From Candidatus Fermentithermobacillaceae bacterium (GTDB taxonomy: Bacteria > Bacillota > Sulfobacillia > Fermentithermobacillales > Fermentithermobacillaceae), in NCBI GenBank assembly GCA_012842685.1, contig DUSI01000048.1:1-39801 (forward strand): DNA of 39,801 nucleotides. Reading direction: 5' to 3'. Of this stretch, positions 1 through 39,801 are shown piece after piece. Position numbers and translations under genes: made by a program. The notes beneath the pieces were generated by a model, which saw nothing but the letters and a program-made list of their open reading frames with translations, was not told the DNA's origin and searched no databases. Each line of letters starts with the position of its first letter. Position 1 is the first letter of the stretch.

Positions 1-37
1 GGGGAGGCCGTAAGGAAAGTCACAAGATTGAGCCTAG

Positions 38-60
38 ACAAGATCACGGTCTTCTCTTGT
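38..60 (+). other. Small hairpin near the left edge
   Basis: ACAAGA (38-43) and TCTTGT (55-60) form a 6-bp inverted repeat around an 11-nt loop. No T tract follows. It may be the tail of an upstream transcription unit outside the window. I see no gene in positions 1-233. Confidence 0.25.
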
Positions 61-134
61 GAGTGAACCGGCCATGGGAATACGGTTCGACGCGGACTGT
101 TTCCAGGCGGGTCTCTGGCGGTCGGCGCCTCGCA

Positions 135-164
135 TTGCAGCCTGTCCCAAGGCGTCTGTATAAT
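135..164 (+). promoter_or_regulatory. Sigma-A-type promoter for the asp23 operon
   Basis: TTGCAG (135-140) and a perfect TATAAT (159-164) are separated by 18 bp. The -10 box is preceded by TG. This is the only good promoter ahead of the asp23 start at 234, giving a leader of about 60 nt. Assignment is from consensus match only. Confidence 0.6.
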
Positions 165-233
165 GATGGGTGTGGCACAAAGATAGATACGCTTACGCTC
201 CGGAGGCCCGGAGCAGGCTTAGGAGGATAACTC

Positions 234-638
234 GTGTCAGGAGAGCAACCTGCCGGAATGGATACCGGGATCCGGCCCGAGTCGGAAGTAAAGATATCCG
301 ATGAGGTGATCGGGGCCATCGCCAGCACGGCGGCTTGTCAAGTGCAGGGAGTCGCCGGGATGGCCTCAAGCATCGTTGGCGATCTGGGCGGAGCCATCCT
401 CGGGAGGAAGAACCCCACCAAGGGCGTCCGGGTCATCTCTGGGGACGGCGAAGTAGCGCTTGACCTCTATCTCTCCGTGAAATACGGAGCCCGCATACCC
501 GAAGTTGCGTACAAGGTACAGGAAAGCGTCAAGAAGTCCATCGAAAGCATGACAGATCTCAAAGTGACCCAAGTCAACATCTACGTTCAGGGAGTGACGT
601 TCCAGGAGCAGGCAAGCTACGACGCCGAGGACCTATAA
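234..638 (+). CDS. Asp23/Gls24 family envelope stress protein
   Basis: This 134-residue protein has the Asp23/Gls24 fold signature: a region around residues 20-45 (KISDEVIGAIAS, VQGVAGM), a stretch GVRVISGDGEVALDL near the middle, and a C-terminal segment with KVTQVNIYVQGV. Family members are abundant cytosolic proteins tethered to the membrane by AmaP and linked to cell-envelope stress. The GTG at 234 is chosen because AGGAGG (221-226) lies 7 nt upstream. The next two genes, amaP and a DUF2273 protein, complete the usual three-gene set. The length is typical. Its exact stress role here is inferred from the family. Confidence 0.9.
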   Translation: MSGEQPAGMDTGIRPESEVKISDEVIGAIASTAACQVQGVAGMASSIVGDLGGAILGRKNPTKGVRVISGDGEVALDLYLSVKYGARIPEVAYKVQESVKKSIESMTDLKVTQVNIYVQGVTFQEQASYDAEDL

Positions 639-653
639 CGGTGGGGTGGATGT

Positions 654-1184
654 ATGGGAATACTTGATAGGGTGGTTCTCAGCCTATACGCGCTGGCTTT
701 GACGATTATTTCCTTCCTTACCCTGCTCGTCACGTTCGGGTGGAGAGAGCCCGTTGAGTGGGCGAGCACGATCATGATGTCTTCTTCGGGCAGGACTACC
801 GTCGGGGTCATGTCTGCCCTCATCTTCCTGGCGGGGATAAGGTTTATCTACTACGCCTTCAAGAGGATGCCCGACCAGGCGGTCATCCACGACGGGAGCA
901 TGGGAGAAGTAAGGATTTCCCTGGTGGCGGTAAGGAGCCTGGTGTCTCGCGTCGTCTCCAAGATCCCGGGGGTGAGGGACGTAAAGACCCGGGTTTACTT
1001 GTCAAAGGATAAGACAGGCATAAGGGTCGCCCTGGATGTGAAGGCCGCCTTGGATGCCAACCTTCCCGAGCTTTCGGACAAGATCCAAAAGGCCGCCGCC
1101 GGCTACGTGCAAGACATCGTGGGCGTGGCGGTGGAGTCGGTAAAGGTCACGGTGTCCGACATATCCATGGACTCAAGACGGTAG
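654..1184 (+). CDS. amaP: Alkaline shock response membrane anchor AmaP
   Basis: This 176-residue protein begins with two hydrophobic segments (about residues 8-28 and 48-68) followed by a soluble domain of about 110 residues. That C-terminal domain resembles Asp23 itself, with SLVSRVVSKIPGVRDVKTRV and the ending VAVESVKVTVSDIS. This is the AmaP layout: a membrane hairpin that recruits Asp23 to the inner face of the membrane. It lies 15 nt after asp23 and 13 nt before the DUF2273 gene, so the three are almost certainly co-transcribed. The identification rests on topology and neighbourhood as much as on motif. Confidence 0.85.
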   Translation: MGILDRVVLSLYALALTIISFLTLLVTFGWREPVEWASTIMMSSSGRTTVGVMSALIFLAGIRFIYYAFKRMPDQAVIHDGSMGEVRISLVAVRSLVSRVVSKIPGVRDVKTRVYLSKDKTGIRVALDVKAALDANLPELSDKIQKAAAGYVQDIVGVAVESVKVTVSDISMDSRR

Positions 1185-1197
1185 GAGGTACTTCCGC

Positions 1198-1437
1198 ATG
1201 GCTGAGGTTTGGGAGAGGGTCCTCCAGTACGTAAGGGAGCATCCGGGCAGGGCCATCGGGACGACCGTGGGGCTTCTCTTCGGCGTGTGCCTCATCTCCC
1301 TAGGCCTCTGGAAGACTCTGATCCTGGGAACTGCCACGTTTCTGGGGTATTATATTGGCAAGTGGATAGACGACGAAGGAAGGGGAATAAGGGACTTCCT
1401 GGAGGAGAAACTTCCGGGGAGACCGGATTTCCGTTGA
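1198..1437 (+). CDS. DUF2273 small membrane protein
   Basis: A 79-residue protein has one strongly hydrophobic region (about residues 18-48) and an ending rich in charged residues. The pattern EHPGRAIGTTVGLLFG near the start and YYIGKWIDDEGRG after the membrane segment are typical of DUF2273 proteins that accompany asp23 and amaP. AGGAGG (1183-1188) is 9 nt before the ATG. Its stop overlaps the TTG start of nusB in a TTGA junction, suggesting translational coupling. The molecular function is not known; a membrane role in envelope-stress response is inferred. Confidence 0.85.
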   Translation: MAEVWERVLQYVREHPGRAIGTTVGLLFGVCLISLGLWKTLILGTATFLGYYIGKWIDDEGRGIRDFLEEKLPGRPDFR

Positions 1438-1868
1438 AGAAGAAAACGCTCAAGAGACGGGATTCAAGGGTCCTTGCGCTTTCTGCGCTTTTTTGTTGGG
1501 AAAGCACAAAGGAAGGCGACCTTGAGACCATATTTCAAAACGTGGCCCGGGACTTCTTCGATAGTCTCGTGCCGGGAGATCCTCCCCAGAGCCTCGAGTA
1601 CGCTAAGCGCCTGTTCTACGAGACGGTAAACCACGTCCAGGAGATCGACGCCATGATCGCCCGCGCTTCCCAAGGCTGGCCCCTTTCCCGCATGCCGAGG
1701 GTTGACCTCTCGGTCCTCAGGATGGCCGTCGCTGAGATTCTCTACGTGAAGGAAGCGCCCCTAGAGGTCGTGATCAACGAGGCGGTTGAACTGTGTAAAG
1801 AATTCAGTACTCACGCAAGTCCCAGATTCGTTAACGGTGTGCTTATGGGCATCTTCCGTGAAGTTTAG
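1434..1868 (+). CDS. nusB: Transcription antitermination factor NusB
   Basis: NusB is an RNA-binding all-helical protein that pairs with NusE (S10) in rRNA antitermination. The 144-residue product starts KKKTLKRRDSRVLALSALFCWE, shows the central RLFYETV and IDAMIARAS helices and ends with the family signature PLEVVINEAVELCKEFS and RFVNGVLMGIFREV. The frame is open upstream to 1209, but the family start corresponds to TTG at 1434, which overlaps the DUF2273 stop. Many Firmicutes show the order asp23-nusB-folD-xseA; here folD is absent and nfnAB follows. Confidence 0.93.
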   Translation: MKKKTLKRRDSRVLALSALFCWESTKEGDLETIFQNVARDFFDSLVPGDPPQSLEYAKRLFYETVNHVQEIDAMIARASQGWPLSRMPRVDLSVLRMAVAEILYVKEAPLEVVINEAVELCKEFSTHASPRFVNGVLMGIFREV

Positions 1869-1921
1869 TACAATGTTAAGTGGTGCTTCTAGGCGCAAAG
1901 AGAAAAGTAGGAGGCAGCCGG

Positions 1922-2755
1922 ATGAACGAGATACTGGTGAAGAAGAACCTTACCCCAGTCACGAAGCTCATTGTGGTGAAGAACCCCTACGTGGCGGCCA
2001 AGGCCGAACCGGGTCAGTTTATCATCCTCCGCGTAAGGGAAAATGGCGAGAGGATCCCCCTCACCATCGCCGATTACGATCGTGAAAAGGACACGATCAC
2101 CTTGGTTTTCCAGGAAGTCGGCCTAAGCACCATCCTCCTGGGCAAACTGGAAGTCGGCGACAGGATCCTGAACCTGGTGGGGCCCCTCGGAATCCCTGCC
2201 GAGCTCCCGGAGAGCGGGACCGTGGTCTTGGTCGGCGGCGGGGTCGGCGTGGCGCCCATACTTCCCAAGGCTAAAGAGCTCTACAGGCGAGGAGTAAAGG
2301 TAATAAGCATTATCGGTGCCCGTTCCAAGGACCTCCTGATCTTGGAAGACGAGATGAGGGCGTGCTCTCACGAGCTCCATATTTGCACCGACGACGGGAG
2401 CTATGGTTTCAAAGGCTTCGTGTCGGACAAGCTCAAGGAACTCCTTGACGGCGGGCTCAAGTGCGACGAGATAATCGCCGTCGGACCCATCCCCATGATG
2501 CGCGCCACATGCCAGACCACGAAGCCGTACGGTGTAAAGACGTGGGTCTCCATGAACCCCATCATGGTCGACGGCACCGGCATGTGCGGCGCCTGCCGCA
2601 TAACCGTGGGCGGAAAGACCAGATTTGTGTGCGTAGACGGCCCGATGTTTGACGGCCATGAGGTGGACTGGGCTGAAGCCTGGCTCAGGGCCGGGATGTA
2701 CAGGGATGAAGAGAAGGTAGCCCTAGAGAGCTGCCAGTGCGGAGGTGGAAAGTAA
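1922..2755 (+). CDS. nfnA: NfnA-type FAD/[2Fe-2S] subunit of ferredoxin-NAD(P) transhydrogenase
   Basis: The 277-residue protein is a ferredoxin-NADP reductase-like flavoprotein. An FAD domain comes first (residues about 1-95, with PGQFIILRV and RIPLTIADYD), then an NAD(P) domain starting at VVLVGGGVGVAPILP, and a C-terminal cysteine cluster (MCGACRITVGG then FVCVDGP, plus CQCG at the end) for a [2Fe-2S] centre. With NfnB it forms an electron-bifurcating enzyme coupling NADH and reduced ferredoxin to NADP reduction. The ATG at 1922 has AGGAGG 7 nt upstream; a longer in-frame start at 1880 has no such site. The stop overlaps the nfnB start (TAATG). It could instead act as a sulfide dehydrogenase subunit, a closely related annotation. 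Confidence 0.88.
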   Translation: MNEILVKKNLTPVTKLIVVKNPYVAAKAEPGQFIILRVRENGERIPLTIADYDREKDTITLVFQEVGLSTILLGKLEVGDRILNLVGPLGIPAELPESGTVVLVGGGVGVAPILPKAKELYRRGVKVISIIGARSKDLLILEDEMRACSHELHICTDDGSYGFKGFVSDKLKELLDGGLKCDEIIAVGPIPMMRATCQTTKPYGVKTWVSMNPIMVDGTGMCGACRITVGGKTRFVCVDGPMFDGHEVDWAEAWLRAGMYRDEEKVALESCQCGGGK

Positions 2756-4152
2756 TGCCCGTGAAACAGAGAACGCCGATGCCGATGCAAGATCCCGCCG
2801 AGCGGGCAAAGAACTTCTCCCAGGTGGCCTTGGGATATACCGAGGAGATGGCGCTGGCCGAAGCCGCACGCTGCCTCCAGTGCAAGAACCCCCAGTGCGT
2901 AGTGGGTTGCCCCGTTTCGGTCCAGATCCCGAAATTCATCGGGCTTATCAAAGAGAAGAAGTATAGGGAAGCCATCGACGTAATCAAAGAGACCAACAGC
3001 CTGCCCGCGGTCTGCGGAAGGGTTTGCCCCCAGGAACACCAGTGCGAGTCCAAGTGTGTCCTGCTCAGGACCGGGCAGCCGATAGCGATAGGGCGCCTCG
3101 AGCGTTTCGCCGCCGACTGGGAAGCCCAGAACGGTCCTGTGATCCCCGAAAGACCCGCCTCCAACGGCAAGAAGGTGGCCATCGTGGGTTCAGGCCCTTC
3201 GGGACTCACCGCCGCCGGCGACCTCGCCAAGCTGGGCTACGAAGTGACGATTTTCGAATCCCTCCACGAGCCGGGCGGAGTCCTTATCTACGGGATTCCC
3301 GAGTTCAGGCTCCCGAAGGAAGTAGTGAGGCGTGAAGTCGAGTACGTGAAGGCTCTTGGCGTGAAAATCGAGACCGACGTCGTCGTCGGCCGCACCATCA
3401 CCATTGACGACCTCTTCGAGGAAGGCTTTGAGGCCGTTTACGTCGCAAGCGGCGCGGGCCTTCCCATGTTCATGCATATACCCGGTGAGAACCTGAATGG
3501 CGTCTACTCGGCCAACGAGTACCTCACCAGGGTTAACCTGATGAAAGCGTACCTCTTCCCGGAGTGGGACACCCCCATCAAGAGAGGAAAACGGGTGGTC
3601 GTTGTCGGCGCGGGTAACGTGGCCATGGACGCCGTGAGGTGCGCCCTCAGGCTCGGCGCGGAAGAGGCCTGCATAGTCTACCGCCGGAGCCGGGCGGAGA
3701 TGCCCGCCAGGGCAGAGGAAGTCGAGAACGCCGAGGAGGAAGGCGTGAAGTTCCACTTCCTCACCAACCCGGTTGAGATCGTCGGAGACGAGAAGGGCTG
3801 GGTAAAGGGAATCAAGTGCGTCAAGATGGAGCTTGGCGAGCCCGACCAGTCAGGAAGGCGCCGGCCAGTACCCATACCAGGCTCTGAGTTCTTCATGGAA
3901 TGCGACATCGTGATCATGGCTCTGGGGACTTCGCCGAACCCGATCATCTCCCAGACGACCCCCGGTCTCAAGGCCCAGTCGTGGGGCGGCCTGATCGTCG
4001 ACGAGAAGACGGGCCGGACCACGAGAGAAAGGGTTTGGGCAGGCGGAGACGCCGTGACGGGTTCGGCCACAGTTATCCTGGCCATGGGCGCAGGAAAACT
4101 GGCGGCCAAGGATATCCACGAGTTCCTCTCGGGACCCCAGGACAAGTGGTGA
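2755..4152 (+). CDS. nfnB: NfnB-type large subunit (glutamate synthase small-chain family)
   Basis: This 465-residue flavoprotein has the N-terminal double [4Fe-4S] domain (ARCLQCKNPQCVVGCP about residue 42-57, and VCGRVCPQEHQCESKC about 85-100). An FAD-binding Rossmann motif VAIVGSGPSGLTAAGDL follows, then an NAD(P)-binding motif VVVVGAGNVAMDAVR, and the conserved ending WAGGDAVTGSATVILAMGAGK. There is no adjacent large glutamate synthase gene, and the partner immediately upstream is nfnA, so the transhydrogenase reading is preferred over glutamate synthase. The ATG at 2755 overlaps the nfnA stop. A 12-bp hairpin follows the gene. Confidence 0.9.
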   Translation: MPVKQRTPMPMQDPAERAKNFSQVALGYTEEMALAEAARCLQCKNPQCVVGCPVSVQIPKFIGLIKEKKYREAIDVIKETNSLPAVCGRVCPQEHQCESKCVLLRTGQPIAIGRLERFAADWEAQNGPVIPERPASNGKKVAIVGSGPSGLTAAGDLAKLGYEVTIFESLHEPGGVLIYGIPEFRLPKEVVRREVEYVKALGVKIETDVVVGRTITIDDLFEEGFEAVYVASGAGLPMFMHIPGENLNGVYSANEYLTRVNLMKAYLFPEWDTPIKRGKRVVVVGAGNVAMDAVRCALRLGAEEACIVYRRSRAEMPARAEEVENAEEEGVKFHFLTNPVEIVGDEKGWVKGIKCVKMELGEPDQSGRRRPVPIPGSEFFMECDIVIMALGTSPNPIISQTTPGLKAQSWGGLIVDEKTGRTTRERVWAGGDAVTGSATVILAMGAGKLAAKDIHEFLSGPQDKW

Positions 4153-4199
4153 GGAGGTACGTGCCCGCGAGGGCTCGAAGTTAGCCATAGGGAAAAACC

Positions 4200-4229
4200 G
4201 GATACCGGCCAGGAAGTTGGCCGGTATCC
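4200..4229 (+). terminator. Putative terminator hairpin after nfnB
   Basis: GGATACCGGCCA-type arms (4200-4211 and 4218-4229) form a 12-bp perfect stem around a 6-nt loop. The following bases (TTCATGAAAAGG) do not form a real T tract, so intrinsic termination may be weak. It separates the nfn pair from xseA, whose SD lies immediately downstream. Confidence 0.5.
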
Positions 4230-4254
4230 TTCATGAAAAGGTGGTTTGCCGGTC

Positions 4255-5517
4255 ATGGATCCGCGCAAGGCGATAACGGTATCCCAGCTAAACGCCTACG
4301 TACGGGACCTCTTCCGGAGAGATGACTTCCTCCAGCAGGTCGCCGTGAGGGGCGAGATCGGCAACCTAAGAAACTACCAGGGCCACCTTTATTTCACCCT
4401 CAAAGACGAAAAGGCCAGTGTCAAAGCCGTCATGTGGCGCAGCGACGCGATGAGGCTCGCGTTCGTGCCGGCCGAAGGCGCCGAAGTCATCGCCCTGGGC
4501 AGCGTTTCTGTGTTTGAGCGCGACGGGGTTTACCAGCTTTATGTCACCTACATGGAACCTTCTGGCCTCGGCGCCATGTACGCCGCCCTGGAAAAGCTCA
4601 AAGAGAAACTCGAGAAAGAAGGGCTTTTCCGCCAGGAGCGAAAGAGATCGCTCCCCTTTTTCCCACGGAAGATAGGCGTCGTTACGTCCATAAGGGGCGC
4701 CGCGATAAAGGACATCCTGACAGTCGGGAGGCGCCGCTATCGCGGTGCGTCTTTCGTGGTGGTTGACGCCAAGGTCCAGGGAGATGGGGCAGCCCAGACT
4801 ATCATCCGGGGGATCAGAATACTGAACGAGGTCCCCGAGGTAGACGTCATCATCATCGGGCGGGGAGGAGGTTCCCAGGAGGACCTCTTCGTCTTCAACG
4901 ATGAAGAGCTGGCCCGGGCCATCTACGCCTCGAAAGTGCCGGTGGTTTCGGCCGTGGGCCATGAGCGGGACGTGACCATCGCCGACCTCGTGGCCGACGC
5001 GAGGGCAGCCACCCCGTCACAGGCTGCGGAGATGGTGGTGCCAAACGCCCAGGAACTCCTTGCCCTGGTGAGGTCGTACAAAGAAGACATGAGGAACGAG
5101 GTCTACAAGATGATAGGGGGCTACCGCCAGACGCTGAGCCTTCTCAGGTCAAGGCCGGCTCTTGAGAGGCCCGACTGGTTCTTGGTCTCCTGGAGGGAGA
5201 GCCTTACGCGGCTTACAGGCGATCTTGAGTCGGCGATGTCGGCGATAATGGAGAAGAAGTCGAGCGCCCTGGGGAACCTGTGCGCGAAGCTGGACGCCTT
5301 GAGCCCCCTCAGGGTGCTCTCCAGGGGGTTCAGCCTTGTGAGGAGGCTCCCTGACGGGGCCATCGTGAGGAGCGCGTCGCAGGCGCCCGAGGGCACGGCG
5401 GTGCAGGTTTCCCTCATGCGGGGTTCGCTTGTCTGCCGCGTCGAGGAGTCTCGGGATGGCGATGCCGTCGCTCCCTGTCTGGACCGGATCCCCGAGCCGG
5501 GCGAGACGCCCGAGTGA
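4255..5517 (+). CDS. xseA: Exodeoxyribonuclease VII large subunit
   Basis: XseA joins several XseB copies to form exonuclease VII, which degrades single-stranded DNA from both ends. The 420-residue product has an N-terminal OB-fold (ITVSQLNAYVRDLF, VRGEIGNLRNYQGHLYFTLKD), the catalytic-domain signatures FPRKIGVVTSIRGAAIKDIL and IIIGRGGGSQEDLFVFNDEELARAI, and SAVGHERDVTIADLVADARAATPS written here in two halves (SAVGHERDVT, then IADLVADARAATPS). A coiled-coil region follows. The ATG at 4255 is preferred to TTG at 4246 because AAGGTGG (4237-4243) is too close to the latter. A repeat-bearing gap of 263 bp, unusual for this pair, separates it from xseB. Confidence 0.95.
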   Translation: MDPRKAITVSQLNAYVRDLFRRDDFLQQVAVRGEIGNLRNYQGHLYFTLKDEKASVKAVMWRSDAMRLAFVPAEGAEVIALGSVSVFERDGVYQLYVTYMEPSGLGAMYAALEKLKEKLEKEGLFRQERKRSLPFFPRKIGVVTSIRGAAIKDILTVGRRRYRGASFVVVDAKVQGDGAAQTIIRGIRILNEVPEVDVIIIGRGGGSQEDLFVFNDEELARAIYASKVPVVSAVGHERDVTIADLVADARAATPSQAAEMVVPNAQELLALVRSYKEDMRNEVYKMIGGYRQTLSLLRSRPALERPDWFLVSWRESLTRLTGDLESAMSAIMEKKSSALGNLCAKLDALSPLRVLSRGFSLVRRLPDGAIVRSASQAPEGTAVQVSLMRGSLVCRVEESRDGDAVAPCLDRIPEPGETPE

Positions 5518-5580
5518 TCCGCATGAGGCCGGGTTCTTGAAGAGCCGTTCTGGCCTCCCGATGCGAGCGAGACGCCGGTA

Positions 5581-5740
5581 ACAGGGGATGGGTGACCGAA
5601 GACGGATGATGGAAAACGGATGATTTCACACGGATACGGACTCGGATGGCGGAAGACGGATGGTTGAAAACGGATGGTTGAAAACGGATGGCCGGCGGAC
5701 CAGTGAGGATGGGTCACGGAAGATAGAAGAAGATAGAAGG
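5581..5740 (+). repeat. Short degenerate tandem repeats between xseA and xseB
   Basis: The motif ACGGATG recurs at about 14-bp intervals. Two exact 14-bp units (TGGTTGAAAACGGA) stand at 5661-5674 and 5675-5688, flanked by diverged copies from about 5600. A second pair, AGATAGAAG(A/G), is repeated at 5721-5740. No ORF or RNA fold is evident. It is probably a simple-sequence expansion in a gap that in most relatives is only a few bases long. Confidence 0.75.
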
Positions 5741-5780
5741 AATGAGGTGCCGCCAGGCGCTTGATATAAGGGGGATGGCG

Positions 5781-6005
5781 ATGAGCGTACCGGAGGAGAT
5801 GGATTTTGCCAAGGCCCTGAAGCGGCTCGAGGAAATAGTGCGGCTCCTTGAGAGCGGGGAGCTTTCCTTGGAGGAATCCCTCGCCAAGTTCGAGGAAGGG
5901 ATAGGGCTTGCCAGGCAGCTCCAGGGCATCCTCGATAGAGCCGAGCAACGGGTCCAGGAGATCTTGGCCGGACCCAAGGAGACTGAGCCGGGCATAGGAG
6001 GCTAA
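5781..6005 (+). CDS. xseB: Exodeoxyribonuclease VII small subunit
   Basis: The 74-residue all-helical protein carries the XseB pattern [20 protein letters not shown] followed by [20 protein letters not shown]. It coats the long helices of XseA. ATG at 5781 is chosen over 5775 and 5742 because AAGGGGG (5768-5774) is then 6 nt upstream. The gene abuts ispA, whose TTG follows its TAA stop directly. Both lengths and pairing with xseA are ordinary for Firmicutes. Confidence 0.93.
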
Positions 6006-7004
6006 TTGGGGGTTTGTCCGTTGGATGACTTCTTGAGAGAGCTCGAGAGCCTGAGAAAGGCGATAGATGAGGCCATGGAAAGGGCCATATCCGGCTATCC
6101 GTGCGACGTCCCGCTCATCCGGGAAGCCATGGCCTACGCTTCCGAAGGAGGGAAGCGCCTGAGGGGCGCCATCGTCCTATCTACCTTTGAGAGCCTGGGC
6201 GGCAGAGGCGACGCCACGCCTTTCGCCCTGGCCATCGAGATGATACAGGCCTATTCCCTCGTGCACGACGACCTGCCTTGTATGGACGACGCGGAGATGC
6301 GTCGCGGACGGCCTGCTTGCCACCGAAAGTACGGAGAGGCCATGGGAGTCCTGGCGGGAGATGCGCTTCTCACCCTGGCGTTCGAGACGGCGGCTACCTC
6401 AGACCTGCCGCCATACAGAGTGGTGGAAGGGATAAGGGCCCTGGCCTACGGCGCCGGTGCAGCCGGTATGGTGGGCGGGCAGGTGCTAGACTTAGGGCCC
6501 GGGACGGATGGATCCCCAGGGAGCGCGAGCGGCGCGCATCTCCCTGGAGCGGAAGGTTCCGTGACCGAAGCGCAGGTCCTTGGGGCGGCAGAAACAGGAG
6601 GGACGCGGGAGGCGTCTGGCTCGTGGCCCTCACTTAACGATGGCGCCGATGCGGTGCGGCTCATGTACAGGCTCAAGACCGGTAAGCTCTTCGAGACCGC
6701 GGCCAGGCTTGGGGCGATCCTCGCCGGAGCACCTGGAGACATCGTCCGTAAGGCCGGCGAGGCGGGCATGAGCTTCGGTTTCGCCTTCCAGATCCTAGAC
6801 GACATTGAAGACGCCTCCCAAGGTGGCGCCGAAGATCAAAAGGACACCCTGCCCAAGAGGATATCTGTGGAGAAAGCCCGCGAAGAGGCCGCCGAGGCTT
6901 TGAGAAGATGCAAGAAGCTTGTGACGGAGTGCGGTGGACCGGACTTCTTGCTGGCGAGGCTTGCTGACTACTACTTGGCCAGCAAGTTGGGGTTGGCACC
7001 GTAA
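6006..7004 (+). CDS. ispA: Farnesyl/geranylgeranyl diphosphate synthase with a linker insertion
   Basis: This short-chain prenyltransferase condenses isopentenyl diphosphate with allylic diphosphates. The first aspartate-rich motif is DDLPCMD (residues 88-94) and the second is DDIED (265-269); GKRLRG near residue 49-54, GGQVLDL (157-163) and KTGKL (224-228) also fit. At 332 residues it is roughly 40 longer than usual. The excess lies between GGQVLDL and the KTG motif, in a Gly/Ala/Ser/Pro-rich segment of residues about 165-212. AGGAGG (5996-6001) supports TTG at 6006; TTG at 6021 is an alternative with better spacing to GGGGG (6008-6012). Product chain length cannot be told from sequence by eye. 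Confidence 0.93.
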   Translation: MGVCPLDDFLRELESLRKAIDEAMERAISGYPCDVPLIREAMAYASEGGKRLRGAIVLSTFESLGGRGDATPFALAIEMIQAYSLVHDDLPCMDDAEMRRGRPACHRKYGEAMGVLAGDALLTLAFETAATSDLPPYRVVEGIRALAYGAGAAGMVGGQVLDLGPGTDGSPGSASGAHLPGAEGSVTEAQVLGAAETGGTREASGSWPSLNDGADAVRLMYRLKTGKLFETAARLGAILAGAPGDIVRKAGEAGMSFGFAFQILDDIEDASQGGAEDQKDTLPKRISVEKAREEAAEALRRCKKLVTECGGPDFLLARLADYYLASKLGLAP

Positions 7005-7047
7005 CATCAGGTTATCGCAGTATTCCAATATCCAACATGAAATGTCA

Positions 7048-7096
7048 AACATCTAGCATCTCGCATCTAACATCTAACATCTAACATCCAACGTCT
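7048..7096 (+). repeat. Seven tandem copies of a 7-bp unit
   Basis: Seven consecutive heptamers of consensus AACATCT fill 7048-7096: copies 1, 4 and 5 are exact, and copies 2, 3, 6 and 7 each differ by one or two bases. A further partial copy lies upstream around 7033. The array begins 43 bp after the ispA stop and is not part of any reading frame I accept. Confidence 0.85.
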
Positions 7097-7264
7097 GGTA
7101 GCCAACATCGTAACGTTGCAACAGCCGCAGCATCGCGATCCTGCGGTATGACGACATTGCCACTTTGCGACGATTACAGCATCGGACATCTTGGACAACG
7201 CCGGGCGGCACGCGCAACCGACATTTGAGCGGTTGATCAAATGTCACGAAATGTACTGTTTGGA

Positions 7265-7308
7265 CCGGTCATGGGGCATATTTTGTACATTGCCCCGCCA
7301 GTGACCGG
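7265..7308 (+). other. Imperfect long hairpin upstream of the OLE promoter
   Basis: CCGGTCA (7265-7271) pairs with TGACCGG (7302-7308), and GGGGCA (7273-7278) pairs with TGCCCC (7291-7296), with a 12-nt loop containing TTGTAC. One base on the left and five on the right are unpaired. It could be a terminator of the ispA transcript, an operator, or the 5' part of a longer OLE transcript if that starts upstream of 7390. Confidence 0.55.
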
Positions 7309-7389
7309 CAAGAAATGTACAATTCCGAAGCGGTATTGTGCAAATTGTGATAGTTGCTCAATCGTCCCATCGACGGAAAAGACCGCTCC

Positions 7390-7418
7390 TTGAGACAAAA
7401 CCGCAGGTAGAGTATAAT
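7390..7418 (+). promoter_or_regulatory. Sigma-A-type promoter for the OLE RNA
   Basis: TTGAGA (7390-7395), an exact 17-bp spacer and a perfect TATAAT (7413-7418) form one of the best vegetative promoter matches in the window. Transcription should begin near 7424-7426, just before the 5' strand of the proposed closing stem of the noncoding RNA at 7429. It could also drive oapA and dxs. Confidence 0.75.
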
Positions 7419-7423
7419 TTCAT

Positions 7424-7935
7424 ACGTGCTCCGAGTGGGCGCAGTATTCTAGTGGGCCTGACCATCTCCAAGGCGGGGCTAAAAATCCGTCACGGGCCAT
7501 ACCGGTTCGCCCTGGAGACCGGCCGGTTGCGCCCAGCTTCCGGCCTCTTTAGGGAAGAGGAAATCAGGGAAACCTACAATGGCATGTAGGTCCGAGCCCT
7601 GGTTTCGTGGGACAGACGTCCCGGCGGTTTGATCCCCTGTAGTCCCTTGGGGAATGGCCTGCCTTGAGTGGCCGGGTAGGAAGGTCCCTCCTGAAAACCC
7701 GCGCTGCAAGAAAGGCTAGAGATGGGGGCCTTTGAGGAAAACTCCTAGACTGTCCTTGAGCGGGCGCTTGCGGGGTTGCGGTGTGGACTAAGTGGTGATC
7801 CAGCGCTGCCGGCGGCGACGCGGCAGGCCGGCCTTAAAGGGGAACCGCCGGGAGCGAAAGCACCGGTTGGCCGGTGGGAAAGCCTGCTGGACCTCAAGTC
7901 ACAAGATTAACCGCAGGCGCTGCCCCTCGGAGGAG
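7424..7935 (+). ncRNA. Probable OLE (ornate, large, extremophilic) RNA
   Basis: OLE RNAs are long structured RNAs of Gram-positive anaerobes and extremophiles, typically encoded between ispA and oapA; they bind OapA at the membrane. This gap has exactly that context. No ORF here looks real. Local hairpins are plain: 7544-7560 (CCTCTT/AAGAGG), 7572-7591 (ACCTACA/TGTAGGT) and 7609-7622 (GGGAC/GTCCC). A GCGAAAGC tetraloop-type element lies near 7856. CTCCGAG (7429-7435) plus GGGC pairs with GCCC plus CTCGGAG (7922-7932), giving a closing stem with small bulges. The implied length, about 510 nt, is below the ~600 nt usual for the family, so the 5' end could lie further upstream. Boundaries are inferred; no covariance search was possible. 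Confidence 0.75.
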
Positions 7936-7945
7936 CTGGAAAGGC

Positions 7946-8497
7946 ATGGGCAGGAAGAAGAAAGTTAGGCGTTTCGCGGTCGGGACGCTCGTTTTCGCCC
8001 TCAGCGCCTTCCTCTTGACCTTCGCCATGAACCTCACGTTTGAAAGGCTCGCAGAGGCGATCCCTCCGGTTTTTGGGGTGCCTCTTTTTTTCTTAGTCAT
8101 TTTGTTTGGTATCATGAGTGACGCCGTGGGGCTTGCGGGGACACGCGCCAAAGAGGAAGCACTCCTTTCGATGGCGTCGAGGAGGGTCCCCGGCGCGAGA
8201 GAGGCAGTCTGGTTTGTGCGGAACGCATCCAAGGTATCGTCCGTCTTTAGCGATCTGGTGGGAGATGTCTCGTCCACCATGGCCGGGGCTCTGGCTGTGG
8301 CCCTGGTTTTCAAGGCCAGAGAGATGATACCGGTGGCCAACTTGGCGGTCGCGACCAGCATCGCCGTGGGGGTAGCCTCCATGTTCAGCGTTGGGGGCAA
8401 GGCACTTTTCAAGCCCCTGGCTTTGAAGTACGCTGAAAGCATAGTCCTGCTTCTCGGCAAGATCCGTCGAAGGATTGTACGGGAGAGGAAAAGATAG
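7946..8497 (+). CDS. oapA: OLE RNA-associated membrane protein OapA
   Basis: The 183-residue protein is very basic at its start (GRKKKVRR) and end (KIRRRIVRERKR) and has four hydrophobic segments at about residues 11-28, 33-53, 110-127 and 134-155. The central soluble part carries FGIMSDAVGLAG, TRAKEEALLSMAS and RRVPGAREAVWFVRNA, a pattern shared with OapA and distantly with DUF21 membrane domains of CNNM/CorC-type proteins. OapA binds OLE RNA, and the complex has been linked to magnesium, cold and alcohol stress. The ATG at 7946 is preferred; GTG at 7874 would lie inside the RNA. GGAGG (7929-7933) is 12 nt upstream, rather distant. Position between the RNA and dxs is the classic arrangement. 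Confidence 0.85.
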   Translation: MGRKKKVRRFAVGTLVFALSAFLLTFAMNLTFERLAEAIPPVFGVPLFFLVILFGIMSDAVGLAGTRAKEEALLSMASRRVPGAREAVWFVRNASKVSSVFSDLVGDVSSTMAGALAVALVFKAREMIPVANLAVATSIAVGVASMFSVGGKALFKPLALKYAESIVLLLGKIRRRIVRERKR

Positions 8498-10381
8498 ATG
8501 CCAAGCAACCTGGGTATTACCTCACCAGAGGACCTAAAGCGCCTGTCGCCCCAAGAGCTCCGGGCGCTGGCAAAGGACATCCGCGACCGAATAATTGAAA
8601 CCGTTTCCAAGAACGGAGGTCACCTGGCGTCGTCCCTCGGCGTGGTCGAGCTTACCCTGGCGCTCCACACTATCTTCGATGCGCCGAGAGACAAGATAGT
8701 CTGGGACGTGGGTCACCAGGCCTACGCCCACAAACTGGTGACGGGCCGGGACCACGTGTTTCACACCCTGAGGAAGCTCGGGGGGATCTCCGGGTTCCCC
8801 AAGCGCGCGGAAAGCCCGTACGACGTGTACGACACGGGGCACGCCTCAGGCTCCATATCCTACGCGCTGGGTCTCGCCATGGCCCGGGACCTAAAGGGCG
8901 AAGACTACCACGTCGTAGTCGTCATAGGAGACGGCGCCCTTACGTCGGGCGTCGCGTTCGAAGGGCTGAACAACGCCGGCGGGCTGGGGACGAGGCTCAT
9001 CGTGGTCGTGAACGACAATTCGATGTCTATTTCGGAAAACGTAGGAGGCCTATCTTTCTACTTCACGGCCCTCAGGATGGCGCCCGCCTACAGGTCTGCC
9101 AAGGCGCGGCTTGAGAAGGCCCTGGACAAAATGCCCAACCTGGGACCTGCGGCCGTCAAGATGCTCCGGAGGGTTAAGGGGAGCATCAAGCACTTCTTGT
9201 TCCCTGAAGCCTGGTTCGAGGCGCTTGGATTCAGCTATTACGGCCCCATCGACGGGCACGATATAGAGGCGATGCAGCGGGTTTTCCAAGACGCCAAGGC
9301 TCTGGAAGGTCCAGTGATAGTCCACGTGGTGACCAAGAAGGGCAAAGGATACCCTCCCGCAGAGAAGGATCCCGAAAGGTACCACGGTCCGGGTCCATTT
9401 GACCCTGCGACGGGCGAGATATTCAAGAAAGACGGACCGCCCGCCTGGAACAAGGTTTTCGGAGAAGCCATGTGCGAGTTCGCCAAGTCCCATCCCGGTC
9501 TCGTGGCAATCACGGCCGCCATGTGCGACGGCACAGGGCTCGGGGAGTTCAAAGAGAAGTACCCTGACCGCTTCTTCGACGTAGGTATCGCAGAGAGCCA
9601 CGCGGTGACGTACGCCGCGGGGCTGGCCCAAGGAGGGCTTCTCCCGGTCGTTGCCATATACTCGACTTTCCTCCAGAGGTCCTACGACCAAATAGTCCAG
9701 GATGTAGCCCAGCAGAACCTCAAGGTAGTGTTTGCCATCGATAGAGCAGGACTTGTCGGAGAAGACGGAGAAACCCACCACGGCGAGTTTGATCTTAGTT
9801 ATCTGCGAACGGTTCCCGGCATGGTCGTGATGGCTCCCAAGGACGAGAGAGAATTGGTGAACATGCTGTTCACCGCCCTCAAAGTCCCCGAATCGTGCGC
9901 CATACGGTATCCGAGAGGACCGGCCCCCGGAACGCCTTACCGGGATGCCCTAGCGAATCCCGAGATATTGGAGGTAGGCAAAGGCGAAGTACTGTCGCGG
10001 GGAAAAGACGCCAACATACTGGCGGTGGGAAGCACCGTCTACCCCGCGCTACAGGCGTCAGAGATCCTGTCTAAGAGCGGCGTTTCCTGCGGCGTGGCGA
10101 ACGCCCGGTTCGTGAAACCTTTGGACCGGGAGATGATAGGCGAGCTTCTCAAGGCTGCGCCGCTTCTGGTTGTTGAGGAAAACGTGTCGGCGGGAGGTTT
10201 GGGGGAGGCTGTGCTGAGCGAGGCGGCCCGTGCCGGCCATCGCGGCGTGGCGGCCATCTCTCTGCCGGATGCTTTCGTGCGGCACGGGTCACAGACGGAA
10301 CTCAGGAAACTGACGGGGCTGGACGCGGAGTCCATTGCCGAGGGTGTCCGGCGCTTGCTCAAGGAGGTTCATGACCGTTAA
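8498..10381 (+). CDS. dxs: 1-deoxy-D-xylulose-5-phosphate synthase
   Basis: Dxs joins pyruvate and glyceraldehyde 3-phosphate in the first step of the MEP isoprenoid pathway, using thiamine diphosphate. The 627-residue length is typical. Visible motifs are the N-terminal SSLGVVELTLALH, the TPP-binding GDGALTSGVAFEGLNNAG with VVNDNSMSIS, the transketolase pyrimidine domain with DVGIAESHAVTYAAGLA, and DRAGLVGEDGETHHGEFDL. The ATG starts directly after the oapA stop. The 3' end overlaps nadK by 11 bp. Together with ispA upstream it forms an isoprenoid pair flanking the OLE locus. Confidence 0.97.
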   Translation: MPSNLGITSPEDLKRLSPQELRALAKDIRDRIIETVSKNGGHLASSLGVVELTLALHTIFDAPRDKIVWDVGHQAYAHKLVTGRDHVFHTLRKLGGISGFPKRAESPYDVYDTGHASGSISYALGLAMARDLKGEDYHVVVVIGDGALTSGVAFEGLNNAGGLGTRLIVVVNDNSMSISENVGGLSFYFTALRMAPAYRSAKARLEKALDKMPNLGPAAVKMLRRVKGSIKHFLFPEAWFEALGFSYYGPIDGHDIEAMQRVFQDAKALEGPVIVHVVTKKGKGYPPAEKDPERYHGPGPFDPATGEIFKKDGPPAWNKVFGEAMCEFAKSHPGLVAITAAMCDGTGLGEFKEKYPDRFFDVGIAESHAVTYAAGLAQGGLLPVVAIYSTFLQRSYDQIVQDVAQQNLKVVFAIDRAGLVGEDGETHHGEFDLSYLRTVPGMVVMAPKDERELVNMLFTALKVPESCAIRYPRGPAPGTPYRDALANPEILEVGKGEVLSRGKDANILAVGSTVYPALQASEILSKSGVSCGVANARFVKPLDREMIGELLKAAPLLVVEENVSAGGLGEAVLSEAARAGHRGVAAISLPDAFVRHGSQTELRKLTGLDAESIAEGVRRLLKEVHDR

Positions 10382-11255
10382 AGAGAAGTCTCTCATAGGC
10401 GTATACCCAAACCTCCACAAAGAGGGAAGCCGCGAGATTTCGGCGCGGCTCTTGGACTGGCTGGAGGAACGGGGCCACCGGGGCTGTTTGCCGCCGTGCC
10501 TCTCGGTCGTGGTCGGACGGGAAGGTCACGACATGCCCCTCCGCCAGTGGCCGGGGAAAGTCAGGTTTGCCATCGTGCTGGGAGGCGACGGCACTCTCCT
10601 GGCAGCGGGGCGAGCCCTTGGATGCAGGGGGATCCCCCTCCTAGGCGTAAACTTGGGTCATTTCGGGTTCTTGACGGAGCTCGAGTCGGAAGAGCTCTTT
10701 TCCACGCTGCCGCTATTTCTCGAAGGGCGCTACAAAGAGGACAAGCGCATTTTCCTCAGGGCTTCGGTCATAAGGGGCGGCCGGGCGGTGCGGACCGGGC
10801 TGGCCATGAACGAAGCTTGTATAGTCAAGGGGCCCTACGGCCGGATGACCATCACCACCCTCAGGGTGGGCGGCAACATAGTCGACACCTACTCCGCGGA
10901 CGGCGTTATAATCGCGACGCCTACTGGGTCGACGGCGTACTCGCTTTCGGCGGGAGGGCCGATAATGGAGCCTTCCATCGAGGCGCTCCTGGTCACGCCC
11001 GTGTGCGCCCATACGCTCTACTCCCGTTCCATCGTCCTCCCGGCGCACGAGCCTTGCGAAGTTGAGGTCGTCGAGCCTTCCCAGTCAACCTCCCTTTCCC
11101 TCGACGGCCAGGAGTTCTTCGCCCTGGAGAAGGGCGACATCGTGAGAGTTGCCGTGGCCGGCCCGAAGGTGACCCTCCTGAGGCGAGAAGGCTGGTCCTT
11201 TTACAACGTGCTGCGCAGGAAGCTGAAAGAAGGTGCCGACAGGCTTCCACGGTGA
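10371..11255 (+). CDS. nadK: NAD kinase
   Basis: NadK phosphorylates NAD to NADP. The 294-residue protein shows GGDGTLLAAGR (the NAD kinase GGDG motif), GVNLGHFGFLTE, the NE/D-type segment AMNEACIVKG and the glycine-rich GSTAYSLSAGGPI. AAGGAGG (10361-10367) supports ATG at 10371 rather than 10335. Many Firmicutes have tlyA between dxs and nadK; here the two overlap and tlyA is missing. argR follows 21 bp later. Confidence 0.96.
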   Translation: MTVKEKSLIGVYPNLHKEGSREISARLLDWLEERGHRGCLPPCLSVVVGREGHDMPLRQWPGKVRFAIVLGGDGTLLAAGRALGCRGIPLLGVNLGHFGFLTELESEELFSTLPLFLEGRYKEDKRIFLRASVIRGGRAVRTGLAMNEACIVKGPYGRMTITTLRVGGNIVDTYSADGVIIATPTGSTAYSLSAGGPIMEPSIEALLVTPVCAHTLYSRSIVLPAHEPCEVEVVEPSQSTSLSLDGQEFFALEKGDIVRVAVAGPKVTLLRREGWSFYNVLRRKLKEGADRLPR

Positions 11256-11276
11256 GCCGGACCTGGAGGGATTTTG

Positions 11277-11732
11277 GTGAAGGCAAAAAGGCAAATGAAG
11301 ATCATTGAACTGGTGACACAGAACGTCGTCACCAGCCAAGAAGCCCTGTGTGAGGCGCTTGCTCGCGAAGGCATTAAAGTCACCCAGGCTACCATTTCCC
11401 GGGATATCAAAGAGCTAAACCTCGTTAGGGTCCCTTCCGGAGACGGCCGGTACAGGTACGCCCTCATGCCGGGAGACCCTTCATCCGTATACCGCGAGAG
11501 GTTCAAGAAGCTTTTCGCCGACTGCTGCCTGGATATGGAGAGTTCGGGCAACATCATCCTGGTAAGGACCATCGAGGCTACCGCTCAGGCGGTGGGGCAA
11601 GCCATAGACGCCCTGAACCTCCCGGGGATCCTGGGCTGCGTTGCGGGCGACAATTCGGTGCTGGTCGTGGTGCGTGAAGGCGTCACCGCCCGTGAAGTGC
11701 TCGAGTCCCTGAGAAAAATTGCAGGGCTGTGA
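11277..11732 (+). CDS. argR: Arginine repressor ArgR/AhrC
   Basis: The 151-residue product has an N-terminal winged helix with TSQEALCEALAREGIKVTQ followed by ATISRDIKELNLVRVP, and a C-terminal hexamerisation and arginine-binding domain with GTIEATAQAV-like VRTIEATAQAVGQAIDAL and GCVAGDNSVLVVV. It represses arginine biosynthesis and activates catabolism in an arginine-dependent way. GTG at 11277 is 6 nt from GGAGGG (11265-11270); TTG at 11274 is only 3 nt away. Placement between nadK and recN is standard in sporeformers. Confidence 0.95.
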   Translation: MKAKRQMKIIELVTQNVVTSQEALCEALAREGIKVTQATISRDIKELNLVRVPSGDGRYRYALMPGDPSSVYRERFKKLFADCCLDMESSGNIILVRTIEATAQAVGQAIDALNLPGILGCVAGDNSVLVVVREGVTAREVLESLRKIAGL

Positions 11733-11738
11733 TGGGAC

Positions 11739-13460
11739 ATGCTCTCGTATCTCAGGATCAGGAATTTCGGGATTTTCAAAGATGTCGAGGTGGAGCTCGG
11801 TCCTGGGCTCACCGTGTTCACGGGTGAGACCGGGGCCGGCAAGTCCATGCTCGTGGATGCCCTCATGGCGTGCCTCGGCCAGCGGACATCTCGGGATCTG
11901 ATAAGGACGGGCGAGGAGAGGGCGATCATCGAACTCGTCGCCACCTTGCCTCCTGCCCAAGGGAGCCAGGAGCCTCCGCCGGGAGAACCGGGCGGCGGTG
12001 ACGCGCCGGACGCGACGGAAGACCCGCTCGGGCCGTTCATTGAGGGCGCGCACGAGGTGATCATCCAGAAAGACATCCTCCCTGACCGGTCGTACCTTCG
12101 CCTGAACGGGCGCCTGGCCACCTCTGCCCTGGCCCAGGAACTGGGGAGCCGCCTGGTGGACATCCACGGCCAGCAGGAACACCATTCCCTCTTGAGGCCA
12201 CAGAGATATCTGGATATCCTGGACGGCCTGAGCCGGAGCTCGATTCAACCTGTTCGCAAGGAGTTCGAAGCCCTATACCGCAGGCGGCAGGAGATCTTGG
12301 CCAAGATGGCCGACCTCGGGAAAGACGACAAGGAGCGGCAGAGGGAGATAGACCTCCTGGCCTATCAGGTGAAGGAAATTGACGACGCCAGGATACGTCC
12401 CGGCGAGGAAGAAGAGCTCCGGGAGGAGTATCTTCTCCTCTCTTCCCAAGAAAAGCTCATTGAACTCGCCGAAAGGTGCTACGCTGCCCTCTACGAGGGA
12501 TACGGTCCCCGCGGGGCTGCCCTGGAGCTCGTGGAAGAGGCCCTGGAATCTCTGCGAAAGTGCGTTTCGATAGACAAGTCGGCTTCGGCGGCCCTCAAGT
12601 CTCTCGAGCAGGCGGCCCTCGAGCTTGAGGTGGCCCTGGATTCCCTCCGGGAGTACAGGAAAGGCTTGGCTCTGGATCCCGGCCGGCTCAAGATGGTTTC
12701 GGATAGGCTGGACCTTCTCCAGAAACTGAAGTCGAAGTACGGAGATTCCCTTACACAGGTCTTGGACTATGCCGAGAAGGCGAAGGCGCGCCTTCAGGAG
12801 CTGAGCCGCGCCCAGGAAACTCTTTCCGAACTCAGGGACAAGCTATCCGGCGTGGAAGCCGAAATGCTTAAGCTCGGACGCGCGCTGTCAGAGCTCCGGC
12901 GTAAGGTGGCCGCAGAGATGTCCAGCGGCGTGACTTCTCTCATCGCGGAGCTGGGCATGCCCGGTGGATACTTCTCCGCCGAGGTGGAGTCGGGCGAAGA
13001 GCCGGCTCCGTGGGGATACGACCGGGTGAGCTTTTCGTTTACGGCCAACCCGGGAGAAGCGCCCATGCCTGTACACAGGGTAGCGTCAGGCGGCGAGCTT
13101 TCAAGGCTTATGCTGGCCATAAAATGCGTCCTGGAGAAGACCGACCCTGTCCCAACCCTCATTTTCGACGAAATTGACGCAGGTATCGGCGGCAAAGCCG
13201 GACAAGCCGTGGCTGAGAACCTGAGAAAACTCGGCCGCACCCACCAGGTCCTCTGCGTAACTCACCTGGCGTCCATAGCTGCCGCCGCAGACAATCACTA
13301 CCTCGTCTCGAAAGTCCAGGAAGAAGGGCGGACTTACGCCCAGGTGAGGCTCCTCAGTCTGGAAGAACGCGTCCGCGAGATAGCCAGGATGCTGAGCGGC
13401 ACCGAGGACCCAGTTTCCCTGGAACACGCAAGAAGACTGCTGGAGAACCGGGGGAAGTAA
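11739..13460 (+). CDS. recN: DNA repair protein RecN
   Basis: RecN is an SMC-like ATPase acting at double-strand breaks. The 573-residue protein has Walker A GETGAGKS at residues 29-36, the DIHGQQEHHSLL element near 141-152, a long coiled-coil region from about residue 165 to 385, the ABC signature region VASGGELSRLMLAIK, and Walker B LIFDEIDAGIGG. A proline/glycine-rich segment (about residues 69-96) interrupts the first globular domain and is longer than I expect. Only a weak SD is seen before the ATG, 6 bp after the argR stop, so translation may be coupled. Confidence 0.96.
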   Translation: MLSYLRIRNFGIFKDVEVELGPGLTVFTGETGAGKSMLVDALMACLGQRTSRDLIRTGEERAIIELVATLPPAQGSQEPPPGEPGGGDAPDATEDPLGPFIEGAHEVIIQKDILPDRSYLRLNGRLATSALAQELGSRLVDIHGQQEHHSLLRPQRYLDILDGLSRSSIQPVRKEFEALYRRRQEILAKMADLGKDDKERQREIDLLAYQVKEIDDARIRPGEEEELREEYLLLSSQEKLIELAERCYAALYEGYGPRGAALELVEEALESLRKCVSIDKSASAALKSLEQAALELEVALDSLREYRKGLALDPGRLKMVSDRLDLLQKLKSKYGDSLTQVLDYAEKAKARLQELSRAQETLSELRDKLSGVEAEMLKLGRALSELRRKVAAEMSSGVTSLIAELGMPGGYFSAEVESGEEPAPWGYDRVSFSFTANPGEAPMPVHRVASGGELSRLMLAIKCVLEKTDPVPTLIFDEIDAGIGGKAGQAVAENLRKLGRTHQVLCVTHLASIAAAADNHYLVSKVQEEGRTYAQVRLLSLEERVREIARMLSGTEDPVSLEHARRLLENRGK

Positions 13461-13498
13461 GACTGGCGGAACAGTCCTACCATGCCCGCGGCCCGCAC

Positions 13499-13960
13499 TG
13501 TTACATTTTGGCCATGACCGCCGGCTGTCTGTTGCGTTTTGTCCGAAAGCCGAGCTAGTCGGTTCCTTTTCGTCCATGCCTTACCTCTCTCAGTTGCGTT
13601 TCGTCTCTGAGCTCGACTTCTCTGTTCCAGTTGGTCCATGACTCCGCCGACGCGGTTACGATTTGTCCACGTAACCGATGCGACCAGGACGTATTGTCCG
13701 TGAGTTGGACTTAGTCTGGGTCTTCTTGTCCGTGCCTGCCAGATCTCGGTTACGTTTTGTCCGTGAGCCGGGCTTGTCTGTGCCTTCTTGTCCATGCCTG
13801 CCAGATCTCGGTTACATTTCGTCCGCAAGCCGGGCTTGTCTGTGCCTTCTTGTCCATGCCTGCCAGATCTCGGTTACGTTTTGTCCGTGAGCCGGACTCC
13901 TCCGTTACGTCTTGTCTATGACTTCCGCGGAACCAAGACATTTCGTCCATATCCCACATC
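13499..13960 (+). repeat. Array of about 15 degenerate ~31-bp repeats, including a 62-bp tandem repeat
   Basis: The core TTTTGTCCGTG, with variants such as TTTCGTCCATG, recurs roughly every 30 bp from 13506 to 13946. At 13723-13784, 13785-13846 and 13847 to about 13898 the pattern becomes a clean 62-bp tandem repeat, each copy holding two half-units; CTGCCAGATCTCGGTTAC is identical in all three. The 62-bp period is not a multiple of three, which argues against a protein repeat. No transposase or cas gene is nearby. It separates recN from spoIVB. Confidence 0.85.
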
Positions 13961-14080
13961 CCAGACCGCCTCAGTCCAGGCCGTTACAATTCCCCCAGAT
14001 TCCTGCCCAGGTCGGCGCTTATAAATCTCACCCGCCCGGCGAACCTTAACACCTGTCGGTCCTCAAGGAGGTGGCTTCCG
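13961..14080 (+). other. spoIVB leader region
   Basis: This unrepeated 120-bp segment lies between the repeat array and spoIVB. It holds the AT-rich patch GCTTATAAATC (14016-14026), which could belong to a promoter, but I cannot match a sigma-G or sigma-A pair with confidence. AAGGAGG at 14065-14071 is the spoIVB SD. Confidence 0.35.
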
Positions 14081-15469
14081 GTGCCTAGAATACGCACTGT
14101 GCTGGGGGTCTTCCTTAGCGCCCTGGTAGTGGTCCTGTGCAGTTCGAGCGCTTTCAGGCTAGCCTTTTCGTTTCCGGCAGAACTTACCATAACGAAGGGG
14201 CAGCCGTTTGTCATAGATACCGGGTCTCCGGTCGTCTCTGTTGCCCGAGCGGGAGAGCCCATCTCGGCCCGCCTACCATGGAGCAGCACTTCCACGCGTC
14301 TTTCCCTGGATACCCGGGAGACCGGTTATTCGTCCGTCGAATTCCGCCTCTTCGGCCTCATACCCATACGGCGAGTAGCCCTCAACGTCCAGGACCCGCT
14401 CATGGTCGTGCCGGGCGGTCATTCGATAGGTGTCGTCTTACGGAGCAGCGGGCTCGTAATAACAGGGCTCTCGGCGGTGGAGACGATTGACGGGCGGACG
14501 GTGTGGCCGGCGCGAAATGCAGGTCTTGAGCCCGGGGACGTCATCATTTCGGTAGAAGATGAGAAGGTTGACACCAAAGAAGAATTCGCCCTGCTCATTG
14601 ACCGGGCGGGCAGAGAGGGCAGGTGGGTCGACCTCTTGGTTGAAAAGCGGGATGGCTCGCTGATTCGCAGGACCCTCATGCCTGTGAGGCACAAAAGCGG
14701 TGGATACCAGATCGGACTCCTGGTCAAAGACGCCCTGGCCGGTGTTGGGACCCTCACTTTCTACGACGCGAGGACGGGCCTTTACGCCGCGCTAGGACAT
14801 ATGGTCTACGAGGGGAACTCCAGGAAACCGGTGTCCATGAACGAAGGGCACATAGTCAGGGCGACGGTGGCGGGAGTCCAGCCGTCGAGGAAAGGTGTCC
14901 CGGGGGAAGTCCTGGGCACTTTCATTGAGGGCCAGGACATACTTGGGACCATCCTCCAGAACAAAGAGTGCGGCATCTCTGGGGTACTCACGGGGCCCCT
15001 CAAGAACGAGCACTACCCCGAGCCCATCCCTTTGGCCCCCCAGGGCAAGGTCCGCAAGGGTCCGGCTGAACTCCTGACTACCATAGAAGGGACGAAGATC
15101 GAGAAGTTCTCCATAGAAATAGAGGAGATTTTTGCAAATTCCAAGAACCTTTCCAAAGGTTTTCTCCTCAGGGTCACCGATCCCCGGCTCATTGAGCGTA
15201 CGGGCGGAATCGTGCAGGGGATGAGCGGGAGCCCCATCATCCAGGACGGATGTCTCGTCGGGGCAGTTACCCATGTCCTTGTAAACGACCCGCTCAGAGG
15301 GTACGGGACGTTTGCAGAGTGGATGGCGAGAGATGCCTTCATGATGGGCGGAAGAGACGAGTCGCTGGAAGGTGAAGCCCAGGTGGCGTTTCTTCCAATT
15401 TTTTCTGATTCCTGTTGTCAACAAGAGGGAAGCGATGGTAAGATTTGTCCTGGAATAGATTGTCAGTAG
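14081..15469 (+). CDS. spoIVB: SpoIVB serine peptidase (S55 family)
   Basis: SpoIVB is secreted from the forespore into the intermembrane space and triggers activation of sigma-K. The 462-residue product has a hydrophobic N-terminal anchor (about residues 7-28), a PDZ domain (about 115-205, with [18 protein letters not shown]) and the S55 protease domain. The catalytic residues appear to be His240 (ALGH), Asp367 (VTDP) and Ser382 (GMSGSP), each four positions beyond those of the Bacillus subtilis enzyme. GTG at 14081 has AAGGAGG 9 nt upstream. spo0A follows 46 bp later, the standard order in sporeformers. Confidence 0.96.
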
Positions 15470-15515
15470 ACGCGGCTCGTGTTACCGTCGCGGAAATGCC
15501 GGGGGGAGTCATCGG

Positions 15516-16283
15516 ATGCGGAAAATGCGAGTCCTTGTAGTAGACGACAACAAAGAATTTGTCGGGCTACTTCGCGAGTACCTAGAGAAACAAGAAGACA
15601 TAGAAGTCGCGGGCGTGGCGTACAACGGAGTTGAGGCGCTGGAAGCGATCCAGGAGCTCAGGCCCGATGTCGTCGTGCTAGACATCATCATGCCGTATCT
15701 GGACGGGATTGGTGTCCTCGAGCGACTCTCCAAGGAAGATGCGTCGAACCGCCCGAAGGTCGTTATGCTCACGGCGTTTGGCCAGGAATCCATAACCCAC
15801 AGGGTTGTGGAGCTTGGAGCCGACTACTACATACTGAAGCCCTTTGACCTGGACGTCCTCACCGAAAGGCTCAGGCAGCTTTGGTCCAACGAGAGCGGTA
15901 CTTCGACGAGGACCACGCCTGCCGTCAGGGAGCGGGACAAGAGCCAGGATTGCAAGGTAACCGCCATTATGCGGGAGCTCGGTATCCCGGCCCACATAAA
16001 AGGCTACCTGTACCTGCGGGACGCCATCATCATGGTTGTGGACCGCGTGGACCTTCTGTCGAAGATCACCAAGGAGCTCTATCCGGCCATTGCCCAGAAG
16101 TACACTACCACCCCGAGCCGCGTCGAGAGGGCAATCCGGCATGCCATCGAGGTCGCGTGGGATAGGGGCAACATGGAGTTCATCCAGAAGGTCTTCGGGC
16201 ACACCATCAGCCAGGAGAAAGGAAAGCCTACCAACTCCGAATTCATCGCCATGGTCGCGGACAGGCTGAGACTTGGCGCGTAA
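15516..16283 (+). CDS. spo0A: Stage 0 sporulation response regulator Spo0A
   Basis: Spo0A is the master regulator of entry into sporulation. The 255-residue protein has a receiver domain with acidic pocket DD (residues 10-11), phospho-acceptor Asp56 ([12 protein letters not shown]), Thr and Lys switch residues in VVMLTAFG and YILKPFDL, a linker rich in Ser/Thr/Arg, and the Spo0A-specific DNA-binding domain with [32 protein letters not shown] and the ending [14 protein letters not shown]. The SD is GGGGGGAG a few bases upstream. The next gene is the sigma-54 activator. Confidence 0.98.
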
Positions 16284-16345
16284 CGCAGACGTTTTCTCAA
16301 CCCATCAACATTAAGTAAGACCCTGGTCTGCAACTTGCTGCATAT

Positions 16346-16375
16346 AGAGGATTGCGGCCTCCGCTTGTGGAATTA
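16346..16375 (+). promoter_or_regulatory. Sigma-H-type promoter for the sigma-54 activator gene
   Basis: AGAGGATTG (16346-16354) matches the sigma-H -35 pattern RNAGGAWWW at all but the last base, and GTGGAATTA (16367-16375) matches RNNGAATWW fully. The spacer is 12 bp, the standard value. Transcription would begin near 16380-16383, within the right arm of the inverted repeat 16358-16386. Assignment is by consensus only. Confidence 0.5.
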
Positions 16376-16386
16376 ACAAGCGGAGG
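16358..16386 (+). promoter_or_regulatory. Inverted repeat covering the activator gene SD
   Basis: CCTCCGCTTGT (16358-16368) and ACAAGCGGAGG (16376-16386) form an 11-bp perfect stem with a 7-nt loop. The right arm contains the whole SD (GCGGAGG, 16380-16386) of the downstream gene. The left arm lies in the spacer and -10 region of the candidate sigma-H promoter. Transcripts arriving from spo0A could fold it; transcripts starting after 16375 could not. It may alternatively be the spo0A terminator. Confidence 0.7.
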
Positions 16387-16394
16387 TGCCTTTC

Positions 16395-18167
16395 TTGCAG
16401 GATTCTGCACGGGTCAGGCTCCTTGACCTCATTTTGAACGCAACACACGATGCTATAGTGGCCGTCGACAAGGATGGCCGCATATTCGTCTTCAACCCTT
16501 CGGCCGAGAAGATCCTCGGCAAGAAAGCCAAAGACGTCATAGGCGTCCACGTGCGAGACGTGATACCGAGCACCAGGCTCGACGAGGTCCTTGCCAGCGG
16601 CGAAGCCGAACTCAACCAGCGGCAGACGGTGGGCGACATCGAGATCGTGACGAACAGGGTCCCCGTCCGCGACGAAAGCGGCAAGGTCGTAGGGGCGGTA
16701 GCTGTTTTCCGGGACCTCACCGAGGTCAAGAAGCTGGCCGAGGAGATCACGAACCTCAGAGAGATTCAGTCGTTCCTCACGGCGATAATCGGGGCGACCC
16801 AAGACGCCATCTCCGTAGTTGACGCAAACGGGAACGGCCTCATCATAAACCAGGCCTACACCAGACTCACGGGGCTCACCGAGAAAGACGTGATCGGGAA
16901 GCCCGCCACCGTGGACATAGCTGAAGGACCGAGCATGCACATGCAGGTCCTGAGGACCCGGAAACCCGTGAAGAACGTCCCCATGAGGGTAGGGCCTATG
17001 AGGAGGCAGGTCGTGGTATCCGTAGACCCCGTTTTCGTAGGCGACGAGCTCAAGGGCAGCGTCGGGGTCATCCGGGATGTGTCCGAGATCATAAGGCTTA
17101 CCGAAGAGCTGGAACGGATGAAGAAGATCGTGAGGCAGCTGGAGGCCAAGTACACTTTAGACGAGGTGGTGTCGGTCAATCCTCTGGTCTCACAGGCAGT
17201 GGAACAAGCAAAGAGGGTAGCGCCCACCACGGCCACGGTGCTCCTCAGGGGAGAAAGCGGTACAGGCAAGGAGCTTTTCGCCCACGCCATCCACAACGCC
17301 TCACCAAGGAGGAACAAGCCCTTCGTCAGAGTGAACTGCGCCGCCCTAAGCGAGAGCCTGCTTGAATCGGAGCTTTTCGGCTATGTGGACGGAGCTTTCA
17401 CGGGGGCGAAACGAGGAGGCAAGAAGGGCCTGTTCGAGGAGGCCGAAGGAGGTTCCCTGTTCCTGGACGAGGTGGGCGTAATGCCCCTTTCGGTCCAGGC
17501 CAGCCTCCTCAGGGTGCTTCAGGAGAAAGAGATACTGAGGGTAGGCGATTCAAAACCCATCCCCGTGGACGTACGGGTCATAGCGGCGACCAACGTGCCC
17601 CTGGAACAGCTGGTGGCGGAGGGGAAGTTCCGGGAAGACCTCTACTACCGCTTGAACGTGATCCCGATATTCATACCTCCACTCAGGCAGCGGCCTGAGG
17701 ACCTGCCGCTTCTTTGCGACAGGCTGATCAAGAAGCTCAACCAGGAGTACGGAAGGTGCGTGGACAGCGTAAGCCCCGAAGTGATGGAGGTCTTCAAGGC
17801 CTACCGCTGGCCGGGGAACGTGAGAGAACTGGAGAACGTCCTCGGCAGGGCGATGATGAACATGAAGTTCCAGGAGACGGTCATACTGCCGGAACACCTG
17901 CCACCTCTCAACGTGGACGGCGACAGGCCTGTAAGACCGGTGGGCAGGGAGGCGGCGGAGGCCGGCGCGCCTTCTGCGCCCTGGCTTGAAGGGAGCCTCA
18001 AAGAAGCAGTCCAAAACGCAGAACGTCTAGCCATCCTAAACGCGCTCAAGAAGACCGGCAACAACAAGACCCGAGCGGCTCGCCTGTTGGGCATAAGCGT
18101 AAGGAGCCTCTACAACAAGATCGAGCAGTACGGCATCGGAAAAGAGGCGCCTGAGGCTTCGTCTTGA
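16395..18167 (+). CDS. PAS-containing sigma-54-dependent activator (BkdR-like)
   Basis: The 590-residue regulator has two PAS domains (about residues 10-110 and 125-230), a short coiled linker, an AAA+ domain and a Fis-type helix-turn-helix (HTH) at the C-terminus (KTRAARLLGISVRSLYNKIE). Walker A GESGTGKE is at 286-293, the sigma-54 contact loop GAFTGA at 333-338, and Walker B SLFLDE at 354-359; all are intact, so it should drive open-complex formation. TTG at 16395 has GCGGAGG 8 nt upstream; GTG at 16386 would overlap that SD. The presumed target is the sigma-54 promoter at 18359. There is no receiver domain, so a small-molecule or redox signal sensed by PAS is inferred. Confidence 0.92.
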   Translation: MQDSARVRLLDLILNATHDAIVAVDKDGRIFVFNPSAEKILGKKAKDVIGVHVRDVIPSTRLDEVLASGEAELNQRQTVGDIEIVTNRVPVRDESGKVVGAVAVFRDLTEVKKLAEEITNLREIQSFLTAIIGATQDAISVVDANGNGLIINQAYTRLTGLTEKDVIGKPATVDIAEGPSMHMQVLRTRKPVKNVPMRVGPMRRQVVVSVDPVFVGDELKGSVGVIRDVSEIIRLTEELERMKKIVRQLEAKYTLDEVVSVNPLVSQAVEQAKRVAPTTATVLLRGESGTGKELFAHAIHNASPRRNKPFVRVNCAALSESLLESELFGYVDGAFTGAKRGGKKGLFEEAEGGSLFLDEVGVMPLSVQASLLRVLQEKEILRVGDSKPIPVDVRVIAATNVPLEQLVAEGKFREDLYYRLNVIPIFIPPLRQRPEDLPLLCDRLIKKLNQEYGRCVDSVSPEVMEVFKAYRWPGNVRELENVLGRAMMNMKFQETVILPEHLPPLNVDGDRPVRPVGREAAEAGAPSAPWLEGSLKEAVQNAERLAILNALKKTGNNKTRAARLLGISVRSLYNKIEQYGIGKEAPEASS

Positions 18168-18178
18168 GTCGTGGTCTT

Positions 18179-18197
18179 CCGGGGGCCCGAGCCCCGG
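18179..18197 (+). terminator. GC-rich hairpin after the activator gene
   Basis: CCGGGG (18179-18184) and CCCCGG (18192-18197) form a 6-bp stem with a 7-nt loop, 11 bp after the stop codon. There is no T tract; termination activity is uncertain. Confidence 0.35.
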
Positions 18198-18210
18198 TGT
18201 GCGACAGAGT

Positions 18211-18248
18211 GCATGCAATCCCTTGCAAATGTGAAGCGTCTTGCATGC
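18211..18248 (+). promoter_or_regulatory. Candidate upstream activator site for the sigma-54 regulator
   Basis: GCATGCAA (18211-18218) and TTGCATGC (18241-18248) are exact inverted copies 22 bp apart, with a further TTGCAAA at 18223-18229. They stand about 110-150 bp upstream of the sigma-54 promoter, the usual distance for enhancer-binding activators. Binding by the adjacent regulator is inferred. Confidence 0.5.
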
Positions 18249-18269
18249 TGCTCATCTATATAACCCGTG

Positions 18270-18325
18270 CTAAATGGGCCTTGCCAAAATGGCCCCTTAG
18301 ATTGCGAAACTTTCTCAATCTAGGG
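18270..18325 (+). other. Two overlapping inverted repeats before the sigma-54 promoter
   Basis: CTAA and GGGCC (18270-18280) can pair with GGCCC and TTAG (18291-18300). Alternatively CCTTAGATTG (18295-18304) pairs with CAATCTAGGG (18316-18325) in a 10-bp stem with one G-T pair. The two structures share TTAG and so exclude each other in RNA. As the region is upstream of the sigma-54 start, they matter as RNA only in read-through transcripts; as DNA they may be operators. Confidence 0.45.
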
Positions 18326-18358
18326 TGGATATCAGGCGGACCGGAGGGAAGCGGAGTC

Positions 18359-18376
18359 TTGGCATGAGTCTTGCTT
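18359..18376 (+). promoter_or_regulatory. Sigma-54 promoter of the amino-acid fermentation cluster
   Basis: The sequence TTGGCATGAGTCTTGCTT carries the -24 GG at 18361-18362 and the -12 GC at 18373-18374, separated by exactly 10 bp. It fits YTGGCACG-N4-TTGCW with one mismatch in the -24 element. Transcription should start near 18386, about 25 nt before the first gene. Confidence 0.85.
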
Positions 18377-18412
18377 ATTTGCAAGGACGAAAAAAGCCGG
18401 GGAGGGATGCGC

Positions 18413-19480
18413 TTGGACCTGTTTGAGAAGATGGCGGCCGAAGGCCATGAGCAAGTCATGTTTTTCAGGGACAAAGCAGGCGGAAAGCTGAAGGCCATCG
18501 TGGCCTTCCACGATTCCACCTTGGGTCCTCCTCTGGGAGGAACTAGAATGTACCCCTACGCCAGCGAGGAAGAAGCCGTCACCGACGCCCTGAGGCTGGC
18601 CAAGGGCATGACGCTCAAGTCTGCCGCGAGCGGCCTGAATCACGGCGGCGTAAAGGGGATCATCTGGGGAGATCCCGAGAAGGACAAAGACGAGATCCTG
18701 CTTAGGGCTTACGGAAGGTTTATCGAAGGACTCAAGGGCAGGTTCATCACCGGAACTGACGTCGGCACCTATTCCATGGATTTCGTCGACGTAAGCGCGG
18801 AGACCAAGTACGTGGTAGGGCTTCCCGTGGAATACGGCGGGAGCGGCGACACTTCGATCCTGACCGCGTACGGAGTATTCCTGGGCGTCAAAGCGTGCGT
18901 CGAGGAAGTGACCGGGAAGGACTCTCTCGCGGGCATCAAGGTGGCTGTCCAGGGAGTCGGCAAGGTAGGTTCCAAACTCTGCAGGCACCTCAAGGAAGCG
19001 GGAGCTTCCGTCATCCTGACCGACGTGCGCAGGGAGATGGCGCGTTCCTTTGCGGAAGAGATCGGCGCCTCTTACGTCGAGCCCGATGAGATATTGACCG
19101 TAGAGGCAGATGTCTTCTCGCCCAACGCTTTGGGCGCCGTTCTGAACGAAAAGACAATTCCCCTTCTCAAGTGCAGGATCGTCTGCGGCGGCGCCAACAA
19201 CCAGCTGGCAACCCCCGAGGATGCCGACAGGCTCTACAGGCGGGGCATCCTGTACGCCCCCGACTACGTCGTCAACGCGGGCGGCGTGATCCAGGTTGCC
19301 GACGAGCTCATGGGGTTCAACAGAGACAGGGCAAAGCTTCAAGTTGAACGCATACCGTCCAGGCTCAAGACGATATTCGCCATTTCCAAACGGGAAGGCG
19401 TAAACACAGAACTCGCGGCCACCCGGATGGTTGAAGAACGCATAAAGGGCGTCCTCAAGATCCGGGCGACCATGGCCTAG
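18413..19480 (+). CDS. Leu/Val/Phe/Glu-type amino-acid dehydrogenase, divergent copy (DH1)
   Basis: This 355-residue NAD-dependent enzyme belongs to the leucine/valine/phenylalanine dehydrogenase group. It has LGGTRMYPY, the substrate-binding lysine in GMTLKSAASG, the catalytic lysine region GLNHGGVKGII, the catalytic aspartate in TGTDVGT, and a Rossmann motif VAVQGVGKVGSKL. The usual GGGK is GGVK here, and its paralogue DH2 is closer to the norm, so its substrate may differ. TTG at 18413 lies 6 nt from GGAGGG (18401-18406); ATG at 18407 is too close. As the first gene after the sigma-54 promoter it probably deaminates an amino acid to a 2-oxoacid for the oxidoreductase downstream. Confidence 0.88.
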   Translation: MDLFEKMAAEGHEQVMFFRDKAGGKLKAIVAFHDSTLGPPLGGTRMYPYASEEEAVTDALRLAKGMTLKSAASGLNHGGVKGIIWGDPEKDKDEILLRAYGRFIEGLKGRFITGTDVGTYSMDFVDVSAETKYVVGLPVEYGGSGDTSILTAYGVFLGVKACVEEVTGKDSLAGIKVAVQGVGKVGSKLCRHLKEAGASVILTDVRREMARSFAEEIGASYVEPDEILTVEADVFSPNALGAVLNEKTIPLLKCRIVCGGANNQLATPEDADRLYRRGILYAPDYVVNAGGVIQVADELMGFNRDRAKLQVERIPSRLKTIFAISKREGVNTELAATRMVEERIKGVLKIRATMA

Positions 19481-19488
19481 CGGGAGTA

Positions 19489-20577
19489 GTGGCTACGTTG
19501 GAAGACGACCTTATTCTGGTCATAAATCCGGGTTCTACGTCCACGAAACTCGCGCTCTACCGGGGCGAGGCGCTTATGGATTCCGAGAACCTCGACCACT
19601 CCGGGGCGGCGTGGGCAGGTTCCAAGGACATAATCTCGGAGCTTGAGCCCAGGGTCGAGCTGGTAAGAAGGTTCCTCAGGGAGCGCGGCATAGCCCCGCA
19701 TGAGCTCCGGGCGATAGTGGCCCGTGGAGGTCTCCTAAGGCCGGTGAGATCCGGAGTATACCTGGTGAACGAGGCCATGCTCCAGGATCTCAGAGACCAG
19801 GTCGGCGGGCGGCACGCTTCCAACCTGGGCGGCCTTATAGCCTGGGAGATCTCCCTCGGCGGCCGGGTACCCTCGTTCATAGTCGATCCGGTTTCCGTCG
19901 ACGAGTACGCGCCCGAGGCCAGGCTGTCGGGGATCCCCGAGGTTCCCAGGAGGAGCCTCCTCCATGCCCTCAACATACGCGCCTCCGCGAGGAGGGCGTC
20001 AAGAGACCTGGGCAGGGATCTCGCGTCCCTTTATCTCGTGATCGCTCACCTTGGGAGCGGGTTCTCCATATGCCCCTTCTACCGCGGAGCCATGAGAGAC
20101 GCGAACAACTCCAACGAAGAAGGTCCTTTCACGGTGGAGAGGGCCGGCACGCTCCCCGCGCTTTTCCTCGTGGACCTGGCCAAGGGGTCGCCGGCAGGCG
20201 AGCTCAGGCGTATCCTCACTTCCCAGTCGGGGATGTTCGGATACCTGGGGACCAAAGACGCCAGGGAAGTGGAGAGGCTCGCCTCCAAAGACCCGCGGGT
20301 GAATGCCGTTTGGCAGGCTATGGCCTATCAAGTCGCCCGTGAGATCGTCGCCATGGCGGCCGCTTACCCCGAAAGGCCTGATGCAGTGGTCATAACCGGA
20401 GGACTGGCAAAATCCCAAGAGTTCGTGGCAAGGATTACGGAGTATACGGGTTTCCTCGGAAGACACCTGGTGTATCCGGGAGAAGACGAGATGGAAGCGC
20501 TCTTCAGCGGGGCCCTGAGAGCGATACGCGGTCAAGAAGTCGTTCGCACCTACCCAGAGACGGAGGAGATAGGATGA
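19489..20577 (+). CDS. buk: Butyrate (branched-chain fatty acid) kinase
   Basis: This ASKHA-family kinase converts acyl phosphate plus ADP to a short-chain acid plus ATP. The 362-residue product has the phosphate-binding motif VINPGSTSTKLALY, VARGGLLRPVRSGVYLVN, FIVDPVSVDEYAPEARLSG, HLGSGFSICPF and VITGGLAKS, all standard for butyrate kinase. GTG at 19489 or TTG at 19498 may start it. Its 3' end overlaps ptb (ATGA), so the last two steps of acid formation are translationally coupled. In this cluster the substrate is likely isobutyryl, isovaleryl or 2-methylbutyryl phosphate, as in Bacillus bkd operons, but butyrate cannot be excluded. Confidence 0.93.
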   Translation: MATLEDDLILVINPGSTSTKLALYRGEALMDSENLDHSGAAWAGSKDIISELEPRVELVRRFLRERGIAPHELRAIVARGGLLRPVRSGVYLVNEAMLQDLRDQVGGRHASNLGGLIAWEISLGGRVPSFIVDPVSVDEYAPEARLSGIPEVPRRSLLHALNIRASARRASRDLGRDLASLYLVIAHLGSGFSICPFYRGAMRDANNSNEEGPFTVERAGTLPALFLVDLAKGSPAGELRRILTSQSGMFGYLGTKDAREVERLASKDPRVNAVWQAMAYQVAREIVAMAAAYPERPDAVVITGGLAKSQEFVARITEYTGFLGRHLVYPGEDEMEALFSGALRAIRGQEVVRTYPETEEIG

Positions 20578-21470
20578 GCCGGCTTTTCCAAGCGTTTCTC
20601 GAGAAGGTAAAGGGGATGGGGCAAGTAGGCGTGAGCCTGGTCGAGGCTTTCGACGAAGAGGCCCTCTTGGCCCTCGCAGAGGCCGAAAGGCAGGGGTTCG
20701 TAAGCCCATATCTCGTCGGCGACCCCGAGAAGATTGAAAAGGCGATGAGGTCGTCGGGAGCCCGTCTCGAGAACCCCACCGTGGTGGAAGCCTACACACC
20801 AGAGGATTCCGCCCGCGCCGGGATAAGGCTCGTGCGCGAAGGGAAGTGCGCCATCCTCATGAAGGGAAAGATAGGCACGGGCACCCTCATGAAAGCCGTC
20901 TTGGATAGGGAAGAGGGCCTGCGCACCGGGCGCATCCTGAGCCACGTGGCATGCCTGGAAGTCCCCGGCTACGACCGCTTTATCTTCGTGACCGACGGCG
21001 GGGTCGTACTTCACCCGGACCTTCCCAAGAAAGTGGAGATCGTGAAAAACGCCATCGGCGTCGCGAGGCTCATGGGGGTGGAGATTCCCAGGGTTGCCGT
21101 CCTCGCGCCGTCGGAGGTGCCGAACCCGGATTCTGAAGCCAGCATGCACGCGGTAGAGCTCGCCAGGATGTCCCGGGAAGGCATGTTCGAGGGGGCTTTT
21201 GTGGAAGGCCCCATGGCTCTTGACGGCGCGGTCTCGCCGGAGGCCGCGCGCATCAAGGGCATGAGCGGAGAGGTGCCCGGACGCGCCGACATACTCCTCG
21301 CGCCGGACGTTGTCTCCGGAAACAGCATCGCCAAGAGCATGCAGTATTTCGCCCGGGCTGTCATGGGCGGGGTGATTGTGGGAGCGAAAGCCCCGATAGT
21401 CGTAATCTCCAGGGCCGATACCGCCCAGGTGAAGCTCAATTCCCTGGCCATGGCGAGAGCCCTGGTTTGA
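20574..21470 (+). CDS. ptb: Phosphate butyryltransferase
   Basis: Ptb exchanges CoA in an acyl-CoA for phosphate, giving the acyl phosphate used by Buk. The 298-residue protein belongs to the phosphate acetyl/butyryl transferase family: LMKGKIGTGTLMKAVLD, the TDGGVVLHPDL segment, AVLAPSEVPNPDSEAS, EGPMALDGAVSP and ADILLAPDVVSGNSIAKS with MGGVIVGAKAPIV. The start ATG overlaps the buk stop. An intercistronic hairpin separates it from DH2. Confidence 0.93.
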   Translation: MSRLFQAFLEKVKGMGQVGVSLVEAFDEEALLALAEAERQGFVSPYLVGDPEKIEKAMRSSGARLENPTVVEAYTPEDSARAGIRLVREGKCAILMKGKIGTGTLMKAVLDREEGLRTGRILSHVACLEVPGYDRFIFVTDGGVVLHPDLPKKVEIVKNAIGVARLMGVEIPRVAVLAPSEVPNPDSEASMHAVELARMSREGMFEGAFVEGPMALDGAVSPEAARIKGMSGEVPGRADILLAPDVVSGNSIAKSMQYFARAVMGGVIVGAKAPIVVISRADTAQVKLNSLAMARALV

Positions 21471-21483
21471 TCTGGGAGAGGCT

Positions 21484-21501
21484 TTGGATTCTTGAGTCCA
21501 A
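21484..21501 (+). other. Intercistronic hairpin between ptb and DH2
   Basis: TTGGATT (21484-21490) and AGTCCAA (21495-21501) pair over 7 bp with one T-G pair and a 4-nt loop. It lies 5 bp before the DH2 SD (AAGGAGG, 21507-21513). A processing or stability element is possible; termination is unlikely as there is no T tract. Confidence 0.4.
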
Positions 21502-21522
21502 GACTTAAGGAGGAAGAGAGCT

Positions 21523-22587
21523 GTGGAAGTGCTGGAGAGCATGGCTAAGTATGGTCATGAGCAGGTGGTGTTCTGCTACGACAAGACTTCCGGACTGAGG
21601 GCGATAATCGGCATCCACGACACGACGCTGGGTCCCGCCCTCGGGGGCCTCAGGATGTGGCCGTACAAGAGCGAAGAAGAGGCCCTCTTTGATGTCCTCA
21701 GGCTTTCCAGGGGGATGACCTACAAGAGCGCGGCCATGGGCCTGAACCTCGGAGGCGGCAAAGCGGTCATCATAGGAGATCCGCGTACCGACAAGTCGGA
21801 GGAGCTGTTCCGGGCTTTCGGCCGGTTCGTCCACTCTCTGGGCGGAAGGTACATCACGGCCGAAGACGTCGGAACGACCTGCGACGACATGGCCATCATC
21901 GCCAACGAAACCCCCTATGTCAAAGGTCTCGCCGATACCAGCGGCAACCCCTCTCCTATGACGGCTTTCGGCGTCTTCAGGGCCATGCAGGCTGCGGCGC
22001 TCAAGGTCTACGGCACCGACGACCTATCCGGGAGGACCGTCGCGGTGCAGGGCGTGGGCTCGGTAGGTATTTCCCTTGTGGAAAGGCTGCTAAAGGCGGG
22101 CGCCAAAGTGTACGTCACCGACATTTTCCCGGAGAAGGTCCAGAAGGCCGTTGAGCTCGGGGCTGTGGCCGTCGGGCCTGACGAGATATTCGACCAGGAT
22201 TGCGACATTTTCGCCCCGTGCGCCCTGGGCGCCGTGATTAACGACGATACGATCCCGAGGCTCAAGTCCCGCATAGTCTGCGGCGCGGCCAACAACCAGC
22301 TCCTTGAGCCCAGGCACGGGAAGGCTCTCCAGGATCGGGGCATCCTCTATGTGCCCGACTTCATCGCCAACGGAGGCGGCGTCATTAACGTTGCCGATGA
22401 GGTCAACGTTGGCGGCTACAACCGCGAGCGGGCGCTCAGGAAAGTCGCGACCATATACGACATCACTCTGAAGGTCCTGAATACCGCCGAAGAGAAGGGC
22501 GTCTGCACGCATGAGGCTGCAGATATGGTGGCCGAGGAACGCATAGCCAAGGCCCTCGCCCAAAAAGGGATGTACCTTCCGAAATGA
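21523..22587 (+). CDS. Leucine/valine-type amino-acid dehydrogenase (DH2)
   Basis: The 354-residue paralogue of DH1 has the canonical set: LGGLRMWPY, substrate-binding lysine in [25 protein letters not shown] with the catalytic lysine, TAEDVGT, and the NAD motif [17 protein letters not shown], then CGAANNQL and [13 protein letters not shown]. These match leucine/valine dehydrogenases well. GTG at 21523 has AAGGAGG 9 nt upstream. Its 3' end overlaps the next gene, a kinase paralogue, by ATGA. The order dehydrogenase-kinase is thus repeated within the cluster, suggesting a past duplication. Confidence 0.9.
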
Positions 22588-23606
22588 GGTGGGTCTTGTG
22601 CATCGACCCGGGGTTTTCTGAGGTCCGGGTCGCGGCCCTATCTGAAACCGGGGAAGGGGAGCTTTGCTCCCTTTCCCCTGAAACCGATGTTTTCGACTGG
22701 GCCCTGAGGAAATACGGGACGCACCCCGAAAGCGTGGTCATAGCGGGAGGTCGCTACGCTCCCTGCCCCGCAGGGCCATACCTCATCGACGAGCGCATGG
22801 CTGAAGACGCCCGGCGGTTTTCCCCCTGGCATCCCAGGAACCGGATGACCGTCCGGGTTTTTGAGTACTGCACGAGCCGCGGCATCCCGGGGGTGGCCGT
22901 GGACCCCATGTCGTCGGCGTTTCTCCCCGAAAAAGCGCAGCTGTCGGGCCATCCGGCCTGGGAAAGGCGCGGAGTCTACTACGCCTTTCCGGCCCTCAAG
23001 GCTTTCTCAGCCGCCTGCAAGTCCATGGGGCTCGATACCCAGTCCGCCAGAGGAGTTGTCGCATACCTGGGGGACGAGGTATCGGTGTCCGCCCACGACG
23101 GGCTATCTGTGGTGGAGACCTCTGATCCCGTGGATTGCGAGGGGCCCTACGGGTTCACCAGCGCAGGGACGGCTCCTGCCACCGCGTTCGTCTCGTGGCT
23201 TCATGAGAGACATGCCGGAGATTCCCTGGATGAAACCGTGGAGCTCCTGAAGTTCCGTTCGGGCGCCTTCGCCTACGCAGGAGTCCCCAGCATTTCAGGT
23301 TTCCTTGAGAAACTCGCGAAAGGCGATGGACCAGCCGTGCGCGCCGTACGGGGGATGGCGTACCAGGTGGCCAAAGAGATTGGCCGGGCCCTTGCGGCAC
23401 TCAAGGGAAAGGCGGACGCCATCGTCCTCACTGGACCCGGGGTTTCCGCGGAACCCTTGGCCGCCGAGGTCGAGGATAGGGTCGCCAAGTGGTGCACCGT
23501 GGTCCGCGTACCTCACGACGGATGCATGCGGATGCTGGGTATAGAGGGTTTCTCCGCGGTCGTTTCGAACCGGTTCGTACGATATCCGGGAGAGAAGAGG
23601 TCTTGA
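22584..23606 (+). CDS. Degenerate butyrate-kinase paralogue
   Basis: This 340-residue protein aligns along its length with butyrate kinase but has lost key features. The N-terminal NPGSTSTK becomes [18 protein letters not shown] becomes [10 protein letters not shown], and VITGGLAKS becomes [11 protein letters not shown]. The general frame is kept: [40 protein letters not shown], the region [14 protein letters not shown] and [17 protein letters not shown]. Kinase activity is doubtful. It may be a regulatory or structural partner of Buk, or a kinase with a new substrate. It is intact and sits in an overlapping gene string, so it is unlikely to be a decaying pseudogene. The TTGA junction links it to the P-loop gene. 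Confidence 0.75.
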
Positions 23607-24289
23607 CTTTGTCTCAGGTAACCGTCTTTTACGGTCTCTACGGAAGCGGCAAGTCGGAAATATCCATCAACTACGCGCTCAGCCTGGCGAGACAAGGCCG
23701 GGCGGTGACGGTAGTTGACCTAGACGCGGTAACGCCCTATTTCAGGGTCAGAGACGTGAGGGAAAAACTCCTGGAGCAGGGCGTGAAAGTTGTGGCGCCC
23801 AAGGAATCCGTCCGCCACGCGGACCTACCTGTGTTGCCCGAGGGCATCCGCAGGGTCCTCATGCACGGGGAAGGCGACGTCGTGGTCGACGTTGGCGGCG
23901 ATCCCACGGGGGCCAGGGTGCTCGGCGGCCTGAGAGATGCGCTCCGGCCCGGCGCCCGGGGGCTGTTCGTGGTGAACGCCATGCGGCCCTTTTCAAGGAC
24001 TCTGGATCAGGCGGAAGAAGCCGTTAGGCGGGTTACGTCCGCGGCAGGCCTTCCTCCGTCGGGGCTTGTCTCAAATACCCATCTCGGCGACCTGACCCAG
24101 ATGGAGCACATCTTGTACGGTCTGGAGTTCGCGAACTCCTTGGGCTCAAGGCTGGGCATCCCTGTGGTAATGGTGGGAGTCCCGGCGCACCTCAGATCCG
24201 AGGTGGAGAAGACGGCGGAATCTCTTCAGGGGGTAACGCCCCTCTACCTCGAGCGGTATCTCCTCAAACCTTGGGAGACCGAAGAATAA
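23603..24289 (+). CDS. P-loop ATP/GTP-binding protein of unknown role
   Basis: The 228-residue product begins with a Walker A motif YGLYGSGKSEIS (about residues 9-20), then VVDLDAVTPYFRVRDVR, which looks like the second conserved segment of MinD/CooC-type NTPases, and a Walker B-like DVVVDVGGDPTGARVL. FVVNAMRPFSRT and GLVSNTHLGDLTQMEHI follow. I do not recognise a named family. Its place just before the ferredoxin and oxidoreductase genes suggests a role in assembling or activating that enzyme, by analogy with CooC-like ATPases; this is inference. TTG at 23603 overlaps the previous stop; TTG at 23609 is an alternative with better SD spacing. Confidence 0.7.
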   Translation: MTLSQVTVFYGLYGSGKSEISINYALSLARQGRAVTVVDLDAVTPYFRVRDVREKLLEQGVKVVAPKESVRHADLPVLPEGIRRVLMHGEGDVVVDVGGDPTGARVLGGLRDALRPGARGLFVVNAMRPFSRTLDQAEEAVRRVTSAAGLPPSGLVSNTHLGDLTQMEHILYGLEFANSLGSRLGIPVVMVGVPAHLRSEVEKTAESLQGVTPLYLERYLLKPWETEE

Positions 24290-24309
24290 GGCGGATGGGA
24301 GGGAGATTT

Positions 24310-24525
24310 GTGGAGAGAAGAGTCCGTTTCAACGAGGACCACTGCAAGAGCTGCGAACTGTGCGTGAGCGTGTGTCCGAAGAAAATCATCAAGATCAGGA
24401 CCGGACTGAACAGGCTCGGCTATCATCCGGCTTACGTTCCCGACGAGGATCAGGAGAAGTGCATCTCTTGCGCCCTCTGCGCGAGGATGTGCCCTGACGC
24501 TGTCATAGAGGTCTGGAGACCGTAA
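24310..24525 (+). CDS. 2[4Fe-4S] ferredoxin subunit of the 2-oxoacid oxidoreductase
   Basis: The 71-residue protein has two classic cluster motifs, CKSCELCVSVCP and CISCALCARMCP, separated by about 27 residues, typical of the delta subunit of 2-oxoacid:ferredoxin oxidoreductases. GTG at 24310 follows GGGAGGGAG (24297-24305) by 4 nt. It lies 13 bp ahead of the alpha-subunit gene and presumably carries electrons from thiamine diphosphate to free ferredoxin. Confidence 0.88.
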   Translation: MERRVRFNEDHCKSCELCVSVCPKKIIKIRTGLNRLGYHPAYVPDEDQEKCISCALCARMCPDAVIEVWRP

Positions 24526-24538
24526 GGAGGTGGAAAAG

Positions 24539-25648
24539 GTGAGCGAATCAGTGCTCATGAAGGGAAATGAAGCTCTGGCCGAAGCCGCGATCCGCGCCGG
24601 CTGCAGGTACTACTTCGGCTATCCCATAACGCCCCAAAACGAGATATCGGAGTACATGGCCAGGAGGCTCGGCGAGGTAGGCGGCGTTTTCGTGCAGGCC
24701 GAGAGCGAGGTCTCAGCCATAAACATGGTCTACGGTGCCGCGGGGGCAGGCGGGAGGGTGATGATCTCGTCCTCGAGCCCCGGGATAAGCCTTATGCAGG
24801 AAGCCATCTCCTACATCGCCGGGGCGGAGCTCCCTTGCGTGATAGTCAACATGTGCCGTGGTGGCCCCGGCTTGGGAGGCATTCAGCCGTCCCAGGCGGA
24901 CTACTTCCAGGCGACGAAGGGCGGCGGACACGGGGATTACAGGTTGATCGTCCTCGGGCCGGCCACCATCCAGGAAGGATGCGACCTCATGGCGACTGCG
25001 TTCGAGATGGCCGATAGGTACCGGAACCCGGTCATGATCCTCGGTGACGGCATGATCGGCCAGATGATGGAACCGGTGGTTTTCCCCGAGCCTCTTGACC
25101 TAACCAAGCTGCCGCCGAAACCGTGGGCCACAAGCGGCAATGAGGGCCGCAAGAAGAACCTCATCAGCTCCATCTACCTCGACCCCGAGGAGCTCGATGC
25201 CCACAACTGGAGGCTGGAAGAGAAGTACCGGAAGATAAGGGAGAACGAAGTCAGGTACGAGATCCTCCACGGAGACGACGCCGAGTGGTTCTTCGTGGCA
25301 TATGGCACCGTGGCCAGGATCTGCACGGCCGTGATGCAGAAGCTCAGGAGACAGGGGATCAAGGTGGGGCTCATAAGACCCATAAGCCTCTGGCCGTTCC
25401 CCGACGAGGCATTCGAAAAAGTGATAGACAGGGCCAAGGGATTCCTCACGGTTGAGATGTCCACCGGGCAGATGGTGGAAGACGTGCGGCTCGCCGTGGA
25501 CGGACGGAGGCCCGTTTACTTCTACGGAAGGACCGGAGGTGCCGTCCCGACGCCCAGGTCGGTCGAGCGGAGGCTCCGGGAGATGATGGACGGCAAGGTA
25601 CCCAGCCAGACCGACTACTTCGATAGGGTAGGAGGTGCCGCGAGATGA
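24539..25648 (+). CDS. vorB: 2-oxoacid:ferredoxin oxidoreductase alpha subunit (VorB/KorA-type)
   Basis: The 369-residue product is the pyrimidine-domain subunit: [56 protein letters not shown] and the segment [21 protein letters not shown] written here only in part ([14 protein letters not shown]), then [16 protein letters not shown]. With the beta, gamma and ferredoxin subunits it oxidises 2-oxoacids to acyl-CoA. The neighbours (dehydrogenases, Buk, Ptb) favour branched-chain 2-oxoacids over 2-oxoglutarate. TAAGGAGG (24523-24530) is 8 nt before GTG 24539. It overlaps the beta gene by ATGA. Confidence 0.88.
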
Positions 25649-26388
25649 TCCCGGTCTACACGCGCCCCAAATCGCTCACAGACGTCGTAAGCCACTACTG
25701 CCCCGGCTGCACCCACGGGATCGCCCACCGTCTGGTGGCCGAGACCATAGACGAGCTGGGCATCCAGGGCCGGACCGTAGGGGTGGCTTCTGTGGGCTGC
25801 TCGGTCTTCGCCTACAATTACTTCGACGTTGACTTCCAGCAGGCGGCCCACGGCAGGGCCCCGGCAGTGGCGACGGGCATAAAGAGGGTCAGGCCCGACG
25901 CCATAGTGTTCACTTACCAGGGCGATGGCGATCTCGCTTCCATAGGTATGGCGGAGATAGTGCACGCCGCCGCCAGGGGCGAGAACATCACCGTGATATT
26001 CATAAACAACGCCATCTACGGGATGACCGGCGGCCAGATGGCCCCGACCACCCTGGTGGGCCAGAAGACCACCACTTCGCCCTTTGGCCGCGACCCCCGC
26101 AACCAAGGCTATCCGGTGAAGATCAGCGAACTCTTGGCCACGGTGAAAGGAGCCTACTACGTGGCCCGGTTCTCGCTCCATGACCCGGCCAACATCCAGA
26201 GGGCCAAGCAAGGCATCAAGAAGGCCTTCCAGTACCAGATGGAAGGAAAAGGGTTCTCTCTGGTCGAACTCCTTTCGACTTGTTCCACCAACTGGGGCAT
26301 GACCCCGCTCAATGCCCTGAAGTGGCTGGAAGAGAACATGGTTCCGGAGTACCCGCTCGGCGAGTTCAAGACGGGGGAGGTAAGCTGA
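25645..26388 (+). CDS. vorA: 2-oxoacid:ferredoxin oxidoreductase beta (TPP) subunit
   Basis: The 247-residue subunit binds thiamine diphosphate. [14 protein letters not shown] is the cysteine motif near the start, [23 protein letters not shown] follows in two parts, and [20 protein letters not shown] with [21 protein letters not shown] forms the TPP and metal site (GDGD...NN). The length is standard for the short beta type. The start ATG overlaps the alpha-subunit stop, and the gamma gene starts one base after its stop. Confidence 0.9.
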
Positions 26389-26389
26389 C

Positions 26390-26935
26390 GTGGACCACGA
26401 GATCATCATGGCGGGATTCGGCGGACAGGGGATTATGCTCATCGGCACTCTCCTCACCTACGCCGGCAAAGAAGAAGGCAAGGCCGTATCGTGGCTCCCG
26501 TCCTACGGGCCGGAGATGCGTGGCGGCACTGCCAACTGCGCGGTGTGCGTCTCTGACGATGTAATAGCGTCGCCGGTCGTCGTGGAGCCCACGGCAGCCA
26601 TAGTCATGAACAGGCCCTCTTATGAGAAGTTCCGGAACACCGTCCAGCCGGGTGGAGCGCTCATAGTTAACTCATCTCTGGTTCCTGACGAAGATAGTAG
26701 GGAGGATATAGACGTCTACCGGATTCCGGCCAACGATATTGCGAGAGAGCTGGGTAACGACCGGGTCGCCAATATGGTGTGCCTGGGCGCCCTCTTGGGG
26801 GCCAGGGAGATCGTTAAGGTGGAAACGGTCATAAGCGTGCTTCCCAAGGTGATAAGCCAGAGGCACCACAGTCTTCTCCCGCTCAACGAAGAGGCGCTTT
26901 GGCGAGGCTATCGCCTGGTCAAAGGACAGGCCTGA
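26390..26935 (+). CDS. 2-oxoacid:ferredoxin oxidoreductase gamma subunit
   Basis: The 181-residue gamma subunit contains the family opening IIMAGFGGQGIMLIGTLLT and the central SYGPEMRGGTANCAVCVSD, then NSSLVPDE and ANMVCLGALLGA. It completes the four-part enzyme in the order delta-alpha-beta-gamma. GTG at 26390 has GGGGGAGG about 10 nt upstream. No T-rich terminator follows, and the unknown gene 26978 is probably read from the same message. Confidence 0.9.
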   Translation: MDHEIIMAGFGGQGIMLIGTLLTYAGKEEGKAVSWLPSYGPEMRGGTANCAVCVSDDVIASPVVVEPTAAIVMNRPSYEKFRNTVQPGGALIVNSSLVPDEDSREDIDVYRIPANDIARELGNDRVANMVCLGALLGAREIVKVETVISVLPKVISQRHHSLLPLNEEALWRGYRLVKGQA

Positions 26936-26977
26936 GTTGGTATGCGTAGCGCGACACTTTCCGTGGGGTGAGCCTTG

Positions 26978-27781
26978 GTGAGCGAGAAGAAAACGGTGAG
27001 CGTGAGAGACATAGAATCTCTCCTTGTCTGTCTCCCCGGTATCCAAAAGGCGAGAGTGGTTGTGAACGACTGGGGAGCCATCGAAGAAATACACATCCTC
27101 ACCGGACTGGGCAGGAACCCGAAACAGATCGTGAGAGACGTCCAAAGCGCGCTTAAGGCCCAGTGGGACATCACGGTCGATAGGCGGAAAGTGTCTGTCG
27201 CCCAGATACAGACGAGCCTGCCTGCTTCGCCCGGACGCCTCCGCTATGTCGGTATGGAGGTCAGATCCGACGGCAGGACGGGTAAGTCTGAGATTGTGGT
27301 CACGCTCGACCGGGCCGTGGACGGAGAGAGCCCGGTATACGTGGGAAAGACCGTGACCGACTCGTCTGAGGTAGGTACGCTGTTGGGGATCGCCAGGGCG
27401 ACCTGTATGGCTGTGAACCTCACCCTGGCTCCCCCCAACGCGTTTTTTGTGGAAGACGTAGCCACTTTCACCATCGGTCAAAGAGACGCCATCGGCGTCC
27501 TCCTGGACCTCCTCACTCCCAGGGGGAACCACGAGCAGCTCTTGGGGTGCTCCATCGTCAAGAGAGACCTCAGGGAAGCGTGTGTGAGGGCCACTTTGAA
27601 CGCCATGAACAGGCGGCTTGAGGTATTGCCCCAGAGGAGCGATTCGGGGAGCAGCGAGTCCTCCCAGTCAGAAGCCACAGAGGGCAAGGCCGTGGCGGCC
27701 CCTTCGCCGGAGGACCGGCCGGGCCAGATGCAGCTCCCGGATCTCCAGCCGTCCCACGGGGATGACGTTCCAGAAGACTAG
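26978..27781 (+). CDS. Unknown protein at the end of the cluster
   Basis: I do not recognise this 267-residue protein. The first 75 residues look like a small alpha/beta domain (VSVRDIESLLVCLPGIQKARV, written here as VRDIESLLVCLPGIQKARV). The middle, with VGMEVRSDGRTGKSEIVVTLD and VGTLLGIARATCMAVNLTL, resembles another compact alpha/beta repeat. The last 45 residues are Ser/Glu/Pro-rich and probably disordered. No signal peptide, membrane segment or cysteine motif is seen. GTG at 26978 is 8 nt from GGGGTG; TTG at 26975 is the alternative. It lies 42 bp after the gamma-subunit gene; a link to that enzyme is a guess. Confidence 0.6.
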   Translation: MSEKKTVSVRDIESLLVCLPGIQKARVVVNDWGAIEEIHILTGLGRNPKQIVRDVQSALKAQWDITVDRRKVSVAQIQTSLPASPGRLRYVGMEVRSDGRTGKSEIVVTLDRAVDGESPVYVGKTVTDSSEVGTLLGIARATCMAVNLTLAPPNAFFVEDVATFTIGQRDAIGVLLDLLTPRGNHEQLLGCSIVKRDLREACVRATLNAMNRRLEVLPQRSDSGSSESSQSEATEGKAVAAPSPEDRPGQMQLPDLQPSHGDDVPED

Positions 27782-27854
27782 CCCAAATCTTCCGGGCTCT
27801 TATCTTCACGGTTTTTCCACCCGATTCTGCAGGGCCTGGGGTAATAACCCGGCC
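27780..27854 (+). terminator. Putative terminator region after the fermentation cluster
   Basis: AGCCC (27780-27784) pairs with GGGCT (27794-27798) and is followed by a pyrimidine-rich CTTATCTTC and a TTTTT run near 27812-27816. A second hairpin, GGCC plus GGG (27833-27840) with CCC plus GGCC (27848-27854), has a 7-nt loop. Together they probably mark the end of the 10-gene unit before spoIIM. Confidence 0.45.
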
Positions 27855-27905
27855 TAGCTTCCTCATAGTGTTCCGTATGGCAAGACTATGCGGAGGCTGG
27901 CCGGC

Positions 27906-28499
27906 ATGCGTACAACCCTCAAAGTGTCTCCTCTTCTCCTTATGCTTGTCGTCTTTACTTTTGGCCTTACAACCGGCGTCTTGGGGCTCAGGGTGCTTTC
28001 CCCCGACGAAAAGGCGGAACTCGTGGCTTATCTCGAGGTGTTCATGCGGGGGGTAAGGAGCCCGGGACTTGACCCTAAGGCCATTTTCCGGCTGTCCGTG
28101 GAGCAAAACGCCCGCACGGCTCTTCTCATCTGGGCGTTCGGCCTTGCGGTCATCGGTGCGCCTCTGACGTGTGTTTTGGTCTTCGTGCGCGGGTTTGCGG
28201 CCGGCTTTGGATCGATGTTCCTGATCCGGGAGGTTTCCTCGGGCGGGCTTACCATGTTCCTCTCAGGGATGGTCCCCCACAACCTCATCTCCGTCCCGGC
28301 CATTCTCCTCCTTTCAGCCATGTCCGTGTCCTTCTCCATACGGCTCCTCAGGGAGAGACCCTGGAATTACGGCGGCTTGTGGAAGATGATTGCGGAGTAC
28401 ACCTGGCGCTGTTTCCTTGTGGCCCTGGGCCTCCTTGCGGCTTCAGCCGTCGAAGCTTTTGTCTCGCCCCTCCTGCTCTCACGATCTGCAGGGCTGTAG
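27906..28499 (+). CDS. spoIIM: Stage II sporulation protein M
   Basis: SpoIIM is a membrane protein of the DMP complex that dissolves septal peptidoglycan and supports forespore engulfment. The 197-residue product has five hydrophobic stretches, starting at about residues 8-27, with the family pattern of short loops: [31 protein letters not shown] and [21 protein letters not shown] at 27906 is 9 nt after GGAGG (27892-27896), whereas ATG at 27888 has none. In relatives spoIIM also lies close to xerD and dacF, as here. Confidence 0.9.
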
Positions 28500-28522
28500 G
28501 CGATAAGATCGAGGGGCAGGAG

Positions 28523-28542
28523 ATTGTACCCATTTGCACAAT
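28523..28542 (+). promoter_or_regulatory. Near-palindrome upstream of ald
   Basis: ATTGTAC (28523-28529) and GCACAAT (28536-28542) form an inverted repeat with one mismatch and a 6-bp centre. It stands about 105 bp upstream of the ald start, a plausible operator distance. The same heptamer occurs upstream of the OLE promoter. No clear sigma-A promoter was found here. Confidence 0.35.
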
Positions 28543-28648
28543 TTCGCCTCGCCCAAGGTCTTTTCTGAAGGATCTTGGGATTCGATGTGGAATTGGATGC
28601 GTGGGCATTTTGGTGCCCCTTTCCCCAATGTTAAGGAGGTTGAGTGGT

Positions 28649-29767
28649 TTGATAGTCGGAGTACCCAAAGAGATTAAGCCTGATGAAAACCGGGTTGCGT
28701 TGACGCCTGCCGGAGTCCACGCATTCGTGTCCCAGGGTCATCAGGTAGTTGTGGAAGCCGGCGCCGGTTTGGGCAGCGGAATAGAGGACGAGGACTTTGT
28801 AAAGGCCGGAGCCACCATCCTTCCCACTGCCGACGAAGTGTGGGCTACGGCTGATATGATTATGAAGGTTAAGGAGCCCCTTCCGCCTGAGTACCCCAGG
28901 ATGAAGAAGGGTCTCTTGCTTTTTACCTACCTGCACCTGGCGGCTGAGCCCGAGCTCACCAAGGCTCTCATAGAACGCGAAGTGGACGCCGTGGCTTACG
29001 AGACGGTGGAGCTTCCTTCGAAGGCGCTCCCCTTGCTCACTCCCATGAGCGAGATCGCCGGGCGTATGTCGGTACAGGTCGGAGCCCACTTCCTCGAGAA
29101 GAGGCACGGCGGAAGGGGCGTCCTCCTGGGCGGAGTACCCGGAGTCATGCCCGGTGAAGTGGTTATCATAGGCGGCGGCGTAGTCGGAACCAACGCTGCC
29201 AAGATGGCAGTCGGGCTCGGCGCGAAGGTCACCATCCTGGATGTAAACCTCGAAAGGCTACGGTACCTCGACGACATCTTCGGCACCAAGGTGCAGACGC
29301 TTGCGTCGAACTCCTACAACATAGCCGAAAGCGTCAAGAAGGCCGACCTGGTGGTCGGCGCCGTGCTGATCCCTGGAGCCAAGGCGCCCAAGCTGGTGAC
29401 CGAGGAGATGGTCAAGGAGATGAAGCCCGGCGCGGTCATCGTAGACGTGGCCATCGACCAGGGCGGATGCGTTGAGACCATGGACCATACGACCACTCAC
29501 TCCAACCCGACCTTCGTCAAACACGGCGTGGTCCATTACTCCGTACCCAACATCCCCGGTGCCGTCCCGCGGACCTCGACGTTCGCTCTCACCAACGCGA
29601 CGCTGCCTTACGCTCTCCTTCTTGCGGGCAAGGGCTTCGAGGAGGCCGTGAAGTCGAACCCGTCCCTCGCCAAGGGCGTGAACGTCACCCGCGGAAAGGT
29701 GGTCTACAAGGCCGTAGCCGAGGCGTTGGATCTGCCTTACACGCCGTTTGAGGAAGTAATACGCTAG
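28649..29767 (+). CDS. ald: Alanine dehydrogenase
   Basis: Ald interconverts alanine and pyruvate with NAD; in Bacillus it supports sporulation. The 372-residue length is standard. Motifs are [21 protein letters not shown], the catalytic lysine [39 protein letters not shown] with the catalytic histidine, and [21 protein letters not shown] for NAD. The frame is open upstream to 28169, but that part overlaps spoIIM. TTG at 28649 lies 9 nt from AAGGAGG (28633-28639) and matches the family start. A strong 12-bp hairpin follows. Confidence 0.96.
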
Positions 29768-29787
29768 GCCAGGCTTTCCAGGAAAAG

Positions 29788-29816
29788 GAAGAGGGGCCCT
29801 TCTCGGGCCCCTCTTC
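29788..29816 (+). terminator. Strong hairpin after ald
   Basis: GAAGAGGGGCCC (29788-29799) and GGGCCCCTCTTC (29805-29816) form a perfect 12-bp stem with a 5-nt loop, 21 bp after the ald stop. No T tract follows, as with other hairpins in this window, which suggests that termination here does not depend on a classic U run. Confidence 0.65.
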
Positions 29817-29863
29817 AGGCTATCAAATGGCTGCATAAACGGTTTGTTCCCGACATAAGACTC

Positions 29864-29892
29864 TTGCAGGAAGGCATTTGTTAAAGTAGGAT
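29864..29892 (+). promoter_or_regulatory. Possible promoter for the XerD-type recombinase
   Basis: TTGCAG (29864-29869) and TAGGAT (29887-29892) have a 17-bp spacer and fit a sigma-A promoter moderately. GTAGGATAT (29886-29894) also fits the sigma-H -35 pattern, with a poor -10 (AGGGAAACA) 12 bp on. The inverted repeat TTTCCC/GGGAAA (29894-29913) overlaps. I prefer sigma-A. Confidence 0.4.
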
Positions 29893-29928
29893 ATTTCCCC
29901 CACGCAAGGGAAACATAGATAACGAAGT

Positions 29929-29944
29929 CCCGATATAGATCGGG
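29929..29944 (+). other. Small hairpin next to the recombinase gene SD
   Basis: CCCGAT (29929-29934) and ATCGGG (29939-29944) form a 6-bp stem with a 4-nt loop. Its right arm ends where the SD (GGAGG, 29945-29949) begins, so it may affect access of ribosomes. Confidence 0.4.
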
Positions 29945-29958
29945 GGAGGATGGCGCCA

Positions 29959-30846
29959 ATGGAAAGCCTCATACAGGAGTTCATAGATTACCTGGGGCAC
30001 GAGAAAGGGCTCGCCACCAATACTCTCGAGTCCTACAGCCGTGACCTCAAGCAATACTACGGCTTCCTGTCCGGCGATTCCACGGCTTCTCTCGAGAACG
30101 CTTCCCAGTCGACCATAGTGGCCTACCTCATGCACCTCCGCAAGCAGGGGAAGGCCACTGCGACCATAGCCAGGAGGCTCGCCGCGCTCAAGGCTTTCTA
30201 CCAGTTCCTCGTGAAAGAAAACTATGTTGCCACGGATCCCACGGGCGACCTTTCCTCGCCCAAGCTGGAGAGGAAGCTTCCAAAGGTCCTCACGGTCAGC
30301 GAGGTGGAGAGGCTCCTCAACCAGCCTGACCTGAGTACCCCGGCCGGCAAGCGGGACAAGGCCATGATGGAACTCTTGTACGCGACTGGTATCCGCGTAT
30401 CCGAGCTCGTGAACCTCAATCTCCTGGATGTTGACCTCAAGGAGGGTTTTGTCCGCTGCACCGGCAAAGGTTCCAAAGAACGCGTGGTGCCAATGGGCGA
30501 GATAGCCATATCCGCTCTAAAGACTTACCTTGAAAGCGCAAGGCCCAAACTGGTGACAGACCCCAAGGAGAAAGCCCTGTTTGTGAACCACCACGGGAAG
30601 CGCCTCACGCGCCAGGGATTTTGGAAGATCGTCAAGAAGTACGCTGCCCAGGCGCAGATCAGAAAAGAGATAACCCCCCATACCCTGAGGCATTCTTTTG
30701 CCACTCACCTTCTGGAAAACGGCGCGGATATAAGGGCTGTCCAGGAGATGCTGGGTCACGCCGACATATCCACGACGCAGATATACACCCACGTGACGAA
30801 AGACCGCCTGAAGGACGTCTACGCCAAGAGCCACCCACGGGCTTAG
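29959..30846 (+). CDS. xerD: Site-specific tyrosine recombinase XerD
   Basis: XerD-type recombinases resolve chromosome dimers at dif. The 295-residue protein has the SAM-like N-terminal domain (SLIQEFIDYLGHEKGLATNT, LESYSRDLKQYY) and a complete catalytic set: Arg146 (ATGIRVSEL), Lys170 (GKGSKERVVP region), His241 and Arg244 (HTLRHSFATHLLENG), His267 (LGHADISTTQ) and nucleophile Tyr276 (QIYTHV). ATG at 29959 is 9 nt from GGAGG. Position close to spoIIM and dacF is the normal xerD (ripX) context, which also argues against a mobile-element integrase. Confidence 0.93.
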   Translation: MESLIQEFIDYLGHEKGLATNTLESYSRDLKQYYGFLSGDSTASLENASQSTIVAYLMHLRKQGKATATIARRLAALKAFYQFLVKENYVATDPTGDLSSPKLERKLPKVLTVSEVERLLNQPDLSTPAGKRDKAMMELLYATGIRVSELVNLNLLDVDLKEGFVRCTGKGSKERVVPMGEIAISALKTYLESARPKLVTDPKEKALFVNHHGKRLTRQGFWKIVKKYAAQAQIRKEITPHTLRHSFATHLLENGADIRAVQEMLGHADISTTQIYTHVTKDRLKDVYAKSHPRA

Positions 30847-30875
30847 TTTGATAAGGGTTCGGTAAGGGCGGGAAT

Positions 30876-30902
30876 CCTAAGTCAAGGACATCTTGACTTG
30901 GG
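30876..30902 (+). promoter_or_regulatory. Inverted repeat touching the carboxypeptidase gene SD
   Basis: CCTAAGTCAAG (30876-30886) and CTTGACTTGGG (30892-30902) pair over 11 bp with one T-G pair and a 5-nt loop. The right arm covers the first half of the SD GGGGGAA (30900-30906). It could reduce translation or be an operator. Confidence 0.5.
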
Positions 30903-30913
30903 GGAACGGTCGT

Positions 30914-32086
30914 ATGAACACTCGCAAGATTGGAGCTCATGTCTTGGCTTTTGTCCTTGCCATCATGCTCGCGTTTTGCCCGGCCGCGCCTGTAGGACGC
31001 GCGGCTCCTCAAGAGCCCGTGCCTCCACCCAGGTGCGACTCTCCTTCGGCCGTAGTGATGGACGCCGTATCGGGAGAGGTCCTCTTCGAGAAAAACGCCA
31101 GGGAGAGGAGGGCGCCCGCCAGCGTCACGAAGATAATGACTCTCCTTCTCACCCTCGAGGACGTGGCCGCCGGGAAAGTGAGCCTCAGGGATCAAGTGTC
31201 GTGTTCGGTGAACGCCTGGGAGATGGGTGGCACAGAGGTATGGGCCGAGCCCGGCGAGGTAATGGAGCTTGAAGAGTGGATAAAGGCGGTCGCCGTCGCG
31301 TCGGCCAACGACGCGTCGGTGATCCTCGCCGAGTACATCGCGGGCACGGAAGAAGCCTTCGTAGCCCGGATGAACCAGCGGGCAAGAGAGCTGGGGATGG
31401 TCGACACCACCTTCCAAAATTCCCACGGGCTAGACGAGGAAAACCACCTGACAACGGCCATGGACCTGGCGATCCTGTCCAGAGCGGCCGTCTCTGTACC
31501 TCACCTCCTTGATTACACTAAGATCTACCAGACGCCTTTCAGGGGCGGTAAGAACGAGCTGACCAACTTCAACAAGCTGGTGGTCCTTTACCCAGGGTGT
31601 GACGGCCTCAAGACCGGATACACCGACAAGGCGGGCTACTGTATATCTGCTACCGCCAAGGATGGAGATTCCAGGTTCATAGTGGTCATAATGGGCGCCC
31701 AGACCCCCGACCAGAGGCTTGCCGACGCGAGCCGCCTTCTGGACTGGGCCTTTGCCAACTTCAGGTCTCTCCCTGTACTGGACGAGGACCAGGTTGTCGC
31801 CCAGGCCAGGGTTATGAAAGGTAAGGCCGATACGGTCACCGTTGTCCCCGAGAGGGCCTTCGCCGTGACGCTCAGGAGGGGGCAGCGGGGCGAAGTCAAA
31901 CAGTACGTGGATATCGGCAAAGTGATCGCGCCCGTGGCAAAAGGGGCGGCGGTAGGGACCATCACCATCGAAGTTGACGGCGAGAAAGTAGCCCAGATCC
32001 CCCTCGTTGCCAAGGAGAGCGTCGAGCGGGCGAGCTTCCTGGATTATGCCTTGAGGTATTTCAGGGCGTTCACCGTAGGTAGGTAG
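30914..32086 (+). CDS. dacF: D-alanyl-D-alanine carboxypeptidase (DacF-type PBP)
   Basis: This 390-residue penicillin-binding protein trims pentapeptides in peptidoglycan. It has a signal peptide (hydrophobic residues 7-27, likely cut near GRAAP), the three active-site motifs Ser70-x-x-Lys73 (SVTK), Ser130-Ala-Asn132 and Lys233-Thr-Gly235, and a C-terminal beta-rich domain with an amphipathic end (FLDYALRYFRAF) that should hold it at the membrane. ATG at 30914 is chosen because the signal peptide begins there. Its place directly before the sigma-F operon is the dacF position of Bacillus. Confidence 0.93.
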   Translation: MNTRKIGAHVLAFVLAIMLAFCPAAPVGRAAPQEPVPPPRCDSPSAVVMDAVSGEVLFEKNARERRAPASVTKIMTLLLTLEDVAAGKVSLRDQVSCSVNAWEMGGTEVWAEPGEVMELEEWIKAVAVASANDASVILAEYIAGTEEAFVARMNQRARELGMVDTTFQNSHGLDEENHLTTAMDLAILSRAAVSVPHLLDYTKIYQTPFRGGKNELTNFNKLVVLYPGCDGLKTGYTDKAGYCISATAKDGDSRFIVVIMGAQTPDQRLADASRLLDWAFANFRSLPVLDEDQVVAQARVMKGKADTVTVVPERAFAVTLRRGQRGEVKQYVDIGKVIAPVAKGAAVGTITIEVDGEKVAQIPLVAKESVERASFLDYALRYFRAFTVGR

Positions 32087-32168
32087 CGCCGCAGCAGGCC
32101 ATAGCAGGCAAGCCGCCCTTGGAAGGCGACCAGCCCAAGCCGGGACGTTAGTTATCGGAAGAACCTGT

Positions 32169-32198
32169 AGAGGAAATGCCCTCGCACCCGTAGAATTT
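32169..32198 (+). promoter_or_regulatory. Sigma-H promoter of the spoIIA operon
   Basis: AGAGGAAAT (32169-32177) and GTAGAATTT (32190-32198) match RNAGGAWWW and RNNGAATWW at every defined position, with a 12-bp spacer. In Bacillus the spoIIA operon is transcribed by sigma-H with phosphorylated Spo0A. Transcription should begin near 32203-32206. I see no clear 0A box (TGTCGAA) nearby. Confidence 0.82.
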
Positions 32199-32233
32199 CA
32201 AGGAAATCTTTGCCAAGGGACGGTGCGAGGGCA
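32177..32233 (+). promoter_or_regulatory. Inverted repeat spanning the sigma-H promoter and the spoIIAA start
   Basis: TGCCCTCGCACC (32177-32188) and GGTGCGAGGGCA (32222-32233) are perfect 12-bp complements, extended by GT/AC across one bulged C. The left arm fills the sigma-H promoter spacer. The right arm contains the likely SD (GCGAGGG) and the first base of the ATG. Only RNA started upstream of 32177, for example read-through from dacF, could form the hairpin. Confidence 0.75.
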
Positions 32234-32598
32234 TGAATTTGTCATTTCACCGGTCATCTTCGTGCCTCATAGTGAGGATGTCGGGCGAGCTGGACCTTTC
32301 GTCTGCTCCCGTCTTTAAGACCAAGGTGGACGAAGAGCTCAGGAAGACCGGCGCTCCGAACCTCATCCTCAACCTCCAGGGGCTTGAGTTCGTCGACTCT
32401 ACCGGACTGGGGGCGATACTGGGCCGGCACCGTCAGATTGTCCTAGGCGGGGGGAAGATGATACTCACCTCTGTCCCTCCCAAGGTCCAGGCCATGCTGG
32501 AGATGGCGGGGCTCCTATCGGTCCTCCACACTGAAAGGACAGACAGGGATGCCTTGCAGGTCGTAGAGTCGCCCTTCCAAGGAGGTGCTCCCAGGTGA
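32233..32598 (+). CDS. spoIIAA: Anti-anti-sigma factor SpoIIAA
   Basis: SpoIIAA releases sigma-F from SpoIIAB when dephosphorylated. The 121-residue STAS-domain protein has RMSGELDLSSAPVFK and the conserved phosphorylation site in LEFVDSTGLGAILGRH, where the serine of DST is the residue phosphorylated by SpoIIAB. The C-terminus is slightly long. ATG at 32233 is reported; TTG at 32239 is a strong rival as it lies 7 nt from GAGGG. Its 3' end overlaps spoIIAB (GTGA). Confidence 0.95.
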   Translation: MNLSFHRSSSCLIVRMSGELDLSSAPVFKTKVDEELRKTGAPNLILNLQGLEFVDSTGLGAILGRHRQIVLGGGKMILTSVPPKVQAMLEMAGLLSVLHTERTDRDALQVVESPFQGGAPR

Positions 32599-33026
32599 AG
32601 AACGAGATGCGCCTCACTCTCCGGTGTGTCCCTTCAAACGTCGCGGTCGCCAGGATAGCCGTCGCCACATTCGCCGCTTCCCTGGGCTTTTCCGTATCTG
32701 AGATCGAAGAGGTTAAAGTCGCGGTTTCGGAAGCCGTATCCAACGCCGTACTGCACGCCTACCCTGATGGAGAGGGCGAGGTTACCGTGTGGGCAAGGAC
32801 CGGAGAAGACGGGCCCCTCGGGACGGAACTCGTGGTGGAGGTCGAAGACGCCGGGGTAGGCATCCCCGATATCGCCAAGGCGAAGGAACCGGGGTACTCC
32901 ACCATCCCCGAACACATGGGCCTGGGCCTCTCTTTCATGGAGTCCTTCATGGACAGCTTGTCCCTTGAGTCGGCTCCGGGGAAAGGCACCACGGTCAGGA
33001 TGGTAAAGAGGCCGTGCAGGCAATAG
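32595..33026 (+). CDS. spoIIAB: Anti-sigma-F factor and kinase SpoIIAB
   Basis: SpoIIAB holds sigma-F inactive and phosphorylates SpoIIAA. The 143-residue GHKL ATPase shows the N box EVKVAVSEAVSNAVLHAYP, the G1 box VEDAGVGIPDI and the G2 region HMGLGLSFMESFMD with GKGTTVRM. AAGGAGG (32579-32585) is 9 nt before GTG 32595. It overlaps both neighbours, as is usual for this operon, which keeps the protein ratios fixed. Confidence 0.96.
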   Translation: MKNEMRLTLRCVPSNVAVARIAVATFAASLGFSVSEIEEVKVAVSEAVSNAVLHAYPDGEGEVTVWARTGEDGPLGTELVVEVEDAGVGIPDIAKAKEPGYSTIPEHMGLGLSFMESFMDSLSLESAPGKGTTVRMVKRPCRQ

Positions 33027-33727
33027 ACCGGGATCTTCTCGAAAAGGCAAAACGGGGAGACATGGAAGCCCGGGAAGCCCTCTTCCGGGCCAACACGGGG
33101 CTTATCTGGGCGTGCGCAAGAAGGTACGCAGGTCTCCTCGAGAAAGAAGACCTTTACCAGCTCGGCGCCGTGGGCCTCCTCAAGGCCATAAGCAGGTTCG
33201 ATCCTTCTTACGGCGTCATGTTTTCCACCTATGCCGTCCCTCTCATTCTCGGTGAGATACGCAGGCACCTCAGAGACAGTTCGCCCATAAAGGTTGAGCG
33301 CCGCCTGAAAGAGATCGCTTACAAGGCCGGACGGGTCATAGAAGAGCACAAGGCCAGGACCGGAGCCGAGCCTCCCGCGGCGGAAGTGGCCCGGGAGATA
33401 GGGGTGGACCTGGACACTCTCCTGGAAGCCTTGGAGGCGACATCTCCCCCCGGGCATCTGGAAGCCATGATGTCTACCGGCGACAGGGGGATAAGGACGG
33501 GGGAGCTAAAGGACGATTACCTTGACTCCATCGAGCTGAGAGACGCCCTGGAAAAGCTTCCGCCCGATGAGCGATACGTAGTTGAAAACAGGTTTTTCCA
33601 TGGAAGGACCCAGACCGAACTGGCAAGGGAGATGGGGCTCTCCCAGCCGCAGGTGTGCAGGATCGAGAAGGCGGCTCTCAGGAAGCTCAGAGTGTACCTA
33701 TCGGCTCCAGAGGGGATACTACCTTAG
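33014..33727 (+). CDS. sigF: Forespore sigma factor SigF
   Basis: Sigma-F starts forespore-specific transcription. The 237-residue product has region 2 (NTGLIWACARRYAG, DLYQLGAVGLLKAISRFDPSYGVMFSTYAVPLI), region 3 (HLRDSSPIKVERRLKEI) and region 4 with the helix-turn-helix GRTQTELAREMGLSQPQVCRIEK. The GTG at 33014 overlaps spoIIAB by 13 bp; the SD AAAGAGG is only 2 nt away, so translation may depend on coupling. Its length and operon place are standard. Confidence 0.95.
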   Translation: MQAIDRDLLEKAKRGDMEAREALFRANTGLIWACARRYAGLLEKEDLYQLGAVGLLKAISRFDPSYGVMFSTYAVPLILGEIRRHLRDSSPIKVERRLKEIAYKAGRVIEEHKARTGAEPPAAEVAREIGVDLDTLLEALEATSPPGHLEAMMSTGDRGIRTGELKDDYLDSIELRDALEKLPPDERYVVENRFFHGRTQTELAREMGLSQPQVCRIEKAALRKLRVYLSAPEGILP

Positions 33728-33761
33728 GCACATTTCAAGAGGACATGGAGGAATGGTCGAC

Positions 33762-33968
33762 ATGCCCGTAGTCAAAGTGCTTGAGCTGGTGGGCACATCA
33801 AACAAAGACTGGAACGACGCCGTAAATCAAGCGGTGAAAGAGGCGGCGCCCAGGATCCCCAACATGGTGGGAGTCGAGGTGCTAAACTGGACGGCCAGCG
33901 TGAAGGACGGAGCCATCGCGGAATACAGGGCGGATGTAAAGATTGCCTACGTGGATGAGCCGAGATGA
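33762..33968 (+). CDS. Dodecin family flavin-binding protein
   Basis: Dodecins are small dodecameric proteins that bind flavins. This 68-residue protein has the family pattern KVLELVGTSNKDWNDAVNQA, then IPNMVGVEVLNW with the tryptophan that stacks on flavin, and YRADVKIAYVDE. ATG at 33762 is 10 nt from GGAGG (33747-33751); ATG at 33753 is too near. It lies 34 bp after sigF and overlaps spoVAC by ATGA. A dodecin inside a sporulation operon is unusual and could mean storage of flavin in the forespore; this is inference. Confidence 0.88.
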   Translation: MPVVKVLELVGTSNKDWNDAVNQAVKEAAPRIPNMVGVEVLNWTASVKDGAIAEYRADVKIAYVDEPR

Positions 33969-34414
33969 CGAGGCCGCGGACAAGAGAAAAAGAAGAGTAT
34001 ATTAAGCTGGCCACGTCCTTCCACCCGCCTCGCCCCATCTTGAGGAATGCGCTGCTGGCGTTCCTCGTAGGGGGTGCCATCTGCACCGTGGCGCAAGTGA
34101 TCTTAGGGGTACTCAGCACAAAACTCCCTAGGGTCCAGGCCCAAGCCATGACCTCTTCTATCATGGTGTTTCTGGGAGCGCTCCTTACGGGGCTCGGCGT
34201 CTACGACGAAATAGGCAGGTTTGCGGGCATGGGGGCGGCGCTCCCCATAACGGGATTCGCGAACTCGGTGGTTTCTCCCGCCATGGAATTCAAGCGGGAG
34301 GGCTTTGTCCTGGGAGTTTCGGCCAGGATGTTCCAGGTGGCCGGACCGGTAATCGTCTACGGTTCCCTTTCGGCCCTCATCGTCACCATTCTCCGTGTGT
34401 ACGTCTTCGGCTAG
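33965..34414 (+). CDS. spoVAC: Stage V sporulation protein AC
   Basis: SpoVAC is a membrane subunit of the channel that moves dipicolinic acid with calcium into the spore and out at germination; it acts as a mechanosensitive pore in Bacillus. The 149-residue protein has membrane segments at about residues 27-47, 59-79, 86-105 and 124-147, with family features YIKLATSFHPPRPILRNALLAF (given here as HPPRPILRNALLAFLVGG), GLGVYDEIGRFAGMG and PAMEFKREGFVLG. ATG overlaps the dodecin stop. It leads the reduced trio AC-AD-AE. Confidence 0.94.
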   Translation: MTRPRTREKEEYIKLATSFHPPRPILRNALLAFLVGGAICTVAQVILGVLSTKLPRVQAQAMTSSIMVFLGALLTGLGVYDEIGRFAGMGAALPITGFANSVVSPAMEFKREGFVLGVSARMFQVAGPVIVYGSLSALIVTILRVYVFG

Positions 34415-34437
34415 CTGTAGCACCTGGAGGCGGTACT

Positions 34438-35469
34438 TTGGCTCCCAACAGAAGAGGCAGTTCTACCTGTGTTTTTCCCAAGATGCCGGTGATAGTCTCG
34501 GCGGCGTCGGTGGTGGGACCCAGGGAAGGAAAAGGGCCCCTGGGGCCGCTTTTCGACCTGGTTTGCGCCGACACGCTGTGCGGCGAGACCTCCTGGGAGA
34601 AGGCGGAGACCAAGATGCTCAGGCAGGCCGTGGACTTGGCGGAGGCCAAGGCGGGTTTGGAAGACGCAGAGGTCGATTTCTTCCTGGCAGGCGACCTCCT
34701 AAACCAGATCATCTCGTCCAGCTTCACTGCCCGCGACAAAGATATCCCGTTCCTGGGTCTTTACGGAGCGTGTTCTACCATAGGCGAGGCCATGGCCCTA
34801 GGCTCTTTTCTTATTAGCGGGGGGTTTGCCAGGAACGTGCTGGTCGCCTCCTCCAGCCACCACGACACGGCAGAGAGGCAGTACAGGTATCCCACCGAGT
34901 TTGGGCACCAGCGGGTCCCCTCGAGCCAGTGGACTGTGACCGCCGCAGCGGCCCTCCTCCTGTCGGCCCAAGGAGAAGGTCCGAAGGTCGAGGCCGTAAC
35001 CGTGGGGAGGGTGATGGATTTCGGCATCACCGACGCCAACGACATGGGGTCGGCCATGGCTCCCGCGTTCGCCGACACTGTGTGGAGGCATCTTATAGAC
35101 CTCGGACGTTCTCCCGGTGACTACGACGCCATCTTCTCGGGCGACCTGGGCATGGTGGGCTCGAAGGCAGCCCTTCACCTCCTCAAGAAGAGGGGGATTG
35201 ACCTCAAAGAGGTTCACCATGACACAGGACTCATGATCTATGGGATGGAACCTGAGATATGTTCGGGCGCCTCAGGATGCGGGTGTGTGGCTTCGGTTTT
35301 CGCGGCCAAGATCTACCCGGAACTCAAGTCTGGGAAGCTTAAGCGGGTGCTTCTCGTCCCGACCGGGGCCCTTCACAGCCCCACAACTTGTCAGCAAGCC
35401 GAGTCTATCCCAGGCATAGCCCATGCCGTTTCCCTGGTCTACCCGGGATGGGAGGAGAGAGAACCTTGA
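34438..35469 (+). CDS. spoVAD: Stage V sporulation protein AD
   Basis: SpoVAD is a thiolase-fold protein that binds dipicolinic acid and works with SpoVAC and SpoVAE. The 343-residue product shows LGLYGACSTIGEAMALGSFLI, ASSSHHDTAERQYRYPTEFG, QRVPSSQWTVTAAAALLLS and CSGASGCGCVASVFAAKI, all typical. TTG at 34438 has GGAGG (34426-34430) 7 nt upstream. Its stop overlaps the TTG of spoVAE. Confidence 0.95.
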   Translation: MAPNRRGSSTCVFPKMPVIVSAASVVGPREGKGPLGPLFDLVCADTLCGETSWEKAETKMLRQAVDLAEAKAGLEDAEVDFFLAGDLLNQIISSSFTARDKDIPFLGLYGACSTIGEAMALGSFLISGGFARNVLVASSSHHDTAERQYRYPTEFGHQRVPSSQWTVTAAAALLLSAQGEGPKVEAVTVGRVMDFGITDANDMGSAMAPAFADTVWRHLIDLGRSPGDYDAIFSGDLGMVGSKAALHLLKKRGIDLKEVHHDTGLMIYGMEPEICSGASGCGCVASVFAAKIYPELKSGKLKRVLLVPTGALHSPTTCQQAESIPGIAHAVSLVYPGWEEREP

Positions 35470-35816
35470 CTCTCTTGTACGCCTTCCTCGTGGGCGGCAC
35501 CCTTTGTGCCCTCGCCCAAATCGTTCTGGACCTGACCAAGACCAACCCTGCTTTCGTCATGGTGTCTGCCGTGAGCCTTGGGGCCGTCCTTTCCGGCCTA
35601 GGGCTCTACGGTCCCCTCGTAGAGTTTGCCGGGGCCGGGGCGACAACGCCCCTCTTGGGCTTCGGCCACAGTCTGGTCACAGGCATGATGGAGGACGTCG
35701 TGCGCCTCGGATGGTTTGGGCTCTTTACAGGGGGGCTTCGCGCCACCGCTTCTGGCCTCATGGCCGCCATCGTCTTCGGCTACCTGATGGCGGTCCTCTT
35801 TAACCCCAAAGGATGA
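35466..35816 (+). CDS. spoVAE: Stage V sporulation protein AE
   Basis: This 116-residue membrane protein corresponds to the short SpoVAE (AEb) type. It opens TLLYAFLVGGTLCALAQIVLD, then PAFVMVSAVSLGAVLSGLG, FAGAGATTPLLGFGHSLVTG and a final hydrophobic segment. It shares the fold with SpoVAC. TTG at 35466 overlaps the spoVAD stop and follows GGAGGAGAG; the frame is open further upstream to 35388 inside spoVAD but that part is not needed. No spoVAA, AB or AF is seen. Confidence 0.92.
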   Translation: MTLLYAFLVGGTLCALAQIVLDLTKTNPAFVMVSAVSLGAVLSGLGLYGPLVEFAGAGATTPLLGFGHSLVTGMMEDVVRLGWFGLFTGGLRATASGLMAAIVFGYLMAVLFNPKG

Positions 35817-35917
35817 GCGCAGAGTATCCCCTAGATGCCAGGTCGCGGCCAAAGTGGAAAACACGGAGAGGCCGTTGTAGACTAGAGATACACACTGATA
35901 TCTGCCGGAGGGAACCC

Positions 35918-37135
35918 ATGAAGAAGACCCCGCTATTCATGAGAGCCGAGACCTGGCTTATCCTCCTTGCGGCGCTGGGCCTCTTGCTTGGTGGGCTCGC
36001 TACCTTGGGGCGGAGCCTAACCGCGGTCGCCTCTCCAGGAGAGCCGTACCCTGCGGCGTCCCTTCCGAGCTTCGAGGACGAAGAGACCTGGCGCACCGAA
36101 GACGAACAGAACACCATAGCGGTGTACGAAGCGGTAAAGCGCGGAGTGGTGATGGTTTCCACGGAACAGATATCTACCGGCTCGCCCCTTTTCGACCGCT
36201 TCTCGAGAAGAGGCAACGGCTCGGGCTTCTTCGTTGATTCTTACGGACACATCGTGACCAATTACCACGTGATCGAGAACGCCACCAGGATCCTCGTGCA
36301 CACTCATTCGGGCAGGGTTTACGAAGCTTATGTCGTCGGCACGGACAGGCTTACTGACCTTGCCGTGCTCAGGGTGGATGTTCCTCCGGGAGAAGCTGTT
36401 GCCCTGAGGCTTGCCGATTACGAGAGCATAAGAGTCGGGCAGAAGGCTATCGCCATAGGGATGCCTCTCGCTACCGGGTCCAGCATGGGTCTGGACAGGT
36501 CTCCGACGCTTACGACGGGCGTCATAAGCGCCAAAGACAGGTCGCTCCTCATCGAAAGCCAGACGAGACCTGGTGTGAATGACTTCACCGTAGAAAACCT
36601 CCTGCAGACGGATGCGGCGGTGAACCCCGGGAACAGCGGGGGGCCGCTCCTCAACTCCAGGGGTGAAGTTGTTGGCGTCGTAACCGCCATCATGGATTCG
36701 GCCAGCGGCATCGGGTTCGCCATCCCGTGCAATGTCGTTTCCGAAGTCGTCCCCCAGCTCATCTCCAAAGGCAGGGTGGAGCGCGCGTACATGGGCATCT
36801 CATACCTGCCCCTCGATGGACTTAGAAAGGCTTACGGCGACGACATAATCTCCGCTTTGGGGCTTCCTTCCGAACATGGCGCCTTGGTCACGGAGGTTGA
36901 AGCGGGGGGTCCAGGGGCCCGTGCAGGTATACGAGGCTCCACGAAGAAGACTACCGTATCCGGCATAGAGTTCCCGGTTGGAGGCGACGTGATAGTCGCA
37001 GTGGACGGGGTGGCGGTTTCAGGGTCCGACCTATCCCAGATGATCCTGGAGCGCAAACCCGGCGACAAGGTGAAGCTGGAGCTCTACAGAGAAGGGCGGA
37101 AGATGACCGTCGAAGTCACGCTGGGCTCCCGCTGA
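35918..37135 (+). CDS. HtrA/DegP-type trypsin-like serine protease with PDZ domain
   Basis: The 405-residue protease has an N-terminal membrane anchor (about residues 12-31), a trypsin-like domain and one PDZ domain (about 300-400). The catalytic triad is His117 (TNYHVI), Asp147 (DLAVLRVD) and Ser240 (NPGNSGGPL). GAHVTEVEAGGPGARAGI-like ALVTEVEAGGPGARAGI marks the PDZ. It should act outside the membrane in protein quality control. ATG at 35918 follows GGAGGGAA and precedes the anchor; the frame is open to 35813. It lies about 100 bp after spoVAE and may have its own promoter. Confidence 0.93.
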   Translation: MKKTPLFMRAETWLILLAALGLLLGGLATLGRSLTAVASPGEPYPAASLPSFEDEETWRTEDEQNTIAVYEAVKRGVVMVSTEQISTGSPLFDRFSRRGNGSGFFVDSYGHIVTNYHVIENATRILVHTHSGRVYEAYVVGTDRLTDLAVLRVDVPPGEAVALRLADYESIRVGQKAIAIGMPLATGSSMGLDRSPTLTTGVISAKDRSLLIESQTRPGVNDFTVENLLQTDAAVNPGNSGGPLLNSRGEVVGVVTAIMDSASGIGFAIPCNVVSEVVPQLISKGRVERAYMGISYLPLDGLRKAYGDDIISALGLPSEHGALVTEVEAGGPGARAGIRGSTKKTTVSGIEFPVGGDVIVAVDGVAVSGSDLSQMILERKPGDKVKLELYREGRKMTVEVTLGSR

Positions 37136-37157
37136 CGACGGGGAAGGAGGATCTTTT

Positions 37158-37811
37158 CTGACAGCGCCAAGGCTACTCAACATAATTCTGAGGATACCCG
37201 GTTTTTTGCTGGCGATAAGCATCCATGAGTACGCCCATGCCAGGATGGCTTACAGCCTGGGCGATGATACGGCAGCCAGGGCAGGTAGGATGACGGTTGA
37301 GCCCTGGGCCCATATCGACCCTATAGGAGCCCTCATGCTCCTCATCTTCGGATTCGGGTGGGCGAGACCCGTGCCCGTGGATCCTTACCGGCTGAGAAAC
37401 CCGAGGAAAGACATGGCCAAGGTAGCCTTTGCCGGTCCGGTGGCCAACCTCATCGCCGCCTTCATCCTGGAGGTCTGCGCGGTGCTCCTCTTCGCGAGGC
37501 TCCGCCTTGCGGGTGCCCGGTGGACATATCTGTCGGACATCTTGAGCTTGGGCGCGCGGGTCAATGCTGCCCTGGCGTTTTTCAACCTCTTGCCCCTTCC
37601 GCCCCTTGACGGCTCGAAGATCCTGAGGGTTTACCTTCCCTATTCCATGTACGATATCTGGGATTTCATCGAACGCTACGGCTTCCTTATACTCATGGGG
37701 CTGGTTTACCTTGGAGTAGTCAGCGCCATCATTGAACCTTTTATTCGCACCTATATGGCGGCCGTCTACAGCGTCGCCGTGAAACTATTGCGCTTTGCGT
37801 TCCCTGCATAG
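37158..37811 (+). CDS. M50 site-2 protease family membrane protein, probable CTG start
   Basis: This zinc metalloprotease has HEYAH (residues 23-27 counted from 37158) in its first membrane segment and the second motif FNLLPLPPLDGSKIL near residue 140-154, with four to five membrane segments. It resembles YwhC-type short S2P proteins. In-frame ATG or GTG codons only occur well inside the gene; TTG at 37206 would remove the segment before HEYAH. CTG at 37158 has AAGGAGG (37144-37150) 7 nt upstream and gives the expected start TAPRLLNIILRIPGFLLAIS. It is probably co-transcribed with scpAB, a common arrangement. Confidence 0.85.
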   Translation: MTAPRLLNIILRIPGFLLAISIHEYAHARMAYSLGDDTAARAGRMTVEPWAHIDPIGALMLLIFGFGWARPVPVDPYRLRNPRKDMAKVAFAGPVANLIAAFILEVCAVLLFARLRLAGARWTYLSDILSLGARVNAALAFFNLLPLPPLDGSKILRVYLPYSMYDIWDFIERYGFLILMGLVYLGVVSAIIEPFIRTYMAAVYSVAVKLLRFAFPA

Positions 37812-37813
37812 CC

Positions 37814-38497
37814 ATGGACATACTCAGGCTGGCGCCCATCGTTAGAAGACTGAGAGAGCAGGTTGAAGCCGGCGCGATCCCCCTGGAGGAGTCGGTCCGG
37901 GATCTGTCCATTGCTTCAGAACTGGTCCTCTTCAAAGTGCGCTGGCTCTTGCCTGTCCCTGAGACCGAAGGGGACGTAGAAGAGGAAGAAACCCTGGAAG
38001 CCGCGCTGCCTAACGACGCCGCGACGGCCCTTCCGGTCATGGAACCCTGGGAGATCGAGAAAGCCTCGATGTGGCTGCGGGAGGCCATGCTGAGAAACGG
38101 CATGAGGTTCACCCGGGGGAGCGCCCTGCCCCTCGGCGACAGGAGGCGTGTGGAAGTATCTGGTATCGATCCGGAAGCGTTAAGGGACGCCATGCTCGCT
38201 GTGACGGCCAGAGAAGAGCCCAGACGGCCCAGGATAGTGTTGCCTCGATGGAACTTCGTGAGCCACCTCCGGGTTTTCTGGCGGGAAGTGCGGCGCATGG
38301 CCTCCCGAGGCGGTATCCTAAGGTTTTCTCGATTCCTGGGGAAGACGAAGTCTCAAGCCATCATGAATTTCCTCGCGTTTCTTGAGCTGGTGCGGAGGCG
38401 GAGGTTATTCGCGCGGCAGCTTTCCCTTTTCGGAGAGATCATCTTCTCTCCCGACCGGAAAGATATCTTGGATGGGGAGGTAGAATCCCGTGAGTGA
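37814..38497 (+). CDS. scpA: Segregation and condensation protein A, divergent
   Basis: ScpA is the kleisin that bridges SMC heads. This 227-residue protein is identified from DLSIASELVLFKVRWLLPVPE, which matches the N-terminal FLVMAATLLEIKSRMLLP-type segment, from the C-terminal winged-helix MNFLAFLELVRRRRLFARQLSLFGEI, and from the scpB gene overlapping downstream. The usual opening (FEGPLDLLLHLI) is not seen, and I find no upstream start to supply it, so the N-terminus is short or strongly diverged. ATG follows the protease stop by 2 bp. Confidence 0.8.
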   Translation: MDILRLAPIVRRLREQVEAGAIPLEESVRDLSIASELVLFKVRWLLPVPETEGDVEEEETLEAALPNDAATALPVMEPWEIEKASMWLREAMLRNGMRFTRGSALPLGDRRRVEVSGIDPEALRDAMLAVTAREEPRRPRIVLPRWNFVSHLRVFWREVRRMASRGGILRFSRFLGKTKSQAIMNFLAFLELVRRRRLFARQLSLFGEIIFSPDRKDILDGEVESRE

Positions 38498-39041
38498 CCG
38501 GGAAAAGCCCGTAGATATCCCGGCCCTCCTCGAGGCCATACTTTTCTCGGCGGACGAGCCTGTGCCCGTCTCGAGGCTCGCCGAAGCCATGGGCGTCACG
38601 GAACGCGAGGTACTTGACGCCGCACATACCCTCGAGAGGCTTTACGAGAATAGAGGCATCATGGTTGAAAGGCTCGCGGGAGGCCTCATCATCCTTACCC
38701 GGCCCGAATACGCGGAGTTTATCGAGCGTGCTCTGTCCCGGAAGGTTACGATGTCCCTGTCAAAAGGCACTTTGGAGACCCTCGCCATCATCGCCTACAG
38801 GCAGCCGGTGACGAGGCAAGACATCGAGGCCGCCCGAGGGGTGAACCCAGAGGCGAGCCTGGAGACTCTCTTGGAAAAAGGCCTGATCGAGGAGGCGGGA
38901 AGGAAGAAGACTCTGGGCCGCCCGAAGCTCTACAAGACGACCGATGAGTTCCTCAAGAAAGCCGGCCTGAACTCCATAGAAGACTTGCCGCTCCTCACCG
39001 GAGAGAAGGCTTCCAACCCCAAACTCGTGCCTGACGCCTGA
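38490..39041 (+). CDS. scpB: Segregation and condensation protein B
   Basis: ScpB dimers bind ScpA in the condensin complex. The 183-residue protein has two winged-helix domains: IPALLEAILFSADEPVPVSRLAEAMG and SKGTLETLAIIAYRQPVTRQDIEAARGVN with GLIEEAGRKKTLGRPKLYKTTDEFLKK (given here as GRPKLYKTTDEFL). GTG at 38490 is 9 nt after GGGGAGG and overlaps scpA by 8 bp. Length and motifs are typical. Confidence 0.95.
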   Translation: MSDREKPVDIPALLEAILFSADEPVPVSRLAEAMGVTEREVLDAAHTLERLYENRGIMVERLAGGLIILTRPEYAEFIERALSRKVTMSLSKGTLETLAIIAYRQPVTRQDIEAARGVNPEASLETLLEKGLIEEAGRKKTLGRPKLYKTTDEFLKKAGLNSIEDLPLLTGEKASNPKLVPDA

Positions 39042-39094
39042 GGCCCGCTAGATTTCCCCGTTTTTGGACATGCTACTGCCGGGAGGAAGCGGTG

Positions 39095-39801
39095 ATGCGC
39101 GTTTCGATCCCGGCTATTCTGTTCTTTATCGCGACGTTCCTCTTGGCCGGATTTTTTCTCCCCTTCAGGGTCCGGGTGAGAGCGAGGCGCGACCAGGGTC
39201 AATTCTCTCTGGAAGCTTCGGTGAGACCTCCTCTCATGCCTATCTATGTGGCGCTTCCCCGGCTCCAAGGCGCCGGGTTTCGTCTTCTGGCAAGAGGGGA
39301 CGCGGACTCCGGTGCCGGCGGCAAGTCGCCGGCCCATCCAGAGGGGGGAAACGGCGGAGACGAAGGAGATCAGGAGAAGACCGCGCTGCTCAGGACGATT
39401 GACGTGCTTAGAGACTCCCTGTCTGGGGCACGCGGGGCTTTGCGGCACACGAGGGACGTAGTCGCCCTTGTCTTCAGAGTGTTTACGTTTGAGAAGGTCG
39501 AGGGCGTATCCAGAGCGGGTACGGGGGATGCCTACGAAACAGCGATGCTCTGTGGCGCTCTAAATGCCCTCGTGGGAATTGGGCTCAGCATGGCCCGGCG
39601 AGCCGGCGCCCGTTTTCGTGAGAAGCCAAAACTGAAGATTTGCCCTGAGTTCGACGAACCTTGCTTTGCGTTTTGCGCGCAGGTCGAGGTTTCGTTTACG
39701 CTGTGGAGGGTATCTTACCTCGCGGGGAAGATCCTCAGGCTGTTGTGGACCCGGTCTCGCGGTGACCTCGCGCTTTCTTCCCAAAAGAGCGTGGAATACT
39801 A
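39095..39801 (+). CDS. DUF2953 domain protein, cut by the window end
   Basis: The visible 235 codons begin MRVSIPAILFFIATFLLAGFF (one membrane segment, about residues 4-20), followed by FRVRVRARRDQGQFSLEASV and a Gly/Ala/Asp-rich linker (about residues 66-95). The last part, with ICPEFDEPCFAFCAQVEVSFTLWRV in pieces such as AFCAQVEVSFTLWRV, fits DUF2953. The window ends with TA of the next codon, so the stop may be one base away. GGAGG (39082-39086) is 8 nt before ATG. Such genes often stand between scpB and ytfJ/gerW in sporeformers. Function is unknown. Confidence 0.75.
   Translation, partial: MRVSIPAILFFIATFLLAGFFLPFRVRVRARRDQGQFSLEASVRPPLMPIYVALPRLQGAGFRLLARGDADSGAGGKSPAHPEGGNGGDEGDQEKTALLRTIDVLRDSLSGARGALRHTRDVVALVFRVFTFEKVEGVSRAGTGDAYETAMLCGALNALVGIGLSMARRAGARFREKPKLKICPEFDEPCFAFCAQVEVSFTLWRVSYLAGKILRLLWTRSRGDLALSSQKSVEY

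Follow-up and report, generated by a model that had tools for sequence, protein, structure and literature searches.

A compact OLE RNA with reduced accessory sites between ispA and oapA in Candidatus Fermentithermobacillaceae

Introduction

OLE is a large bacterial RNA located at the cell membrane and is among the largest RNAs with unknown biochemical function. The corresponding Rfam family (RF01071) is represented by Halalkalibacterium halodurans and Clostridium acetobutylicum. A GAUGA strand in J4a/5 forms the k-turn used by OapC (PMC9723947), OapB binds P13 (the binding site being that summarised in other papers), the palindrome of the L9.3 kissing loop is GGCC (PMC12286853), and P3 has been proposed to cross the membrane (PMC12265935). 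Shortened OLE RNAs have already been published for other clades: variant 1, which occurs in many clades, has short P7, P8 and P9 and often lacks the P13 nucleotides of the OapB site, and its description is based mainly on reduced gut symbionts (TANB77), which are largely devoid of OapC (PMC11332333). The same study reported that the Mg2+ exporter MpfA anticorrelates with OLE (PMC11332333).

In this study, we analyzed an OLE locus of Candidatus Fermentithermobacillaceae, which belongs to a class that was proposed to hold uncultured fermentative bacteria, predicted to form spores, from hot ground and thermal digesters (PMC10215811). The window, that is, the whole stretch of DNA analyzed, comprises 39,801 nucleotides (contig DUSI01000048.1), and its genome was compared with 60 relatives belonging to the same order or to the same class outside the order (class-mates). 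With the canonical OLE RNA (RF01071), the locus shares the ispA-OLE-oapA-dxs context, OapA, the A-rich loop L4, L5 and L6, P3, P4a, the P12 loop and the closing stems, whereas the compact form differs in its short P7, P8 and P9, the absence of L9.3 and of GAUGA, the inverted closing pair of P13, and a genome without OapB. With OLE variant 1 (TANB77-type; Fernando and Breaker, 2024; PMC11332333), it has in common the short P7-P9, the altered OapB site in P13 and the missing OapB; however, it comes from another lineage whose members are not gut symbionts, keeps the OapC gene and has a rewired J4a/5-J7/8 region, TANB77 being compared by its description only. Both the short P7, P8 and P9 and the loss of OapB-site nucleotides in P13 (closing pair inverted in 14 of 14 order OLEs) are found, and the RNA in the window is an OLE class member that fits the text definition of variant 1. 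Variant 2 (RF39-type) shares a reduced domain 1, but P7 and P8 are entirely absent there and are short hairpins here. Finally, the CNNM Mg2+ exporters MpfA/CorB share the fold of the transmembrane domain with the OapA model, although CBS and CorC_HlyC are absent from OapA.

Results and discussion

Identity and transcription of the RNA

An earlier note made from the sequence of the window alone had placed an OLE RNA locus at 7424-7935, within a 0.94 kb gene-free gap between ispA and oapA, and had proposed an Rfam covariance search as a check. This search gave a highly significant match to RF01071 at 7420-7942 (score 281.9 bits, with the gathering score at 50; E = 3.5e-79), only a few bases off the interval of the note, and the distance from the ispA stop (7004) to the oapA ATG (7946), which contains OLE, was 941 nt. 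The match spans model positions 1-616 of 616, namely the complete model, so that the RNA exceeds the curated threshold of the family across its full length; it was also the sole RNA family match within the whole window. Open reading frames of 60-240 aa that cross the interval on either strand had no support as genes. By the model, the compact OLE measures 523 nt, compared with the usual ~600, and the promoter and the fold together suggest a transcript of about 503-523 nt starting near 7424-7426. The surrounding gene sequence is gltA-like oxidoreductase-xseA-xseB-ispA-OLE-oapA-dxs-nadK-argR-recN-spoIVB-spo0A. Feature coordinates are collected in Table 1.

Table 1. Features of the OLE locus in the window
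Feature	Position	Strand	Evidence or remark
ispA, upstream neighbour	6006..7004	+	
Sigma-A type promoter of OLE, TTGAGA-17-TATAAT	7390..7418	+	11/12 consensus bases
OLE RNA (RF01071), compact form	7420..7942	+	Covariance match, full model
P1/P2 5' strand, partner ~7922-7935	7427..7440	+	Columns 8-21/639-652, at least 7 compensatory pairs
P3 5' strand (GGCC..CCAUCUC), proposed membrane-crossing helix, partner 7719-7731	7454..7468	+	Columns 35-49/429-443, most pairs compensatory
P4 hairpin, invariant L4 CUAAAAA (dimer bridge B1)	7472..7491	+	14/14
P4a 5' strand, partner 7654-7660	7494..7500	+	Columns 75-81/360-366
J4a/5, without GAUGA; ACCG 7501-7504 pairs with CGGU 7625-7628 (proposed helix P4b)	7501..7509	+	
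P5/P5.1, L5 GCCCA at 7531-7535 (dimer kissing loop)	7510..7554	+	Sequence, conservation, covariation
P6/P6.1, L6 CAAUGGCAUG at 7577-7586 (dimer kissing loop)	7560..7606	+	Model alignment, conservation, covariation
P7, 5-bp hairpin (GGGAC-AGAC-GUCCC)	7609..7622	+	Sequence; Rfam P7 stretch falls to a local end
P8, 5-bp hairpin	7633..7653	+	Sequence; model alignment
P9 stem, truncated arm 7669-7705 (37 nt), L9.3 kissing loop (bridge B3) missing	7661..7716	+	
Closing stem of domain 2 (7763-7773/7911-7921) and contents	7763..7921	+	Columns 478-488/628-638
P12 loop GGCGAC, conserved	7814..7819	+	14/14
P13 hairpin, loop GCGAAAGC (7854-7861), OapB-binding region	7846..7869	+	Replaces GGYRAC of class-mates
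oapA, 183-aa CNNM-like membrane protein	7946..8497	+	D103, D107 invariant
dxs, downstream neighbour	8498..10381	+	

The promoter had been called excellent in the earlier note; shuffled sequences contained 0.5 promoter-like sites on average. Each of the 11 OLE loci in the family has a match of 10-11 of the 12 bases at a similar distance, although the surrounding sequence has diverged. No intrinsic terminator was found between OLE and oapA, which lie 3-50 nt apart within the order. The only Shine-Dalgarno-like sequence before oapA, GGAGG at 7929-7933, is located inside the 3' strand of the covarying P1 (7922-7936 with 7427-7440). Because this stretch is joined to the 5' end of OLE by P1, the folded RNA may hide the Shine-Dalgarno sequence of oapA, and processing or breathing of P1 might conceivably set oapA translation, although the Shine-Dalgarno spacing of 12 nt weakens the case.

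Retained core and OapA

Covariation was assessed with the RNAalifold consensus of the 14 order OLEs (alignment A2). The consensus contains 152 pairs, 61 of which show compensatory change on both sides, a count that is supportive and not a probability because an alignment-based consensus leans to its own structure. At the sequence level, these compensatory pairs argue for selection on the OLE fold. The single-sequence fold of the OLE in the window had a z of -3.17, and long invariant stretches are present in the order OLEs. P3 retains 11-12 pairs with many compensatory changes; P4a, which is presumably the OapA-binding region as in H. halodurans, and the closing stems are likewise retained. The closing stem described in the earlier note reappears in the alignment, where both sets of closing-stem columns (8-21/639-652 and 478-488/628-638) covary. 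The sequences of the putative dimer-contact loops, L4 CUAAAAA, L5 GCCCA and L6 CAAyGGCAUG, are conserved in 14 of 14 order OLEs. With regard to P6, we make no claim about loss of the anti-Shine-Dalgarno mimic (bS21 site), where class-mates also vary.

Adjoining the RNA is a small basic membrane protein with four segments (27 K/R vs 11 D/E), whose OapA features the earlier note had correctly recognized. Residues D59, G62, D103, D107, K152 and K156 are invariant in 39 of 39 sequences, and D103/D107 correspond, by spacing alone, to the D100/D104 pair of H. halodurans, the spacing being the same. The nearest named relatives are from Candidatus Fermentithermobacillaceae MAGs. The predicted structure (mean pLDDT 86.4) superposes on the CNNM transmembrane domain of MtCorB (7m1t; Z 13.6 over 127 residues at 1.9 A), and the next unrelated structure scored 8.1, which suggests that OapA adopts the CNNM fold. 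OapA and OLE occurred together in 54 of the 61 genomes and were both absent from the other 7. In several class-mates (G048, G042, G060 and G023), oapA was located on another contig or far from OLE; thus, the pair is sometimes unlinked.

Reduced and rewired accessory sites

When the window and eight order-mates were aligned to the covariance model, P7 and P8 were either reduced or fell outside it, and 3-5 nt stood in for the terminal 44-48 model positions of P9. The P9 arm was 36-39 nt long in all 14 order OLEs, and none of them contained a self-complementary GGCC, GATC or AGCT, whereas GGCC was present in 22 of the 24 long P9 arms of class-mates; that is, the arm with a self-complementary L9.3 loop is lacking in the order. 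Such an arm is not required for OLE membership, since five class-mates with an otherwise standard OLE are also short-armed (G022, G024, G030, G040 and G047). All five keep OapB and the k-turn. Hence the loss of the P9 arm appears to be a separate event, and its coupling to OapB loss was rejected. Three members of genus g4 (L035, L038 and L039; G006, G011 and G012) have, instead of a short P7, a P7 region enlarged by ~55-110 nt with repeat-like sequence, together with a short P8 and P9, so that P7 seems to tolerate insertions.

The OapB-binding region is altered throughout the order. The P13 loop reads GCGNRAGC with an inverted closing pair in 14 of 14 order OLEs, in contrast with GGYRAC in all 37 parsed class-mates (the count leaves out the unparsed G023 and G038), and a P13 loop of the OapB-binding type is therefore absent from the order. 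The loop of P12, which is similar, is conserved in 14 of 14. A search with a dedicated six-sequence OapB profile, whose query was recognized by its match to solved OapB (7k9b), found no OapB in any of the 17 order genomes and found it in all 40 OLE-bearing class-mates outside the order. Matches were obtained in 41 genomes, the weakest at E = 2.6e-17, and no weak tail was observed within the order. The Pfam KOW search returned mainly L24 and NusG-like proteins and was hence not used for judging OapB. In class-mates, the OapB gene sits between map and infA, a slot that is closed in the order members examined.

The GAUGA strand of the k-turn was present in none of the 14 order OLEs, compared with 39 of 39 class-mates; this k-turn at J4a/5 is a feature of the full-length OLE and is not required by the published variant definitions. 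In the consensus fold, J7/8 (CGGU in the window; CAGGU, CGGC or GGGC elsewhere) pairs with what was the k-turn strand (ACCG; ACCUG, GCCG or GCCC), forming the proposed helix P4b. The mean pairing energy was -8.1 kcal/mol for native partners vs -5.9 kcal/mol for swapped partners, the native assignment ranked first of 120 permutations across five genera/families, and none of 300 shuffles reached it. The same segments in 32 class-mates had a mean of only -2.9 kcal/mol. In the window, two registers are possible (with CGGU 7625-7628 or CCGG 7621-7624), neither of which is present in the single-sequence minimum-energy fold; the register using CGGU is compatible with P7. Re-use of the k-turn strand as a covarying helix with J7/8 is thus supported, but not proven, by sequence comparison.

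An OapC orthologue is encoded in all order genomes at the usual rpoC-rpsL position. Here, OapC-like matches were used if they lay at this position or bore the motif, and one match of another type (G052) was excluded. Within the G-x-K/R-Q/E-T/S motif, A or S replaces Q/E in family f1, whereas Q is kept in family f2. Since f2 lacks the k-turn strand and still has Q, parsimony suggests that the loss of the k-turn is older than the change in OapC. The simple view that the Q-to-A change merely follows k-turn loss was unsupported, as f2 has lost the strand and keeps Q. Outside the order, OapC of OLE-less genomes keeps Q or E.

Distribution of OLE and MpfA

OLE was detected in 284 of 398 sampled genomes of the phylum, and the two order members in this sample had the weakest OLE matches, split or partial hits aside. 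Genus g3, of the same family, accounts for 3 of the 7 genomes without OLE and OapA. In g3, synteny is kept across xseB-ispA-dxs, with just ~65-75 bp between ispA and dxs, which indicates that ole and oapA were lost together and cleanly.

A CorC_HlyC (MpfA) match was found in 15 of 17 order genomes, compared with 5 of 40 OLE-bearing class-mates (Fisher p = 7.5e-8, ignoring shared descent); like every contrast at the level of the order, the difference reflects one or a few evolutionary changes, and the genomes counted are therefore not independent of each other. The genome of the window itself (G000) encodes a CNNM-CBS-CorC_HlyC MpfA of 474 aa on contig C17 (locus L096). The MpfA gene overlaps a second CNNM-CBS gene (376 aa) that lacks CorC_HlyC. 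It is plausible that MpfA could relieve OLE of part of a Mg2+ role. Such a transfer, and that it would have made the stripping of the RNA tolerable, is the least certain element of our interpretation. We found no report of the J4a/5 rewiring or of OLE-MpfA coexistence in the parts of the OLE literature available to us, in which variant 1 is represented by its text.

Interpretation and alternative explanations

Taken together, the interval very probably encodes a functional compact OLE whose accessory sites have been stripped, with OapA and the dimerizing core kept. The function considered here would be that known from H. halodurans, from which, together with the cryo-EM studies, it is transferred by analogy. 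OLE would be transcribed from its own promoter together with oapA, and OapA would anchor the RNA at the membrane via P2/P4a, with P3 crossing or lining the membrane. Two OLE copies may pair through L4-L4 and L5-L6, and the resulting particle could tune stress responses as in H. halodurans. The particle of the order would be a stripped one, in which OapB is gone, the P13 loop is altered, the P9 arch is cut off and the OapC k-turn strand has become an RNA-RNA helix, P4b, between J4a/5 and J7/8; accessory protein contacts would thus have been dropped and partly replaced by RNA-RNA pairing. With the accessories stripped and the core intact, selection appears to keep OapA and the dimerizing core of the RNA. 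The suggestion in the earlier note of a reduced or divergent OLE agrees with the short P7-P9, the altered k-turn and P13 sites and the weakest scores in the phylum sample; from one sequence, a reader could not tell that it is specific partner sites which have gone, nor that the reduction accompanies OapB loss.

The order's OLE could also be regarded as a decaying, nonfunctional relic heading to the loss seen in g3, and it is true that its full-model scores are the weakest in the phylum sample, that several partner sites are gone, and that g3 has cleanly lost ole and oapA, leaving an ispA-dxs gap of 65-75 bp. However, decay would be expected to break pairs and promoter at random, whereas the 61 compensatory pairs, the long invariant stretches and the promoter are kept, and OapA is intact with invariant acidic and basic residues. 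The preservation of L4, L5, L6, P3, P4a and OapA, along with the compensatory pairs, indicates that the RNA is not decaying, and we consider the relic hypothesis highly improbable. It is somewhat less improbable, but still unlikely, that OapB and the k-turn are in use in a disguised form, OapB having diverged past the profile and J4a/5 forming a noncanonical k-turn. A diverged OapB could escape a profile built from six sequences, and OapC orthologues are present in all order genomes. Nevertheless, OapB was recovered by this profile from 41 genomes at E values up to 2.6e-17, and the order showed no weak tail of matches. The order members examined have a closed map-infA slot, which is the canonical place of OapB, the GA strand is absent in 14 of 14 RNAs, and OapC of f1 lacks the Q/E of the recognition motif.

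A quite possible explanation is that the OLE in the window is plain published variant 1 with nothing else special about it, as short P7-P9 and the lost OapB site are all present (PMC11332333). On the other hand, unlike in TANB77, OapC remains at rpoC-rpsL; genome prediction depicts the hosts as free-living, spore-forming fermenters (PMC10215811); and the RNA described here, TANB77 being known by description, has a rewired k-turn strand. A more far-reaching scenario, which we offer only tentatively and with some doubt, is that OLE became independent of OapB and of the OapC k-turn (the strand becoming P4b) while Mg2+ export passed to MpfA, so that the order would record the succession from full to stripped to lost OLE, the last in g3. 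Two observations weigh against our interpretation of a stripped particle with a rewired k-turn strand: f2 keeps the Q of the OapC motif, so that the change in OapC does not track k-turn loss exactly, and P4b has two registers in the window, neither of them in the minimum-energy fold.

If the compact OLE is functional, an order that retains OapA, P3, P4, P5 and P6 but is devoid of OapB, the P9 arch and the k-turn distinguishes core parts from accessory ones, and would provide a natural test of which OLE parts are essential, with the OLE-less sister genus g3 as the matching negative. Coexistence of OLE and MpfA allows the proposed replacement of OLE by MpfA to be tested by comparison. In addition, the compact RNA may be better suited to complete structure determination, domain 2 included.

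Other features near the locus

Several minor features were noted around OLE. IspA has an insertion of ~45 residues near residues 164-210, which splits its polyprenyl synthetase match in two, and directly 3' of its gene is a degenerate tandem heptamer (AACATCT, about 5-7 units) at 7048-7096. Upstream of the OLE promoter, at 7240-7320, an inverted repeat (ACCGGTCA..GGGGC / GCCCC..TGACCGG) lies between AAATGTAC direct repeats. A 74% copy of it was found elsewhere in the same genome (G000 C63:28417-28515) and none in the two genus-mates searched; it may represent a small mobile element. Four genes downstream of OLE, at 11274-11732, is the gene for ArgR, which has been reported as an unpublished OLE-binding protein (PMC12265935).
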